Source: Luteimonas mephitis DSM 12574
GTDB taxonomy: Bacteria > Pseudomonadota > Gammaproteobacteria > Xanthomonadales > Xanthomonadaceae
DNA length: 64,000 nt
Assembly: GCF_000422305.1 (NCBI RefSeq)
Contig: NZ_AULN01000013.1
Span: 124,001-188,000, forward strand
Direction of reading: 5' to 3'
The notes below the pieces were generated by a model that made no database searches, was not told where the DNA came from, and worked only from the letters and a program-made list of their open reading frames with translations. Numbering within the stretch: position 1 is the stretch's first letter; the number at the start of each line of letters is the position of its first letter. A program made the translations under genes and the position numbers. Positions 1 through 64,000 of this stretch are shown here, in pieces.

Positions 1-1
1 G

Positions 2-1465
2 TTCCCGGCCGGCGACAAGCGCAGCGGTTCGCAGGCGCGGCTGCTGCGGATCATGCAGCTGCAGCACGTGGAAGTCAGCCGCCTGGCAGCGGCGGTGGCG
101 GTGGACGAACCCGCGCGCAGCAACGAAACCGGCAAGCCGACCGGCGATGCGTCCGGCAAGCGCCGCTTCCCGGCCGGCAGCTACGTGGTGCGCATGGACC
201 AGCCGTACTCGCGCATCGCCGACACCCTGCTCGATCGCCAGTACTGGTCGCCGAAGGACAAGTACGATTCGCCGTACGACGACACCGGCTGGTCGATGGG
301 CGACCTGTTCGACGTGCAGGTTGCGCGGGTCACCGACGCCGCGATCCTCGACGCGCCGATGCGCAAGGTCGACGACCCGATCGCCGTGCCGCAGGGACTG
401 GCAAGCGTGGACGTGCCGGCCGCCGGCAAGCCGCTGCCGCGCATCGCGCTGATGCACACCTGGCTCAGCACCCAGACCGAAGGCTGGTGGCGGATGGAGC
501 TGGACAAGATGCAGGTGCCGTACGCCTACATCAGCACCCAGGACATCACCGGTGATGCCGACCTGCGCGCGAAGTACGACGTGATCCTGTTCGCGCCGGT
601 CGGGCGCGGCAACACGCGGCAGATCATCGACGGCCTGCCGATGTGGGGTAACGCGCTGCCGTGGAAGAAGACCGAGCTCACGCCCAACCTCGGCCGCATC
701 GACGCGACCGACGACATGCGCCCGGGCATGGGCGAAAGCGGCGTGGCCAACCTCAAGAAGTTCGTCGCCGAAGGCGGGCTGCTGGTCGCGGCCGGGGACA
801 GCGCGGTGTTCGCGATCGACGTGGGCCTGGCGCCCGGCGTGTCGGTGGCGTCGAGCGACAAGCTCAAGGTCGTCGGCAGCGTGCTGAAGGCGGATTTCGT
901 CGACCGCGCGCACCCGGTGGCCGATGGTTACGACCGCGACCAGCTGGCGGTCTACAGCGAGGGCGGCCTGTCGTTCCAGGTGTCCAACCTCGCCACGCCG
1001 GGCGGCGCGCCGACGAGGCGCGGGCTGGCGACGGCAAAGGACTTCGAACGGCCCACCGGCCGCGGCGGCAAGCAGGACGTCGACATGCCGCAGGGCCGGC
1101 CGTTCGTCGCCGCGACGGCCCTGCCGGATCCGAAGCGCTGGGAGGCCACCGCGCTGAACGAGGAACAGGCGCGCAACAACCCGTGGGTGATCCCGCCCGC
1201 GCAGAGGCCGCAGGTGGTGCTGCGCTTCGCCGATGCCGACGAGCTGCTGGTGTCCGGCCTGCTCGACGGTGGCGACGAACTGGCCGGACGCGCCGCGGTG
1301 GTCAACGCGCGCTACGGAACCGGCAACGTGCTGCTGTTCGCGATCAATCCGATCTGGCGCGGCGGGACCATCGGCAGCTATGCGCTGGTGTTAAACGCGA
1401 TCGCGCACCGCGACCGGCTGGGCGAGTCGCGCGGGCCGGCGCAGCGGGAGTCGGGGCAGCGGTAA
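2..1465 (+). CDS. M14-family zinc carboxypeptidase, C-terminal part (5' end outside window)
   Basis: The reading frame is already open at base 2 and closes with TAA at 1463-1465, so about 487 C-terminal residues are visible. The zinc-binding M14 domain would lie upstream and cannot be seen. The visible part has a stretch typical of large secreted M14 peptidases of Xanthomonadaceae (FPAGSYVVRMDQPYSR, then DDTGWSMGDLF). It is followed by an alpha/beta domain resembling a class I glutamine-amidotransferase fold (RIALMHTW; VANLKKFVAEGGLLVAAGDS). The family cleaves C-terminal residues from peptides outside the cytoplasm. The assignment comes from recognising the C-terminal region only, so confidence is moderate. 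Confidence 0.6.
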   Translation, partial: FPAGDKRSGSQARLLRIMQLQHVEVSRLAAAVAVDEPARSNETGKPTGDASGKRRFPAGSYVVRMDQPYSRIADTLLDRQYWSPKDKYDSPYDDTGWSMGDLFDVQVARVTDAAILDAPMRKVDDPIAVPQGLASVDVPAAGKPLPRIALMHTWLSTQTEGWWRMELDKMQVPYAYISTQDITGDADLRAKYDVILFAPVGRGNTRQIIDGLPMWGNALPWKKTELTPNLGRIDATDDMRPGMGESGVANLKKFVAEGGLLVAAGDSAVFAIDVGLAPGVSVASSDKLKVVGSVLKADFVDRAHPVADGYDRDQLAVYSEGGLSFQVSNLATPGGAPTRRGLATAKDFERPTGRGGKQDVDMPQGRPFVAATALPDPKRWEATALNEEQARNNPWVIPPAQRPQVVLRFADADELLVSGLLDGGDELAGRAAVVNARYGTGNVLLFAINPIWRGGTIGSYALVLNAIAHRDRLGESRGPAQRESGQR

Positions 1466-1568
1466 GCTGTATCGGCAGCCGCGCACCGGCACCGGCAGGG
1501 GTCGCGTTGCAGGACGAGCCAACGGGCTCGCTCCGGCTGTATCGTCGATCGCGCAATGGAGGACACGG

Positions 1569-1868
1569 ATGACGCGCTATGGAATGTCGCGGAGGCTGGC
1601 TGCCGTGCTGGCGGCGGTCGGTTGGCTGGCCATGTTCGCCTGCATGGCGTTGGCCATCCTCATGGGCACGCGCCTGGCCCGCATGGAAATGCTGCTGACC
1701 CTGTTGATCCCGATTTGCGCGGGTTTCGCCGGTGGGCTGGTGCTGGTGGTGCTGGGCCATCTCGCGCGAGCGGTGTTCGATATCGCCGATCGCGTTGCAG
1801 GCCCGGGCCGGGGCGAGGCGACGATCGAAACCGACCGGGCGGAGCCACAGGGAGATCACGCACGATGA
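1569..1868 (+). CDS. small two-helix membrane protein, unknown function
   Basis: A 99-residue protein with two hydrophobic segments (about residues 9-32 and 39-62) and a polar, acidic tail; probably an inner-membrane protein. The ATG at 1569 follows a good ribosome binding site (GGAGG, 5-9 bases upstream). Its stop codon overlaps the next start in an ATGA arrangement, so the two genes are very likely co-translated. I do not recognise a family. Confidence 0.6.
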   Translation: MTRYGMSRRLAAVLAAVGWLAMFACMALAILMGTRLARMEMLLTLLIPICAGFAGGLVLVVLGHLARAVFDIADRVAGPGRGEATIETDRAEPQGDHAR

Positions 1869-2239
1869 AACAGCTGTTGCGATTGGCCATCGTCGCCACG
1901 CTCCTGGCCGCAGGCCCGGCCTGCGCCGCCGCGCCCACCGCGCCTGCCGCGGATGAAGTCGCCGCGGCGGTGCTGGCGTGCCACGCGCAGTACGCGGGCA
2001 AGTACGCGAAGTCGACGCAGGCGTCGGCGACCGAGATCGCCGAGGGCGCGTTTGCCGGCTGCAGGCACGAGATGGATGCCTACGAGGCGGCGGCGCTGGA
2101 GCGCGCGAAAACCCGGACCGCGGTGGAGGTCGGGATCGCGGGTCCGGAGGATTTCCAGCGCGATGACGTCGACCGCTTCCGCGACGACGTGCGCAGCTAC
2201 ACCGTCGACGCCGTACTCAAGGCGCGCGCGCTGTTCTGA
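1865..2239 (+). CDS. small exported protein, unknown function
   Basis: A 124-residue protein with a clear N-terminal signal peptide (MKQLLRLAIVATLLAAGPAC, cleavage near AAA), so probably periplasmic. The mature part has two cysteines (ACHAQY-like and GCRHEMDAY contexts) that could form a disulphide, and a long charged helix. The start overlaps the upstream membrane protein gene by 4 bases (ATGA), indicating translational coupling. No known family recognised. It converges on the AIM24-type gene; the 80 bases between hold a widely spaced inverted repeat (2248-2256 with 2295-2303) that could be a weak terminator. Confidence 0.6.
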   Translation: MKQLLRLAIVATLLAAGPACAAAPTAPAADEVAAAVLACHAQYAGKYAKSTQASATEIAEGAFAGCRHEMDAYEAAALERAKTRTAVEVGIAGPEDFQRDDVDRFRDDVRSYTVDAVLKARALF

Positions 2240-2319
2240 CCGGGCCACGGGACGGGCGGGGTCGAAGACGGCCTCCAGCCGCGCAGCCGCTCCACCCGTC
2301 CCGCGACTGGCTCACTGCG

Positions 2320-3345
2320 TCAGAAGCTGTTGTCGCCATCGAGCAGCCGCCCGATCCCGCCCAGCATCGAGCCCTCGCCGCGGTCCTTGCCGCCGCCCTG
2401 CGGCGCCGCGGCCAGCATGCGCCCGGCCATGCGCGAGAACGGCAGCGACTGCAGCCACACCGTGCCCGGCCCGGTCAGCGTGGCGAGGAACACGCCTTCA
2501 CCGCCGAACAGCATGCTCTTGATCCCGCCGACCGCCTTCACGTCCATGTCCACGCCGGCATGGAACGCGACCACGCAGCCGGTGTCGACGTCGATGCGCT
2601 CGCCCGCGGCGAGCTGCCGCTCCATCACCGTGCCGCCGGCGTGCACGAACACCCAGCCGTCGCCTTCGAGCTTCTGCATGATGAAGCCCTCGCCGCCGAA
2701 CAGGCCGGTGAGGATCTTGCGCTGGAAATGGATGCCCATCGACACGCCGCGCGCGCCGGCCAGGAAGCTGTCCTTCTGGCAGATCAGCCGCCCGCCGTGG
2801 TCGCTGAGCTTCATCGCCATCACGGTGCCGGGATAGGGCGCGGCGAACGCGACTTTCGCCTTGCCGCTGCCGCCGTGGGTGAACATCGTGGTGAACAGGC
2901 TTTCACCGGAGACCACGCGCCGGCCCGCCGACAGCAGCTTGTTGAACACGCCGCCGCCCTGGCCGGCGTGCGAGCCGTCGCCGAACACCGTGTCCATCTG
3001 CACCGCCGCGTCCTTGTACATCAGCGCACCGGCTTCCGAGATCGCGCTCTCGCCGGGATCGAGTTCGATCTCGACGAACTGCATGTCGCCGCCGACGATG
3101 CGGTAGTCGATCTCGTCGGCCTGGCTGCGGCCGGAGCCGGTGGAGGGCAGCGCCGGCATCGACGGCGGCGGCGCGCTCGCGGCCAGCGCCAGCTCCGGCA
3201 CGTCGCCGACCGGTTGCCACGCCGGCATGCCTTCGCGCCAGCACAGGTCCTCGGGATGCTGCTGCGCATGGACATGCGCGGCGTTGTCGTCGAGCGGGCC
3301 GACGCGCGGGCTGTTGCTGCCGGAGCTGAAGTACCAGTGGGCCAT
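2320..3345 (-). CDS. AIM24/TIGR00266-family protein with N-terminal GYF_2 domain
   Basis: 341 residues. The first ~55 residues match the GYF_2 pattern (MAHWYF...GPLDD...WREGMPAWQPVGDVPEL), a small domain common in bacterial membrane or surface proteins. After a Pro/Ser-rich linker comes a domain of the AIM24/TIGR00266 family (about residues 85-310), a double beta-barrel fold rich in glycine (MKLSDHGGRLICQKDSFLAG, FGGEGFIMQKLEGDGWVFV). The bacterial role of this family is not established. The ATG at 3345 is chosen because it has an AAGGACG ribosome binding site and begins exactly at the GYF domain. No signal peptide. Confidence 0.8.
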   Translation of the reverse strand: MAHWYFSSGSNSPRVGPLDDNAAHVHAQQHPEDLCWREGMPAWQPVGDVPELALAASAPPPSMPALPSTGSGRSQADEIDYRIVGGDMQFVEIELDPGESAISEAGALMYKDAAVQMDTVFGDGSHAGQGGGVFNKLLSAGRRVVSGESLFTTMFTHGGSGKAKVAFAAPYPGTVMAMKLSDHGGRLICQKDSFLAGARGVSMGIHFQRKILTGLFGGEGFIMQKLEGDGWVFVHAGGTVMERQLAAGERIDVDTGCVVAFHAGVDMDVKAVGGIKSMLFGGEGVFLATLTGPGTVWLQSLPFSRMAGRMLAAAPQGGGKDRGEGSMLGGIGRLLDGDNSF

Positions 3346-3498
3346 GTGGGCGTCCTTTGCGATGGGAAGACCGAGTTTAAAGCGGCTGCCAAAGCCCACG
3401 AAGTGCCGGAGGCCGCTCCCGTGGGTCGGCGGCTGCCGCGATCGCCAGCGATGCGCGTGCAACGGCGAGAGCACGTCGGATCAGGACAGCCGGGTGAT

Positions 3499-4239
3499 TC
3501 AGAGATACAGGCTGCCGGCCTCAGGCCGTGCCGTCGGCGGCTCCGGCGTTTCCTTCTCATCCTCGACCTGCAGCTGGTACTCGAATACCTGCTCCAAGTC
3601 GCCCAGCTTCACGCCCGGGTTGTCGTAGCGGGCCCTGACCGTGATGACGTGGATGCCGACCGACAGGGGACGGATCATGAGCCAGTACCCGTCCGTCGCG
3701 GCGGGGAACCACGATTTCGTCCTCTCCAGGTAGGGAGCGACCGGAAACGCGTCGAAGCAGTGCGGGGTCGACTGCCTGAACCGCCCGATCCGGGTAATCG
3801 CCTGGCCGTCGATGGTGACTTCTACCTTGCCGAGATGGTCGTTGTTCGCCGCTACCATTACACGCGCCTGCTGGCATGTGAGTGGCTTGCCGGGCCGCGA
3901 GTGCGCGAGCATGTTGATGATCGGCAGGAACACGTACTTGCCCGCGGGCATGCGGCAATGACGCGTGGTGTCGGCGGTGCCGTCGGTTCCGGCCAGGAAC
4001 CAGACCGCGCCCGACTGGTTGAGGCCGCACTGCGCGCCGGTGGGATCCTGGTACGGCCGCACGCCTGGCGGCACGAGGTTGGCCCATTGCCACCAGCGCA
4101 CGGCATGCTCGCGTTGATCGAGGCCATCGACCTTCTCGCCTGGCGGCACCACCGGGCTCGCCGGTTCGGCCGCGGCCGCCGCCGCCAGAAGGGCCGCCAG
4201 CGCAAGGCCGCAGTGGACGCGGATGTGGTCACCGGCCAT
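3499..4239 (-). CDS. secreted protein of an uncharacterised family (WWQWA...QSGAVWFLAGT type)
   Basis: 246 residues with a signal peptide (GLALAALLAAAAAAEPA). The mature part carries signatures I associate with a widely distributed but uncharacterised exported family: WWQWANLVPPG, then a Cys-containing GLNQSGAVWFLAGT segment, then CRMPAGKYVFLPIIN. At least four cysteines lie in the mature region. The C-terminus looks like an immunoglobulin-type beta domain (GYWLMIRPLSVGIHVITVRA). The ATG at 4239 has a strong GGGAGGAG ribosome binding site that lies inside the 3' end of the upstream TPR gene, and the two genes overlap by 11 bases. This indicates translational coupling and a shared role outside the cytoplasm. 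Function unknown. Confidence 0.7.
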   Translation of the reverse strand: MAGDHIRVHCGLALAALLAAAAAAEPASPVVPPGEKVDGLDQREHAVRWWQWANLVPPGVRPYQDPTGAQCGLNQSGAVWFLAGTDGTADTTRHCRMPAGKYVFLPIINMLAHSRPGKPLTCQQARVMVAANNDHLGKVEVTIDGQAITRIGRFRQSTPHCFDAFPVAPYLERTKSWFPAATDGYWLMIRPLSVGIHVITVRARYDNPGVKLGDLEQVFEYQLQVEDEKETPEPPTARPEAGSLYL

Positions 4240-5821
4240 CGATCTCCTCCCGGAGCTTCGCGATCCCGCGTTCGAGCTGTTCGACGTCCTCGCGCACGGC
4301 AGGGTCGCTGCGATCGGCGAGTTCGACGTACTTCTCCGCGGCTTCCAGCCCGCCTTCCATTCCCATGGGCCCCAGCACGAGGAAGCGATCCCGCCAGCCC
4401 AGCGCGAACTCCGGGAATTCGCGATTGAGAATCTCCACCTCGACCAGCGCCTTCTCGTACTGTTGCCCCTCTCCCAGCGTCGTGACCAGCTCGTGCAGGG
4501 AGTCGCGCCGCAGGTTCTCGACCTCGTCGTCCTCGATGGCGATCCGGTAATGGCGTTCGGCATCCGCGATCCTGCCCAGCCGCCGATAGGACGACGCCAT
4601 GAGGTAGTGGACGTAGGCATCGTCCGGATCGAGCCGGTTCGCTTGCTTGAGGTAGCGCAGCGCCCACGCGGGATCCCGGGCATGCCACAGCAATGATCGC
4701 CCCAGCGTGCGGACGATGTAGGGCCGGCCCTGGCGGAAACGCGCGGCTTCGAGCAGGTGCACCAGCGTCATCCACGAGCCCTGCCCAATCTGGAGCATCG
4801 AATCGGCGAGGTCTTCCTGGGCGTCGGGCGCGGTTGCCCGCAACGCGACGGGCCGCAGGACCTCGATGGCCTGCGCGTACTGGTCGCTGTCCATCAACAC
4901 GTTGGCGGCATCAATGGCGGGCGCGACGATGCTGAGCGCCAGCAGCGGGCGTCGACTCACGAAGGGGGCCTGTTCGTCGGCAAACGCCTGCATCAGCGCG
5001 TAGCTGCCGCCCCAGCGGGGTTCCAGCGAGGCCATTCTGGTTGCGGCCACGTCCGGGCAGGCAGGATCGACGCTTCTGGCGGCCTGCAAGGCCCACTGTT
5101 CCATCCCGGAATCGGAAATCATGTTTGCGATGTTGATCAGGCCCACGTAAGCCGGCAGCAGGCGTGGTTCGATCTCGATCGCGCGCCGATAGTGTTTCAC
5201 CGCAAGCGCGGCAAACTCCCTCATGCGCACGACGTTCTCGCCGGGCGTGTCCTTCATCCACTCGTAGCCCCGGGCCTGCCATGCCATGCGCCGGTAGTAG
5301 GATGCACGCGCGGCCTGGCCGTAGGCGCTCCCGGGAGCCTTGTCGAGCCACGCCTTGGTCAGCCGTCCGGCCTCGTAGCTTGCGTCGAAAGCATGAAAAT
5401 CCGAATGGATCGCTTCGCTGAAGCCGGTGGCGCTGAAGTGACGCTCCAGATCGGCGGCGAACAGCGCGTCGATCCCGGAAACCGCATCGCGGTCGAGCAA
5501 GTCCTGCACTTGGGCCAGGGTGATCTTGGGTCCATGGTTGGCTTCGCAATGCGCCCGGGCCATGCCTTCTGGCCACTGGTTGCCGGGAAGATCGGGAAAG
5601 GCCAGGCACCGCCCCAGCGGATCGGTGATGAGGTCGGCGGCGTGGGCTGCAACGAGGAACTCGCGCACCTCGGTCGGTGCACCGGCGTAGGACGGGTCCA
5701 GCGCCACTTCAGGAGCATCCGCCGCCAACGCCAGCGGGCCGGACAGCATCAATACGCAAGCGAGAAACAATGGCCTCGCGGCGATCCCAATGGCAGCAGT
5801 CATCCCCGTCCCCCGTGACAT
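4229..5821 (-). CDS. exported TPR-repeat protein, unknown function
   Basis: About 530 residues. A signal peptide (RPLFLACVLMLSGPLALAADA) is followed by a Trp/Cys-containing N-terminal domain and helical tetratricopeptide repeats over roughly residues 210-490 (for example ALRYLKQANRLDPDDAYVHY, then YRRLGRIADAERHYRIAIED). TPR proteins usually scaffold other proteins. The start is uncertain between ATG 5821 (MSRGTG..., GGAAG upstream) and the in-frame ATG 5803 (G-rich Shine-Dalgarno-like tract); either leaves the signal peptide intact. It overlaps the downstream secreted-protein gene by 11 bases. I do not recognise a named family. Confidence 0.65.
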   Translation of the reverse strand: MSRGTGMTAAIGIAARPLFLACVLMLSGPLALAADAPEVALDPSYAGAPTEVREFLVAAHAADLITDPLGRCLAFPDLPGNQWPEGMARAHCEANHGPKITLAQVQDLLDRDAVSGIDALFAADLERHFSATGFSEAIHSDFHAFDASYEAGRLTKAWLDKAPGSAYGQAARASYYRRMAWQARGYEWMKDTPGENVVRMREFAALAVKHYRRAIEIEPRLLPAYVGLINIANMISDSGMEQWALQAARSVDPACPDVAATRMASLEPRWGGSYALMQAFADEQAPFVSRRPLLALSIVAPAIDAANVLMDSDQYAQAIEVLRPVALRATAPDAQEDLADSMLQIGQGSWMTLVHLLEAARFRQGRPYIVRTLGRSLLWHARDPAWALRYLKQANRLDPDDAYVHYLMASSYRRLGRIADAERHYRIAIEDDEVENLRRDSLHELVTTLGEGQQYEKALVEVEILNREFPEFALGWRDRFLVLGPMGMEGGLEAAEKYVELADRSDPAVREDVEQLERGIAKLREEIDGR

Positions 5822-5945
5822 GCCACTTCCGGCCCGTGACCCCGAAAGCAGCCCTTGGGCAACGATTGCATACGTGAGCGGTGCCGGCAACGGGCGTGCG
5901 GAGCTGCGTCGCGCGACATGCGGACGCACTCGTGTTGCCGTCCCG

Positions 5946-5965
5946 GGAGCGGTCACGGCCGCTCC
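5946..5965. repeat. short hairpin (GGAGCGG/CCGCTCC) after the M28 gene
   Basis: A 7-bp perfect inverted repeat with a 6-base loop lies between the M28 peptidase stop and the TPR gene start. It resembles the core of the REP palindromes elsewhere in the window and may serve as a transcript 3' end, but there is no T-run. Confidence 0.35.
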
Positions 5966-5981
5966 TGCAGGGGCGGTGATG

Positions 5982-7661
5982 CTACTTCGCGAACATCCCG
6001 CCGAAGAAATCGCCGTCGTTCCAGCGCGGCCGCTCGGGCGCTTCGCCGACCAGCTGCCCGATGCGCGCGTTCAGGCGCGCCATGCGCGCGGCGTCGCCGT
6101 ACTGGATCGGCTGGGTATTGGCGTCGTCGCAGGGACGGTGGTAGCAGTTGCGCAGGAAATAGCGCAGCGCCACCTTCGGGTCGCGGCCGCCGTCCTTGTC
6201 CGCCGGCACCACGCCGCCGCTCAGGTACACCGCCGGCACTCCGGCGCGGATGAAGGCGTACTGGTCGCTGCGCACGAACACGCTCTCCTCCGGGAACGGA
6301 TCCGGCGACAGCTCCACGCCGATCTCCTTCGCCGCGGTTTCCAGCACGGCCTGCAGCGTGGAATGCTCGACGCCGATCGGCACCACGTCGGTGGTCGGCG
6401 CCATCAGCACCGGCATGTCCATGTTGATGTTGGCCACCATCGAGCCCGCGGGCACGGTGGGATGGGTCGCGAACCACTCGGCGCCGAGCAGCCCCTTCTC
6501 TTCGGCCGTCGTTGCGACGAACAGCTGCGAGCGCCTCGGCCGTTCCTTCGCCGCGGACAGCTGCCGCGCGGTTTCGAGCATGATCGCCACGCCCAGCGCA
6601 TTGTCGAGCGCGCCGTTGTTGATGCGGTCGCCTTCCCCCGGCGGCTCGATGCCGATGTGGTCGAGGTGCGCGCTGTAGACCACGTGCTCGCCGGCCAGCG
6701 CGGCATCGCCGCCCGGCAGCCGGGCGACGACGTTGCGCGACTCGATCGGTTCGATCACCGAGCGCGAGCCGAGGCTGATCGTGCCCGGCAGCGCGAAACC
6801 CCTGAGCGTGCCCGCTTCGGCGGCGTCGAACAGCTGCGCGGCGGTCTGCGCGCCGTCGGCGAACACCAGGTCGGCCGCCGCGGCGCTCACCGTCGCCGCC
6901 ACCCGCAGCTGCGGGAAGGTATCGATCCCCTTGCCGTCATCGCCGCGCAGGCGCATCGCCGGGCGCACCCAGTTCGCCGCGCGCTGCGCCCACGGCCAGC
7001 CGGCTTCGTCCTGCGGCGTGTTGACGAACACCACGCCCACCGCGCCGCGTTCGGCCACTTCGCGGAGCTTCTCGCGGTACGACGAATGGAACGCGCGGCG
7101 ATCGTTGTCGAAGCGCGCCGGCGCGCCGCCGAACAGGACGGCGATCCTGCCTTCCAGGTCCAGGCCCTTGAAATCGTCGACGCCGAGCGCCGGCGCATAC
7201 ACCGCCTGGCCCACGAACACCGCCGGCGCTTCGACTTCCGCCTGCGCGGCGTTGAAGCCGGGCAGCGGCAGGAACTGGTCCTGGAAGCGCAGCGCGATGC
7301 TGCGCCCGTTGCGGGTGACGGTCAAGCGCGCGCCGTCGCGTTCGAGCGTGGACTTCAGCAGCGGCACGCGCTGGAAGAACGTGCCGTCGTCGCCGGCCGG
7401 CTGCAGGCCGATGGCGGCGAAGCGCTTGCCGACATGATCCGATGCCATCGTGTAGCCGCGGGTGCCGGCTTCGCGGCCTTCCATCGCGTCGTCGGCGAGC
7501 GCGCGCACGTCGGCTTCGATGCGTCGTGCGGACGGGTCGTTGGCCCAGGGCGCCGGCGTGGTGTCCGCGGCTGGAGCGGCGTCGGCCGGCGGCGCGTCGC
7601 GGTTGCAGGCGGCCAGGCAGAGCAGGGCCAGGAGGCAGGCGGTGGTGGCGGCGCGGCGCAT
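5982..7661 (-). CDS. M28-family metallopeptidase, lipoprotein, with PA-type insert
   Basis: 559 residues. The N-terminus is a lipoprotein signal (LLALLCLAAC; lipidated Cys at residue 19), so the protein should be membrane-anchored in the periplasm or outer membrane. The middle contains a PA-like domain (about residues 170-300). The C-terminal half has the M28 co-catalytic zinc motifs in order: SAHLDHIG (His/Asp), NGALDNALG (bridging Asp), TAEEKGLLG (Glu-Glu), NINMDMP (Asp) and a late His region around the GVPAVYLSGG loop. Family members are aminopeptidases releasing N-terminal residues from peptides. The ATG at 7661 gives a clean lipobox. Upstream lies a REP palindrome. Confidence 0.88.
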   Translation of the reverse strand: MRRAATTACLLALLCLAACNRDAPPADAAPAADTTPAPWANDPSARRIEADVRALADDAMEGREAGTRGYTMASDHVGKRFAAIGLQPAGDDGTFFQRVPLLKSTLERDGARLTVTRNGRSIALRFQDQFLPLPGFNAAQAEVEAPAVFVGQAVYAPALGVDDFKGLDLEGRIAVLFGGAPARFDNDRRAFHSSYREKLREVAERGAVGVVFVNTPQDEAGWPWAQRAANWVRPAMRLRGDDGKGIDTFPQLRVAATVSAAAADLVFADGAQTAAQLFDAAEAGTLRGFALPGTISLGSRSVIEPIESRNVVARLPGGDAALAGEHVVYSAHLDHIGIEPPGEGDRINNGALDNALGVAIMLETARQLSAAKERPRRSQLFVATTAEEKGLLGAEWFATHPTVPAGSMVANINMDMPVLMAPTTDVVPIGVEHSTLQAVLETAAKEIGVELSPDPFPEESVFVRSDQYAFIRAGVPAVYLSGGVVPADKDGGRDPKVALRYFLRNCYHRPCDDANTQPIQYGDAARMARLNARIGQLVGEAPERPRWNDGDFFGGMFAK

Positions 7662-7731
7662 CGCAAAGGTTCCGGCTTGGGAAGCCGCGACGCTAGCACA
7701 GCGGAATGGCCACGACCTCGCTTCGCCCGCC

Positions 7732-7828
7732 GCAGGCGCGGCCCATGGCCGCGAGCTTACGGCAGCCCCTCTGCGAAGCCATGCGGGGAACAAGCGCAGG
7801 GGCTCGCGGCCATGGGCCGCGCCTGCGC
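7732..7828. repeat. REP-type palindrome pair, GGCCCATGGCC family
   Basis: Two inverted arms (7732-7757 and 7801-7828) share GCGCGGCCCATGGCCGCGAG and its complement, separated by about 43 bases. The same core recurs at 15758-15828, 19565-19665 and 31466-31491. It lies in the 223-bp gap between the divergent M28 and YjdF-like genes. Confidence 0.75.
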
Positions 7829-7884
7829 GATGCCGCGCCGGGGCAGCGGCTATGCTCGCAGGCGGGCCGCCAGCTGGATCCACC

Positions 7885-8550
7885 ATGACCGCACCCTCCC
7901 ATGCCATCGCCGTGCCGCCGACGCGCTTCGAGCGCTTCTTCCTGCTTGCGGTGGTGGCGATTGCGCTGGCCTGGTCGCTGGCGATCGCCCGCGACCGGAT
8001 GACGTGGCTGCTGGAGGTGGTCTGGGTGATTGCGGCGCTGCCGCTGCTGGCATGGCGCTGGTCGAGCTTCCCGCTCACGCGCCTGCTGTGCTGGCTGCTC
8101 GCGGCGCACGCGCTGGTGCTCATCCACGGCGGCACCTACACCTACGCGCAGACGCCGCTCGGATTCTGGCTGCGCGACCTGTTCGGATTCGAGCGCAATC
8201 CCTGGGATCGCGTCGGCCACCTGATGCAGGGCTTCGTGCCGGCGATCCTCGCCCGCGAACTGCTGCTGCGGCTCACGCCGTTGCGTCGCGGCGGCTGGCT
8301 GGTCTACCTCGTGCTCGCCGCCTGCCTCAGCTTCAGCGCATTGTTCGAACTGTTCGAATGGTGGGCCGCGCTCGCCTTCGGCGCCGAGGCCGACGCCTTC
8401 CTCGCCACCCAGGGCGATGTCTGGGACACGCAGTGGGACATGTTCCTGTGCCTGCTCGGCGCGATCGCGTCGCTGCTGCTGTGGTCGCGACTGCACGATC
8501 GCCAGCTCGGGACGTGCGTCGTGCCGGTCAGGCACCGTCCGGCAGGGTGA
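7885..8550 (+). CDS. YjdF/DUF2238-family inner-membrane protein
   Basis: 221 residues with about six hydrophobic helices. Family signatures visible: HGGTYTYAQTPLGFWLRD, then NPWDRVGHLMQGFVPAILARE, FELFEWWAA and the conserved acidic GDVWDTQWDM before the last helix. This matches the DUF2238 (E. coli YjdF) family, whose function is unknown. The ATG at 7885 is the first in frame that begins just before the first helix. The 3' end overlaps the convergent neighbouring gene by 23 bases. Confidence 0.82.
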   Translation: MTAPSHAIAVPPTRFERFFLLAVVAIALAWSLAIARDRMTWLLEVVWVIAALPLLAWRWSSFPLTRLLCWLLAAHALVLIHGGTYTYAQTPLGFWLRDLFGFERNPWDRVGHLMQGFVPAILARELLLRLTPLRRGGWLVYLVLAACLSFSALFELFEWWAALAFGAEADAFLATQGDVWDTQWDMFLCLLGAIASLLLWSRLHDRQLGTCVVPVRHRPAG

Positions 8551-9142
8551 GCCCGAACAGGGCCAGTGCCCACAGCAAGGCGCCCAGGATGATCCACGCG
8601 TAGTTGGCCAGGCCCAGGTGGGCATTGCCACCTCCGGCGGAATCACCACAGGCAACGTTGGCTGCCTTCTGCGTGGCGAAGAGAAGTCCACCGATCGGAA
8701 TCAGCAGCGCAAGGCTGATGATGTCGCTGAGCGGGGAGCCGATCGAACGTGCGGACAGGCGGTCGAAGATGCTGGAGATGATCTGGAACACCACGTACCC
8801 GGTCGCACATGCAGCGGGCGACCAGCGGTGCAGGAACCCCGATCGCGACAGCGCAGCGTCGATCTTCCCGTTGAGGCTGTGCATGAAGAAAATGGAGAAG
8901 ATCGCCCGCGGGACCGGCCACAGTGATTCCTGGTGCCAGGAGCGGTATCGCGCCCAGTGCTGGTACAGCCAGAAATACTGGTAGAGGCCAAGCGTGAAGA
9001 AGTACAGCAGCAGGAATTTTCGCGGCGCAACGACGTAGAACTCGAGGGCCCCGTGCGATCGGCTCGCCAACTCGCCGACGCGAGCCAGCGGTGGAGCGTA
9101 AACGTTGTCTTGCCCTGCGAAATCGCTGGCCTGGTCGTGCAT
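8528..9142 (-). CDS. multi-helix membrane protein, DUF4234-like, unknown function
   Basis: 204 residues with four or more hydrophobic helices. The segment FYVVAPRKFLLLYFFTLGLY followed by an aromatic-rich QYFWLYQHW stretch resembles DUF4234-type membrane proteins. The ATG at 9142 has a strong GGGAGGGGG ribosome binding site and is preferred over longer in-frame starts. The stop region overlaps the end of the convergent YjdF-like gene. Function unknown. Confidence 0.65.
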   Translation of the reverse strand: MHDQASDFAGQDNVYAPPLARVGELASRSHGALEFYVVAPRKFLLLYFFTLGLYQYFWLYQHWARYRSWHQESLWPVPRAIFSIFFMHSLNGKIDAALSRSGFLHRWSPAACATGYVVFQIISSIFDRLSARSIGSPLSDIISLALLIPIGGLLFATQKAANVACGDSAGGGNAHLGLANYAWIILGALLWALALFGLTLPDGA

Positions 9143-9206
9143 CGCCCCCTCCCCGAGCGCACGATGCCACCCTTGTGGGGATTGCGGCAACCTGCGGCGT
9201 CGGCGC

Positions 9207-9344
9207 GTAGGTCGGGGCTATGCCCCCGATGGTTCTCCGCGATGTCGCGGGATAACGCGCGCAGAGGCGTTGCAAGCTGCATGCGGGCTCACGGAACCGT
9301 TGTTGATCCCTGAGAAGCCGCCGGGGGCGCAGCCCCGACCTGCG
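9207..9344. repeat. REP-type palindrome pair, GGTCGGGGCT family; right arm lies inside the beta-lactamase CDS
   Basis: Left arm 9207-9233 (GTAGGTCGGGGCTATGCCCC...) and right arm 9321-9344 (its near-complement) form an inverted pair about 90 bases apart. The same family occurs at 18507-18571. The right arm encodes the last residues before the tail of the beta-lactamase-fold protein. Confidence 0.7.
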
Positions 9345-10407
9345 GGGCTGGCGGATCGGGCAGGTACAGGTCGGCGATCTCCAGCGCCAGCCGGTACGGC
9401 TCGGGGTCGTTGCGGTTGGTCAGCACCACCACGGTGAAATGCCGCTTCGGCCAGCGCACGATGACGTTGCGCCCGCCGATCGTCTCGCCCGAATGCCACA
9501 GCACCTCGCCGTGGATGCGCCAGCCGTAGCCGTAGCCGTCGACGTCCACCTCGTCATGGATCGGGTTGTGCAGGGTGAAGGCGTCGGCGCGCATCGCGTC
9601 CGACAGCAGGCGGTCGTCGTACAGCGCCGCGTCCCACTTGGCCAGGTCGTCGATCGAGGAATAGATGCCGCCGTCGCCGAGCACCGCGCTGGTCGAACTC
9701 TGGTCGGTGCGCGCCCACCTGCCGTCGACGAGGCTGTGGCCGTACGCACGGTTGGCGACCGTCGAGATCCCGTTCTCGTAGGCCACGGTGTGCGCCATGT
9801 CCAGCGGCTCGAAGATGCGCTCGCGCAGGAACGTGGCGAAATCCCGCCCCGACGCCTTGCCCACGACCAGCGCCAGCAGCGCGTAGCCGCCGTTGCTGTA
9901 GCGATAGCCGGTGCCGGGCGCGAAGTACAGGCGCTCCTCGCGTTCGAGCAGGTGCAGCACGTCGATGTCGTGCACCTGCTCCGTCGCGTCGGGCGCCATC
10001 AGGTCTTCGTAGTCGACCAGGCCCGAGGCGTGGGTGAGCAGGTGGCGCAGCGTGATCGCATCGGTGCTGGCCGGCAGCGACGGCAGCCACTTGCGGACCG
10101 GGTCGTCCAGCGAGAGCTTGCCGTCCTGCGCCAGCAGCAGGATGGCCGCGGCGGTGAACTGCTTGCTCACCGAGGCCAGGCGGAAGTTCGTCGCTGGCGT
10201 CACCGGCGTGCGGGCTTCGAGATCGGCCAGCCCGTAGCCGCGCCGCAGCAGGGGCTCGCCATCACGCAGCACCAGCACCGCCGCGCCGGGCGCGTCGCCG
10301 CTGTAGTCGCGCATCAGCGCATCGACCGGGGACTGCATCGTGTCGCCTCCGGTGGTGCAGCCGGCGAGCACGGCCAGCAGGAGCGAAAGGGAACGGATCC
10401 GGCGCAT
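9289..10407 (-). CDS. serine hydrolase of the beta-lactamase/penicillin-binding fold (class C type), lipoprotein
   Basis: 372 residues. Lipoprotein signal (SLLLAVLAGC; Cys17). Catalytic motifs of the beta-lactamase/DD-peptidase superfamily are in order: SVSK (SxxK, about residues 79-82), YSN (YxN) in YRYSNGGYA, and HSGE (HxG) in VLWHSGETIGG. Such enzymes include esterases, D-amino peptidases and beta-lactamases, so substrate cannot be set from sequence. It is likely periplasmic and membrane-anchored. Oddity: the C-terminal PAPQVGAAPPAA stretch is encoded by an arm of a REP palindrome (9321-9344), so the tail has probably been extended into repeat DNA. Confidence 0.85.
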   Translation of the reverse strand: MRRIRSLSLLLAVLAGCTTGGDTMQSPVDALMRDYSGDAPGAAVLVLRDGEPLLRRGYGLADLEARTPVTPATNFRLASVSKQFTAAAILLLAQDGKLSLDDPVRKWLPSLPASTDAITLRHLLTHASGLVDYEDLMAPDATEQVHDIDVLHLLEREERLYFAPGTGYRYSNGGYALLALVVGKASGRDFATFLRERIFEPLDMAHTVAYENGISTVANRAYGHSLVDGRWARTDQSSTSAVLGDGGIYSSIDDLAKWDAALYDDRLLSDAMRADAFTLHNPIHDEVDVDGYGYGWRIHGEVLWHSGETIGGRNVIVRWPKRHFTVVVLTNRNDPEPYRLALEIADLYLPDPPAPQVGAAPPAASQGSTTVP

Positions 10408-10450
10408 CGGCCGATTGTAGCCAGCCGGCGCGGCCGGCGGGGCTGCGGCT

Positions 10451-10486
10451 GAAAACGGAAACGGCCGCGCTGTGGCGGCCGCTTCC
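10451..10486 (-). terminator. rho-independent terminator of the outer-membrane barrel gene
   Basis: Read on the minus strand, a 12-bp stem (one mismatch) of GGAAGCGGCCGC with its complement around a 6-base loop is followed by GTTTTC, 16 bases after the stop codon of the gene ending at 10503. Confidence 0.65.
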
Positions 10487-10502
10487 GGTGCGCGGGTTGC
10501 TT

Positions 10503-11048
10503 TTACTCGGTGCGAAACTCGATGCCGAGCGTGAGCACGTTGGCGGTGATGTCCACGCCGTCGCGGCCGCCGGTGAGGCGATCGAAGTTCAGGCTCATGC
10601 CGAAGTTCGGGCTGAAGTCGTAGCCGACCGAAGCACCGAAGTACGGATCGATCGAATCGGCGCTGTCACGGCCGTAACCCTCGATCTCGCCTTCCAGCTT
10701 GCCCTGCGCCACGCCGGCGCGGCCGCTGAGGAAGAAGCCGTTGCCGTCGGCGCCGAAGTTCTTCTTGCCGACCACGCCCAGGCCCAGCGCCGTGGCCTTG
10801 AGCGACAAGCCGTCCCAGCGGTCGTTGTAGACATGGGTATAGAAGCCTTCGACGGCCCAGTTTGGATGGAAGTAGTAGCCGCCGCGCACCGACCAGTTGT
10901 TGCCCTTGTCGCCGATGCTGCCGACGTCCGACACGTCGATGTCGCCATCGGTGCGGCCTGCCTGCAGCGCCATGAAACTGGCGGCGCTGGCGGTGGTGGA
11001 CAGGCCGGCCAGGGCCAGGGCGAAGACCGCCGCGGACATTCTTCTCAT
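10503..11048 (-). CDS. OmpW/OmpA-like outer-membrane beta-barrel protein
   Basis: 181 residues. Signal peptide MRRMSAAVFALALAGLSTTASA, then alternating beta strands typical of a small 8-strand barrel (WSVRGGYYFHPNWAVEGFYT, FFLSGRAGVAQGK, PYFGASVGYDFSPNFGMSLN) and a terminal strand ending in aromatic/charged residues (LGIEFRTE). The family forms outer-membrane barrels with varied roles; none can be named here. The ATG at 11048 has AGGA about nine bases upstream; a second in-frame ATG at 11039 is possible. A terminator follows. Confidence 0.8.
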   Translation of the reverse strand: MRRMSAAVFALALAGLSTTASAASFMALQAGRTDGDIDVSDVGSIGDKGNNWSVRGGYYFHPNWAVEGFYTHVYNDRWDGLSLKATALGLGVVGKKNFGADGNGFFLSGRAGVAQGKLEGEIEGYGRDSADSIDPYFGASVGYDFSPNFGMSLNFDRLTGGRDGVDITANVLTLGIEFRTE

Positions 11049-11216
11049 CTTGCAGTTCCTGTTGTTCGGGTAGCCCGTCATTGGGCGGCCGCAGGCTACC
11101 GATCGCCGCCGCGGGCGGCAATTGGAAGTATTCGCATGCGGGAGTTCCGGTCCGGCTTGCCGACTGCGCGACAAGTCGCGGTGCCTGCGCGGGGCGGCGC
11201 TTACCAATGCACCACG

Positions 11217-12002
11217 CTACTGATCCCGCGGAGGGAACCGCAGCACCACGCCGCGCTCTTCCTGCACCGGGCGCTGCCACAGCACCGGCACGTCGCGCGG
11301 CGCTTCGGCCTCGAACTGGTCGCGGTCGGCCGCCGCGGCCTGCGCGTCGAGCGCGGCCTGCTCCTCCTCGATCTCCCAGCTGTACCTGCGCCGCGGTGCC
11401 TGCGGATCCTGGCGCCGGAACGCGAACGCAGCGACCACGCCGGCCACCGCGCCGCCCAGGTGCGACTGCCACGACACGTCGATCTCGCGCGGCAGCACCG
11501 TGAGCAGCATGCCGCCGTAGAGGAACAGCGCGATCATCGCCGCGGCGATCGAGGCGCGGTCGCGGCGCAGCAGGCCGAGCACGAACACCAGGAACAGCAG
11601 CCCGTGGCCGAGCCCGCTGGCGCCGAGATGATGCGAACCCGCGGCGCCCAGCAGCCAGGCGCCCAAGCCCGAGCCGAGCCAGACCAGCGGCAACGCGCGG
11701 ATCGTCGCGCGCGGATAGACGCTGCCGGCCAGGGTGCCGAGCAGCAGCAGCGACACCGCGTTCGCGCCCAGGTGTTCCGGCGAGCCGTGCAGGAGCGGCG
11801 CGGTCAGCACGCCGAGCAGGCCGGCCGCCGTTTGCGGGATCACCGCGAACGGGCGCCAGTCCAGCGACTGCTGCGCCGAGAACACCACCGCCAGCAGCAG
11901 CACGAAGGCGAGGCTGGCCTTGAGCGCGCGCAGCAGGCGCGCGCGGTCGTGGCGACGCTGTGCGGCGGCGTCGAGCGGCGGTTCGGGCGTGTCCAGGTGC
12001 AT
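11217..12002 (-). CDS. rhomboid-family intramembrane serine protease
   Basis: 261 residues with about six transmembrane helices. The catalytic dyad is visible: Ser129 in GASGLGHG (the GxSG motif) and His181 in SHLGG. The helix-2 motif HLGAN (His77, Asn81), which shapes the oxyanion site, is also present. Rhomboids cut single-pass membrane proteins within the membrane. A soluble C-terminal tail of ~60 charged residues (YSWEIEEEQAALDAQA...) follows the last helix, longer than in minimal rhomboids. The neighbouring ABC genes are on the same strand but 51 bases away, so co-transcription is uncertain. Confidence 0.88.
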   Translation of the reverse strand: MHLDTPEPPLDAAAQRRHDRARLLRALKASLAFVLLLAVVFSAQQSLDWRPFAVIPQTAAGLLGVLTAPLLHGSPEHLGANAVSLLLLGTLAGSVYPRATIRALPLVWLGSGLGAWLLGAAGSHHLGASGLGHGLLFLVFVLGLLRRDRASIAAAMIALFLYGGMLLTVLPREIDVSWQSHLGGAVAGVVAAFAFRRQDPQAPRRRYSWEIEEEQAALDAQAAAADRDQFEAEAPRDVPVLWQRPVQEERGVVLRFPPRDQ

Positions 12003-12053
12003 GGCACGAGGATGGCGCCAAATCGCGGCGATGCAAGGGCAGCGGACGTGCCC

Positions 12054-13219
12054 TTACGTCGAGATCGCCAATCGCTCCTGCCGGTAGCGCCGCGTGGCGG
12101 CGAACCACAGCAGCGCCGCAACGCCGAAGCCGGCACCGAAGTACACCGCCCATTCCAGCGCCTCGACGGGTTCGCTGCGGATCACTTTCATTAGCATCTG
12201 GTTCTGGGCCAGGAAGGGCACCGTGTACTGCCACAGCTGGGTGCGGATCGGGCTGACCATCAGCATCACCGTGGGCACGATCGGCAGCAGCATCAGCATC
12301 GACATGTAGCTCTGCGCTTCCTTCACCGACTTGGCGCCGGCGGCGATGAAGGTCAGCAGCGCGGTGCCGATGAACAGCATCGGCAGCAGGATCAGCAGCA
12401 TCTTGGCGATCGCCAGCATGCGCACGTCCATCATCTTGCCGATGCCGGGCACGAACTGCGCGCCGACCTTCAGCGCAAGCAGGGTCAGCAGCAGCGTCGC
12501 CAGGCCCACCAGCGAAGCGGCCACGATCTTGCCGCTGACGATCGCGCCGCGCGAGGCCGGCGTGGCCAGCAGCGGTTCGAGCGATTGCCGCTCGCGCTCG
12601 CCGGCAGTGGTGTCGATGATCAGGTAGGCGCCGCCGACGAAGGCGCTGAGGATCAGCAGGTACGGCAGGAATGCCATCACCATGCCGCGCCGCGCTTCGG
12701 GCGTGGACAGGTCCTTGTGCGCCACCGACAGCGGCGCGGCCACCGCCGGATTGATCCCGCGCGCCAGCAGCCGCAGCGCGCCGACCTGCTGGCCGTAGCG
12801 CTGCAGCGCGTTCTCGATCCGCTTCACCGGGATCGCGGAATCCTGGCGCGTGCTGTCGTGCACGATCTCCACCAGCGCCGGGTTGCCGGCCTGCCAGTCC
12901 TTGCCGAAATCGTCGCCGATGCGCACGTAGGCATCCTCGTCCTGGCTGCGGATCGCGGCGTCCGGATCGCTGGCAAGCTGCTTGCGCTCGATGCCCTCGG
13001 CGGCGAGCCACTTGACCAGTTCCGGCGCGCGGTCGGCGCCGACGATCGCGATCTGCAGCGGTTTGTCGATCTGGCTCTTGGTGCGGCTCTGGGCCAGGGT
13101 CAGCATCCCGAGCAGCAGCGCCGGCACGACCAGCGGCCCCATCACCAGCGCCAGCATCAGCGTACGGCGGTCGCGCGACAGCTCACGCAACTCCTTCATG
13201 CAAACCGTCCACAGCGCCT

Positions 13220-13223
<4 letters not shown>
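12054..13223 (-). CDS. natB: ABC-2 transporter permease, NatB type
   Basis: 389 residues. One N-terminal helix (LMLALVMGPLVVPALLLGML), a large extracytoplasmic domain (about residues 45-175) and five to six C-terminal helices (YLLILSAFVGGAYLIIDTTA; TLLLTLLALKVG; LLILLPMLFIGTALL) give the NatB layout. A GERERQSLEPLLATP motif marks ABC-2 permeases. The start ATG 13223 overlaps the stop of the ATPase gene by 4 bases (ATGA), so the two are co-translated and should form one exporter. In Bacillus NatAB exports sodium; substrate here is inferred from family only. Confidence 0.85.
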
Positions 13224-13975
<752 letters not shown>

Positions 13976-14084
13976 GGGATTCGGGATTCGGGATTGGGGA
14001 TTCGGAAAAGCGCAGGGGCGATCGGGACATCGGATTCGTTCCGGGCGTCTTCCCATCCCGAAACCCGAATCCCCAATCCCGGCT
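13976..14084. repeat. GGGATTCGG-type direct/inverted repeats
   Basis: Left arm (from 13976) reads GGGATTCGGGATTCGGGATT and related units; the right arm (about 14049-14084) is their complement (CCCGAATCCCCAATCCCGG). Such repeats are common in intergenic DNA of this family. A second copy lies at 33327-33457. This one fills the gap between the NatA and TAP-like hydrolase genes. Confidence 0.7.
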
Positions 14085-15656
14085 TCATGGCCCCCACCCG
14101 TTGAAGCTGGTGAACGGCGGCGTGTACGCCAGCTTGTCGAGGCACTTCGCGTCGAGCGACTTCGCATCGGCCGTGTCGAGGAACTGCGCGAACAGCTTGG
14201 GCATGCAGCCGGCGCCGATCACGTTGTGGCCCTGCCCGCGCAGCACCAGCGCGCGGCCGTTGGGCAGGGTCTTCACCACGCGCGCGGCGTAGTCGGGCGG
14301 GGTGACCGGGTCGAGTTCGCCCGACAGCAGCAGCGCCGGCACGTCGCTGGCCAGCGGTGCGTGGAAGTCGTCCGGGCGCTTGCCCTTCGGCCACGCGCCG
14401 CATTGCGCGACCAGGCCCGCAACCAGCGAGTTGCCCAGCAGCGACGACGCCATCGCCGGATCGTCCTTCAGCCCGTCTGCGTCCTCGCTGCAGATCACCG
14501 ACAGCTGCATGCCGTAGGCCATCTGGTCCGACAGCTGGCTGTCGAGCATCTTCGACAGCGCCATCAGCCCGTCGAAGCGACCCTGCACGCCCTCGTGGAT
14601 CAGCAGCGGCAGGATCGACGACACCATCGGCGAATAGGCGTACATCCGCGCCAGCCCGGCGATGTGCGCGGGCAGCAGGCGTTCCTGTTTCGACTCGCCG
14701 GTGGAGGCGTCGCGATAGGTCACCAGCGGCGGGTCGGCCTTGAGTCGCGCCATCAGCGCGTCGAGCTGTTCGCGCGGGTTGCCCAGCGCCTTGGCGCAGG
14801 CCGGGATCTTGCCGCAGCGGGCAAACTGCAGGTCCAGTGCCGATTCGAGGTTGCGGGCAAAGTCGTTGCCCAGGTAGATGTCGTTCGGCGCTACCGAATC
14901 GAGTACCAGGGTGCGCGCGTGCCGTGGATACGCGCGCGCGTACTGCTGCGCGACGCGGGTGCCGTAGGAGATGCCGAGCAGGTTGATCGTGTCGGCGCCG
15001 ATCGCCTGGCGCACCGCGTCGAGGTCGCGGATCGCGTCGGTGGTGGTGTAGAAGCGCAGGTCCGCGCGCTTTTCCAGCGCGTCGCGGCAGCGTTCGACTG
15101 CCGCCAGCATCGCCTGCTGCATGGCCGCCTCGTCGAGCGACGGATCGCCTTCGGCGACATCCGCGCACTGCAGCGGGTTGGACTTGCCGGTGCCGCGCTG
15201 GTCCACCAGGACCACGCCGCGCTGCTTGAGCACGTCCTTGAACGCCGGCGCCACCGCGGGATAGCTGGCGGTGGCCGACTGGCCGGGGCCGCCGGCAAGC
15301 AGGAACACCGGGTCGGGCGCCTTGTCGCCATCTTCATCGGCCGGGATCCAGGCGATGTTGAGCACCACCTTGCGTCCCTGCGGCAGCGCGGGGTTTTCCG
15401 CCACCGGCAGCGAACCGCACTGTGCCTCCACCCCGGGCGCGCCGAGCTGCGAGGGCAGGGTGCAGGGAGTGAACGCAAGACTGCCGAGCATGCGCGGCCT
15501 GGACGGCGGCGCGGCTGTCGCCCTGGCCGGTGCGGCGGCGGCGCTGGTCGATGCGCCGTCGGCGGATGCGTCGCGGGCGTGGTCGCGGTACTGGCGATAG
15601 CCGAAGAACGCGAGCAGCAGCAGCGCGACGAGGATGAAGCGGGCTTTGCGGGACAT
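14085..15656 (-). CDS. alpha/beta hydrolase, tripeptidyl/prolyl aminopeptidase (TAP) type
   Basis: 523 residues. An N-terminal membrane anchor or signal (ARFILVALLLLAFFG) is followed by an Ala/Pro-rich linker and an alpha/beta hydrolase domain. Oxyanion region LLAGGPGQSA and RGVVLVDQRGTGKSNPL; nucleophile Ser230 in GISYGTR; Asp in LLLSGELDPVTPP; His in GQGHNVIG. The C-terminal ~100 residues match the TAP-like domain. Enzymes of this type cleave N-terminal prolyl or tripeptide units from peptides in the envelope. Paired cysteines (for example AQCGSL, PLQCAD, CGKIPAC) suit an exported protein. Confidence 0.87.
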   Translation of the reverse strand: MSRKARFILVALLLLAFFGYRQYRDHARDASADGASTSAAAAPARATAAPPSRPRMLGSLAFTPCTLPSQLGAPGVEAQCGSLPVAENPALPQGRKVVLNIAWIPADEDGDKAPDPVFLLAGGPGQSATASYPAVAPAFKDVLKQRGVVLVDQRGTGKSNPLQCADVAEGDPSLDEAAMQQAMLAAVERCRDALEKRADLRFYTTTDAIRDLDAVRQAIGADTINLLGISYGTRVAQQYARAYPRHARTLVLDSVAPNDIYLGNDFARNLESALDLQFARCGKIPACAKALGNPREQLDALMARLKADPPLVTYRDASTGESKQERLLPAHIAGLARMYAYSPMVSSILPLLIHEGVQGRFDGLMALSKMLDSQLSDQMAYGMQLSVICSEDADGLKDDPAMASSLLGNSLVAGLVAQCGAWPKGKRPDDFHAPLASDVPALLLSGELDPVTPPDYAARVVKTLPNGRALVLRGQGHNVIGAGCMPKLFAQFLDTADAKSLDAKCLDKLAYTPPFTSFNGWGP

Positions 15657-15757
15657 GGCGGCCTGCGGCGGCGGGATGGAAGCGAAGGGTCAGGATGACA
15701 CGACGCGGCCCCGCGCCGGATGTGACAGGAGTTGGGCCGCGGCTCTCGCGGCTCTTC

Positions 15758-15828
15758 GTAGGAGCGGCCCATGGCCGCGAGCTTTTCGACGGCCACGGGA
15801 AGGGCTCGCGGCCATGGGCCGCTCCTAC
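15758..15828. repeat. REP-type palindrome pair, GGCCCATGGCC family
   Basis: Arms 15758-15783 (GTAGGAGCGGCCCATGGCC...) and 15804-15828 (its complement) are separated by 20 bases. This is the most canonical copy of the family. It lies between the TAP-like hydrolase and the ferredoxin reductase gene. Confidence 0.8.
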
Positions 15829-15856
15829 AGGGGCAATCGCTCCTGCAAGGGCCGGC

Positions 15857-16624
15857 CTATTTGGACGAGACGTACTTCTCGCGGCGGATCTGCGGCACCG
15901 GCAGGCCGTGTTCCTTCAGCGCCTCGAAGCAGGCATCGACCATGTTCGGGTTGCCGCACAGGTAGGCGATGTCACGGCCCGGATCGGGCGCAAACTCGGT
16001 GAGGAACTGCTGCACGTAGCCGTGGCGCACGTCGGCATGCGCATGCATCGAACCGGCTTCGGGCAGTTCGCGCGACAGGCACGGCAGGTAGCGGAAACCG
16101 GGGTGCGCCTCGGCGAAGGCGCGGAATTCGTCGCCGTACAGCAGCTCGCCCGGATTGCGCGCGCCGGCCAGCAGCACCACCTCCACGCCGCGCTCGGCCA
16201 TCGCCCGCGCCAGCAGCGGCAGCATCGCGCGGTACGGGGTGATGCCGGTGCCGGTGCCGATCAGCAGGTAGCGCGCGTTGGCGTCGGCGGGCGCGAGGCA
16301 GAAGCGGCCATAGGGGCCGCTGGCCTCGATGTGGCCGCCCTCGTCCAGGCCCTCGAACAGCGCCGTCGCGGCGCCGCCGGGCACGTAGCTCACCGCGATT
16401 TCCACCGCGTCGCCCGGGGCCTGGGTGTGGTTGTGGATGGTCGCCAGCGAATAGCTGCGCTTGGTCGCGGTGCCGTCGGCGTACTCGAAATGCACCTGCA
16501 CGAACTGCCCGGGAATGAAATCCAGGGGCTGGCCGTCGTCGCGCACGAACGACAGGTGCGCGACCGTCGGCGCCAGCATGCGCCGTCCGGTGAGCCTTAA
16601 TGGGAAGCGCTTGATGGCGGACAA
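15857..16624 (-). CDS. fpr: ferredoxin-NADP reductase
   Basis: 255 residues. FAD-binding RSYSLA motif (RxYS) with preceding GQFVQVHF; NADP-binding GTGTGITPYRAML; later CGNPNMV motif (CxxP-type) and an aromatic residue near the C-terminus (KYVSSK). The enzyme moves electrons between NADPH and ferredoxin or flavodoxin. I chose the TTG at 16624 (SAIKRFPLRL after the initiator) because the conserved N-terminus of this family starts there; the next in-frame ATG (16579) would cut into the first beta strand. The gene is divergent from a YadGH-type exporter. Confidence 0.85.
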   Translation of the reverse strand: MSAIKRFPLRLTGRRMLAPTVAHLSFVRDDGQPLDFIPGQFVQVHFEYADGTATKRSYSLATIHNHTQAPGDAVEIAVSYVPGGAATALFEGLDEGGHIEASGPYGRFCLAPADANARYLLIGTGTGITPYRAMLPLLARAMAERGVEVVLLAGARNPGELLYGDEFRAFAEAHPGFRYLPCLSRELPEAGSMHAHADVRHGYVQQFLTEFAPDPGRDIAYLCGNPNMVDACFEALKEHGLPVPQIRREKYVSSK

Positions 16625-16666
16625 GGATCGGACGTTGTGTTGCCGGAGCGGGCTCCGCTGGCCGCC

Positions 16667-16672
16667 TATAAT
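16667..16672 (+). promoter_or_regulatory. -10 box of the YadG-type gene
   Basis: A perfect TATAAT stands out in GC-rich DNA 37 bases upstream of the ATG at 16710. No good -35 hexamer is found at 16-18 bases spacing, so the promoter may be activator-dependent or rely on other contacts. Confidence 0.5.
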
Positions 16673-16709
16673 ACCGGCTTGCCGCGACACCGCGGCTCCA
16701 GGAAGCCCC

Positions 16710-17699
16710 ATGACCGCATCCACGCAGCCCCTCGCGGGCGCATCGGCGGCGTCGCCTCCGGCGCTGTCGGTACGCGACCTGCGCAAGACCTACGACAACG
16801 GCGTCGAGGCCCTCAAGGGGATCTCGCTCGACGTGCATCCCGGTGATTTCTACGCGCTGCTCGGCCCCAACGGCGCCGGTAAGTCGACCCTCATCGGCAT
16901 TGTTTCCTCGCTGGTGAACAAGACGTCCGGCGAAGTGAGCGTGTTCGGCGTGGACCTGCACGCGCACCGCGACCAGGCGATGCGCCTGATCGGGCTGGTG
17001 CCGCAGGAGCTGAACTTCAACATGTTCGAGAAGCCGCGCGACATCCTGGTCAACTACGCGGGTTTCTACGGCATCCCGCGCGCGCAGGCGCTGGTGCGCG
17101 CGGAAGAGGAGCTCCGGCGCGCGCAGCTGTGGGACAAGGCGCAGATGATCGCGCGCACGCTGTCGGGCGGCATGAAGCGGCGGTTGATGATCGCCCGGGC
17201 GATGATGACCCGGCCGCGGCTGCTGATCCTCGACGAACCCACCGCGGGCGTGGACATCGAGATCCGCCGCGACATGTGGAAGACGCTGCGCGAGATCAAC
17301 GCCGCCGGCACCACCATCATCCTCACCACGCATTACCTCGAGGAAGCCGAGAACCTGTGCCGGCACCTGGCGATCATCGACCGCGGCGTGATCGTCGAGC
17401 AGGGGCCGATGCGCTCGCTGCTCGCGAAGCTCGACGTCGAAGGCTTCCTGTTCGACGTCGACGGCGCGCTGCCGGAGACGCTGCCGGCGATCGAGGGCGC
17501 GACCCTGGTCGCGCTGGACGCACAGACGCTCGACCTCGACATGCCGCGGGCGATGGACCTCAACCGCGTGTTCGCGGTGCTGGGCGAGGCGGGCATCCGG
17601 GTGCGTTCGATGCGGACCAAGTCCAATCGCCTTGAAGAACTGTTCGTGCGCATGACCGGGCCGAACGCCGTCGCACAGCAACCGGGGAAGGCCGCATGA
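16710..17699 (+). CDS. ABC transporter ATP-binding protein, YadG/NodI type
   Basis: 329 residues. Walker A GPNGAGKST, signature LSGGMKRR, Walker B LLILDEPTAGVD and H-loop TTHYLEEAE are intact. The C-terminal region (LFVRMTG near the end) matches E. coli YadG and related drug/polysaccharide-type exporter ATPases. It overlaps the next permease gene by 4 bases (ATGA), so both make one transporter. Length and domain plan fit YadG; substrate is unknown. A perfect TATAAT lies upstream. Confidence 0.88.
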   Translation: MTASTQPLAGASAASPPALSVRDLRKTYDNGVEALKGISLDVHPGDFYALLGPNGAGKSTLIGIVSSLVNKTSGEVSVFGVDLHAHRDQAMRLIGLVPQELNFNMFEKPRDILVNYAGFYGIPRAQALVRAEEELRRAQLWDKAQMIARTLSGGMKRRLMIARAMMTRPRLLILDEPTAGVDIEIRRDMWKTLREINAAGTTIILTTHYLEEAENLCRHLAIIDRGVIVEQGPMRSLLAKLDVEGFLFDVDGALPETLPAIEGATLVALDAQTLDLDMPRAMDLNRVFAVLGEAGIRVRSMRTKSNRLEELFVRMTGPNAVAQQPGKAA

Positions 17700-18499
17700 G
17701 CACGACGGCCACGCCCATCGCCGTCACCGACGCCCGCCGCAACTGGACCGCGCTATACACCGTCGCCCGCCGCGAGGTGGTGCGGATCCTGCGGATCTGG
17801 GGCCAGACCCTGGTGCCGCCGGCGATCACCATGACCCTGTACTTCCTGATCTTCGGCGGCCTGATCGGCTCGCGCGTTGGCGAGATGGACGGGATCCGGT
17901 ACATGGACTTCATCGTCCCCGGGCTGGTGATGATGAGCGTGATCCAGAACAGCTACGGCAACATTTCGTCGAGCTTCTTCGGGGCCAAGTTCGGCCGCCA
18001 CGTCGAGGAGCTGCTGGTCAGCCCGATGCCGAGCTGGGTGATCCTCGGCGGCTACGTCGCCGGCGCGGTGCTGCGCGGGCTGATGGTCGGCGTCATCGTG
18101 CTGTGCATCGCGATGCTGTTCACCACCGTGCGCATCCCCCACCCGCTGGTGACCCTGAGCACGGTGCTGCTGGGCGCGACGATCTTCTCGCTGGCCGGCT
18201 TCGTCAACGCGGTGTACGCGAAGAAGTTCGACGACGTGGCGATCGTGCCGATCTTCATCCTCACTCCGCTCACCTACCTGGGCGGCGTGTTCTATTCGAT
18301 CAAGCTGCTGCCCGGCTGGGCCGAGACGCTGACCCACGCCAACCCGATCTTCTACATGGTCAACGCGTTCCGCTACGGCCTGCTCGGGGTCAGCGACGTG
18401 CCGCTGTGGGTGGCGTACGTGCTGATGCTGGGCTTCGTCGTCGCGCTGGCCGCGCTGGCGCTGTGGCTGCTGCGGCGCGGCGTGGGCCTGCGCAGCTGA
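17696..18499 (+). CDS. ABC-2 transporter permease, YadH type
   Basis: 267 residues with six transmembrane helices. ABC-2 features: the membrane-entry region RREVVRILRIWGQTLVPP, the IVPGLVMMSVIQNSY segment and the typical THANPIFYMVNAFRYG loop before the last helix. It closely resembles E. coli YadH. It is co-translated with the upstream ATPase via an ATGA overlap. Function of YadGH-type exporters is not established. Confidence 0.87.
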   Translation: MSTTATPIAVTDARRNWTALYTVARREVVRILRIWGQTLVPPAITMTLYFLIFGGLIGSRVGEMDGIRYMDFIVPGLVMMSVIQNSYGNISSSFFGAKFGRHVEELLVSPMPSWVILGGYVAGAVLRGLMVGVIVLCIAMLFTTVRIPHPLVTLSTVLLGATIFSLAGFVNAVYAKKFDDVAIVPIFILTPLTYLGGVFYSIKLLPGWAETLTHANPIFYMVNAFRYGLLGVSDVPLWVAYVLMLGFVVALAALALWLLRRGVGLRS

Positions 18500-18506
18500 G
18501 CCTGCG

Positions 18507-18571
18507 GCAGGTCGGGGCTACGCCCCCGACGGCTTTGGTCCGCACGCGTCGGGGGCGTAGCCCCGACCTGC
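18507..18571. repeat. REP-type palindrome pair, GGTCGGGGCT family
   Basis: Arms 18507-18532 (GCAGGTCGGGGCTACGCCCC...) and 18547-18571 (its complement) with a 14-base centre. It follows the YadH gene directly and could fold at the 3' end of that transcript. Confidence 0.78.
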
Positions 18572-18620
18572 GGCGCGGTCGAGCCATGGATCGCTCCCAA
18601 TTGCTGGAGGCTGCAAGACG

Positions 18621-19568
18621 ATGAGAATCCTTGTCCTCGGCGCCGGCGGAACCGGCGGCTACTTCGGCGGGCGCCTGGCCCAATCGGGCGCCGACGTGAC
18701 CTTCCTGGTCCGGCAGGCGCGCGCGGCGCAGCTGCAGCGCGACGGATTGCATATCCGCAGTCCGCTGGGCGACGCCGCCCTCGACGTCGCGCACACGACG
18801 GCGGAGGCATTGCCCGCGCTGGTCGCGAAGGCGCCGTTCGACCTGGTGCTGCTCAGCTGCAAGGCCTACGACCTCGACAGCGCGATGGACGCGATCGCGC
18901 CCGCGATCGGGCCGGATGCGACGATCCTTCCGATCCTCAACGGCCTGCGCCACTACGCCGCGCTCGACGCACGTTTCGGCGCGGAGCGCGTGCTCGGCGG
19001 GCTGTGCTTCATCAGCGCGGCGAAGGGCGCGGGCGGCGAGATCCTGCACCTGGGCCATCCGGCGTCGATCACCTTCGGCGAGCGCGGCGGCGACAGCGAC
19101 AGCGCGCGCACGCAGGCGTTCGCGGCGCTGTGCGCGCGCGCCGGCATCGACCACCTGTGCAGCCCGCGCATCGCGCGCGAGCTGTGGAGCAAGTACAGCT
19201 TCCTCGCCGCGCTCGCCGCCGGCACCTGTCTGATGCGCGCCAGCATCGGCCGCATCGTCGCCGGCGACGGCGGCGCGGCGTTCATGGAGGCGCTGCACCG
19301 CGAATGCCTGGCCATCGCCGCGGCCGCAGGCGAACCGGTGCCGGACGCCGCGGCGGAGCAAGCGCGCGCGACGCTGACCCAGCCCGGTTCGCCGCTCACC
19401 GCCTCGATGCTGCGCGACCTGCAGGCCGGGCAGGCGATCGAGGGCGAACACATCGTCGGCGACATGCTGCGCCGCGCCCGCGACGCCGGCATCGATGCGC
19501 CGCTGCTGGCCACGGCGTGGGTGCACCTGCAGGCGTACAGCTCGCGGCGCGAGGACCCAGCCCTGTAG
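18621..19568 (+). CDS. panE: 2-dehydropantoate 2-reductase family (PanE/ApbA) oxidoreductase
   Basis: 315 residues. N-terminal Rossmann fold with GAGGTGGYFGG (GxGxxG, NADPH), the LLSCKAYDL stretch carrying the candidate catalytic Lys, ILNGLRH, and a helical C-terminal ketopantoate reductase domain (ELWSKYSFLAALAA; GEHIVGDMLRRARDAG). The family reduces ketopantoate to pantoate for coenzyme A synthesis, but paralogues with other 2-keto acids are common, so the symbol is tentative. A GGAGG lies 11-15 bases upstream of the ATG. The TAG stop is formed by the first bases of a REP arm (19565-19589). Confidence 0.8.
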   Translation: MRILVLGAGGTGGYFGGRLAQSGADVTFLVRQARAAQLQRDGLHIRSPLGDAALDVAHTTAEALPALVAKAPFDLVLLSCKAYDLDSAMDAIAPAIGPDATILPILNGLRHYAALDARFGAERVLGGLCFISAAKGAGGEILHLGHPASITFGERGGDSDSARTQAFAALCARAGIDHLCSPRIARELWSKYSFLAALAAGTCLMRASIGRIVAGDGGAAFMEALHRECLAIAAAAGEPVPDAAAEQARATLTQPGSPLTASMLRDLQAGQAIEGEHIVGDMLRRARDAGIDAPLLATAWVHLQAYSSRREDPAL

Positions 19569-19665
19569 GAGCGGCCCACGGCCGCGAGCCCGGGTCGATG
19601 ATCGACCACGCGTGGGCGGCGCCAGTCAGCACGCCGAAGAGTTCGCGGCCATGGGCCGCTCCTAC
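19565..19665. repeat. REP-type palindrome pair, GGCCCATGGCC family
   Basis: Arms 19565-19589 (GTAGGAGCGGCCCACGGCC...) and 19642-19665 (complement, ending GCTCCTAC) are about 50 bases apart. The left arm begins inside the last codons of the panE-type gene and supplies its stop. Confidence 0.75.
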
Positions 19666-19683
19666 GCGTTCGGGTCGCGGGGC

Positions 19684-22600
19684 TCAGCTTTCTGCCGTTG
19701 CCGGGTGCGCGCCGCGGCGATGGAACTTCTTCGCCGCCCATTCGCCCACGTCGTCGATCACGGTGAACGCCGCCGGGATCACGATCAGGCTCAGCAGCGT
19801 CGAGGTGATCAGGCCGCCGATCACCGCGATCGCCATCGGCGCGCGGAAGCTCGAGTCGCCGGAGAAGCCCAGCGCGATCGGCATCATGCCCGCGCCCATC
19901 GCCAGCGTGGTCATGATCACCGGCTGCGCGCGCTTGCGGCAGGCGTCGATCAGCGCGTCGTGCTGTGAAAGCCCGTGCTCGTCCTCGGCCATCACCGCGT
20001 AGTCCACCAGCAGGATCGAGTTCTTGCTGGCGATGCCGATCAGCATCAGCAGCCCGATCAGCGCCGGCAGCGACAGCATGTTCTGGGTCAGCAGCAGCGC
20101 GCCGAACGCACCGCCCGCGCACAGCGGCACCGCGGTGAGGATGGTCAGCGGCATCAGCGCGTGGTTGAACAGCAGCAGCAGGACCATGTAGATGCACGCC
20201 AGCCCGGCGACCATCGCGATCGCGAAGCCGACGAACAGTTCGATGAACACTTCCGAGTCGCCGGTATTGAGGAAGCTCACCCCGTCCGGGAGGTGCTGCA
20301 CGCTCGGCAGCGCCTGCACTTCGTTCATCACCTCGCCCAGCGGGCGGCCGTTGAGTTCGGCGGTGAGGGTCACGTTGCGCTGGCGCTGGTAGCGCGAGAT
20401 CTGCGATGGCCCGCTGGCGGCGCGGATGTCGGCCACCGCGGCCAGCGGCACCGGGCCGTCCTTGCCGCGCACGCGCAGCTGGCCGATCAGCGCCGGGTTG
20501 GCGAGCGTGGATTCGGCGAAACCGACCCGGATCGGCACCTGCCGTTCGGGCAGGTTGAGCTTGGCCAGGCGTTGCTCGTAGTCGCCGGCAGTGGCGATGC
20601 GCGCGGCTTCGGCGATGTCGGCGGTGGCCACGCCCAGGTCGGCGGCGCGCGCCGGGTCGGGCGTGATCACGATTTCCGGGCGCAGCAGCGATGCCGACGA
20701 GGTCACGCTGCCCAGCCCGTCGATGCCGCGCAGGTCGCGCTCCAGCGCGGTGGCCGCGGACTGCAGGCGCTGCGGGTCGTCGCCGGCCAGCACCAGCTGC
20801 ATCATTTCGCCGGGCTCGGAGCTGATGTAGCTCACGCGCACGCCCGGCAGGTCGGCGAGCCTGCCGCGGGCGAGGCGTTCGAGGGTTTTCTGGTCGCGGT
20901 CGCGGTCGTCGGCCTTGCCCCAGTCGAGGATCAGGGTGGCCTTGCGCGGTTCGCCGATGCCGGATTTCGACGGATCGCCCAGGTCGAGCACGCTGCCGAC
21001 CGCGGTGTAGACCTGTTCGAGCTCGGGAATATCGGCCAGCAGCGCGCGCGCCTGCTCGGCCACCGCGGTGGTGTCACGCAGGGTGGTGCCCGGCGGCAGC
21101 TCCAGGCTCAGGTTGCTGCGGCCCAGGTCGGAGGTCGGGATGAAGGTGGTGGGGATGAACGGCACGATCGCCAGCGAGGCGACGAACAGGCCGGTGGCGA
21201 TCCACAGCGTGCGCGCGCGGTGCCGCAGCGCCGCGTCCACCCAGCCCAGGTACCAGGTCATCAGCTTCGACTCTCGCTTCTCCTCGCCGTGCGGCTTGAG
21301 CAGGTAGGCGGCCATCATCGGCGTGAGCAGGCGCGCGACCAGCAGCGAGAACATCACCGCCGTCGCCGCGGTCCAGCCGAACTCGCGGAAGAACTTGCCG
21401 GCGATGCCGGGCATGAACGCCACCGGCACGAACACCGCCGCCAGCGTCAGCGAGGTCGCGATCACCGCGGTGCCGATCTCGGCGGCGGCGTCGCGCGCGG
21501 CGTCGATCGGCTTCTTGCCCATGCGCAGGTGGCGCACGATGTTCTCGATCTCGACGATCGCGTCGTCCACCAGGATGCCGACCACCACGCTCAGCGCCAG
21601 CAGCGTGATCAGGTTCAGGCTGAAACCGAACCAGTGCATCACCGCGAAGGTCGGGATGATCGACAGCGGCAGCGCCACCGCCGACACCCAGGTCGCGCGC
21701 CAGTCGCGCAGGAAGAACCAGACCACCAGCAGCGCCAGCAGCGCGCCTTCCCACAGCATCGTCATCGACGACTCGTAGGAACGCACGGTCTCGTCGATCA
21801 CCGTGGTGACGAGTTGGAAATCGACGCCGGCGTGGTCGGCCTTGAGCTGCTCCAGCGCCTTTTCCACGCCTGCGGCGACTTCCACCTCGCTCGACCCGCG
21901 GGTGCGCGACATCGAGAACGCCACCACCGGCTTGCCGTCGAGCAGCGCGGCCTCGGTGGGATCGGCCGCCGCATCGGTGATCCGCGCGACCGCCGACAGC
22001 CGCACCGCGCGGCCGTCGGGCAGGCTGATCGAGAAGTCGCGCAGCGCCGCGGCGCTGTCGATGGTGCCGACGGTGCGGATCACCTGCTGCTCGCCGTCGA
22101 GCTCGGCCTTGCCGCCGGCGCGCTCGACCTGGATCCGCGCCAGCTGCTGCGAGACGTCGCCGGCGGTGACGCCGAGCGCCTGCAGCGCGTCGGGATCGAG
22201 GTCCACGCGCACCTGGCGGTCGACGCCGCCCACCCGCTTGACCTGGGCCACGCCGGGCACGCCGTACATCGCGCGCGCCACCTCGCGGTCGACGAACCAG
22301 CTCAGCTCGTCCGGCCGCAGCTTCGGCGCGACCACCGCGTAGGTCATCAGCGAGCCGCCGATGTCGACCTTCGAGATCACCGGCTCCTGGATGTCCTGCG
22401 GCAGGTCGGTGCGGATGCGGGTGACCGCGTCGCGGGTGTCGTCGAGCGCGGTGGCGAGATCCGTTTCCAGATGGAACTCGATGCTGGTGACGCTCACGCC
22501 TTCGCTGACGCTCGACATCACCCGCTTGATGTTGGGGATCGTCGCCACCGAGTCCTCGACCCGGCGCGTAACCTCGGCCTCCAGCTGGCTCGGCGAAGCG

Positions 22601-22758
22601 CCGGGCTGGGTGATGGTCACCGTGGTCATCGGGAAGGCGATGTCGGGGAAGCGCGCCACCGGCAGCTCGTGGAAGCCCCACAGCCCGGCCACGCACAGCA
22701 CGAAGAACAGCATCAGCGCCGGCAGCGGGCGCTGGATGGCCCAGGCGGAGAAGTTCAT
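19684..22758 (-). CDS. RND-family efflux pump inner-membrane subunit (AcrB/HAE1 type)
   Basis: 1024 residues, the usual length for the family, with twelve predicted helices and two large periplasmic loops. The start MNFSAWAIQRPLPALML and the TM4 motif GILVDDAIVEIEN carry the paired Asp residues of the proton relay. The C-terminal half has matching motifs (GLLMLIGIASKNSILLVDYA; PVIMTTLAMGAGMMPIALG). It exports drugs, solvents or other hydrophobic compounds with proton antiport, together with the adaptor encoded just upstream (ATGA overlap) and an outer-membrane channel that is not in this window. Substrate unknown. Confidence 0.92.
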   Translation of the reverse strand: MNFSAWAIQRPLPALMLFFVLCVAGLWGFHELPVARFPDIAFPMTTVTITQPGASPSQLEAEVTRRVEDSVATIPNIKRVMSSVSEGVSVTSIEFHLETDLATALDDTRDAVTRIRTDLPQDIQEPVISKVDIGGSLMTYAVVAPKLRPDELSWFVDREVARAMYGVPGVAQVKRVGGVDRQVRVDLDPDALQALGVTAGDVSQQLARIQVERAGGKAELDGEQQVIRTVGTIDSAAALRDFSISLPDGRAVRLSAVARITDAAADPTEAALLDGKPVVAFSMSRTRGSSEVEVAAGVEKALEQLKADHAGVDFQLVTTVIDETVRSYESSMTMLWEGALLALLVVWFFLRDWRATWVSAVALPLSIIPTFAVMHWFGFSLNLITLLALSVVVGILVDDAIVEIENIVRHLRMGKKPIDAARDAAAEIGTAVIATSLTLAAVFVPVAFMPGIAGKFFREFGWTAATAVMFSLLVARLLTPMMAAYLLKPHGEEKRESKLMTWYLGWVDAALRHRARTLWIATGLFVASLAIVPFIPTTFIPTSDLGRSNLSLELPPGTTLRDTTAVAEQARALLADIPELEQVYTAVGSVLDLGDPSKSGIGEPRKATLILDWGKADDRDRDQKTLERLARGRLADLPGVRVSYISSEPGEMMQLVLAGDDPQRLQSAATALERDLRGIDGLGSVTSSASLLRPEIVITPDPARAADLGVATADIAEAARIATAGDYEQRLAKLNLPERQVPIRVGFAESTLANPALIGQLRVRGKDGPVPLAAVADIRAASGPSQISRYQRQRNVTLTAELNGRPLGEVMNEVQALPSVQHLPDGVSFLNTGDSEVFIELFVGFAIAMVAGLACIYMVLLLLFNHALMPLTILTAVPLCAGGAFGALLLTQNMLSLPALIGLLMLIGIASKNSILLVDYAVMAEDEHGLSQHDALIDACRKRAQPVIMTTLAMGAGMMPIALGFSGDSSFRAPMAIAVIGGLITSTLLSLIVIPAAFTVIDDVGEWAAKKFHRRGAHPATAES

Positions 22759-23879
22759 GGCGTGGTCGCCGCGCCGGTGTCGGCCTTCGTTGCCGCTGCC
22801 GGCGCGCCGGCGGCGGCAACGACGCGCGCGGTGTCGCCGTCGCCGAGGAAGCCGGCGCCGTGTTCGACCACCGCATCGCCGGCCTCCAGGCCGTCGACGA
22901 TCTCGACCCGGCCGTCGACCTTGGCGCCGATGGCCACGCGCACGCGGTGTGCGACGTGCCTGTCGTCGAGGGTGAACACGTAGGCGTGGCCGTCGCGCTG
23001 CACCACCGAGGCCGCGGGCACGGTCAGCGCGCTGCCGGCGCCGGTGACGATGCGGCCTTCGACGTATGCGCCCGGCTGCAGCGGACCGGGCTCGGGCAGG
23101 TCGGCGTAGATCGTGCCGGTGCGGGTCTGGCTGTCGACGCCGGGACTGACCGCTCGGATGCGGCCGGTGACGGTGCCGTCACGCGACGGCAGCTGCACGG
23201 TGGCGCCGGGTTCGACCCGGGCGAGATCGTCCTCGGGCAGTTCCGCGCGCCATTCCAGGCGTCCGTCGCGGATCAGCCGCAGCAGCTCGGTGCCGGCGGC
23301 GACCACCTGTCCGGGCTGCACCAGCCGCTTCGAGATCACGCCGTCGGCCGGTGCGCGCAGCTCGGCGAAGTCGCGCCGCAGCTGCGCCGCGTCGCGCGAT
23401 GCGCGCGCGGTGTTGCGCCGCGCTTCGGCCTGGGTGCGCGCGGCGCGCAGTTCGTCGAGCTGCGAGGCGCTGATGAACCTGTCCTTCACCAGCAGTTCGG
23501 CGCGGGCCAGATTGGCGCGCGCCAGCGCGACGCCGGCTTCGGCCTCGGACAGTGCGGCGTTGGCCTGCTGCAGTTCGCTGTCGAGGCTGCGGTGGTCGAG
23601 TTCGAGCAGCACGTCGCCCTTGCGGACCTGCTGGCCGACGTCGACGTTGAGCGTGGTCACGCGCGCGCCGCTGATCTCCACGCCCAGCTGCATCTCCTCG
23701 AACGCCGCGACCGGCCCCGAGACCACGACCGCGCGCTGGATCGGCCGCATTTGCGCACGGGCCAGGGTGACGGCGAGGGTGGAGGCGGGGGCGTCCTGGC
23801 CGGCGGCGCCGGGCTGGTCGCCACAGGCCGACAGCAGGAGGACCAGGCAGGCGGCGACGGCGACTCTGGGGGCGTGCAT
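22755..23879 (-). CDS. RND efflux periplasmic adaptor (membrane fusion protein), lipoprotein
   Basis: 374 residues. Lipoprotein signal (CLVLLLSACGDQP). Domain order fits HlyD/AcrA adaptors: a first lipoyl half (VDVGQQVRKGDVLLELDH), a coiled-coil hairpin (ALSEAEAGVALARANLARAE... AQAEARRNTARASRDAAQLR), the second lipoyl half (GVISKRLVQPGQVVAAG) and beta-barrel/membrane-proximal parts. It links the inner-membrane pump to an outer-membrane factor. ATG 23879 gives the lipobox. It is first in a two-gene operon with a palindromic operator at 23931-23946. Confidence 0.9.
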   Translation of the reverse strand: MHAPRVAVAACLVLLLSACGDQPGAAGQDAPASTLAVTLARAQMRPIQRAVVVSGPVAAFEEMQLGVEISGARVTTLNVDVGQQVRKGDVLLELDHRSLDSELQQANAALSEAEAGVALARANLARAELLVKDRFISASQLDELRAARTQAEARRNTARASRDAAQLRRDFAELRAPADGVISKRLVQPGQVVAAGTELLRLIRDGRLEWRAELPEDDLARVEPGATVQLPSRDGTVTGRIRAVSPGVDSQTRTGTIYADLPEPGPLQPGAYVEGRIVTGAGSALTVPAASVVQRDGHAYVFTLDDRHVAHRVRVAIGAKVDGRVEIVDGLEAGDAVVEHGAGFLGDGDTARVVAAAGAPAAATKADTGAATTP

Positions 23880-23928
23880 GCAATGTTCCCGGAGGAAAGG
23901 GGCACCACCGGGTGGCAGCGCGGGCGCA

Positions 23929-23946
23929 ATTGTACTGACAGGTACA
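23929..23946 (-). promoter_or_regulatory. probable repressor operator overlapping the -10 of the RND operon
   Basis: TGTACTGACAGGTACA (23931-23946) has perfect 5-base arms TGTAC/GTACA around 6 bases, a shape typical of TetR-family operators at efflux operons. On the minus strand TACAAT (23929-23934), a good -10, overlaps one arm about 50 bases before the adaptor start. No strong -35 is apparent. No TetR gene is adjacent. Confidence 0.5.
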
Positions 23947-24008
23947 TTAATTCGCGACAGCCGTTCTTTCACGTCGCCGCGGACAGGAGCGTTGTTTCCG
24001 GGGCGCGG

Positions 24009-26024
24009 TCAGTGCTTCGCCGCGGCGCGGATCTGGTCCAGGCCCAGCGCCTCGCTCGTGGCCGGTGGCGGCAGGCCTGCCTTCTTGCAGAAGGCGACCA
24101 GGCGCGGGTCGTCACGGGCGCGCAGGATGATCGGGTCGCCCAGCATGAACAGGATGTCGCCGGCCGGCGCGCGCTCCAGCCAGTTCACGGTGCGGCCGTA
24201 GTCGCCGCGCAGTGCGTAGGCCCGCGCCACCAGGTAGGGGTCGGTCTTCTCCCAGGTCCGGTCGGCCAGCACCTTTGCCAGCGCGGCATCCGCGGCCGCG
24301 CGATCCGGGGAAGCCTGCAGCGCGATCGCCAGGTTCATTTCCCGCCACGGCGACGGCCGGTCCCGGGCGACTTCCAGCGCGGCCCGCGAGTCGCCGCGCG
24401 CGATGGCGAAGTACATGAACTGGATCGAGGGAGACGATTTCGGCTGCGACAGGCCTTCGGCGATGCGCAGGTACTTCTGCGCGTCGTCCAGGCGGCCGGT
24501 GGCCATCAGCAGTTTTGCGTACTCGGAATGGTTGACGGTGTAGAGCGGCTCGATCGCAAGCAGGCGCTCGCGCAGCGCGATCGCCTCGTGCAGCTTGCCG
24601 ATCCCGGCCAGGGTGTAGCCGCAGCCGTTGAGGACCGTGCCATCGTCCGGCGCCAGCTGCACCGCGCGACGGCACTCGGCCAGCGCGCCCCGGTGATCGA
24701 ACCCGTAGAACGCCACGTAGGCGCGCGCGGCGTGGGCCGGGCCCAGTCCGGGCGCCAGTTGCAGCGCCCTGTCCGCCGCGAGGCGCGCTTCGAGCATGTG
24801 TTCGCGGGCAACGACGGGAGGTTCCTTCCAGAACACGGCGGCGGTACTCCGTGCCCCCGACAGGTGGGCCCATGCCATCGCGTAAGCGGGGTCGAGCTGC
24901 ACGGCTTCGGCCATGTACTCGGCCGCCCTCGGGAAATCCTCGTCGTGCCAGTGCTTCAGGCCCTGCAGGTAAGCGTCGTAGGCGTCGATGTTGCCGCTGG
25001 GCGGCCGGTCGCCGTGCCCCGTGGTCTCCTCGGGCGGCAGAAGCTTCACCTGCAGCGCGGCGGCGACCGCGGACGTGATCTCGTCCTGCAGCGCGAACAG
25101 GTCCCGGTACGGGCGATCGTAGTGCTCGGCCCACAGCGTGCTGCCGTCGGCGGCCCGGGTCAGCGCGGCGTTGATGCGCACCATGTCCCCCGCGCGCTGC
25201 ACGCTGCCGCCGAGCAGGTAGGACACGCCGAGCCTGCGGCCGATGCTCGCGCTGTCGGCGTTGCCGCCGCGGAACTGGAAGGACGAGGTGCGCCCGATCA
25301 CCTTCAGTCCCTCGAACCGGGACAGGGCGTCAATCAGGCTTTCCGACAGGCCATCGGAGAAGAACTGCTGCTCCGCGTCGTTGCTGGCGTTGGCCAGCGG
25401 CAGCACCGCGATGCTGCGCCCGGCGGCAGCCACGCCCGGCGCTGCCGGCGCAGCACCTGTCGGCGCAGCGCTCGCCGGCGCGCGCTCGGCGGGCTGCCAC
25501 CACAGCCAGCCCGTGAAGGCGAGCGCGGCCAGCAGCGGCGGCAGCCACCAGCGCCATGCACGACGATGCGATGGTTGGTCGCTGGCTCGACGCTGCGGCG
25601 GCTGCCGTGCGGTCGCAGTCAATGGAGGTGCGGCAGTGGAAGCCGCAGCGGGATCTTCTGCAGCCGGGTCGGCCGGGAGCGCCGCCGGCACCGGTGCGGC
25701 CGCGTCGGCGGGCAGGTCGAAGCGGTAGCCCACACCGTGCAGGGTGTGCAGCAGGCGCGGATGGTGCGCGTCCTCGCCCAGCGCCTGGCGCAGCAGGGTC
25801 ATCACCCGGTTCAGCACGCCGGGCGTGACGTGGCGGTGGCCCCAGACGGCGTCGAGGATCTCGTCGCGGGTGAACACGTGGCCCGGGCTGCCGGCCAGCA
25901 GCGCCAGTACGTCGAAGGCCTTGGGTTCCAGCGGCTGCGCGGCGCCGCCGCGGACCAGCCGCCGCCCGGCGAAATCGATCAGCACGTCGTCGAAGGCAAG
26001 TCTGGCCGGCGCGGGCTGCTGCAT
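24009..26024 (-). CDS. winged-helix (OmpR/CadC-type) membrane regulator with TPR sensor domain
   Basis: 671 residues. Residues ~8-103 are an OmpR-type winged helix (LEPKAFDVLALLAGSPGHVF, DEILDAVWG, HTLHGVGYRFDLP). An Ala/Pro-rich linker leads to one transmembrane helix (about 158-176, RAWRWWLPPLLAALAFTGWL). Outside the membrane come a TolB-like/adenylate cyclase-associated segment (SIAVLPLANASND) and TPR repeats to the C-terminus. The layout is that of CadC/ToxR-like one-component regulators that sense in the periplasm and bind DNA directly; the signal is unknown. The ATG at 26024 lacks a clear ribosome binding site; a GTG at 26036 is an alternative. It is divergent from a secreted propeller gene 209 bases away. 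Confidence 0.82.
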   Translation of the reverse strand: MQQPAPARLAFDDVLIDFAGRRLVRGGAAQPLEPKAFDVLALLAGSPGHVFTRDEILDAVWGHRHVTPGVLNRVMTLLRQALGEDAHHPRLLHTLHGVGYRFDLPADAAAPVPAALPADPAAEDPAAASTAAPPLTATARQPPQRRASDQPSHRRAWRWWLPPLLAALAFTGWLWWQPAERAPASAAPTGAAPAAPGVAAAGRSIAVLPLANASNDAEQQFFSDGLSESLIDALSRFEGLKVIGRTSSFQFRGGNADSASIGRRLGVSYLLGGSVQRAGDMVRINAALTRAADGSTLWAEHYDRPYRDLFALQDEITSAVAAALQVKLLPPEETTGHGDRPPSGNIDAYDAYLQGLKHWHDEDFPRAAEYMAEAVQLDPAYAMAWAHLSGARSTAAVFWKEPPVVAREHMLEARLAADRALQLAPGLGPAHAARAYVAFYGFDHRGALAECRRAVQLAPDDGTVLNGCGYTLAGIGKLHEAIALRERLLAIEPLYTVNHSEYAKLLMATGRLDDAQKYLRIAEGLSQPKSSPSIQFMYFAIARGDSRAALEVARDRPSPWREMNLAIALQASPDRAAADAALAKVLADRTWEKTDPYLVARAYALRGDYGRTVNWLERAPAGDILFMLGDPIILRARDDPRLVAFCKKAGLPPPATSEALGLDQIRAAAKH

Positions 26025-26233
26025 GGAGGCTTGCACGGAAGAACCGGGGCGCAGCCGAGGATACGCGCAAAGCCGTGGCGACCGGCCCCAAGCATTTCCC
26101 AAGCTTTCCAAGCAAAGCCGAGCGGCGGCCAAGCCGCGGCCTCAAGACTGGCGCCGGCGCGCGGCGGACGCTGGCGATGCCGGCATCCGCCGGTGTTTCC
26201 GATCGGAGCCTCCGGTCGACCAGGGAGATCGTC

Positions 26234-27226
26234 ATGAATCGCATCCACATGCACACCGTTCTTGCCGCCGCGGTAACCACCCTCGCCTGCGCCGCGCCCG
26301 CGGCCGTTGCCGGCCACCGCGCGCACGGCTTCGGCCCGTGGGGGGACCCGCAGATGCTGCCGCCGGCGGTCGACACCGCCGCGGCCGCCGAGGGCTGCCC
26401 GATTGAATCGCCCGACGGGCGCGAGCTGTACATCGCCTCCAACCGCAGCGCGCCGGGCGCGCAGGGCAAGCTCGACATCTATCGCTCGCGCCGCGGCAAG
26501 GGGCGCTTCGGCGACTGGGGCACGCCGCAGAACCTGGGCACGCCGGTGAACTCGACCGAGTTCGACTACTGCCCCACGCCGCTGGTGGGCCGCTGGCTGA
26601 TGTTCGTCAGCTCGCGCGCGCACGCCGACGACTGCGTTCCCGGCGACGCCCCGCCGCCGGCGCCGCCCGGCGGCCCCGCGCCCGGCGACATCTACCTGAG
26701 TTGGGAATTCCGCCCCGGGCACTGGATCGCGCCGCTGCACCTGGGCTGCGCCCCGAACGGCCCCAACACCGCCGGCGCCGAGTTCAGCCCGTCGCTGGTC
26801 CACACCGCCGCCGGCACGTTCCTGTATTTCTCCAGCAACGGCTATGACGACAGCCAGGGCCAGGACATCTATGCCAGCCGGGTGCTGCGCGACGGCACGG
26901 TGCTGCCGGGCAAGCGCGTGGCCGAACTGAGCACCGCGGCCGACGACCGCATGCCCAACGTGCGCAGGGACGGGCTGGAGATCGTCTTCAGCTCCAACCG
27001 CGCCGGCGCCACGCCGTTCGACCAGGACATCTACGTGGCCACCCGCCGCAGCGTGCGCGCGCCGTGGTCGGCGCCGGTGCGGATCGCCGATCCGGACATC
27101 AACACGCCCGGATCCGAGACCCGCGCTTCGCTGTCGGGCGACGGCACCCGGCTGTACTTCGGCCGCAAGCTCACCGCCGCCGATCCCGGCGACGTGTACG
27201 TCAGCACCCGGCGCCGGCATCCCTGA
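26234..27226 (+). CDS. exported PD40/TolB-like beta-propeller protein
   Basis: 330 residues. Signal peptide (TVLAAAVTTLACAAPAAVAG). The body has repeated propeller blades with the PD40 pattern (CPIESPDGRELYIASNRS; MPNVRRDGLEIVFSSNRAG; ASLSGDGTRLYFGRK; each followed by a D-I-Y strand). Propellers of this type bind peptides or glycans in the periplasm; no enzymatic residues are evident. AGGGAG precedes the ATG. It is divergent from the winged-helix/TPR regulator, which may control it. Confidence 0.78.
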   Translation: MNRIHMHTVLAAAVTTLACAAPAAVAGHRAHGFGPWGDPQMLPPAVDTAAAAEGCPIESPDGRELYIASNRSAPGAQGKLDIYRSRRGKGRFGDWGTPQNLGTPVNSTEFDYCPTPLVGRWLMFVSSRAHADDCVPGDAPPPAPPGGPAPGDIYLSWEFRPGHWIAPLHLGCAPNGPNTAGAEFSPSLVHTAAGTFLYFSSNGYDDSQGQDIYASRVLRDGTVLPGKRVAELSTAADDRMPNVRRDGLEIVFSSNRAGATPFDQDIYVATRRSVRAPWSAPVRIADPDINTPGSETRASLSGDGTRLYFGRKLTAADPGDVYVSTRRRHP

Positions 27227-27259
27227 TCGCCAGGGAAATCCCGGGCAATGCTGCCCTGC

Positions 27260-27289
27260 CCGTCATCCCCGCAAGCGCGGGGATGACGG
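27260..27289. terminator. bidirectional hairpin between convergent genes
   Basis: A perfect 13-bp stem, CCGTCATCCCCGC with its complement and loop AAGC, lies between the propeller gene and tatD, which converge. There is no T-run, but placement fits a shared transcript end. This sequence is also a familiar dispersed palindrome in related genomes. Confidence 0.5.
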
Positions 27290-27307
27290 CAGCGGCCCAG
27301 GCCCTGC

Positions 27308-28117
27308 TCAGGATGAAGCCGGCAGGCCGAAGAAGGCGCGCGTGGTCGCGGTGGCGTTCGCCGCGGTGACCGCCACGTCCTCACCGCGGTCGCGCGCGAG
27401 CTCCTCGACAATGTGCGCCAGGTACATCGGCTCGTTGCGGCGGTGAGAGGGCGCGGGCTTCACCGTGCGCGGCAGCAGGTAGGGCGCGTCGGTTTCGATC
27501 ATCAGCCGGTCGGCCGGGATGTGCTTCACCAGCTCGCGCAGGTGCTGGCCACGGCGCTCGTCGCACAGCCAACCGGTGATGCCGACATGCCAATCGCGAT
27601 CCAGGTAGTCGAACAGCTCCGCGCGGGTCCCGGTGAAGCAATGCACCACCGCCGGGCCGAGCCGGCCGTCGAAGGCCTTCATGACCGCCATGAAATCGAC
27701 ATGGGCGTCGCGCTGGTGGAGGAACAGCGGCTTGCCGGTCTCCGCCGCGATCTCCAGCTGGCGTTCGAACGCCTTGCGCTGTGCCGGGCGCGGTGAGAAG
27801 TCGCGGAAATAGTCCAGCCCGCATTCGCCCACGGCCACCACCTCGGGATGCGCGTGCAGTTCGCGCATTTCCGAGTCGCATTCGGCGGTGTACTCGGTCG
27901 CGTGGTGCGGATGCACGCCGGCGGTGGCAAACAGCTCGCCCGGATGCGCGCGCGCCAGGGCCAGCGCCTGCGGCGAATGCTCGCGGCTGGCACCGGTGAC
28001 CACCATCTGCACCACCCCGGCATCGCGCGCGCGCTGCAGCACCGCGTCGCGGTCGTGGTCGAAGCTGTCGTGGGTGAGGTTGGCGCCGATGTCGATCAGT
28101 TGCACGGGGATTCGCAT
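27308..28117 (-). CDS. tatD: TatD-family metal-dependent deoxyribonuclease
   Basis: 269 residues. TIM-barrel metallohydrolase signatures: IDIGANLTHDSFD (the usual HxH replaced by an N-x-T variant seen in many TatD proteins), TAGVHPHHA, VVAVGECGLDYF (metal-ligand Glu), LFLHQRDAH, VVHCFTGT and the final LMIETDAPYLLPR. TatD enzymes are magnesium-dependent 3'-5' nucleases that help in DNA repair and oxidative stress. ATG 28117 begins right at the barrel; an upstream in-frame ATG (28144) would add nine residues. It is divergent from hrpB. Confidence 0.9.
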   Translation of the reverse strand: MRIPVQLIDIGANLTHDSFDHDRDAVLQRARDAGVVQMVVTGASREHSPQALALARAHPGELFATAGVHPHHATEYTAECDSEMRELHAHPEVVAVGECGLDYFRDFSPRPAQRKAFERQLEIAAETGKPLFLHQRDAHVDFMAVMKAFDGRLGPAVVHCFTGTRAELFDYLDRDWHVGITGWLCDERRGQHLRELVKHIPADRLMIETDAPYLLPRTVKPAPSHRRNEPMYLAHIVEELARDRGEDVAVTAANATATTRAFFGLPASS

Positions 28118-28220
28118 TGGGTGGTTCGCGGTGGGCGAAAGCATAGCGGCTCGCGTTGCGCAGAACCTGCGCGTGCGCGTGCGTGCACATCCGGGACGAT
28201 CGCGCCCGTATCCTTGCCGC

Positions 28221-30752
28221 GTGGACGCGCCCGGATTCCCCATCTCGCCATTGCTGCCGGACATCCGCGCGTCGCTTGCCGCGCATCCGCGACTGGTGCT
28301 CGAAGCGCCGCCCGGCGCCGGCAAGACCACCCAGGTGCCGCTGGCGCTGCTCGATGCGCCGTGGCTGGCGGGTCGCAGGATCGTGATGCTCGAACCGCGC
28401 CGCGTCGCCGCGCGCGCCGCCGCGGGTTTCATGGCCGCGCAACTCGGCGAAGCGGTCGGCGAGACCGTCGGCTACCGCATCCGCTTCGAGCGCAAGGTGT
28501 CCGCGCGCACCCGCGTCGAAGTGGTCACCGAGGGCATCCTGACGCGGATGCTGCAGGACGATCCCACCCTGGGCGACGGCACGCCCGACGCCGTCGGCGC
28601 GCTGCTGTTCGACGAATTCCACGAACGCCACCTGTCCGGCGACCTGGGCCTGGCGCTGGCGCTGGACGTGCAGGCGGGCCTGCGCGAAGACCTGCGCATC
28701 GTGGTGATGTCGGCGACGCTCGACGGCGAGCGCCTGGCGCAGTTCCTCGATGCACCGCGGCTGTCGAGCGCGGGCCGCAGCTTCGCGGTCGACATCGCGC
28801 ATTTCCCGGCGCGGCGCGAGGAGTCGATGGAAGCGCAGGCGCGGCGCGCGGTGGAGCACGCGCTCGCCGCGCATCCGGGCGACGTGCTGGTGTTCCTGCC
28901 GGGGCAGCGCGAGATCATGCGGGTGCAGGCGGCCCTGCTCGCCTCCCTGCCTGCGCAGGGGAATGAGCAAGGCGTCGCGGTCCTGCCGCTGCATGGCGAC
29001 CTCCCGCTCGACCAGCAGTCGCAGGTGCTGCAACCCGATCCGCAGGGCCGCCGCCGCGTGGTGCTGGCGACCAACGTCGCCGAGTCCAGCGTCACCCTGC
29101 CGGGCGTGCGCGCGGTGGTCGACAGTGGTCTCGCGCGCGAGCCGCGCTTCGATCCCAACAGCGGCTTCTCGCGGCTGGACGTGGTCAACATTACCCAGGC
29201 CTCCGCCGACCAGCGCGCCGGCCGCGCCGGGCGCGTGTCCACGGGCTGGGCGTACCGGCTGTGGCCGCAGTCGCAGCGGCTGGAGCCGCAGCGGCGCGCG
29301 GAGATCATGCAGGTCGAACTGGCCGCGCTGGCGCTGGAACTGGCCGGCTGGGGCAGCGATGCGCTGCGCTTCGTCGACCCGCCGCCGCCCGGCGCGCTGG
29401 CCGCCGCGCGCGACCTGCTGCAGCGGCTCGGCGCGCTCGACGCCACGCATGCGATCACGCCGCCGGGCCGGCGCATGCTCGCGCTGGGCACCCATCCGCG
29501 GCTGGCGGCGATGCTGTTGTCCGCGAATGCGGACGACGACCGCGCGCTGGCCTGCGACCTGGCCGCGCTGGTCGAAGCGCGCGATCCGCTGCGCTCGCGC
29601 TCCGACGCGCTGGCCGAACGCTGGCGCGCGCTGGCCGCGTTCCGCGACGGGCGCGCTCCGCATGACGCCAATCGCGGCGCGCTGGCCGCCATCGACGCGG
29701 CGGCAAGGCAGTGGCGCCGACGCCTGCGCGTCGACGCCGTGCCGCCGCGCGAGATCGAGGCGCACCGGCTCGGCGATCTCCTGGCCCACGCCTTCCCCGA
29801 TCGCATCGCCCATCGCCACGCCACCGACCCGCGCCGCTACCAGCTCGCCAACGGCCGCATGGCCAAGCTGTTCGACGACAGCGCGCTGGTCGGCGAGCCG
29901 TGGCTGGTCGCCAGCGAACTGCGTTTCGACGCGCGCGATGCGCTGCTGCTGCGCGCGGCGCCGGTCGACGAGCGCTTCCTGCGAAGCGCGTTCGCCGGCC
30001 ATTTTTCCGACCGCGACGAAACCCGCTGGGACGGCGACCGCCGCGCACTGGTCGCCGAGTGCGTGCAACGCTTTGACGGCATCGTGCTCGACGCGCGCCC
30101 GGCCGGCCGCGCCGATCCCGCGCAGGCCGCGCAGGCGCTTACCGACGCGGTGCGCGACCTCGGCCTCTACGCATTGCCGTGGAGCGACGGCCTGCGCCAG
30201 TGGCGCGCGCGCGTGCAGGCGCTGCGCGAATGGATGCCGGAACTCGACCTGCCCGACCTGAGCGATGACGCCCTGCTCGCCTCGCTCGACGACTGGCTGC
30301 GCCCGGCGTTCGCCGGTGCGACGCGCCTGGACGCACTGTCGGCCGAGGCGCTGGCCGAAGCGCTGAAGTCGCCGTTCGACTGGTCGCTGCGCCGGCGCAT
30401 CGACCGGCTCGCGCCAACCCACGTCGAGGTGCCCTCGGGCATGCAGCGCCGCATCGACTACGCGATCGGCGACGACGGCCGCGCCGCGCCGCCGGTGCTG
30501 GCGGTGAAGCTGCAGGAGCTGTTCGGCCTGGCCGACACCCCGCGCGTTGCCGACGGCCGCGTCGCGCTGACCGTGCACCTGTTGTCACCCGCCGGCCGCC
30601 CGCTGCAGGTGACCGGCGACCTGCGCAGTTTCTGGGAAAACGTCTATCCCGAAGTGCGCAAGGAGATGAAGGGGCGCTATCCGAAGCATCCGTGGCCCGA
30701 GGACCCATGGAACGCCGTCGCCACCCATCGCGCCAAGCCGCGCGGATCCTGA
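28221..30752 (+). CDS. hrpB: ATP-dependent helicase HrpB
   Basis: 843 residues, normal for HrpB. DExH-box motifs in order: I (APPGAGKTTQVPLALL), Ia (MLEPRRVAARAAA), Ib (TEGILTRML), II (DEFHERH), III (MSATLDG), V (ATNVAESSVTLPGV) and VI (QRAGRAGRV). The C-terminal HrpB-specific domain ends with PEVRKEMKGRYPKHPWPEDP. Proteobacterial HrpB is an RNA helicase-like protein with no settled role. A GTG at 28221 is chosen because the conserved N-terminus (FPISPLLPDIRASL) begins five codons later; no strong ribosome binding site is seen. About 100 bases separate it from divergent tatD. Confidence 0.93.
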   Translation: MDAPGFPISPLLPDIRASLAAHPRLVLEAPPGAGKTTQVPLALLDAPWLAGRRIVMLEPRRVAARAAAGFMAAQLGEAVGETVGYRIRFERKVSARTRVEVVTEGILTRMLQDDPTLGDGTPDAVGALLFDEFHERHLSGDLGLALALDVQAGLREDLRIVVMSATLDGERLAQFLDAPRLSSAGRSFAVDIAHFPARREESMEAQARRAVEHALAAHPGDVLVFLPGQREIMRVQAALLASLPAQGNEQGVAVLPLHGDLPLDQQSQVLQPDPQGRRRVVLATNVAESSVTLPGVRAVVDSGLAREPRFDPNSGFSRLDVVNITQASADQRAGRAGRVSTGWAYRLWPQSQRLEPQRRAEIMQVELAALALELAGWGSDALRFVDPPPPGALAAARDLLQRLGALDATHAITPPGRRMLALGTHPRLAAMLLSANADDDRALACDLAALVEARDPLRSRSDALAERWRALAAFRDGRAPHDANRGALAAIDAAARQWRRRLRVDAVPPREIEAHRLGDLLAHAFPDRIAHRHATDPRRYQLANGRMAKLFDDSALVGEPWLVASELRFDARDALLLRAAPVDERFLRSAFAGHFSDRDETRWDGDRRALVAECVQRFDGIVLDARPAGRADPAQAAQALTDAVRDLGLYALPWSDGLRQWRARVQALREWMPELDLPDLSDDALLASLDDWLRPAFAGATRLDALSAEALAEALKSPFDWSLRRRIDRLAPTHVEVPSGMQRRIDYAIGDDGRAAPPVLAVKLQELFGLADTPRVADGRVALTVHLLSPAGRPLQVTGDLRSFWENVYPEVRKEMKGRYPKHPWPEDPWNAVATHRAKPRGS

Positions 30753-30990
30753 CCGGCAGTCGAGGCCGCGCGCGACGCCGTCGCGTGCGCCGCGTCGGTC
30801 GCGTAATTTTCATCGGCGCCGGACCGGCGAACAGGGCCGGGGATTGAAGCGGTTTCGCCAGGCGCAACGAGCGCCGCTGCATCCCGTTCAAGGCGGATGA
30901 ACCGACGGTCAGCGGCCGTGGCCATACTCACGCCGATTCAACGCCGCGCCGCCGAAACTGGCTGCCGGTCAATCCCATCGGGCATCCCCC

Positions 30991-31335
30991 ATGAGCAAAC
31001 TCGAATCCCTGTCCGGCCGCGCGCTGGAACTTGCCGGCAGCATTGGCGACACCCTGCGCGAGCGCGTGCCGGACCGCGCCGTGCAATGGATCGGAACCGG
31101 CGCCGCGCTCGGTGCGCTGAAGACCGGCGGCCGCGCGGCGACGAAGTTCGTGCGCCGCAACCCAGCGGTTGCCGTGGCCGGCGCGGTCGGTGCCGGCCTG
31201 CTGCTGTATGCGGTGCGCCGCCAGCAGCGCAAGTCGCGCGAACAGGCGATCGAGGGCAAGGCGACCCGTATCGAGGCGAAGAAGGCGGCGCCGCGCACGG
31301 CCAGCAAGCGCGCGCGCAAGGCCACGACCGACTGA
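30991..31335 (+). CDS. small YqjD/DUF883-like membrane-anchored protein
   Basis: 114 residues: an amphipathic N-terminal helix, the VRRNPAVAVAGAVGAGLLLY segment typical of ElaB/YqjD/DUF883 proteins, then a Lys/Arg-rich tail (RRQQRKSREQAIEGK... KRARKATTD). E. coli relatives tether ribosomes to the inner membrane in stationary phase, but they carry the membrane helix at the very C-terminus, while here ~40 basic residues follow it. Placement in the family is tentative. The 238 bases upstream hold no gene I can support. Confidence 0.55.
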   Translation: MSKLESLSGRALELAGSIGDTLRERVPDRAVQWIGTGAALGALKTGGRAATKFVRRNPAVAVAGAVGAGLLLYAVRRQQRKSREQAIEGKATRIEAKKAAPRTASKRARKATTD

Positions 31336-31354
31336 TCCTGGATCCCTGATCCTG

Positions 31355-31491
31355 CTCCGCCCCCTGCGAACGCAGGGGGAGATTGGGAGGGGGTGTCCAC
31401 GGTTAACGGTGCTGCTGAAGACACCCCTGCCCAACCCTCCCCTGCCTTCGCAGGGGAGGGAGCAAGGCTCGCGGCCATGGGCCGCTCCTAC
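31355..31491. repeat. composite intergenic repeat: CCCCTGCGAACGCAGGGG unit pair plus a single REP arm
   Basis: Left part (31355-31395) contains a CCCCTGCG/CGCAGGGG hairpin followed by GGGAGGGG; the right part (31421-31463) is its inverted partner ending in CTTCGCAGGGGAGGGAG. A solitary right arm of the GGCCCATGGCC REP family (31466-31491) abuts it. Both lie between convergent genes. Confidence 0.65.
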
Positions 31492-31511
31492 CGCAGCGCG
31501 GGCGTGCGCTT

Positions 31512-32636
31512 TCAGCCGCCGTTCGCCGACAGCGCCTCGGGCAGTTCGACCACGAAGCGTGCGCCGCCGCCGTCGCGGTCCTCGTACCAGAGCTGGCCGC
31601 CGGCATTGCCGACGATCTGCCGCGCCAGCGACAGTCCCAGTCCGCTCGACAGACCATCGGCGGGGTCCACGTCAGTCAGGCGCGCGAACGGCTTGAACAG
31701 TTCGCGCTGACGCGACGCGGGAATCCCGGCGCCGCGGTCTTCCACCAGCAGCTGCCAGAACCCGGGCGCGCTGGCGCGCACCGAGATCTCGATGTCGCTG
31801 TCGGGCGCGTACTTCATCGCGTTGCTGATGAGGTTTTCCGCGACCTGGCGCAGCACCAGGTGGTCGATCGCCACCGGCCGGCACTGCGCCGGCGCCTGGA
31901 CGTGCAGCCGCAGGCCCCGGCCTTCGAGCTGCAGGCCGTAGCGGCGCGCGAGCCAGTCGAGTACCTCGGGCAGCGACGCGGCGACAGCGTGGGCTTCGGC
32001 ATGCTGCCGCGACATCAGGTCGTCGGCTTGCGCCTCCAGGTAGCGCCGGATATAGCCGAGCGCGTCGTTGGCGCTGTCGTGGATCATTTCCAGATAGCGC
32101 GGGATGCGCTCGGGCTTCGTGCCCTGGTGGATCAGGATGTCGCTGGCGAACAGCACGCTGGTCAGCGGGTTCTTGAGGTCGTGCGCGACCAGGTTCACCA
32201 GCTCCTGGCGCTCGCGGGCGACGCGTTCGAGGCGGTCGCGGGTCTGCTTCAGGCCGACGTGCGCATTGACCCGTGCCAGCAGCTCCTCGGGCATGAACGG
32301 CTTGGTGACGTAGTCCACCGCGCCGGCGTCGAACGCGCGCAGCAGCAGTTCGCGGTCGTGCGCCGCGGTCAGGAACACCACCGGCAGGCGCAGCAGTTCG
32401 GGCCGTTGCTTGATCTGTTCGAGCAGGGCGAAGCCGTCCATGCCGGGCATGATCATGTCGAGCAGCATCAGGTCGGGCGTCTGCTCGGAGGCGATCGCCA
32501 GCGCTTCCTCGCCGCTGTCGGCGGTGATCACTTCGTAACCGTGGCGCGAGAGCAGGGTGCTGACGACCCGCAGGTTGGCCGCCTGGTCGTCGACGACGAG
32601 GATGCTGCCGGACGCGTTGGCCGTGTGGGTGGTCAT
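31512..32636 (-). CDS. hybrid sensor kinase: receiver domain followed by HisKA and HATPase domains
   Basis: 374 residues. An N-terminal receiver domain (ILVVDDQAANLR; phospho-acceptor Asp in LMLLDMIMPGMDG; Lys in VTKPF) precedes a HisKA helix with the H-box VAHDLKNPLTS and an ATPase domain with N-box NLISNAMKYAP, G1 VEDRGAGIP and G2 SGLGLSLARQI. No membrane segment, so it is cytoplasmic. It probably relays a signal from another kinase or a phosphodonor. The ATG at 32636 is chosen although its ribosome binding site is weak; a TTG at 32660 is an alternative. No partner gene is adjacent. Confidence 0.88.
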   Translation of the reverse strand: MTTHTANASGSILVVDDQAANLRVVSTLLSRHGYEVITADSGEEALAIASEQTPDLMLLDMIMPGMDGFALLEQIKQRPELLRLPVVFLTAAHDRELLLRAFDAGAVDYVTKPFMPEELLARVNAHVGLKQTRDRLERVARERQELVNLVAHDLKNPLTSVLFASDILIHQGTKPERIPRYLEMIHDSANDALGYIRRYLEAQADDLMSRQHAEAHAVAASLPEVLDWLARRYGLQLEGRGLRLHVQAPAQCRPVAIDHLVLRQVAENLISNAMKYAPDSDIEISVRASAPGFWQLLVEDRGAGIPASRQRELFKPFARLTDVDPADGLSSGLGLSLARQIVGNAGGQLWYEDRDGGGARFVVELPEALSANGG

Positions 32637-32767
32637 GTCGGAGTTGTTCCGCGGCCCCAATGAAGCTGAATGCGATTGCCCCGCGCGTCACGTTACCAGA
32701 ATCACCCGGCGTGCCCACACTTGTGCCGCGGCGCACGCGGTCGCAGTGCGCGCGAAGCTGAACGCGT

Positions 32768-33319
32768 TCAGAAAAACGGATGAGCCAGCGGGCGCCACTG
32801 GCCCGGTTGCAATGCGTGCAGCCGCGCGCTGCCGATCGCCGTGCGCACCAGCCGCAGCGTCGGCAGCCCGACGGCGGCCGTCATGCGCCGCACCTGGCGA
32901 TTGCGGCCTTCGCTGATCCCCAGTTCCAGCCACGCATCGGGGACGCTCTTGCGAAAGCGCACCGGCGGATCGCGCGGCCAGATCGTGGGGGGCGCGTCCA
33001 GCAGTCGCGCGAGCGCGGGGCGGGCGGGGCCGTCGTTGAGGTCAACGCCTTCGCGCAGCGCCTGCAGCTGCGCATCGGTCGGCGTGCCTTCCACCTGCAC
33101 CAGGTAGGTCTTGCGCAGCCTGTGGCGCGGGTCGGTGATCCGGTGTGCAAGGGCGCCATCATCGGTGAGCAGCAGCAGGCCCTCGCTGTCGTGGTCGAGC
33201 CTTCCGGCCGGGTACACGCCGGCAGGCAGGCCGAACTCCGCCAGCGTCCGCCGCGCCGGGGTGCCGCGGTCGGTGAACTGGCACAGCACGTGGAAGGGCT
33301 TGTTGAAGGCGATCAGCAT
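32768..33319 (-). CDS. rluE: RluE-type 23S rRNA pseudouridine synthase
   Basis: 183 residues. The catalytic motif GRLDHDSEGLLLLT (Asp nucleophile) and the later LRKTYLVQVEG and GRNRQVRRMTAAVG motifs mark the RsuA/RluE group. Its short length without an N-terminal S4 domain fits RluE, which in E. coli makes pseudouridine 2457 in 23S rRNA. ATG 33319 starts MLIAFNKPFHVLCQF, the conserved N-terminus. Confidence 0.88.
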   Translation of the reverse strand: MLIAFNKPFHVLCQFTDRGTPARRTLAEFGLPAGVYPAGRLDHDSEGLLLLTDDGALAHRITDPRHRLRKTYLVQVEGTPTDAQLQALREGVDLNDGPARPALARLLDAPPTIWPRDPPVRFRKSVPDAWLELGISEGRNRQVRRMTAAVGLPTLRLVRTAIGSARLHALQPGQWRPLAHPFF

Positions 33320-33326
33320 GTGGAGC

Positions 33327-33457
33327 CGGGAATGGGGAATGGGGAATCGGGAATGGCAGAGGTGCAGGTTCCCGCTGCCTTGCCATCACGCCCGCCAGTA
33401 GCGGTTAGCTGCCTTTGCCCTTCCGGATCCCCGTTTCCGATTTCCGATTCCCGGCTC
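33327..33457. repeat. GGGAATGGGGAAT-type inverted repeats
   Basis: Left run (33327-33357) of GGGAATGGGGAATGGGGAAT units and right run (about 33430-33457) of complementary CCGATTTCCGATTCCCGG. Related in style to the repeats at 13976-14084. Fills the gap between rluE and the exported methyltransferase gene. Confidence 0.65.
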
Positions 33458-33458
33458 T

Positions 33459-34310
33459 TCAGGGCTTCACGAACCGAAGCGTCATCCGGTCGCTCTCGCC
33501 GATCGCCCGGTACTTCGCATTGTCTTCGGCGTCGTGCTTGTTGGTCGGCGGCAGCGTCCACACGCCGCCGGGATAGTCCTTGGTGTCCTTCGGGTTGGCG
33601 TTGACCTCGCTCTTTGCATCGAGCTTGAAGCCCGCCGCCTCGGCCATCGCGATCACCTGCTGTTCGCCGACGTAACCGGACTTGTCGTCGTCGCCGACGT
33701 CGCCGTTGGCGCGATGTTCGGCGACGCCCAGCACGCCGCCCGGCTTGAGCACCGCGAAGAAGCCGCGGAACATGCCCTCCGCCTGGCCGGCCGAGCGCCA
33801 GTTGTGGACGTTGCGGAAGGTCAGCACCACGTCCGCCGAACCCGGTGCGCCGAACACCGGCGCGGCCGGATCGTAGGCGACGACCCGTGCGCGGTCGAAC
33901 TGCGCCGGCGCGGCGGCGAACTTCGCCTCCAGCCCCGACTTCGACTTTTGCTGGTAATCGCGGCTGCCGCCTTCCTTGACCGCCATTGGATCGACCACTG
34001 CGGCGATGTAGTGGCCCTTGTCGCGCAGCAGCGGTGCCAGGATCTCGGCATACCAGCCGCCGCCGGGGGTGATCTCGATGACCGTCTGGTCCGGCTTCAC
34101 GCCGAAGAACGCCAGCGTTTCGGCGGGATGGCGATAGCGGTCGCGCGCGGTGTTCTCCGCGCCGCGCCAGTCGCCGGCAACGGCCTGCTGCAGGGCGGCA
34201 TCGACCTCGGCGTGCGCCGGTGCGGCGGCGGTTTCCTGCGCGCGTGCGATCGCGGCGATGGAAATGCTCAGGCCCGCGGCCAGCGCGCAGGCAATCAGGA
34301 CGTGTCGCAT
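33459..34310 (-). CDS. exported class I SAM-dependent methyltransferase-like protein
   Basis: 283 residues with a signal peptide (CALAAGLSISIAAIARAQETA) followed by a methyltransferase fold: motif I VIEITPGGGWYAEIL, motif II/III region ARVVAYDPAA, motif IV SADVVLTFRNVHNW, motif post-IV VLKPGGVLGVAEHR. This looks like the COG4798 family of predicted exported methyltransferases. Since S-adenosylmethionine is not known to occur in the periplasm, the true activity is unclear. The ATG at 34310 has a GGAGAT ribosome binding site. No operon partner is evident. Confidence 0.8.
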   Translation of the reverse strand: MRHVLIACALAAGLSISIAAIARAQETAAAPAHAEVDAALQQAVAGDWRGAENTARDRYRHPAETLAFFGVKPDQTVIEITPGGGWYAEILAPLLRDKGHYIAAVVDPMAVKEGGSRDYQQKSKSGLEAKFAAAPAQFDRARVVAYDPAAPVFGAPGSADVVLTFRNVHNWRSAGQAEGMFRGFFAVLKPGGVLGVAEHRANGDVGDDDKSGYVGEQQVIAMAEAAGFKLDAKSEVNANPKDTKDYPGGVWTLPPTNKHDAEDNAKYRAIGESDRMTLRFVKP

Positions 34311-34392
34311 GGGGGATCTCCGGGAACGGGGGTGACAGCGTGCCATATCGGCGAAGCGGGCTGGCGCAGAGGCGTGGAAACCAGCCTGCCGT

Positions 34393-35766
34393 CTACAGCA
34401 ACGTCCCGCCGAGGATCATCGAGGCGATGCTGAAATAGATCACCAGCCCGGTGACGTCGACCAGGGTCGCCACGAACGGCGCCGACGCGCTGGCCGGGTC
34501 GAAGCCCAGCCGCTGCATCGCGAACGGCAGCATCGAGCCCGACAGCGAGCCGAACGTGACGATGCCCACCAGAGCCGCGCCCACGGTGGCCGCGATCAGC
34601 TCCCAGTGCGCGCCGTAGTCGTGGAAGCCGGCGATCTGCCACACCGCGATGCGCACGATGGCGATGACGCCCAGCAGCGTGCCCAGCAGCAGCCCGGTGG
34701 GCAGTTCGCGCAGCGCCACGCGCCACCAGTCGCGCAGCCGCACTTCGTGCAGCGCCAGCCCGCGGATCAGCAGCGACGTGGCCTGCGAGCCGGAGTTGCC
34801 GCCCGAGCTCATGATCAGCGGGATGAACAGGGTCAGCACGATCGCCTGCGACAGCGCGCCTTCGTAATGCTGCATCGCGCTGGCGGTGAGCATCTCGCCG
34901 AGGAACAGCGCGCTCAGCCAGCCGGCGCGCTTGCGGATCATGTGGCCGAAGCCGATCTGCATGTAGGGCTTTTCCAGCGCGGCCATGCCGCCGAACTTCT
35001 GCACGTCTTCGGTGGTCTCGGCGATCATGGTGTCGATGATGTCGTCGACGGTGACGATGCCCAGCACGTGGCCGGCGTCGTCGACCACGGGAATGGCGAG
35101 CAGGTCGTGGCGGCGGATCAGGCGCGCGATCTCCTCCTGGTCGAGCAGCGGTGCCACCGTCACCGGCGCGGTTTCCTGGGCGACGTCGAGGATCGAGGCC
35201 TCCGGGTCGCCGCTGATCAGGCGACGCAGGCTGACCATGCGCAGCAGCGCGCGGGTCTGCGCGTCGAGCACGTAGATCGCGTACACGGTCTCGCGCGAAC
35301 GCTCGACGTGGCGGATGTGCGCCAGGGTTTCGGCGACGGTCCAGTGCGCCGGCACGCTGACGAACTCGGTGGTCATCAGGCTGCCCGCCGTGCCCGGCGG
35401 GTAGCGCATCAGGGTGCGGAGCGAAGCCAGCGTGCCGGCGCCCAGGCGCCCGGCGAGGCCGGCGCGGGTAGCGTCGTCGAGCTCGACGAAGATGTCGGCG
35501 GCGCGGTCGTCGGCGATGCCGTCGAGCAGACGCGCGGCATCGTCGCCGGGCAGCAGCGCGATGATCGTGCTGGCGTGCTGCAGTTCGGAGCGGTCGAACA
35601 TGTCGATCACGCGCGGCCACGGCAGGGCGAGCACGGTGGCCGCCGCCTGCGTGGGTTCGAGCGCGTTGAGCCGCTCGATGCCGTCGGCGATGTTGAGTCC
35701 GGCAAACGGCGCGGCGAGGCGCGCCGCCGCGGCGGCGTCGAAGGTGTGGCGGGAGGTCTGGTTCAT
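34393..35766 (-). CDS. mgtE: magnesium transporter MgtE
   Basis: 457 residues. Domain order fits MgtE: N-domain of helical repeats (residues ~20-125), paired CBS domains (PPGTAGSLMTTEFVSVPAHW... VTVDDIIDTMIAE), a plug helix, and five transmembrane helices (LTLFIPLIMSSGGNSGSQAT contains the pore-lining GGNxGSQ signature). The CBS/N domains gate the channel by sensing cytosolic magnesium. A candidate promoter lies 174-202 bases upstream, leaving a leader of about 165 bases in which I see no known magnesium riboswitch motif. Confidence 0.93.
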   Translation of the reverse strand: MNQTSRHTFDAAAAARLAAPFAGLNIADGIERLNALEPTQAAATVLALPWPRVIDMFDRSELQHASTIIALLPGDDAARLLDGIADDRAADIFVELDDATRAGLAGRLGAGTLASLRTLMRYPPGTAGSLMTTEFVSVPAHWTVAETLAHIRHVERSRETVYAIYVLDAQTRALLRMVSLRRLISGDPEASILDVAQETAPVTVAPLLDQEEIARLIRRHDLLAIPVVDDAGHVLGIVTVDDIIDTMIAETTEDVQKFGGMAALEKPYMQIGFGHMIRKRAGWLSALFLGEMLTASAMQHYEGALSQAIVLTLFIPLIMSSGGNSGSQATSLLIRGLALHEVRLRDWWRVALRELPTGLLLGTLLGVIAIVRIAVWQIAGFHDYGAHWELIAATVGAALVGIVTFGSLSGSMLPFAMQRLGFDPASASAPFVATLVDVTGLVIYFSIASMILGGTLL

Positions 35767-35939
35767 GGGCTCGCCTCGGGGCAGCTGCCGTCGGCGGCAG
35801 CGCGGTGGGCCAGACCGGCAGGTCAGTCCAGGGCGGCCGATGACGGCAGGAACGATCGATCGTGGCTGTCGCCGGACATGGGAGGGGCCTGGGAAAAGGC
35901 GCGGCCGCGAAGTGGCGCCGGCAGCCGCGACGCGGCGGC

Positions 35940-35968
35940 AGTCTGGCCCGGTGCCGCCACCTGGTCAA
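35940..35968 (-). promoter_or_regulatory. candidate sigma70-type promoter of mgtE
   Basis: On the minus strand TTGACC (35963-35968) and CAGACT (35940-35945) are separated by 17 bases. The -35 is good and the -10 matches at three of six positions. No better match was seen in the 253-bp gap. Confidence 0.35.
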
Positions 35969-36019
35969 TTGCACGGCGCGAGCCGCGCGGTGCGGCCGAC
36001 GATGCGCGTGCGTGGTGGC

Positions 36020-36946
36020 CTAGTCCGGATTGCCGGCGCGTGCCGCAGCCGGCATCGCCTTGGCCATGTGCGCTGTGTGCTCGGCGGCCTGCTGGCGCAG
36101 CCAGTCGCGGAATGCCAGCAGGCCGCGGTGCGTGGCCGAACGCTCCGGATACACCAGGTAATGCGCGTAATTGGTCTTCAGGCGCTCGCGGGTCAGGGCG
36201 ACCAGCTGCCCGGAATCAAGCAGCAGGCGTGCGCGGGTGATCCGCCCCAGCGCCACGCCGACGCCGTCGAGCGCGGCGCGGTGGTGCGCTTCGGAGTCGT
36301 CGAACGAGGCCGCGTAGCGCGCCGGCGGCTGCCCGCCGCGCTGCTCGAACCAGCGGTTCCACTGTCCGTCGGGGTCGCCGAGCAGCGGCCAGTCCGCCAG
36401 GTCCGCCGGCGCCGGATCGCCCATGCGTGCCACCAGCGCCGGGCTGGCCATCGGCACGATCCATTCGTCGAACAGCGGCTCGGCGATCACGTCCGGCCAT
36501 TTCCCGAGGCCGATGCGCAGGGCGGCGTCGACCTGCAGGTCGCGGCTGAAATCGACCACCTGCGGACTCGATTGCAGGCTGAACTCGATCTGCGGGTGCG
36601 CGGCGAGGAAGCTGCCCAGCCGCGGCACCAGCCATGCCGACGCCATCGACGGCGTCACGCTCACCGTCAGGCGGTTGTCGTGGCGCGCGGCGAACGGCTG
36701 CATGGCCTGGTTGATCGCATCGAGGTGCGGCGCGACGCGGTCGAGCAGGCGCTGGCCATCGGCGGTCAGGCAAACCCCGCGCGAGCTGCGGACGAACAGC
36801 TGCTGGCCCAGCCGCTCCTCCAGCCCGCGCATCTGGTGGCTCAGCGCGCTGACGGTGAGGTGCAGCGATTCGGCCGCGCGCGACAGGTTGCCCAGGCGCG
36901 CGGCGGCGAGGAATCCCTGCAGGGCGTGCAGCGGAGCCCGGTTCAT
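36020..36946 (-). CDS. LysR-family transcriptional regulator (GcvA-like)
   Basis: 308 residues. N-terminal winged helix with the LysR pattern (FLAAARLGNLSRAAESLHLT, SALSHQMRGLEERLGQQLFV) and the conserved G-x-x-L-T-x-x-G region (RGVCLTADGQRLL), then a periplasmic-binding-protein-like effector domain. Sequence style is that of the GcvA/AmpR subgroup. It is divergent from a small gene of unknown function at 37067; the 120 bases between hold two palindromes sharing TCAAGT, likely its own binding sites. Effector unknown. Confidence 0.88.
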   Translation of the reverse strand: MNRAPLHALQGFLAAARLGNLSRAAESLHLTVSALSHQMRGLEERLGQQLFVRSSRGVCLTADGQRLLDRVAPHLDAINQAMQPFAARHDNRLTVSVTPSMASAWLVPRLGSFLAAHPQIEFSLQSSPQVVDFSRDLQVDAALRIGLGKWPDVIAEPLFDEWIVPMASPALVARMGDPAPADLADWPLLGDPDGQWNRWFEQRGGQPPARYAASFDDSEAHHRAALDGVGVALGRITRARLLLDSGQLVALTRERLKTNYAHYLVYPERSATHRGLLAFRDWLRQQAAEHTAHMAKAMPAAARAGNPD

Positions 36947-36967
36947 GTCGCCTCCCCGATCGGCTAT

Positions 36968-36986
36968 ACTTGAGATCTATTCAAGT
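36968..36986. promoter_or_regulatory. candidate LysR operator, proximal palindrome
   Basis: ACTTGA (36968-36973) and TCAAGT (36981-36986) form a perfect inverted repeat around 7 bases, 22 bases upstream of the LysR start. Its size fits a LysR-type T-N11-A site. The surrounding AT-rich sequence is unusual for this genome. Confidence 0.5.
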
Positions 36987-37038
36987 CAATCTTGCAAAAC
37001 AGTCGCTTTTCTAGCGCGAATCATGCGCCTATCTTTCA

Positions 37039-37054
37039 TTTCACTCAAGTGAAA
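37039..37054. promoter_or_regulatory. candidate operator, distal palindrome upstream of the small gene
   Basis: TTTCACT (37039-37045) and AGTGAAA (37048-37054) form a perfect inverted repeat with a 2-base centre; a third TCAAGT (37045-37050) lies within it. It ends 12 bases before the ATG at 37067, so binding here would interfere with transcription or translation of that gene. Confidence 0.4.
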
Positions 37055-37066
37055 GCGGAGGGCGCA

Positions 37067-37453
37067 ATGAACATCCATAGCGGATTGCTGTTCCTGGACG
37101 GGCATATCGCCGACCCCGGCCTTGCCCTGTCGCTGTCGATCGACCCGCAGCGGGCCGACGCTGCCGGCGGCGACCACGCCGTGCGCGGCGACGCGCCCAC
37201 CGGTTCCACCCGCGGCGCAGCGCGCCGCCCACTCCCCCAATCCATGCGGAGGCATGCCATGAATCTTTTCCAGACCCTGTTGTTCCTCGGCGGGCGCCCG
37301 ATGACCGCCGGCCACAATTACGACGCCGGCGAGCCGTTCCCCCAGACCTACGGCAATCGCGTCGCTTCCGCGCGCATGTTCAAGCCTCTGGGGACGGATC
37401 GGCGCGGGCGCGCGCCGCGACAGCCACCGTCGCGACCCTGCACCCAGGGCTGA
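37067..37453 (+). CDS. small protein(s) of unknown function with a duplicated start module
   Basis: The frame from ATG 37067 is open for 128 codons. It contains two similar modules, each with its own start and ribosome binding site: [17 protein letters not shown] (GCGGAGGG upstream) and, in the same frame at 37259, [18 protein letters not shown] (GCGGAGGC upstream). The linker between them (about residues 26-62) looks non-conserved. It may be one 128-residue protein, or the second module may be translated alone as a 64-residue protein ending in [13 protein letters not shown]... . No family recognised. It is divergent from a LysR gene and followed by a strong terminator. Confidence 0.5.
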
Positions 37454-37576
37454 GCCCGGGGCGCGGCGTCTGCAGGCGGTGCCGTTGCCGCGGCGCCGCC
37501 GGCGCAGCGTGACCGCGGCACCGCAGCACGCGTGTGCTGCACTCCGGCCGAAGGCCGGCTGCGATTGACGCGCACA

Positions 37577-37608
37577 GGCCCCCGGCAACGCCGGGGGCCT
37601 GCTTTTGT
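37577..37608 (+). terminator. rho-independent terminator
   Basis: A perfect 10-bp stem GGCCCCCGGC with its complement around AAC, followed by TGCTTTTG on the plus strand. It should end the transcript of the small gene at 37067. Confidence 0.75.
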
Positions 37609-37694
37609 GCTCGTGGAATCGGCCGCGCGGACCCGTGGCGCCGGATGCGCCGGTCCGGAGTGCCGGCGCATCCGCCGTCGCGGCGGGTGCGCGC

Positions 37695-40163
<2,469 letters not shown>

Positions 40164-40523
40164 CTATTCGTGGAACAGCGGTTCCAGGCTCGATCGCGAC
40201 TGCGGCACGAACACGTAGCGGCGGTCGCCGTAGCGCAGGGTGACTTCGTAATCGCCGGGATGATCCCACAGCGCCTGGTCGATCGGCGCCGCCTGCCCGG
40301 TGGCGCGCTTGCGCACGTTGACCTGCAGCGGCGGCGCGCCGGCCTGCTGGTTCATTGCCAGGAAGGCATCGATCCTGTTGCGCTGGTCCTGCGCGGTGCC
40401 GGCGGCCTGCACCACCTGCCACGCGGCGTCGAAATCCTGGTGTGCGCTCATGTCTTCACCGTTGAGCCTGCCGCTGCAGGCGACGAACAGCAGGGTACAG
40501 GCCAGCAGCGGCAGCTTGTTCAT
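40164..40523 (-). CDS. small lipoprotein, unknown function
   Basis: 119 residues. Lipobox LLFVACSG (Cys16). The mature part contains a pattern DYEVTLRYGDRRYVFVPQSR that may be a beta-sandwich fragment; no named family recognised. The ATG is 12 bases downstream of the metzincin stop codon, so it is probably the second gene of that operon. Confidence 0.65.
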   Translation of the reverse strand: MNKLPLLACTLLFVACSGRLNGEDMSAHQDFDAAWQVVQAAGTAQDQRNRIDAFLAMNQQAGAPPLQVNVRKRATGQAAPIDQALWDHPGDYEVTLRYGDRRYVFVPQSRSSLEPLFHE

Positions 40524-40535
40524 CGGCGCCCGTGC

Positions 40536-41351
40536 TCAGGTGTTGTCCTCGATCCAGGACTCCATGATATCCAGGTGGCGCTCGCGCACGTCCATGCCGG
40601 TGTGCATGACGCTGTCGGTGTCCTTCTGCGCGTCGGCGCCGGCGCTGCCGTTGTACTCGTCGGGCAGCCCGATCATGTGGCCGAACTCGTGCGCCGCGCC
40701 GACCTGCGGATCGGACGCGCCCTTGGCGATCGGATTCACGTCCTCGCTGTCGAAGCGGCCGGTGTTCTGGCTGGGGACGACGTAGCTCTGATTGAAGCCG
40801 CCCTTGTCGATCTTCACCACCTCGATGCTCCAGTTCTCGCTGCCGTCGAAGGCATCGCGGACGCCGCCGAGGAAGCCGCCGGGCTTCTCGACCAGCTCGA
40901 GGTTGACGTCCAGGGTGACCTCCTGGCCATCGTCGGTGGTGATGGTGTGGCCGTCCCAGGTGCCCTCGACCGCCTCGCGGTAGTCGGCCATGAACTGTTC
41001 CTTTTCGTCGGCGGTCCAGGTCTGGCCGTCCGGGCCTTCGGTGAAATCGAACTCGATCTTCATGTCCAGTTCGAGCGTGTGGCTGCCGTCGGGCTCGCGG
41101 TACAGCTGCATGTCGTAGGCGTCGCGCACGCCGCCGGCGGTAACGCTGTCCTCGGAGGCCAGCAGCTCGCGCTCGCCGGTTCCCGCGGGTGTCGCACCGC
41201 CGTCCGGCGGCACCGCACGCAGCATGCGCGCCATGCCGTCGGCGACCGGCGCGCGGGTGGCGGGATCGTTGCTGGCAGGCGCGTCGACAGCTCCCCGGGC
41301 GTCGATCGGATGGAGGGCGGCGGCGTTGCCGGAACCGGAAATGGACAGCAT
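40536..41351 (-). CDS. metzincin-type zinc protease (snapalysin-like motif), no signal peptide
   Basis: 271 residues. The zinc motif HEFGHMIGLPDEY (residues 221-233) is HExxHxxGxxD, the metzincin pattern with Asp as third ligand, as in snapalysin (M7). A Met-turn candidate SVMHTG (247-252) follows at the expected distance. Residues 95-155 form an uncharacterised domain (WTADEKEQFMADYREAVEG). The N-terminus is Ala/Pro/Gly-rich and has no signal peptide or membrane helix, unlike secreted snapalysins. The ATG at 41351 has a strong AGGAG site. It is followed closely by a lipoprotein gene. Proteolytic activity is inferred from the motif; substrate unknown. Confidence 0.7.
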   Translation of the reverse strand: MLSISGSGNAAALHPIDARGAVDAPASNDPATRAPVADGMARMLRAVPPDGGATPAGTGERELLASEDSVTAGGVRDAYDMQLYREPDGSHTLELDMKIEFDFTEGPDGQTWTADEKEQFMADYREAVEGTWDGHTITTDDGQEVTLDVNLELVEKPGGFLGGVRDAFDGSENWSIEVVKIDKGGFNQSYVVPSQNTGRFDSEDVNPIAKGASDPQVGAAHEFGHMIGLPDEYNGSAGADAQKDTDSVMHTGMDVRERHLDIMESWIEDNT

Positions 41352-41466
41352 GGAATTGCTCCTGGACGGGCGTTGCACGTACAGGATGGCGGTGAGCCGT
41401 CGGCGCCGGCAGCTGGGGCCGGCCGCAGCTGGGGACAACCCGAGGCCGGGTTCGGCGCGGACAACG

Positions 41467-41495
41467 AAAAGGGCGCGGCTTGCGCCGCGCCCTTT
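41467..41495 (-). terminator. rho-independent terminator of the upstream lipoprotein gene
   Basis: Minus-strand stem AAAGGGCGCGGC with its complement (12 bp, 4-base loop) ends in TTTT. It lies 32 bases past the stop of the lipoprotein gene and before the metzincin gene, separating two transcripts. Confidence 0.75.
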
Positions 41496-41526
41496 CCCTG
41501 CAACCTGGTGCCAGCGTGCAGGCGAC

Positions 41527-42030
41527 TTACTTCACCTCGAAGTCCTTGCTCTGCACGACGTTGCCATCCAGTGAGATCTCGACCTTGTACTTGCCGGCCG
41601 GGAAACCGTCGGGCTTGTTGATGTGGAACTCGGTGTTGCCGGCGCCGCTGAGGCTGACGTCCCTGGATTCCTCGTTGACCACCTGGCCGTCCTCGAAAGA
41701 CCACTTGGCGGTGAGCCTGGACGGGATGCTCGCGGTCGCATCGCTGGTGCTGGTGGCCACCGAGGCGTAGATCGTGTCCTTCGGCGCGAACGTGGTCGAA
41801 GGCGCGGCCACCTTCATGTCGGCGCCAATCGCGTTGCCGAGGTCGACCGCGGTGACCGAAGCCGCGGCGGCCGGCGCGGGCGCGGGTTCGGGCGTGGTCG
41901 GCGCAGGCGCCGGTTCGGTGGTGGCCGGCGGCGCCATCGCGGCGTCGTCCTGCTTCTTCTTGCAACCGACCAGCGCCAGCGAGCCGAAAAGGGCGGCAGC
42001 GATCGCGATATTGAGGGTCTTGCGGGTCAT
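41527..42030 (-). CDS. lipoprotein with C-terminal beta domain, unknown function
   Basis: 167 residues. Lipobox LALVGCKKK (Cys23), then a Pro/Ala/Glu-rich spacer and a ~100-residue beta-rich domain (IPSRLTAKWSFEDGQVVNEE... GKYKVEISLDGNVVQSKDFE) that resembles immunoglobulin-like folds. It is probably anchored to the outer membrane with the domain held away by the spacer. It lies 54 bases after the LysM gene on the same strand and ends at a terminator, so the two likely form an operon. No family name recognised. Confidence 0.68.
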   Translation of the reverse strand: MTRKTLNIAIAAALFGSLALVGCKKKQDDAAMAPPATTEPAPAPTTPEPAPAPAAAASVTAVDLGNAIGADMKVAAPSTTFAPKDTIYASVATSTSDATASIPSRLTAKWSFEDGQVVNEESRDVSLSGAGNTEFHINKPDGFPAGKYKVEISLDGNVVQSKDFEVK

Positions 42031-42084
42031 GGAGTGTCTCCGTGATGGAAAGGAAGCGGAAGCCGGAAGCGGGCGCGCCGCGGG

Positions 42085-42441
42085 TCAGTCGGCCTGCGCG
42101 GGGATCTTCAGCACCTGGCCGGGCTTGATCAGGTCCGGATTGTCGAGCTGGTCGCGGTTGGCCTCGAAAATCCGGTTCCAGCCGCCGGCCTTGCCGTAGA
42201 ACTGCTTGGCGATGTGCGACAGCGTGTCGCCCTTCTGCACGGTGTAGGTCTGCTCGCCGATGGTTTCCTCGGTGCTGCTCGATCCGCCCTGGACGTTGCT
42301 GAAATCGGCCCTGGGCGTGGATGCCGGGGCCTCTGTGCTGCTCGATCCGCCCTGGACGTTGGAGAAATCGGCCTTCTTGCCGCCGCCGCTGGGAGCGAGC
42401 GACAGCGAGTCGGGATCGTTCGGGTTGTTGGGGTTGCTCAT
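42085..42441 (-). CDS. LysM-domain protein (YgaU-like C-terminus)
   Basis: 118 residues. The C-terminal ~50 residues are one LysM domain ([18 protein letters not shown]... [10 protein letters not shown]) close to that of E. coli YgaU, but the BON domain of YgaU is absent. Instead the N-terminal half is low complexity with two copies of [14 protein letters not shown], encoded by 42-base direct DNA repeats at 42268-42309 and 42331-42372. No signal peptide. LysM domains bind N-acetylglucosamine polymers such as peptidoglycan, so export or lysis would be needed for that role. ATG 42441 has a perfect AGGAGG. Confidence 0.8.
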
Positions 42442-42532
42442 CGGGGCCTCCTGTGCCGCGTTTTGCGGACGGCAGCGTCCCACGGCGACTGTTAAGAAAA
42501 CATCGCGTCGCGGGAAAGCCTGAAGTGCACGT

Positions 42533-43348
42533 TCATTGCCGCAGGTCGCGTGCCGCGACAGGCGCGTTCATTCCCGGCAGGATGCGCCAGGGATTGATGT
42601 CGAGGCCGCCACGACGCGTGTAACGCGCCTCCACCGCCAGCATGTGCGGGCGGCAGCGCGCCAGCAGGTCGACGAAGATGCGCTCGACGCACTGCTCGTG
42701 GAACTCGGCGTGTTCGCGGAACGACACCAGGTAGCGCAGCAGCCCGGCGTGGTCGATGCGCGGACCGCGGTAGGCAATGCGCACGCTGGCCCAGTCGGGC
42801 TGGCCGGTGACCGGGCAGTTGGACTTGAGCAGATCCGAACGCAGGGTTTCGTCGACGACGTCCGCCGCATCGGCTTCGAGGAACGCGGGCTGCGGCATGT
42901 CGTAGACCGCGCAGTCGACCTCGATCGCATCGATCGACACGGCGTCATCGTGCGCGTCGATGGGCGGCAGCCCGAACGCGACCTCGACCGGCGCGCCGGC
43001 GGCCTGCGACAGGTCATGCGCGATGCGTTCGCGCACGGTGCCGGTCGCTTCGAAACGCGCGGCGTTGAGCGAGTTGAGGTAGAGCTTGAGCGACTTGGAT
43101 TCGATCAGCTGCGGCGAGTGCGCCGGCACGGTGATCGTGGCGGTGGCGACGACCGGCTTGCCCCGCGCGTCCAGCCATCCCAGCTCGTAGGCGTGCCAGC
43201 GGTCCTTGCCTTCGAACGGCAGGGAGCCGCCGATTTCCAGGCCGAGGCCGGCGCGGCCGTGCGCGCGCGGGATCGGGAACAGCAGCGCGGGATCGTAGCG
43301 GCGGGGATAGTCGACCGCGCGGCCGAGCGGAATGTCCGGGGAAGTCAT
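42533..43348 (-). CDS. queF: NADPH-dependent 7-cyano-7-deazaguanine reductase QueF (long form)
   Basis: 271 residues, the bimodular long form found in gammaproteobacteria. The catalytic Cys lies in [14 protein letters not shown], the NADPH/specificity motif [11 protein letters not shown] is intact, and the conserved WRILPG end is present. It reduces preQ0 to preQ1, the last step before queuosine is put into tRNA. The ATG at 43348 gives the standard start ([13 protein letters not shown]). Confidence 0.93.
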
Positions 43349-43446
43349 GCCGCGGATTTTACGCGGATACGCGCGCGCGAAACGAAGTGCGCGGGCCGGC
43401 GGCGAAGGGTCATCGTGCGCCCGGTTTTGCAACGGATCAAACCATC

Positions 43447-44088
43447 GTGCCGAGCTCCCGCGATTGCCTGCCGTCGCAGGACGCCCGGAAGGTGCGCCCG
43501 CTGCTGGACCAGCTGCCGCGCCTGCATCGCGCCCGATACGTGGGCTTCTTCACCGGCGAAGGCCTGCGCGGGCATTCCGGCATCCGAGCCCGACCGGCAC
43601 CGTGCCGGCGCTCGAACTCGACGACGGCCGCGCGCTGGCGGAGTTGAACGCGATCCTGTGCTTCCTCGCCGACGACGCGCTGCCAGCTGGAGGACGCGTG
43701 CGGACGGGAGAAGGTGTGGCAGTCGCTGTCGTTCGAGCAGGAGCGGATCGAAAGCCAGGTGGGCGCGCTGCGCCACTGCACGCTGACCGGCAAGCGGGCG
43801 CGGCGCGCGCCCGCCCTGGTGGAGGCGAAACGCAATGCTGCGCTGCGCGCGCTGGAGATGCTAGATGCACAGTTCGCGCGGCGCGACTTCATTGCCGGCG
43901 ACGCGGACACCATTGCCGATATCGCGCTGTTCGCCTGTGCCAGCCGCGCCGACGAGGCCGATAGCCTGTCGCTGCGGCCGCATGCGGACCTGCGCGGCTG
44001 GATCGAGCGCGCGCGCGCCCAGCCCCGGTTCCTCGACGCGACTTTCTGGGACTCGATCGATCCGCATTCGGCGAACGAGCTGCCCTGG
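43447..44088 (+). pseudogene. glutathione S-transferase gene broken by frameshifts
   Basis: Pieces of one glutathione S-transferase lie in order but in different frames. [19 protein letters not shown] through [14 protein letters not shown] (frame 1, 43447-43585), then PTGTVPALELDDGRALAELN and AILCFLADDALP (frame 3, about 43589-43684), then WQSLSFEQERIESQVGALRH to DPHSANELP (frame 1, about 43717-44085). At least two indels disrupt it. The middle piece is the glutathione-binding part of the thioredoxin fold; the last is the helical C-terminal domain. No single frame encodes a full protein and no normal stop follows the C-terminus, so it is very likely inactive. Confidence 0.85.
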
Positions 44089-44104
44089 GTTGCCGGCCCC
44101 GTGC

Positions 44105-44173
44105 GAGAGCGGCGGAAGCCTCGGCCGCGGTTTGCGATCGGCAACAGGTCGCGGCTTCCGCCGCTTCTGCGGG
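44105..44173. repeat. degenerate REP-type palindrome, GGCGGAAGCCGCG family
   Basis: Arms near 44105-44124 (GAGAGCGGCGGAAGCC) and 44150-44173 (CGCGGCTTCCGCCGCTTCTG) are inverted but diverged. It follows the broken GST gene and ends five bases from the amidohydrolase stop. Confidence 0.6.
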
Positions 44174-44178
44174 AGGGG

Positions 44179-45510
44179 TCAGGTCTGCGCGGCACTGTCG
44201 AGATAGTCCAGCGTCACCTGCAGCATCGCGCGCAGGCCGATGTCCAGCGACGACTCGTCGAGCACGAACTTCGGCGAATGGTTGCTCGGCGCGGTCGCCG
44301 GGTCGATGCCCTTCGACGTCGAGCCGACGAAGAAGAACATCGACGGCACCTCCTTCGCGTAGTACGCGAAGTCCTCGGCGCCCATCTGCAGCGGCGGTTC
44401 GTAGACGTTGTCGGCGCCGACCACCGCCTGCAGGCTCGGCAGCATGCGGGCGGTCAGCGCGGGATCGTTGGAGGTCACCGGGTTGCCGACCTGGTCGGGC
44501 ACGTTGGCCTCGGCGGTCGCGCCGTGCGCCGCGGCGACATGCTGCGCGACGTTCTTCAGGTCGGCGAAGATGTCCTGGCGCATGTCCTCGTCGAAGGTGC
44601 GGATCGTGCCGACCATCTCCACGCTGTCGGGGATGATGTTGTAGCGGATGCCGCCGTGGATCGCGCCGAAGGTCACCACCGCCGGCAGCTTCGAGATGTT
44701 GGTGCGGCGGCTGACGATGCTCTGCGCGGTGGAGACCAGGTCGGCGCTGGCGACGATCGGATCGATACCGTTCCACGGTGCCGAGCCATGCGTCTGGCGG
44801 CCGGTCACGGTGATGTTGAAACGGTCCGATGCCGCCATCAGCGGGCCGCCGCGCACCGCGATCCGGCCGGCCTGCACCGACGAAAACACGTGCAGCCCGA
44901 ACATCGCATCGGGCTTGAAGTCCTTGAACAGCCCTTCCTTGAGCATCAGCGAGGCACCGCCCTCCTCCTTGCCCGGCGCGCCTTCTTCCGATGGCTGGAA
45001 CACCAGCATCACCTCGCCCGGCAGTTCGCCCTGCATCGCCACCAGCGCATCGGCGACGCCGAGCAGGATCGCGGTGTGGGCGTCGTGGCCGCAGGCGTGC
45101 ATCACCCCGGTCTGCTGGCCGTTGAAGGTGGTGGTGGCCTTCGATGCGAACGGCAGGCTGGTCTGTTCGGTGACCGGCAGCGCATCCATGTCGGCGCGCA
45201 GCGCGACCTTCGGCCCCGGTTTGCCGCCCTTGATGATCGCGACCACGCCGTGGTGGGCGATGCCCGTCCTGGGTGCCAGTCCCAGCGCGCGCAGGTGTTC
45301 GGCGACCTTGGCCGAAGTGCGTTCCTCGCGATTGGACAGCTCCGGGTGGGCGTGGAAGTCGCGGCGCCATTCGACCACCGGCTGCTGCAGCTTCTGCGCG
45401 GCGGCGGCGACCTCGGGGCGCTGTGCCGGCGCGGCGTCCTGGGCGACGGCCGACAGGGGGCCGGCGAGCAGGGCCAGCAGCAGGGGGCTGATGTGGTGGG
45501 CAAGGCGCAT
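44179..45510 (-). CDS. exported M20-family amidohydrolase/aminoacylase
   Basis: 443 residues. Signal peptide (HISPLLLALLAGPLSAVAQD). M20D-type motifs: FHAHPELSNRE, ALRADMDALPV, MHACGHDAHT (metal ligands), VFQPSEEG (catalytic Glu-Glu) and a late QMGAEDFAYY (Glu/Asp). The family hydrolyses N-acyl amino acids, hippurate or related amides using two metals. Export to the periplasm suggests scavenging of external N-acyl compounds. AAGGATC precedes ATG 45510. Confidence 0.9.
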   Translation of the reverse strand: MRLAHHISPLLLALLAGPLSAVAQDAAPAQRPEVAAAAQKLQQPVVEWRRDFHAHPELSNREERTSAKVAEHLRALGLAPRTGIAHHGVVAIIKGGKPGPKVALRADMDALPVTEQTSLPFASKATTTFNGQQTGVMHACGHDAHTAILLGVADALVAMQGELPGEVMLVFQPSEEGAPGKEEGGASLMLKEGLFKDFKPDAMFGLHVFSSVQAGRIAVRGGPLMAASDRFNITVTGRQTHGSAPWNGIDPIVASADLVSTAQSIVSRRTNISKLPAVVTFGAIHGGIRYNIIPDSVEMVGTIRTFDEDMRQDIFADLKNVAQHVAAAHGATAEANVPDQVGNPVTSNDPALTARMLPSLQAVVGADNVYEPPLQMGAEDFAYYAKEVPSMFFFVGSTSKGIDPATAPSNHSPKFVLDESSLDIGLRAMLQVTLDYLDSAAQT

Positions 45511-45542
45511 GACGGGATCCTTCGACGGGAATGGCGTCGATG

Positions 45543-45938
45543 CTACCCCGGGAGCGGCGGCAGCACGGTCGGTCGGCCGCGCGCATCGAGCGCGATCATC
45601 ACGAAACGTCCGCGCGTGCACGGTTCGCGCTCGCCGCTGAGCAGGTCCTCGGCGACCAGTTCCACTTCCACCTGCATCGAACTGCGCCCGACCCCGACGA
45701 CGCGCGCGATGGTCTCGACCAGCTGTCCCTGCCGGATCGGCAGCCGGAAATCGACCTGCTCCGAACGCGCCGTCACCACCGAGCGCCGCGCGTAGCGCGA
45801 CGCGGCGATGAACGCGGCCTTGTCCATCCACGCCAGCGCCTGCCCGCCGAACAGCGTGCCGAGATGGTTGGTGTGGTCGGGGAAGACCATCTCGAGCAGG
45901 CGGGCTTCGGTGGGTGCGGTGGTCGCGTTGTCGGTCAT
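45543..45938 (-). CDS. acyl-CoA thioesterase, YciA/BACH hotdog type
   Basis: 131 residues, one hotdog domain. The N-terminal MVFPDHTNHLGTLFGGQALA segment carries the Asn/Gly residues of the active-site helix, and the DKAAFIAASRYARRSVVTAR stretch follows. The family hydrolyses acyl-CoA thioesters, mostly short to medium chains in YciA. ATG 45938 starts just ahead of the conserved block; longer in-frame starts would translate REP sequence. It is 32 bases downstream of no co-oriented partner other than the amidohydrolase gene that follows. Confidence 0.88.
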   Translation of the reverse strand: MTDNATTAPTEARLLEMVFPDHTNHLGTLFGGQALAWMDKAAFIAASRYARRSVVTARSEQVDFRLPIRQGQLVETIARVVGVGRSSMQVEVELVAEDLLSGEREPCTRGRFVMIALDARGRPTVLPPLPG

Positions 45939-45959
45939 GCAGCGCCTCCAGAAAGGCCC

Positions 45960-46025
45960 GCAGGAGCGCCCCATGGGCGCGATGGCGTGCACGGGAATGC
46001 ATCGCGCCAATGGGGCGCTCCTGCG
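45960..46025. repeat. REP-type palindrome, GCAGGAGCGCCCCATGGGCG variant
   Basis: Arms 45960-45983 and 46001-46025 are inverted around 17 bases. The core resembles the other REP families but has GCGCCCCATGGGGCGC as centre sequence. It lies between nrdB and the thioesterase gene. Confidence 0.72.
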
Positions 46026-46038
46026 GGCTCGCGGATCA

Positions 46039-47058
46039 TCAGAACGCGTGGTCGAAACCGACCTCGCCCTGCACGCCCACCTGGTACGCGGACACCCGGC
46101 GTTCGAAGAAATTGGCCAGTTCCTGCACGTCCTGCAGTTCCATGAACGGGAACGGGTTGCGCGCGTTGAAGTGCTTGGGCATGCCCAGCTGGGCCATGCG
46201 CTGGTCGGCGCAATACTCCAGGTACTGGCGCATGTCGCGGATCGACAGCCCGGCGACGCCGCCGCTCAGGGTGTCCTCGGCGAATCCGACTTCGCAGTCC
46301 ACCGCCTCGGTCATCATCTCCACCACCTGCGCCTTGAAGGCGTCGTCGACCAGGTCGGGCTCCTCCTCGCGCGCGGTGCGGATCACCTCGAACGCGAACG
46401 CCATGTGGCAACTCTCGTCGCGGAACACCCAGTTGGTGCCGGACGCCAGCCCGTGCAGCAGGCCACGCGAGCGCAGGTAGTAGACGTAGGCGAAGGCACC
46501 GAAGAAGAACAGTCCCTCGATGCAGCCGGCAAAGCACACCAGGTTGAGCAGGAACTGGCGCCGCTGTTCGCGCGTCTCGATGCGTTTGAGGTCCTGCACG
46601 CTGTCGATCCACTTGAAGCAGAACTCGGCCTTGCGCCGGATCGACGGGATGTTCTCGGTGGCGGCGAACGCCCTGGCGCGCTCGTTGGGGTCCGGCAGGT
46701 AGGTGTCGAGCAGGGTCAGGTAGAACTGCACGTGCAGCGCTTCCTCGTACAGCTGCCGCGACAGGTACATCCGCGCCTCGGGCGCGTTGATGTGCTGGTA
46801 GAGGTTGAGCACCAGGTTGTTGGAAACGATCGAGTCGCCGGTGGCGAAGAACGCGATCAGGCGTTCGATCAGATGGCGCTCGGCCGGGCCGAGCCTGGTC
46901 TTCAGGTCGGTGGTGTCGAGCGAGAAGTCGACTTCCTCCACCGTCCAGGTGTTGCGGATGGCGTTGCGGTACATCTCGTAGAACTGCGGGTAGCGCATCG
47001 GGCGCAGGGTGAGTTCGAAGCCGGGGTCGAGCAGGAGCTGGCGGTTGTGGGTGGACAT
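46039..47058 (-). CDS. nrdB: ribonucleoside-diphosphate reductase, class Ia beta subunit
   Basis: 339 residues. Di-iron ligands are visible: Asp in FFATGDSIVSNN, Glu and His in EALHVQFY, Glu in CIEGLFFFG and Glu/His in RDESCHMAF. A Tyr four residues after the first His (HVQFY) matches the E. coli radical Tyr122, supporting a tyrosyl-radical enzyme. It makes the radical used by NrdA to reduce ribonucleotides to deoxyribonucleotides. It is 162 bases downstream of nrdA, a gap filled by an inverted repeat, so co-transcription is likely but the gap is unusual. Confidence 0.95.
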   Translation of the reverse strand: MSTHNRQLLLDPGFELTLRPMRYPQFYEMYRNAIRNTWTVEEVDFSLDTTDLKTRLGPAERHLIERLIAFFATGDSIVSNNLVLNLYQHINAPEARMYLSRQLYEEALHVQFYLTLLDTYLPDPNERARAFAATENIPSIRRKAEFCFKWIDSVQDLKRIETREQRRQFLLNLVCFAGCIEGLFFFGAFAYVYYLRSRGLLHGLASGTNWVFRDESCHMAFAFEVIRTAREEEPDLVDDAFKAQVVEMMTEAVDCEVGFAEDTLSGGVAGLSIRDMRQYLEYCADQRMAQLGMPKHFNARNPFPFMELQDVQELANFFERRVSAYQVGVQGEVGFDHAF

Positions 47059-47079
47059 GGGTGGTTCTCGCTTTTGCTT

Positions 47080-47210
47080 CCTTCTCCCTCCGGGAGAAGG
47101 TGCCCGAAGGGCGGATGAGGGAAAGATGTTTCAGGTTGCAGCGTCGCGCCGGTTCTCGGGGCTCCCGCCCTCATCCGTCGCTGCGCGCCACCTTCTCCCG
47201 GAGGGAGAAG
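47080..47210. repeat. CTTCTCCCTCCGGGAGAAGG inverted repeat between nrdA and nrdB
   Basis: The left part (47080-47121: CTTCTCCC/GGGAGAAGG hairpin, then CGAAGGGCGGATGAGGG) and the right part (47167-47210: CCCTCATCCG... then CCTTCTCCCGGAGGGAGAAGG) are inverted copies of one dispersed element. Each arm is itself a hairpin. Confidence 0.75.
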
Positions 47211-47220
47211 GAAAAGCGCG

Positions 47221-49656
47221 TCACTGGCACGCCTCGCAGCTTTCCGGATTTTCGAGCGAGCAGGCAATCGCCTCGGTCGGCGTGTATTCCGCTTTTGCGG
47301 CAGCACCCTCAGCACTGCCCACCGTCGCCTTCGCGATCCTCGTCGCCGGCCGCGAGCGCAGGTAGTAGGTGGTCTTGATGCCCTGCTTCCACGCATGCAT
47401 GTACATCGACGACATCGCGCCGATGTTCGGGCTCTCCATGAACAGGTTGAGCGACGCCGACTGGTCGATGAACGCGCCGCGGCCGGCGGCCATGTCGATC
47501 AGCGAGCGCATCGGGATCTCCCACGCCGTGCGATAGATCGCGCGCAGCGGTGCGGGCAGCTGCGACAGGCCCTGCACCGAACCTTCCGCGTGCTTGATCG
47601 CGTCGCGCGTTTCCGGCGTCCACAGGCCGAGCTTCTTCAATTCATCGACGAGGTAGCGGTTGACCTGCAGGAAATCCCCGGACAGCGTCTCGCGCTTGAA
47701 CAGGTTGGACACCTGCGGCTCGACGCATTCGTAGGAGCCGGCGATCGAGGCGATGGTCGCGGTCGGCGCGATCGCGATCAGCAGCGAGTTGCGCAGGCCG
47801 TTGGTCTTGATGCGTTCACGCAGGCCATCCCAGCGCTCGCGATCCTGCGGCACTAAGTCCCAGGCGTCGAACTGCAGCTCGCCGCTGGCCGCGCGCGTAT
47901 CGGCGAATGCCGGGTGCCGGCCGCGTTCCTGCGCCAGTTCGCAGGAAGTCTCCAGCGCGAAGTAGTAGATGGTCTCGGCGATCCTGGCCGACAACGCGCG
48001 CGCGGCTTCTCCGTCGAACGGCAGCCGCAGCTTGAAGAACACGTCCTGCAGGCCCATCACGCCGAGCCCGATCGGGCGCCAGCGCAGGTTGCCGCGGCGC
48101 GCGGATTCGATCGGATAGAAGTTCAGGTCGATCACGCGGTCGAGCTGGCGCACAGCGAGGCGAACGGTTTCGGCGAGCTTGTCGAAATCGAACTCGTTGT
48201 CTTCGTCGAAATGGTGCGAGAGGTTGATCGAGCCGAGGTTGCACACCGCGGTCTCGTCGGCGGACGTGACCTCCAGGATCTCGGTGCACAGGTTTGACAG
48301 GTGGATAACGTTGCCGGCCCTGGCGGTCTGGTTGCTGGCGCGGTTGCACTTGTCCTTGAACGTCATCCAGCCGTTGCCGGTCTGCGCCAGCGTGCGCATC
48401 ATCCGCAGGTACAGTTCGCGCGCCTTGATCGTCCTGACCGCCTTGCCCTGCGCCTCGGCCTGTTCGTAGGCGCGCTCGAAGGCGTCGCCGAACAGGTCGG
48501 TCAGCTCCGGCACCTTGCTCGGGTCGAACAGCGACCAGTCGGCATCGCTCTCGACGCGCCGCATGAACAGGTCGGGGATCCAGTTGGCGAGGTTGAGGTT
48601 GTGGGTGCGGCGTGCGTCATCGCCGGTGTTGTCGCGCAGTTCGAGGAATTCCTCGACATCCGCGTGCCACGGCTCCAGGTACACGCAGGCCGCGCCCTTG
48701 CGCTTGCCGCCCTGGTTGACCGCGGCCACCGAGGAATCCAGCGTCTTCAGCCACGGCACGATGCCGTTGGAATGGCCGTTGGTGGACCGGATCAGCGCGC
48801 CGCGCGAGCGCACCCGGGTGTAACTGACGCCGATGCCGCCGCTGAACTTCGACAGCTGGGCGATGTCGCCGTACTTCTGGTAGATCGACTCCAGCGAGTC
48901 CTGGGGTGAATCGAGCAGGAAGCACGACGACAGCTGCTCGTGGGTGGTGCCGGCGTTGAACAGCGTCGGCGAGCTTGGCAGGTAGTCGAGGCTGCCCATG
49001 CGCCGGTACAGCGCCAGCGCCTCGGGCACGTCCTCGCTCAGCGCGCAGGCGATGCGCAGGAAGAACTGCTGCGGTGTCTCGATCACCTTGCGCGTGTGCG
49101 GATGGCGCAGCAGATAGCGGTCGTACAGCGTGCGCAGGCCGAAGTAGTCGAAGCGCAGGTCGAGCGACACGTCGATGGCATCGTTGAGCTTGCGCGCATT
49201 GGCCTGCACGAAGCCGAGCAGGCGCTCGTTGATCAGGCCGACGTCAAACCCGCGCGCAACCGACTGCGAGAACGCGTGGATCTCCTGGCCGGAGACTTCC
49301 TTGGCGATGACGCCGGCGAGCAGGCGCGCGGCGAGACGGCTGTACTCGGGTTCCTCGGCGGTCAGCAGCGCGGCGGTGCGGATCGACAGCTCATCGAGTT
49401 CGCGCGTGCTCGCGCCGTCGTACAGGCCGGAGATGGTGCGCGTGGCCACCCGCATCGGGTCGACCGCGTGCAGCCCCTCCGCGCAGCGCTGCACCGCGCG
49501 CACGATCTTGTTGAGGTCGACCGGCTCGCTGCCGCCATTGCGCTTGCTGACGCGCATCGCGGTGGCGGTGGGGGGCGGGGTCAGCAGGAAGGACGCGTCC
49601 TCCTGTGTCGTATCCGCGGCGACCGTGGTGGCGACGGCGGTGTCGTTCTGGTTCAT
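47221..49656 (-). CDS. nrdA: ribonucleoside-diphosphate reductase, class Ia alpha subunit
   Basis: 811 residues. N-terminal ATP-cone (MRVSKRNGGSEPVDLNKIVR) for dATP feedback; active-site cysteines in SSCFLLD, SNLCTEI (with catalytic Asn and Glu) and AVCNLGSINL; paired tyrosines near TTYYLRSR for the radical path; C-terminal redox pair ESCEACQ. It reduces ribonucleoside diphosphates, the committed step of DNA precursor synthesis. ATG 49656 has a GAGGAG site. Its ~535-base leader holds a cobalamin riboswitch, and the promoter is flanked by NrdR-like boxes, so expression should fall with B12 and with high dNTP levels. Confidence 0.96.
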   Translation of the reverse strand: MNQNDTAVATTVAADTTQEDASFLLTPPPTATAMRVSKRNGGSEPVDLNKIVRAVQRCAEGLHAVDPMRVATRTISGLYDGASTRELDELSIRTAALLTAEEPEYSRLAARLLAGVIAKEVSGQEIHAFSQSVARGFDVGLINERLLGFVQANARKLNDAIDVSLDLRFDYFGLRTLYDRYLLRHPHTRKVIETPQQFFLRIACALSEDVPEALALYRRMGSLDYLPSSPTLFNAGTTHEQLSSCFLLDSPQDSLESIYQKYGDIAQLSKFSGGIGVSYTRVRSRGALIRSTNGHSNGIVPWLKTLDSSVAAVNQGGKRKGAACVYLEPWHADVEEFLELRDNTGDDARRTHNLNLANWIPDLFMRRVESDADWSLFDPSKVPELTDLFGDAFERAYEQAEAQGKAVRTIKARELYLRMMRTLAQTGNGWMTFKDKCNRASNQTARAGNVIHLSNLCTEILEVTSADETAVCNLGSINLSHHFDEDNEFDFDKLAETVRLAVRQLDRVIDLNFYPIESARRGNLRWRPIGLGVMGLQDVFFKLRLPFDGEAARALSARIAETIYYFALETSCELAQERGRHPAFADTRAASGELQFDAWDLVPQDRERWDGLRERIKTNGLRNSLLIAIAPTATIASIAGSYECVEPQVSNLFKRETLSGDFLQVNRYLVDELKKLGLWTPETRDAIKHAEGSVQGLSQLPAPLRAIYRTAWEIPMRSLIDMAAGRGAFIDQSASLNLFMESPNIGAMSSMYMHAWKQGIKTTYYLRSRPATRIAKATVGSAEGAAAKAEYTPTEAIACSLENPESCEACQ

Positions 49657-49764
49657 GGCATGGCTCCTCGCGATGGCGCACCGTCGCCTCTCCCGCGGAG
49701 GCGGCGAAGGAACGTGATCGCGCGGGGCGCACAAGCGCCACCACGCGACCGCGCCCGACCGTGT

Positions 49765-49791
49765 CGCTGCAACGCACGGGGCGTTGCAGCG
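49765..49791 (-). promoter_or_regulatory. stable hairpin in the nrdA leader, possible expression platform
   Basis: A perfect 10-bp stem CGCTGCAACG with its complement around a 7-base loop lies between the riboswitch and the nrdA start. No T-run follows, so a simple intrinsic terminator is unlikely. The stretch 49657-49930 otherwise holds only GC-rich leader. Confidence 0.4.
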
Positions 49792-49930
49792 GCGTGCGGC
49801 GTCTTCGCAGGGTGTGGGCGCGGTGTCGCAGCGACCGCGACCGTCGCGGAGGCGAGGCCGGGCTTGCGTCACCAGCCATCTCCCCCCGGAGATTCCGCGG
49901 CCGGCACCGCGCGGCGTGCATGCGCGCGGC

Positions 49931-50190
49931 TGTCGGCAGGTCTTCGGACTCGTGGACGCGGAATGGCGTCTGTAGGAGCGGCGGAAGCCGCGGGCTTTTC
50001 GATCCGGAAAAGCGTTCGCGGCTTCCGCCGCTCCTACAACAATCCATTCCATCTACTGGCCGTCGCTTCCCGGGATCGAATCCATCCCAGTGCTGTGTGA
50101 CGGCGGTCGTTTCCACATACCGCTGCGGGGCAGTGCCGGATTCCAACCGGCTTCCCTTTTCATCCGATGGTGCGAGCCAACGGAACCGAC
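49931..50190 (-). promoter_or_regulatory. cobalamin (B12) riboswitch upstream of nrdA
   Basis: On the minus strand the conserved core appears in order: GATGAAAAGGGAAGCCGG, AATCCGGCACTGCCCCGCAG, a CACTGGGATGG...GATCCCGGGAAG arm, CGACGGCCAGTAGA, and GAGTCCGAAGACCTGCCGAC (the B12-box end). Closing GTCGG (near 50190) pairs with CCGAC (near 49932). B12 binding should lower nrdA expression, as known for other class Ia/Ib nrd operons in bacteria that also own a B12-dependent class II reductase. A REP palindrome (49972-50036) is inserted in a peripheral stem; without it the element would be about 195 bases, a normal size. Confidence 0.9.
49972..50036. repeat. REP-type palindrome (GGCGGAAGCCGCG family) inside the riboswitch
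   Basis: Arms 49972-49992 (GTAGGAGCGGCGGAAGCCG...) and 50016-50036 (complement) enclose about 23 bases. The element sits between GGAATGG (50044-50050, minus sense) and CCATTCC (49961-49967), which pair, so it caps a variable stem of the riboswitch. Confidence 0.85.
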
Positions 50191-50192
50191 GG

Positions 50193-50240
50193 GCACAACA
50201 TAGTGTGGTCAGCGTGATCGGTCAACGCAAAATGATGTGG
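50193..50240 (-). promoter_or_regulatory. nrdA promoter with two NrdR-like boxes
   Basis: On the minus strand TTGACC (50220-50225) and TATGTT (50197-50202) are spaced by 17 bases, placing the transcript start near 50190, right at the riboswitch 5' end. Two sites resemble the 16-base NrdR box (acaCwAtATaTwGtgt): GCACAACATAGTGTGG (50193-50208; 12 of 16) over the -10 and ACGCAAAATGATGTGG (50225-50240; 11 of 16) just upstream of the -35. They start 32 bases apart, the known three-turn spacing of NrdR box pairs. Confidence 0.65.
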
Positions 50241-50396
50241 AGTCGGGAATCTGCTCGCCCGCCGCCCGATCGTTGCACGCGGGGCCGGGGACGACGGGTG
50301 CCAACGCCCCGCGAGGCCGCGCCGCCCGGGGACATGCGCTCCGCGCACGCCGACTAGAATCGGGGTCATGCCGGGAATGCCGAAGACGGAGCCACG

Positions 50397-51866
50397 ATGA
50401 CGACCACACGCCGCCTCCGCCTGCACGCGCGCAAGGACCCGGTGCTTGAGCGCGGCATGGCCGACATCCAGCGCGAACTCGGCCTGCCGGACGGGTTCCC
50501 GGCCGACGTCGAGCAGGCCGCCGCCACCGCGGCCGCCAACCCGCGGCTGCCCGGCGAGGACCGCAGCGACATCGCCTTCGTCACCATCGACCCGCCCGAC
50601 GCGATGGACCTCGACCAGGCGATGTTCGTCGAGCGCCACGGCGACGGCTACCGGGTGCACTACGCGATTGCCGACGTGGCCGCGTTCGTCGGCGCCGGCG
50701 ATCCGGTCGATCTGGAAGCCAATCGCCGCGGCGAGACGCTGTACGGCGCCGACGAGAAGATCCCGCTGCATCCCAAGGTCCTGTCCGAAGACGCTGCGTC
50801 GCTGCTGCCCGGCCAGCTGCGGCCGGCACTGCTGTGGACGATCGAGATCGATGCCGGCGGCGAGGGCATCGCGGTCGACGTGCGCCGCGCGCTGGTCAGG
50901 AGCCGCGCCAAGCTCGACTACGCCGGCGTGCAGGCCGATATCGACAGCGGCAAGGCCGACCCGATGTGGGCGGTACTGCGCGAGATCGGCGAGTTGCGCA
51001 AGCAGCGCGAGCAGCGTCGCGGCGGCGTCAGCCTGCCGCTGCCGGAACAGGAAGTGCGGGTCGAGCACGGCCGCTGGGCGCTCGAGTTCCGCGCCCGCCA
51101 CCCGGTCGAGGACTGGAACGAACAGATCTCGCTGCTCACCGGCATGGGCGCCGCGCACCTGATGGTGCAGCACCGGGTCGGCCTGCTGCGCACGCTGCCC
51201 GAGGCGGACCCGCGCGCGATCGCGCGCCTGCACCGCACCGCGCGCGCGCTGGGCATCGACTGGCCGGCCTCTCGCGGCTATCCGGATTTCATCCGTTCGC
51301 TCGACCCCGCCAATCCGCGCCACGTGGCGATGATGACCGCCTGCACCACGGTGTTGCGCGGCGCCGGCTACGTCGCCTTCGACGGCGCCGTGCCCGAACA
51401 CTCGCAGCACGCGGCGCTGGCCGCGCAGTACGCGCACGTGACCGCGCCGCTGCGACGGCTGGTGGACCGCTACGCCGGCGAGGTCTGCGTGGCCCTGTGC
51501 GCCGGCACGCCGGTGCCGCAATGGGTGCTCGATGCGCTGCCGGGGCTGCCGGCGACGATGCAGGAGTCCGCGCGCCGCGCCGGCCGCTACGAGAACGCGG
51601 TGCTCGACCTCGCCGAAGCGGCCGCGCTCGCGCCGCGCGTGGGCGAGGCCTTCGAAGGCACGATCGTCGAAGTCGAAAGCAAGGACCCGCGCAAGGGCGA
51701 AGTGATGCTGCGCGAGCCGGCGATCCTGGCGCGCGTCGAGGCCGCCAGCGAGTTGCCGTTGGGCGAACAGGTACAGGTGCGACTGGTCGAAGCCGATCCG
51801 GCCAGCCGCCGCATCCGCTTCGAGCTGTCAGAAGTGGCGGCGCCGGCGAAGCCGGCCGGTTTCTAG
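50397..51866 (+). CDS. RNB-domain exoribonuclease (short RNase II/R relative)
   Basis: 489 residues. The RNB catalytic signature TIDPPDAMDLDQAMFV has the acidic residues that bind magnesium; later motifs HYAIADVAAFVGAGDPVD, YAHVTAPLRRLVDRY and an end resembling an S1-like strand domain (GEAFEGTIVEVESKDPRKGE) fit. It is shorter than RNase II/R (about 640-810 residues) and lacks the N-terminal cold-shock domains, as in other RNB-only proteins of this family of bacteria. Expected activity is 3'-5' RNA degradation. It is divergent from nrdA. Confidence 0.87.
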   Translation: MTTTRRLRLHARKDPVLERGMADIQRELGLPDGFPADVEQAAATAAANPRLPGEDRSDIAFVTIDPPDAMDLDQAMFVERHGDGYRVHYAIADVAAFVGAGDPVDLEANRRGETLYGADEKIPLHPKVLSEDAASLLPGQLRPALLWTIEIDAGGEGIAVDVRRALVRSRAKLDYAGVQADIDSGKADPMWAVLREIGELRKQREQRRGGVSLPLPEQEVRVEHGRWALEFRARHPVEDWNEQISLLTGMGAAHLMVQHRVGLLRTLPEADPRAIARLHRTARALGIDWPASRGYPDFIRSLDPANPRHVAMMTACTTVLRGAGYVAFDGAVPEHSQHAALAAQYAHVTAPLRRLVDRYAGEVCVALCAGTPVPQWVLDALPGLPATMQESARRAGRYENAVLDLAEAAALAPRVGEAFEGTIVEVESKDPRKGEVMLREPAILARVEAASELPLGEQVQVRLVEADPASRRIRFELSEVAAPAKPAGF

Positions 51867-51880
51867 CCCGGACATTGGAT

Positions 51881-51943
51881 GTGGGAGCGGCGGAAGCCGC
51901 GATAGCTCCACCGGAAAGGCATCGCGGCTCCCGCCGCTCCTAC
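51881..51943. repeat. REP-type palindrome, GGCGGAAGCCGCG family
   Basis: Arms 51881-51901 (GTGGGAGCGGCGGAAGCCGC) and 51923-51943 (complement ending GCTCCTAC) with a 21-base centre, between the convergent RNB ribonuclease and zapE genes. Confidence 0.78.
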
Positions 51944-51979
51944 AACAGCAGGATCACGGGCGACAAATGCCGCTTCGCC

Positions 51980-53125
51980 TCAGTCACGGTGCTCGCGCCC
52001 CAGATATTCCTCGCTGCGCATCTCGATCAGGCGCGACGCGGTGCGCTCGAACGCGCCGACGAGGCGTTCGCCGGAATACAGCGCGGGCGGCGGGGCGTCC
52101 GCCGTGCAGACCAGGTTGACGTGGCGGTCGTAGAGCTCGTCGACCAGGGTCACGAAGCGGCGTGCGGCATCGTCGTCGTCCGCGCCCATCACTGGCACGT
52201 TGCCCAGCAGCACGGTGTGGAACTCGCGTGCGATCTCGATGTAGTCGCCGGCCGCGCGCGGGCCGTCGCACAGGGCGGCGAACTCGAACCAGGCCATGCC
52301 CTTGCAGCGTGCGCGGGTGTCGATCCTGCGGCCTTCGAGCTCGATGCTGCCGTCGCGGTGCGCGTCGTCGCCGCCGAGCGCGTGCCAGCGTGATTCCAGC
52401 CACGCCTCGGATCCGTCGTCCAGCGGCGCGCGGTAGACCGGCGAGCGGGTCAGTTCGCGCAGGCGGTAGTCGGTGTCGCTTTCCATGTGCACGACGTGGC
52501 AATGCTTTTCGATCAGCGCGATCGCGGGCTTGAAGCGCGCGCGCTGCAGGCCGTCCTTGTAGAGGTTGGCGGGCGCGGTGTTGGAACTGGTGACCAGCAC
52601 CACGCCCTCGGCGAACAGGCGCTCGAGCAGGCGCCCGAGCAGCATCGCGTCGCCGATGTCGCTGACGAAGAACTCGTCCAGCACCAGCACCCGCAGCTGC
52701 GAACGCCATTCGCGCGCGATCACTGCCAGTGGGTCGCGCTGCCCGGCGTGCGCGCGCAGGCGCTCGTGCACGCTGCGCATGAAGCGATGGAAATGGGTGC
52801 GGCGCTTGCCGTTGCGGACATCGCCGCCGGGCTTGCTCTCCGGCAGCGGCAAACCGGCGTAGAACAGGTCGATCAGGAAGGTCTTGCCGCGGCCGACGCC
52901 GCCCCACAGGTACAGGCCCGCGACGGCATCCGCATCGTCCTTGCCGAACAGCCTGCCCAGCAGGCCCGCGCGCGCCGATGCCCGCTGCAGCGCGGCGTGG
53001 ATGCGGTCGAGTTCACGCAGCACCTTGCGCTGTGCGGGGTCGTCGCTCCACTCGCCGCGGGCAACGCCGGCGGCGTAGCGCGACGACGGCGGGCTGCCGT
53101 CAGCCTTGATGTTGCTGTCGCTCAT
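51980..53125 (-). CDS. zapE: cell division protein ZapE (AFG1-family ATPase)
   Basis: 381 residues. AAA-type ATPase of the AFG1/ZapE group: Walker A GGVGRGKT (residues 75-82), THFHRFMRSVHERL, Walker B VLVLDEFFVSDIGDAM and sensor stretch LVTSSNTAPANLYKDGLQR. In E. coli ZapE works at the Z ring late in division, especially under low oxygen or heat. It begins with a short polar tail (MSDSNIKADGSPPSSRYAAG). An alpha/beta hydrolase gene lies 67 bases upstream on the same strand. Confidence 0.92.
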   Translation of the reverse strand: MSDSNIKADGSPPSSRYAAGVARGEWSDDPAQRKVLRELDRIHAALQRASARAGLLGRLFGKDDADAVAGLYLWGGVGRGKTFLIDLFYAGLPLPESKPGGDVRNGKRRTHFHRFMRSVHERLRAHAGQRDPLAVIAREWRSQLRVLVLDEFFVSDIGDAMLLGRLLERLFAEGVVLVTSSNTAPANLYKDGLQRARFKPAIALIEKHCHVVHMESDTDYRLRELTRSPVYRAPLDDGSEAWLESRWHALGGDDAHRDGSIELEGRRIDTRARCKGMAWFEFAALCDGPRAAGDYIEIAREFHTVLLGNVPVMGADDDDAARRFVTLVDELYDRHVNLVCTADAPPPALYSGERLVGAFERTASRLIEMRSEEYLGREHRD

Positions 53126-53192
53126 CGGAGCGACGTCCGCAGCGATGATCCGGGCGCGCGGCGGCGCCCGTTGGCCGGGTCGTGCGCAGGCG

Positions 53193-53858
53193 TCATGTCG
53201 CCGCGGGCAGGTAGGCTTTGACGCCGTTCTTGATCGCGCCGCGCAGGTCGATCAGCTTGCGGTGGAAGAAGTGGCTGGTGCCGGGCATGCGCACCAGTTC
53301 GGCCTGCGCCTTCGACTGCTCCAGCCAGTCGTAGACGGCCTGCGGATCGACGATCTCGTCGTTCTCGCCCTGGATCACCAGCCACGGCATGGTCGGCAGC
53401 TCGATGCTGTCGAACTCCCAGCGCCCCGCCGGCGGCGCGATGCTGATCAGCAGCCCGGGCTTGAGCGCCGCCGCCGCGCGCAGCGACACATAGGCGCCGA
53501 AGCTGAAGCCGGCCAGCCACAGCGCGTCGCCGGGCCGCTGTTCGCGGACCCAGGCGGCAACCGCGTGCAAGTCGTCGACCTCGCCCCGGCCCTCGTCGAA
53601 CGTACCGGCCGAGTCGCCGGTGCCGCGGAAGTTGAAGCGCACGCTGGTCGCGCCGAGTTCGCGCAGCGCGCGCGCGGCCATCGTCACCACCTTGTTGTGC
53701 ATGGTCCCGCCCTCGGTCGGCAGCGGATGGCAGACGATGGCGACCAGGGGCAGCGGCGCGGCCTCGTCCCCGGGCAGGTCGACGTGCAGCTCCAGCGCCC
53801 CCGCCGGACCGGCGAGGGTGACCGGGCCTGAAACGTCGGGGAAGGGAGGGTTGGCCAT
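53193..53858 (-). CDS. alpha/beta hydrolase of the dienelactone hydrolase-like group
   Basis: 221 residues, one alpha/beta hydrolase domain. The VAIVCHPLPTEGGTMHNKVV stretch is typical of the short group found in many proteobacteria (COG2945). Nucleophile Ser in LAGFSFGAYVS, Asp in IQGENDEIVDP and His in GTSHFFH complete the triad. No signal peptide. Substrate unknown. It lies just upstream of zapE on the same strand. Confidence 0.85.
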   Translation of the reverse strand: MANPPFPDVSGPVTLAGPAGALELHVDLPGDEAAPLPLVAIVCHPLPTEGGTMHNKVVTMAARALRELGATSVRFNFRGTGDSAGTFDEGRGEVDDLHAVAAWVREQRPGDALWLAGFSFGAYVSLRAAAALKPGLLISIAPPAGRWEFDSIELPTMPWLVIQGENDEIVDPQAVYDWLEQSKAQAELVRMPGTSHFFHRKLIDLRGAIKNGVKAYLPAAT

Positions 53859-54009
53859 GCGCGGAATGATAGGCGCTGCGCCGCCGCGGCGCGCGGCGGT
53901 GGTCGCAGCCGGGGTGCGAGGGAGCGTGGAGTTCGGACCCTGATGCTTGGATTTCGTCGATGATCGGGACAGGATCGGCGAAATTGGCCTTTGGCCGGCG
54001 CCCGGATGC

Positions 54010-54037
54010 GATGACGCCGCCCGGAGGCGGCGTCATC
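54010..54037 (-). terminator. hairpin after the cytochrome c gene
   Basis: A perfect 12-bp stem GATGACGCCGCC with its complement around a 4-base loop lies 20 bases past the cytochrome stop. The T-tract is weak. Confidence 0.55.
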
Positions 54038-54057
54038 GTGCTGCGTTGGGGCAGCGG

Positions 54058-54576
54058 TTACTTGAGGTTGCCCAGCATCCAGTCGACGGTGGCCTTGACC
54101 TGGTCGTCGCTCAGCGCGGGATTGCCGCCCTTGGGCGGCATGATTCCGCCGTCCGGGCCGGTATAGCCCTCGATCGCGTGCTTGTAGAGCGTCTCGGTGC
54201 CCTGCGTGATGCGTGCGGCCCAGTGCGCCTTGTCCATGGTCGGCGCGTTGCCGGCACCGGAGGTATGGCAGCCGGTGCACAGGTTGCCGAAGATCACCGA
54301 GCCGTCCATCGTGCCGTCGTAGGCGACCTGCGCGGCGGCGGCGGCACTGGCGGCGGCGGCCGCGGCAGCCTGCGAGGCCGCGCCGGTCGCGCCGGCATAG
54401 ACGTCGCCGGCCGGCGCGATCCGCGCCTGCGTGGCACGCACGGCGGAAGGCGACACTTCCGGCGGGATGACGCCGTTGAGGTGATGGGCGAGCCAGAGCA
54501 GGGCCAGCGAGACCACCACCAGGAAGCCGATCACCATCGAGAAATGCTTGAGGAACTCGAGATCGTAGTTGCGCAC
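54058..54576 (-). CDS. membrane-anchored cytochrome c5-type protein
   Basis: 172 residues. One N-terminal membrane helix (about 11-30, HFSMVIGFLVVVSLALLWLA) anchors an Ala-rich linker and a c-type heme domain with CTGCH (Cys100, Cys103, His104) and a distal Met in GIMPPKGG (Met146). It should carry electrons in the periplasmic respiratory chain. The start is GTG at 54576 with AAGGGTG upstream; the conserved NYDLEFLKHFSMVIG begins right after. A hairpin terminator follows. Confidence 0.88.
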   Translation of the reverse strand: MRNYDLEFLKHFSMVIGFLVVVSLALLWLAHHLNGVIPPEVSPSAVRATQARIAPAGDVYAGATGAASQAAAAAAASAAAAAQVAYDGTMDGSVIFGNLCTGCHTSGAGNAPTMDKAHWAARITQGTETLYKHAIEGYTGPDGGIMPPKGGNPALSDDQVKATVDWMLGNLK

Positions 54577-54633
54577 GTTTCACCCTTGGCGGCCGCTATC
54601 GGAGGCCGTGCTTGTCGCACAAAGTATAGAGTC

Positions 54634-54710
54634 TGGCGCGCCTGGAGGGATTCGAACCCCCGACCAATGGCTTCGGAAGCCACTACTCTATCCGGCTGAG
54701 CTACAGGCGC
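54634..54710 (-). tRNA. tRNA-Arg (anticodon CCG)
   Basis: 77 bases on the minus strand fold as a tRNA: acceptor stem GCGCCTG with CAGGCGC, discriminator G and encoded CCA; D-arm TAGCTCAGCCGGATAGA; anticodon loop TTCCGAA reading CCG; T-arm GGGTTCGAATCCC. It would read CGG codons, which are frequent in this GC-rich genome. Confidence 0.95.
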
Positions 54711-54767
54711 CCGGTCGGCTATTGTCCACAATCGCGCCCTGCCGCGCGAGTCGCGTACGCTTTGGCC

Positions 54768-55694
54768 ATGTCCTACGAACGTTTCCATCCGGCACCGGTG
54801 CCCCGCTGGCGCGAGCGGCTGGGCCAGTACTGGAAGCTGGTCCGCGGCGACCGACCGATCGGCTGGCTGCTGCTGCTGTGGCCCACCTGGTGGGGGCTGT
54901 GGGTGGCCGCGGAAGGCGTGCCGCCGTGGTGGACCCTGGTGGTGTTCTCGCTGGGGGTGTGGCTGACCCGCTCGGCCGGCTGCGTGATCAACGACTACGC
55001 CGACCGCTGGCTGGACCCGCAGGTCGAGCGCACGAAGGACCGCCCGCTGGCCACCGGTGCGCTGCGCGGGCGCGAGGCGCTGGTGCTGTTTGCGGTGCTG
55101 ATGCTGGCGGCGTTCGCGCTGGTGCTGACGCTGAACCGGCTCACGATCCTGATGAGCTTCGTCGGCGTGGCGCTCGCCGCCAGCTATCCATACCTCAAGC
55201 GCTACACGTACCTGCCGCAGGTGTACCTGGGCATGGCGTTCGGCTGGGGGATCCCGATGGCCTTCGCCGCGGTGCAGGGCACGGTGCCGCCGGTGGCGTG
55301 GCTGCTGTACGGCGCCAACATCCTGTGGTCGACCGCCTACGACACCTGGTACGCGATGGTCGACCGCGACGACGACATCCGCATGGGCGCCAAGTCCACC
55401 GCGATCCTGTTCGGCGACGCGGACCTGGGGATCCAGGGCGTGCTGTACGCGCTGGTGTTCGCGGCGCTGGCGCTGGCCGGGCAGCAGGCGGGGCTGGGCG
55501 CCTGGTACTTCGGCGGACTCGGCGTGGCGGCGCTGCTGGTGGCGTGGGAGTTCGTGATCACCCGCGACCGCGACCGCGACGCCTGCTTTCGCGCGTTCCT
55601 GCACAACCACTGGGTGGGGCTGGCGGTGTTCGCCGGGATCGCGCTGGATTACTTCATGGCGACGGAGGCCGGTGCCCGGCTGTTGTCTTTGTAG
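54768..55694 (+). CDS. ubiA: 4-hydroxybenzoate polyprenyltransferase
   Basis: 308 residues, multi-pass. The two aspartate-rich motifs of UbiA prenyltransferases are present: [19 protein letters not shown] and, in the second half, [20 protein letters not shown]. It attaches the polyprenyl chain to 4-hydroxybenzoate in ubiquinone synthesis at the inner membrane. ATG 54768 ([12 protein letters not shown]) is preferred; a TTG two codons upstream is not needed. It is divergent from the tRNA gene. Confidence 0.93.
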
Positions 55695-55700
55695 GCGCGT

Positions 55701-55765
55701 TGCAGGAGCGGCGGGAGCCGCGATGCTTCACCGGTAAAGCCATCGCGGCTTCCGCCGCTCCTGCA
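55701..55765. repeat. REP-type palindrome, GGCGGAAGCCGCG family
   Basis: Arms 55701-55722 (TGCAGGAGCGGCGGGAGCCG) and 55743-55765 (complement ending CTCCTGCA) around 20 bases, between ubiA and the carrier gene. Confidence 0.77.
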
Positions 55766-55831
55766 AAAGTCGGGGGCCGGCTGGCCGCGGCGCGCGCGAC
55801 AATGCGGCCTTCGCCACCGGGAGACGCCACC

Positions 55832-57250
55832 ATGTCCGAACCGCAGGCCCAAGGCTGGCCCGTCCGCTTCGCGCTGCGCAGCGCGGCCTTCGCCGAGCGC
55901 TGGTTCCCCGATGCCTACGTGTTCGCGGTGGCCGGGGTGGTGCTGGTGGCGGCGTGCGCGATGGGCTTCGGCGCCAGCCCGGCCGAGACCGCCAACGCCT
56001 TCGGCGAAGGCTTCTGGAGCCTGATCCCCTTCACCATGCAGATGGCGTTCGTGGTGATCGGCGGCTACGTGGTGGCGACCGCGCCGGTGGTGGCGCGCTT
56101 CATCGACCTGCTGGCGCGGATGCCGAAGACCGGTCGCGGGGCGGTGGTGTACGTGGGCCTGGTGAGCATGCTGGCGTCGCTGCTGAGCTGGGGGTTTTCG
56201 CTGGTGTTCGGCGGCCTGCTGGTGCGCGCGCTGGCGCGGCGCGGCGACCTGCGGATGGATTACCGTGCTGCGGGCGCATCGGCCTACCTGGGCCTGGGTG
56301 CGGTGTGGGCGATGGGGCTGTCGTCCTCGGCCGCGCAGCTGCAGGCCAATCCGGCGAGCATGCCGCCGGGGCTGGTGGAGATCACCGGCGTGCTGCCGTT
56401 CTCGCAGACGATCTTCCTGTGGCAGTCGATCGCGCTGACCGCGATCCTGATCAGCGTGTCGCTGCTGGTGGCATGGATCACCGCGCCGGGCGGCGATGCG
56501 GCGCGCACCGCGCGCGAGTTCGTCGACGTGGACGAGGCAAAGGCGCCGTCGCTGCCGCCGCGCACGCGCCCGGGCGAGTGGCTCGAATACAGCCCGCTGC
56601 TGACCGTGCTGCTGTCGCTGCTGGCGTTCGGCTGGCTGTTCGGCGAGTTCGCGAGCAAGCCCGCCGTCACCGCGATCGCCAACCTCAATACCTACAACCT
56701 GCTGTTCCTGTCGCTGGGCCTGCTGCTGCACTGGCGCCCGCGCAGTTTCCTCGATGCGGTGTCGCGCGCGGTGCCGGCGACCACCGGGGTGCTGATCCAG
56801 TTCCCGCTGTACGGGGGCATCGCGCTGATCCTCACCCATGCCGCTGGCCGCGGCGGCGAGACGCTGGCGCACCGGCTGTCGGAAGTGTTCGTGCAGGTCG
56901 CCTCCACCGACACCTTCGCGCTGGTGATGGGCGCGTATTCGGCGGTGCTGGGCTTTTTCGTGCCCTCGGGCGGCGGCAAGTGGATCGTCGAGGCGCCATA
57001 CGTGATGCAGGCGGCCAACGACCTGCAGTTCCACCTGGGCTGGGCGGTGCAGATCTACAACGCCGCCGAGGCGCTGCCCAACCTGATCAACCCGTTCTGG
57101 ATGCTGCCGCTGCTGGGCGTGCTGGGCCTGCGCGCGCGCGACATCGTCGGCTTCACCTTCCTGCAGCTGCTGGTGCATATCCCGCTGGTGCTGGGCCTGT
57201 TATGGCTGCTGGGGTTGACGTTGCAGTACGTGCCGCCGGTGATGCCATGA
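55832..57250 (+). CDS. short-chain fatty acid transporter, AtoE type
   Basis: 472 residues with about ten to twelve helices. Features of the AtoE/TIGR00366 family: FWSLIPFTMQMAFVVIGGYV, SWGFSLVFGGLLVRALARRG, SSAAQLQANPASMPPGL and the late FFVPSGGGKWIVEAPYVMQA motif, which is the most conserved. E. coli AtoE takes up short-chain fatty acids such as butyrate. Here it stands alone, convergent with an aldehyde dehydrogenase, without ato catabolic genes nearby, so substrate is an inference. Confidence 0.88.
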   Translation: MSEPQAQGWPVRFALRSAAFAERWFPDAYVFAVAGVVLVAACAMGFGASPAETANAFGEGFWSLIPFTMQMAFVVIGGYVVATAPVVARFIDLLARMPKTGRGAVVYVGLVSMLASLLSWGFSLVFGGLLVRALARRGDLRMDYRAAGASAYLGLGAVWAMGLSSSAAQLQANPASMPPGLVEITGVLPFSQTIFLWQSIALTAILISVSLLVAWITAPGGDAARTAREFVDVDEAKAPSLPPRTRPGEWLEYSPLLTVLLSLLAFGWLFGEFASKPAVTAIANLNTYNLLFLSLGLLLHWRPRSFLDAVSRAVPATTGVLIQFPLYGGIALILTHAAGRGGETLAHRLSEVFVQVASTDTFALVMGAYSAVLGFFVPSGGGKWIVEAPYVMQAANDLQFHLGWAVQIYNAAEALPNLINPFWMLPLLGVLGLRARDIVGFTFLQLLVHIPLVLGLLWLLGLTLQYVPPVMP

Positions 57251-57308
57251 GCATGGCGTGGAAGCGGCCTCGCCTCCGCGCGTTGCCGGCACGGGCCGGC
57301 GGTCGGTT

Positions 57309-58841
57309 TCAGTAGCCGAGCCTGACCGCCTTGACCTCGGTGAAGTGCTCCAGTCCGATGCGGCCGTTTTCCCGGCCATAGCCGGACTGCTTCACGCCGC
57401 CGAACGGCAGGGTCGCGCTGCCGCCACCGCCGTTGACGATGACCTGCCCGCTTTCCAGCAGGCCGACCAGCGCGTGCACCGTGCCGATGTCGCGGGCCCA
57501 CAGCTTGGCCGAGAGACCGTAGCGCGAATCGTTGGCGAGCGCAGCGACGGCGGCCGGCGAGGCGTCGTCGTCGAACGGCGTCACCGTCAGCGCAGGCGCG
57601 AAGATCTCCTCCTGCGAAACCCGCATGTCCGCGGCCGCGTCGACCAGGATCGCCGGTTCGAAGAAGTAGCCGCTGCCCGGGCGCGCGTGGCCGCCGCGCA
57701 ACAGGCGCGCCCCGGCGGCCACGCTGTGGCCGATGATGTCTTCGGCGCGCCGGCGTTGCGCGGCGGAGATCATCGGCCCCACCTGGCTGCCTTCCTCATA
57801 GCCCGGTCCGATGCGCAGGCCGTCCATCGCCGCCAGCATGCCCTGCAGCAGGGCCTCGTACGCGGAACGTTGCACGAACACCCGCGAGCCCGCCGCGCAG
57901 TACTGCCCGCACTTGAACGTGATCTCGCCGACGATCGCCCTGGCCGCCCGGTCCAGGTCGGCATCGGCGAACACCACCACCGGCGACTTGCCGCCCAGCT
58001 CCAGCACCACGCGCTTGAGGTTGCCGCGCGCGGAGGCGGCCATGATCGACTTGCCCACCGCGGTGGAGCCGGTGAAGCTGATGATGTCGACGCCTGCGTG
58101 GTCGGCCAGCGCCTGGCCGGCGCTGGCGCCCGCGCCGGTGACGATGTTCACGACGCCGTCCGGGATGCCGACCTGGCGGCACAGGTCGCCGATCAGCAGC
58201 GCCGACAGCGGCGCCAGTTCGGCCGGCTTGACCACGGCGGTGCAGCCGGTCGCCAATGCCGCGGCGAGTTTCTGCAGCACCATCAGGAAAGGCGCGTTCC
58301 AGGGCGTGATCAGGCCGGCGACGCCGATCGGCTCGCGCAGGAAATAGTCCATGCCCGGTTGCGTGGCCGGGCGCATGGGCACCTCGCCGGAGAGCTTGGT
58401 GGCCCAGCCCGCGCAGTCGCGCAGCGCACGCAGGCCCAGCGGCAGGTCGCCGTCGCGGACCGACGCGATGCAGTGGCCGGCATCGAGCGATTCCAGCAAG
58501 GCGAACGTCTCTCGCCGGGCCTCGATGGCATCGGCCAGCGCCTGCAGCAGGGCCGCGCGCTGCCAGGCCGGCATGCGCGGCCACGGGCCCTCGCGGAATG
58601 CGCGGCGCGCCGCGACCACGGCGAGGTCGATGTCGGCCCCGTCCCCGGCCGCGATGGCGGCGATCGGCTCGCCGGTCGCGGGATCGTCGACCGGCAGCGT
58701 CTTCCCGGATGCGCACGGTTGCCAGCGGCCGTCGATGAGGACCGCAGGCGGCCGATCCCGGAGCTGGCGGCGGAGGTGTTGGAGCATCGATGCGGCGTCG
58801 GTGCCGGCAGGATCCGTGTCGAGGGGTGTCGGGTTCGGCAT
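57309..58841 (-). CDS. NAD(P)-dependent aldehyde dehydrogenase
   Basis: 510 residues. Rossmann stretch FTGSTAVGKSIM, general-base Glu in LELGGKSPVVVF, nucleophile Cys in FKCGQYCAAGSRV, TPWNAPF with the oxyanion Asn, and EIFAPALTV near the C-terminus. It oxidises an aldehyde to an acid; sequence does not set the substrate. ATG 58841 lacks a clear ribosome binding site; other in-frame starts would begin inside the promoter. The promoter at 58898-58926 is embedded between two palindromes, and a MarR gene lies just upstream on the same strand, so it is probably the target of that repressor. Confidence 0.88.
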   Translation of the reverse strand: MPNPTPLDTDPAGTDAASMLQHLRRQLRDRPPAVLIDGRWQPCASGKTLPVDDPATGEPIAAIAAGDGADIDLAVVAARRAFREGPWPRMPAWQRAALLQALADAIEARRETFALLESLDAGHCIASVRDGDLPLGLRALRDCAGWATKLSGEVPMRPATQPGMDYFLREPIGVAGLITPWNAPFLMVLQKLAAALATGCTAVVKPAELAPLSALLIGDLCRQVGIPDGVVNIVTGAGASAGQALADHAGVDIISFTGSTAVGKSIMAASARGNLKRVVLELGGKSPVVVFADADLDRAARAIVGEITFKCGQYCAAGSRVFVQRSAYEALLQGMLAAMDGLRIGPGYEEGSQVGPMISAAQRRRAEDIIGHSVAAGARLLRGGHARPGSGYFFEPAILVDAAADMRVSQEEIFAPALTVTPFDDDASPAAVAALANDSRYGLSAKLWARDIGTVHALVGLLESGQVIVNGGGGSATLPFGGVKQSGYGRENGRIGLEHFTEVKAVRLGY

Positions 58842-58886
58842 GGGAGGAAGGTTCCTGGCGGGGTGGCTCGGCCCGGCGAGCCAAGA

Positions 58887-58926
58887 TGACAATGTCAACT
58901 ATTGTGGAATAAGTTGATATTGTCAA
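58887..58926 (-). promoter_or_regulatory. promoter of the aldehyde dehydrogenase gene with two MarR-type operators
   Basis: Minus-strand TTGACA (58921-58926) and AATAGT (58898-58903) are 17 bases apart. Two palindromes flank the core: TGACAATGTCA (58887-58897) and TTGATATTGTCAA (58914-58926). Together TGACAATGTCAAC and GTTGATATTGTCA are inverted copies (12 of 13). Occupancy would block RNA polymerase. Confidence 0.65.
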
Positions 58927-58947
58927 CAAAGAGTCCGGGCGGCCCGG

Positions 58948-59388
58948 TCAATCCTGGTCGGCGGATTCCAGCGGCGAAAGCCGTCCGAGCAGCGCCTCCA
59001 GCTGCGAGCGTTCGTCGGGGCCGAGTCCGGCGACCAGTTCGCGCGCCGTGTCGGCGCGCAGCGACTCCGCGCGCGAATGGATGGCGGTGCCGGTTGCCGT
59101 CAGCGCCAGCGGCTGCGGACGCCGTCCGCCGCCGGCGGGGGGTGCAATGAAATCGCGCTCGCGCAGGACCTTGATGATGCGGGCGATCTGCGCCTTGTCG
59201 CGGCCGCTGGCGCGGACGATGTCGCTTTGCGTGCATCCCGGATGGCGGGCGACGAAACGCAGGGTGCGCGCTTCCATCGCCGCCAGGCCCACGCCGGCCT
59301 CGCGCAGCAGGCGCTGCATGCGGGCCGTGGTACGCCGTTCGATGGCGTTGATCAGGTTGAGGATCTCGATTCCGGGCTGGGCCGACAT
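58948..59388 (-). CDS. MarR-family transcriptional regulator
   Basis: 146 residues. Winged helix-turn-helix of the MarR type (LRFVARHPGCTQSDIVRASG, then RDKAQIARIIKVLRERDFIA and a wing with PPAGGGRRPQPLALT) between helices that make the dimer. Family members usually repress nearby genes and let go when binding an aromatic or other small molecule. The next gene on the same strand is an aldehyde dehydrogenase whose promoter carries paired palindromes, the likely target. ATG 59388 has only a weak ribosome binding site. Confidence 0.87.
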   Translation of the reverse strand: MSAQPGIEILNLINAIERRTTARMQRLLREAGVGLAAMEARTLRFVARHPGCTQSDIVRASGRDKAQIARIIKVLRERDFIAPPAGGGRRPQPLALTATGTAIHSRAESLRADTARELVAGLGPDERSQLEALLGRLSPLESADQD

Positions 59389-59474
59389 GTGCGTCCGTAT
59401 TCCAGGCAGTCCCGGCGGATGGGAAGCGGTGTTGCCGGTGCGCCTATCGTACGTCCGCCTGCGATGGCGGCCGG

Positions 59475-60221
59475 TCACGGCACCCGCGCGCACACCCATG
59501 CATCGACCCGTGCCACGCCGGCGCGCCGCAACGCTTCGGCCGCCGCGTGCAGCGTGGCGCCGGTGGTCATGACGTCGTCGACCAGCGCGACGTGCGCGGG
59601 CAGCGGCGGGTCCCGTCGCGTGTCGAATGCGCGGCGCAGGTTGCGCCTGCGCCGCGTGGCGTCGAGTTCGGACTGCGGCGCGGTGGCGCGGATGCGTCGC
59701 AGCGCGTCGGGCAGCATCGGCAGGCGCAGGGCCCGGGCGAGCGGCTTCGCCAGCTCCAGCGCCTGATCGTAGCCACGCGAGCGCAGGCGGGCCTGGTGCA
59801 GCGGTACCGGGACCAGGGCCTGCGGACGCCCGGCATCGGTGAGGGCCTGCGCCATCAGCTGCGACAGCAGGCGCCCGGCCGCGAGGTCGTGGTGGAACTT
59901 GAAGCGCGGCAGCAGGCGGTCGAGCGGGGCGGCGTAGACGAAGGCGGCGTGGGTGGCCTGCACCGGTAGCGGTTTGCGCAGGCAGTCGCCGCAGGCCTGC
60001 GGCGCGTCGGCCGCGCCAGGCGTGGCGGGCAGCGGGATCGCGCAGCGGGCACAGGCGTGGCGGTTCCACGGCAGCGAGGCGAAGCAGGCGTCGCACAGGT
60101 CGCGCCCGGGCGGGGCGGCCTCGGCGCAGGCCAGGCAGCGCCCCGGCCACAGGCGGCCGAGCAGGCGTTGCCAGCGGCCGTCAACATCCGGGCGGGTCGT
60201 TTGGTTGACAGGCATCGACAT
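59475..60221 (-). CDS. comF: ComF-family phosphoribosyltransferase-like protein
   Basis: 248 residues. Four Cys pairs in the N-terminal part (CLACAE, CDACF, CARCAI, CGDCL) form the zinc-finger region of ComF/GntX proteins, followed by a PRTase domain with the PRPP loop [17 protein letters not shown]. ComF proteins take part in DNA uptake in naturally competent bacteria. It is divergent from bioB, 49 bases away; a comF homologue beside biotin genes is a known arrangement in gammaproteobacteria (gntX-bioH in E. coli). Confidence 0.87.
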
Positions 60222-60270
60222 GCTTTCCAGACTGCCAAGCTTGTCCCGCGCTGTCTGTCAGGAACCTGCC

Positions 60271-61338
60271 ATGCCCACCGTCAGTGAACCCCGCGACCTC
60301 GCCGCGGCGACCGCCGAGCCGCGCCACGACTGGAGCCGCCGCGAGGTCGAGGCCCTGCTCGACCTGCCGTTCACCGAGCTGCTGTTCCGCGCCGCCAGCG
60401 TACACCGCGCGCATTTCGACCCGGCCGAGGTCCAGGTCAGCACCCTGCTGTCGGTGAAGACCGGCGGTTGTCCGGAGGACTGCGCGTACTGCCCGCAGGC
60501 GCAGCGCTACCACACCGGGGTCGAGGCGCAGAAGCTGATGAGCACCGACGATGTGCTGGCGAAGGCGAAACAGGCGAAGGACGCCGGTGCCTCGCGCTTC
60601 TGCATGGGCGCGGCGTGGCGCTCGCCCAAGGACCGCGACATCCCCAAGGTCGCCGAGATGATCCGCGAAGTGAAGGCGCTGGGGCTGGAAACCTGCGCCA
60701 CGCTGGGCATGCTGACCGGCGAGCAGGCCAGCGCGCTCAAGGCCGCGGGCCTGGACTACTACAACCACAACATCGACACCGACCCCGAGTTCTACGGCGA
60801 CATCATCCACACCCGCGAGATGCAGGACCGCTTCGACACGCTCGCACACGTGCGCGACGCGGGGCTGAAGACCTGCTGCGGCGGCATCGTCGGCATGGGC
60901 GAGTCGCGGCGCCAGCGCGCCGGCCTGCTGCAGGCGCTGGCCACGCTGCCGGCGCACCCGGACTCGGTGCCGATCAACCGCCTGGTGCAGGTGGAAGGCA
61001 CGCCGCTGCACGGCACCGCGGAGCTGGATCCGTTCGAGTTCGTGCGCACGATCGCCGTCGCCCGCATCACCATGCCCAGGTCGATGGTGCGCCTCTCGGC
61101 CGGACGCGAGCAGATGAGCGACGAACTGCAGGCGCTGTGCTTCGCCGCCGGCGCCAACTCGATCTTTTACGGCGAGAAACTGCTGACCACCGGCAACCCG
61201 GATACCGAGCGCGACCTGGCCCTGTTCGAACGCCTGGGCCTGCGGCCGATGCAGGTGACCGTCGACGCCGGCGACCACGACCACGGCGGCACGGTGCACG
61301 CCGATATCGTCCAGTCCGCCTGTTCGTGCGCGGCCTAG
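60271..61338 (+). CDS. bioB: biotin synthase
   Basis: 355 residues. Radical-SAM cluster motif CPEDCAYC (Cys67, Cys71, Cys74), plus the Cys residues in RFCMGAAWR and TCATLGML and the DYYNHNIDT and [10 protein letters not shown] motifs of BioB. It inserts sulphur into dethiobiotin, the last step of biotin synthesis. ATG 60271 follows AGGAA. It is first in a run of genes with bioF, a transporter and a bioH-like gene, so it probably starts a biotin operon. I see no BirA-type operator upstream. Confidence 0.96.
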
Positions 61339-61380
61339 CCCGCAACGAGAGGCCGGCAATCATGACCGGGAACGCCTGAC

Positions 61381-61729
61381 ATGCCATGGTACGGATGGGC
61401 CTACCTCGTGCTGCTGTGCCTGATCGGCGCCGGCGGATTCGTCGCCGGGCTGCGCAGCGGACACCCATTGCTGGCGCTCCTGCAGCTGGCAGCGGTCGCC
61501 GTGCTGGGCTGCGGCGTGGCGCTGTACTTCCGCGGCGAGGGCGCCGGCCTCGCCTACGGCGTTGCGCTGCTGTGCGCGCTCGGGGTGCTTGCGTGCAAGA
61601 CGCTCGCCGACAGGCGGCTCGCCGAACGCGCGCGCATCACGCCGGCCGGTCGCCTGGGCATGGCACTGGGCCAGTTGATGTTGATGCCAGGCGCGGTGCT
61701 CGGCGCGCTGGCGTTCTGGGCGCAGCGCG

Positions 61730-61737
<8 letters not shown>
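61381..61737 (+). CDS. small four-helix membrane protein within the biotin operon
   Basis: 118 residues, four hydrophobic segments (about 5-23, 28-48, 54-74 and 91-113). Function unknown. It lies between bioB (42 bases upstream) and bioF, whose GTG start overlaps its last codons by 8 bases, so it is translated with bioF. Confidence 0.62.
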
Positions 61738-62943
<1,206 letters not shown>

Positions 62944-62947
<4 letters not shown>

Positions 62948-63948
62948 ACGAGACCACCGCCGACACCCGCCGCGCGCTTGCCGCGGTCGTCATCGCGCTG
63001 GCCTCGGCGCTGTTCTTCACCCTGACCTACGTGCTCAACCGCGCCAGCGCCATCGATGGCGGGCACTGGGCGTGGACGGCATCGCTGCGCTACCTGATCA
63101 CGCTGCCGCTGCTGCTGCCGCTGATGCCGTGGCAGGGCGGCGTGGCGCCGGCGTGGCGCGCGATCCGCGCGCATCCGTGGGTATGGCTGCGCTGCAGCGC
63201 GATCGGCTTCGTCGGCTTCTACGTGCTGCTTTGCTATGCGGCCGACAGCGGGCCGTCGTGGCTGGTCGCCGGCAGCTTCCAGTTCACCGTGATTGCCGGG
63301 ATGCTGTGCGCGCCGCTGATCTATCGCGATGCGCGGCGCCGGATCCCGCGCGCGGCGCTGGCCATCGGCGCGGTGATCGTTGCCGGCGTGCTGCTGCTGC
63401 AGTTCGGCCACGCTGATGGCGCACTCGACCGTGCCGGCTGGATCGCACTGGCCTGCGTGCTTGGCGCGGCGGTGATGTATCCGCTCGGCAACCGCCTGCT
63501 GCTGCTGCACCTGGAGCGCACCGGCGAAGACCTCAACGCGACCCAGCGCGTGTTCGGCATGACCCTGGCCAGCCAGCCGCTGTGGATCGCGATTGCAGCC
63601 TTTGCCTGGCACGAGGCCGGCGTCCCGTCCGCGGGGCACGTCTGGCTGGCCGGCGGGGTTGCGCTGAGCGCCGGCGTGATCGCCACCATCCTCTTCTTCC
63701 AGGCCACCGGCATGGTCCGCGACAACCCGGCTGCGCTCGGCGCCGCCGAGGCGATGCAGGCGGCCGAGCTGCTGTTCGCCACGGTGCTGGGCGTGGTGTT
63801 CCTGCACGAAGCCTGGCCGCGCGGCATTGCCATCTGGGGCGCGGTGCTGGTGGTGCTGGGGATCGTCGCGTTCGCCGCGCTGGTGGCGCGCCGCAGCGCC
63901 GGCAGCCTGCCGCGCACGCGCGCGCTGCGGACGGATCGCGGGGCATGA
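62944..63948 (+). CDS. DMT-superfamily (EamA/multidrug-efflux type) transporter in the biotin operon
   Basis: 334 residues, about ten helices in two similar halves, as in EamA/DMT exporters. The N-terminal [20 protein letters not shown] segment matches the group annotated as putative multidrug-resistance efflux transporters. It is locked into the biotin operon by ATGA overlaps at both ends (with bioF and the bioH-like gene), which suggests a role with biotin or a precursor rather than drugs, but this is inference only. Confidence 0.8.
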
Positions 63949-64000
63949 AGGAGAACGACCTGTATATCGAGGAAACCGGCGAAGGCTCGCCGCTGGTGCT
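63945..64000 (+). CDS. bioH: start of a BioH-like alpha/beta hydrolase (3' end outside window)
   Basis: Only 18 codons are visible ([19 protein letters not shown]). The YIEETGEGSPLVL strand-turn pattern is the usual start of alpha/beta hydrolases, and position after bioF fits BioH, the esterase that frees pimeloyl-ACP from its methyl ester. The start overlaps the upstream stop by 4 bases. Identity depends on sequence beyond the edge. Confidence 0.5.
   Translation, partial: MKENDLYIEETGEGSPLV

Follow-up and report, generated by a model that had tools for sequence, protein, structure and literature searches.

The cobalamin riboswitch in the nrdA leader of Luteimonas mephitis DSM 12574 carries a GTAG-class REP doublet in the loop of its stem P12. 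We consider it highly probable that the doublet inserted into this loop, that only a peripheral arm was lengthened while the core was kept, and that the switch still works. Four things can be read from the sequence and its comparison with relatives: that the doublet was inserted, that the core is intact, that the arm is predicted to be independent of the rest, and that long palindromic P12 arms exist elsewhere. The features discussed below are located in the window, the stretch of 64,000 nucleotides analysed here (contig NZ_AULN01000013.1, positions 124,001 to 188,000), and are collected in Table 1.

The REP doublet and the arm that holds it

The riboswitch, of the adenosylcobalamin (AdoCbl) type, is encoded on the minus strand of the window. 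RF00174 matched it over the full length of the model (1-189) with 102.3 bits (E 1.8e-24; curated cut-off 31.5), and R2, a covariance model of the nrdA type, gave 175.7 bits. Besides the one in the nrdA leader, a single cobalamin riboswitch is present in the genome (code G000). The NrdA encoded downstream is 81-87% identical to that of 80 named loci compared. B12 riboswitches of this kind allow B12 to turn the class I reductase down when a class II enzyme can replace it. As the class II, B12-dependent reductase NrdJ is also encoded in this genome (584.6 bits, cut-off 399.95), the same response to B12 would be expected here. Two further palindromic structures were observed in the same operon. 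A perfect 25-nt inverted repeat with 86 nt between its arms occupies the gap between nrdA and nrdB (47078-47213), and a second kind of palindrome, with GCAGGAGCGCCCCATGGGCGCGATG, lies directly behind nrdB (45956-46028). A palindrome similar to the latter flanks another RAYT gene (L204).

Table 1. Features of the nrdA leader, the downstream genes and the REP doublets, in window coordinates
Feature	Position	Strand	Evidence or remark
Cobalamin (adenosylcobalamin-type) riboswitch aptamer, nrdA leader	49918..50205	-	RF00174
P12, 5' strand (RNA GGAAUGG)	50044..50050	-	pair probability 0.99-1.0 with and without the insert
P12, 3' strand (RNA CCAUUCC)	49960..49966	-	same 7-bp stem
6 nt separating P12 from the REP (RNA AUUGUU)	50038..50043	-	2 nt paired in the predicted fold
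5 nt on the opposite side of the REP (RNA AGACG)	49967..49971	-	sequence
GTAG-class REP doublet, two inverted REPs, 66 nt, in the P12 loop	49972..50037	.	GTAG...CTAC ends
CCCC of L5, candidate kissing-loop side	50127..50130	-	sequence
Hairpin with GGGG loop, candidate P13/L13, 3' of the aptamer	49878..49893	-	loose hairpin search
nrdA, class I ribonucleotide reductase large subunit	47221..49656	-	TIGR02506, 731.1 bits, cut-off 341.05; ATG at 49656, stop at 47221, downstream of the riboswitch
nrdB, ribonucleotide reductase small subunit	46039..47058	-	best NCBIfam NF005550, 265.2 bits, E 8.7e-79, below cut-off 309
Further REP doublet copy	51881..51943	.	palindrome comparison
Further REP doublet copy	55702..55764	.	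palindrome comparison
Degenerate REP doublet copy, ends approximate	44103..44170	.	no doublet-pattern match

Each REP unit consists of a GTAG tag followed by a short palindrome, GTAGGAGCGGCGGAAGCCGC, and is joined to its inverted partner; the terminal arms of the doublet are 22 nt long and 100% complementary. The palindrome, the pairing 7-mers and the riboswitch named in the original prediction were all present, with ends that differed by 1-2 bases, and the copies it had placed near 44105, 51881 and 55701 are real, the one at 44105 being degenerate. A whole-genome search with a 151-nt query gave 75 matches, a number that scores palindromic copies once per strand and takes in the site of the query with its flanks; copies are thus many and dispersed. 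We inspected 24 of them, 20 fetched from the genome together with the three other window copies and the riboswitch copy. A doublet pattern allowing GTAG, GCAG or GTGG ends fitted 17 copies, 7 deviated, and exact GTAG...CTAC ends were found in 10 of the 24. As to an extragenic location, the stop-free stretches around 20 copies are no decisive guide in GC-rich DNA. As for a possible mobilizing enzyme, PF01797 (Y1_Tnp) had five matches in the genome, and one of these genes (G000:C3:417891-418211) has GTAG REPs on both sides, with the loop TTCA in place of the GGAA loop of the inserted REP. Judged by sequence, this gene and its bordering repeats fit a RAYT with its REPs. The GTAG end, the short palindromic unit, the large number of copies and a RAYT gene bordered by GTAG repeats are features shared with the GTAG REP superfamily and its RAYTs (PMC3733652, PMC2817692); riboswitches are nowhere mentioned by that word in the main text of the former.

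Concerning the arm, a consensus structure was derived from an alignment of 36 short-arm relatives (A4). In this consensus the arm forms a hairpin of 6 bp, flanked by the 3' strands of P8 and P7, and both sides had changed in 1, 10, 8, 14, 5 and 12 of the 36 rows for the respective pairs. By its position, rather than through an alignment to the E. coli RNA, we assigned this hairpin as P12 of the E. coli btuB numbering, a facultative peripheral stem. According to passages of PMC5359240, P12 of E. coli btuB comprises nt 123-135, adjoins J8/12 and is missing from the two crystallised AdoCbl riboswitches, and AdoCbl affinity was reported to be uncorrelated with the presence of P12. The window riboswitch resembles the E. 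coli RNA in having P12 beside J8/12, and differs from it in that the E. coli stem spans only the nucleotides mentioned.

The 7-mers GGAATGG (49960-49966) and CCATTCC (50044-50050) do pair as a stem, as had been proposed. Taking into account that the flanks of other REP copies also pair to some extent, 7-bp pairing alone is no proof that the stem is the riboswitch's own; we ascribe it to the riboswitch because relatives have a short P12. In a control that used 21 of 23 copies, the best flank pairing averaged 3.86 bp (3.70 bp without the riboswitch copy) against 3.59 bp for mismatched flanks. Pairing of at least 5 bp was reached by 6 of the 21 copies, compared with 15% of mismatched pairs, and one other copy (L277) likewise reached 7 bp. 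There was no clear excess over mismatched flanks among these 21 copies that would indicate a preference of REPs for inverted-repeat targets. For the insertion as such, the control counts as weak support.

When nrdA leaders of relatives were aligned, a short arm was found at the same place, as the original prediction had anticipated for an insertion. The P12 segment measures 24-42 nt in 55 short-arm rows and 103 nt in the window. We compared the inserted REP with 20 copies from its own genome, where the best score was 51.5 and the next were 51.0, 50.0 and 49.5, and with the P12 REPs of three other genomes, which gave 30.0, 35.5 and 30.0. As the own-genome copies score higher, the inserted REP came from the family of its own genome. 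A common origin of the P12 REPs in G000, G091, G077 and G160 had also been considered, G000 and G091 sharing a few flanking bases; it was rejected for G000, whose REP is far nearer to its own copies.

The riboswitch core and its predicted folding

We aligned 77 riboswitches, 55 with a short and 22 with a long arm, two genomes being represented twice among the short rows. The conserved core was defined as the 96 columns outside P12 whose conservation among the 55 short-arm rows reaches 95% or more. Core identity was 99.24% in the long-arm rows and 99.41% in the short-arm rows, and the window riboswitch agreed in 96 of 96 columns, with every consensus helix paired except for one pair of P2. The fraction of paired cells was 0.909 in long-arm against 0.973 in short-arm rows for P7, and 0.881 against 0.918 for P2. 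At the aligned base of P12 itself it was 0.689 against 0.939, because some long arms retain little of the old stem. A kissing loop between L5 and L13 and an extension of P6 with P7, P8, P10 and P11 are described in passages of PMC11260477. A GGGG-loop hairpin, the candidate L13, was found at 65 of 76 loci (10 genomes counted twice; positions not all alike); it was present in 17 of the 22 long-arm rows and missed in 5 by a loose search that also accepted other positions. The conservation of the core could alternatively reflect a recent insertion.

The natural RNA was then compared with a short-loop control in free folding. Removing the insert left the pair probabilities of P1, P2, P4, P8 and P10/11 the same to two decimals, and those of P7 agreed within 0.01. 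The free fold misses the ligand-bound P1, P2 and P7 (probability about 0.1 in both versions), and the folding therefore shows insulation of the arm, not function. The original prediction had added that folding speed or tertiary contacts may be altered. Within this equilibrium prediction the rest of the RNA is unchanged by the insert; together with the complete agreement of the core columns, this upholds the view that the palindrome merely extends a peripheral arm and leaves the core as it was. As the element itself is a hairpin, with a predicted helix of 23 bp, and P12 stays paired, the insert only extends this arm. In the mechanism that we propose, a REP-associated transposase (RAYT) would have moved the GTAG-class doublet into the loop of the facultative stem P12 of the AdoCbl-type riboswitch that precedes nrdA. 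The insert has spared the core, the junction of P7 with P8, and L5 and L13 as candidate partners; ligand binding and regulation would persist, and the effect would be neutral or mild.

Long P12 arms among relatives

As strict text patterns missed most riboswitches, relatives were surveyed with covariance models; R2 took the place of an earlier model, R1, whose consensus structure was poor. RF00174 matched all 52 genomes of the window's genus, with 112 matches in total; 111 of these were fetched and one of 33.6 bits was left out. With R2, 310 of 395 family genomes had a match at E up to 1e-22 and the best 150 rows were listed; repeating the search on 55 of those genomes with intermediate scores added 56 rows, to give 206 listed matches. 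All 24 listed matches of at least 270 nt (12 per survey) were aligned, and 22 of them proved to have a long P12, palindrome-filled and 81-135 nt in length. Among the five rows of 240-269 nt, P12 measured 30, 42 and 38 nt in three and was short by eye in the other two (G008 and G021). The two remaining rows of at least 270 nt are Luteimonas nrdA riboswitches in which L11 is long and P12 is not, with a loop of 69 or 44 nt (L040/L182 and L059/L188).

An nrdA orthologue lies downstream in all 22 long-arm cases; leaving aside that of the window, the fetched stretches gave identities of 77.6-90.5%. The check for nrdA also covered the named loci. That all strong matches of the genus are nrdA leaders was ruled out by low NrdA identities. 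Among the 111 fetched genus loci, 11 had a match of at least 84% to the window NrdA, and the reductase downstream at 13 (Luteimonas L013, L014, L017, L020, L024 and others) was only 33-38% identical to it. Of 19 loci checked, 8 gave only 25-30% (L151, with 86%, among them). As not every strong match precedes nrdA, our counts are given as matches.

The palindromes filling the 22 long arms are of more than one kind. A GTAG REP was found in four: the window's genome, G160, G077 and G091. Heptad palindromes (like GAACGAG, GAGTGAG or a CTAG variant), which we call the CGAG type, fill 13 (G106, G046, G190, G327, G250, G335, G154, G339, G295, G360, G259, G137 and G291). The palindromes of the other five (G172, G321, G130, G229 and G314), all of genus g14, were grouped loosely with the CGAG type. 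A query made from the G190 arm had matches in 15 of 18 genomes, from 101 in G190 down to 3 in G360 and 1 in G259, and none in three controls without such an arm (G000, G010 and G025). The REP of G091 as a query found 69, 72 and 74 places in G000, G160 and G077, and in G091 only its own place (G091:C1:93671-93789; 2 matches, both strands), so the REP is an orphan there. The original prediction had presented the window element as an example of a mobile palindrome tolerated in a folded regulatory RNA. This stands as far as the insertion and the intact core are concerned, and it is not the case that all relatives have a long arm of unrelated sequence. Yet in 18 of the 206 listed matches the arm is long and made of other palindromes; P12 is therefore a recurrently occupied site and the window no one-off.

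Mobile palindromes in structured RNAs are already known. Rickettsia palindromic elements, known from genes for tmRNA and RNase P RNA (Ogata 2002, via passages of PMC2229807), are likewise dispersed palindromes inside conserved structured RNAs and may be neutral. The present case differs in its host, a riboswitch of an mRNA leader, in its element, a GTAG-class REP, and in that one arm harbours palindromes of several kinds when genomes are compared. In Streptococcus pneumoniae, a BOX element joins two T-box riboswitches in one leader, and these riboswitches still work in the authors' view (passages of PMC3049150). There too a mobile repeat and riboswitches share a leader, but BOX sits between two complete riboswitches and not within one helix. 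No report of a REP inside a riboswitch was found in titles, abstract openings and the 'riboswitch' passages of PMC2267715, PMC1590033 and PMC8040213, a scope that mostly did not extend to subscription literature. Within it, two things appear to be new: a REP in the helix of a riboswitch, and the recurrent occupation of a single arm by palindromes of different kinds.

The history of the long arms was examined on a quick NrdA tree of 61 rows (60 different), 19 long (15 of the CGAG type and 4 REP) and 42 short, two rows with L11 inserts being scored as short. The long/short state requires at least 13 changes, whether gains or losses, and well-supported branches force 9 of these. As few changes sufficed in 19 of 500 label shuffles, and the label is hence somewhat clustered. 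Two long rows, L252 and L253, fall inside a well-supported set of seven with five short rows. We also compared CGAG palindromes of five genomes with 2 to 6 own copies per genome, excluding the copy in a second riboswitch of G190 (L297). The best own score beat the best foreign score in only one of the five (G046), and in three the own copies were outscored by the P12 of another genome. An own-genome origin of the CGAG kind is thus not established by these scores, and shared descent or transfer of some insertions is possible.

These results bear on two explanations under which the window would not hold an insertion into a working riboswitch. A long arm that was an ancestral part of the riboswitch would account for long arms in several genera and for the clustering of the label, and the NrdA tree cannot separate gains from losses. 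We nevertheless regard this as extremely improbable. The palindromes in the arm are of different kinds and, in most host genomes, match repeats dispersed there (G259, with one match, and G091 being exceptions), the window REP is nearest to copies of its own genome, and close relatives differ, L047 being long and L049 short, and L057 long against L066 and L068 short (support 100 in both cases). Alternatively, the riboswitch with the insert might be non-functional and decaying. Loss does occur in the family, as 38 of the 80 named nrdA loci had no R2 match at E up to 1e-20 and several leaders, mostly of Stenotrophomonas, keep remnants of 83-144 nt (L084, L101, L102, L087 and others). Decay of the window copy is very unlikely, however, in view of its intact core columns, its paired helices except for one P2 pair, and its candidate L13 hairpin. 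Insertion into a riboswitch that most likely still works accordingly remains our preferred reading. One of the 38 loci, L071, is titled Bacillus subtilis, and the record is probably mislabelled.

Tolerance or preference at the P12 tip

In genus g15, 36 genomes had listed R2 matches and 8 of these a long P12. A CGAG query from G339 (E up to 1e-6) gave at least five matches in six of the 36 (39, 56, 12, 18, 56 and 5, counts that may include the P12 copy itself). All six have a long P12, against 2 of the 30 remaining genomes (G327 with one match and G295 with none); two g15 genomes without a long P12 have 2 and 1 CGAG matches. That an insert co-occurs with its repeat family is trivial, but complete occupancy of P12 is not. 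If a target of 27 nt, as many as 100 copies in each genome and about 430,000 intergenic bases are taken as rough figures, chance occupancy would be about 0.6% of genomes. This estimate was made after the pattern had been seen, and the sisters G339 and G360 may go back to a single event. CGAG occupancy of P12 looks too frequent for mere tolerance, and P12 may be a preferred site.

The occupied arm is not confined to nrdA, as a CGAG palindrome likewise fills P12 of a second cobalamin riboswitch of G190 (L297 132-449, G190:C30; RF00174, 80.5 bits). This palindrome is 89% identical to that in the nrdA P12 of the same genome, the two riboswitches being about 7.4 kb apart. RNase P RNA, which also has a variable arm, was of ordinary length in all but two of the 22 insert genomes and in 8 others tried, and the two long ones contain a single-copy insert and a 63-nt tandem array; tolerance alone thus does not predict occupancy. 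CGAG copies were in addition found directly behind nrdA in 4 loci (L041, L047, L118 and L253) of 90 scanned, in a scan that recovered the P12 CGAG copy itself in 10 of 15 long-arm loci. We tentatively propose, with somewhat less than even confidence, that palindromic mobile repeats in this bacterial family settle preferentially at the tip of P12 in cobalamin riboswitches, foremost in the nrdA one, rather than merely being tolerated there. Repeats of two or more unrelated kinds would have entered this tip repeatedly, and in one genus all CGAG-rich genomes are occupied.

Such occupancy might arise in two ways. P12 could be a preferred target, for example if the hairpin, exposed as single-stranded DNA, attracted single-strand transposition and the arm was then kept as harmless. 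This is possible, if on balance doubtful. The entry of unrelated palindromes into one arm in 22 of the 206 listed matches, the g15 pattern, the second riboswitch of G190 and the ordinary RNase P RNAs argue for it. Against it stand the flanks of the other REP copies, with no clear inverted-repeat excess, the higher scores of P12 palindromes against foreign P12 copies in three of five genomes, the after-the-fact occupancy estimate, and the CGAG copies behind nrdA, which suggest that the operon as a whole may be CGAG-rich. A long P12 might instead be useful, selection retaining the insertions because a hairpin ahead of the B12 box pauses the polymerase and gives time for cotranscriptional ligand binding, or because it makes an RNase III site. 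P12 is indeed transcribed right before the 3' strand of P7 and the B12 box, it is occupied repeatedly while the core is conserved, and the P12 REP of G091 is the sole copy found in that genome. We consider a useful arm unlikely, however, as most listed matches have a short arm and the palindrome halves in g14 differ, by eye, by one-sided changes as expected of decay.

Whichever of these applies, the long arms amount to a natural replicated experiment in which P12 was extended by about 40-110 nt in 22 genomes with the conserved core unchanged. They show where a folded regulatory RNA can take large inserts, and they suggest P12 as a safe extension site for cobalamin riboswitches. Whether REP-like elements choose hairpins or merely survive in them becomes directly countable.

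The two long RNase P RNAs were observed as follows. That of the window's genome measures 416 nt (L277 1627-2042, G000:C1:282150-282565), compared with 349-365 nt in 28 of 30 genomes. One of its hairpins, which we take to be P12 of the RNase P numbering, holds an insert of about 70 nt by comparison with the Rfam model, and the inserted sequence is single-copy in the genome. The RNase P RNA of G190 is 706 nt long and contains a tandem array of 4.8 copies of the 63-nt unit (L288 465-769).
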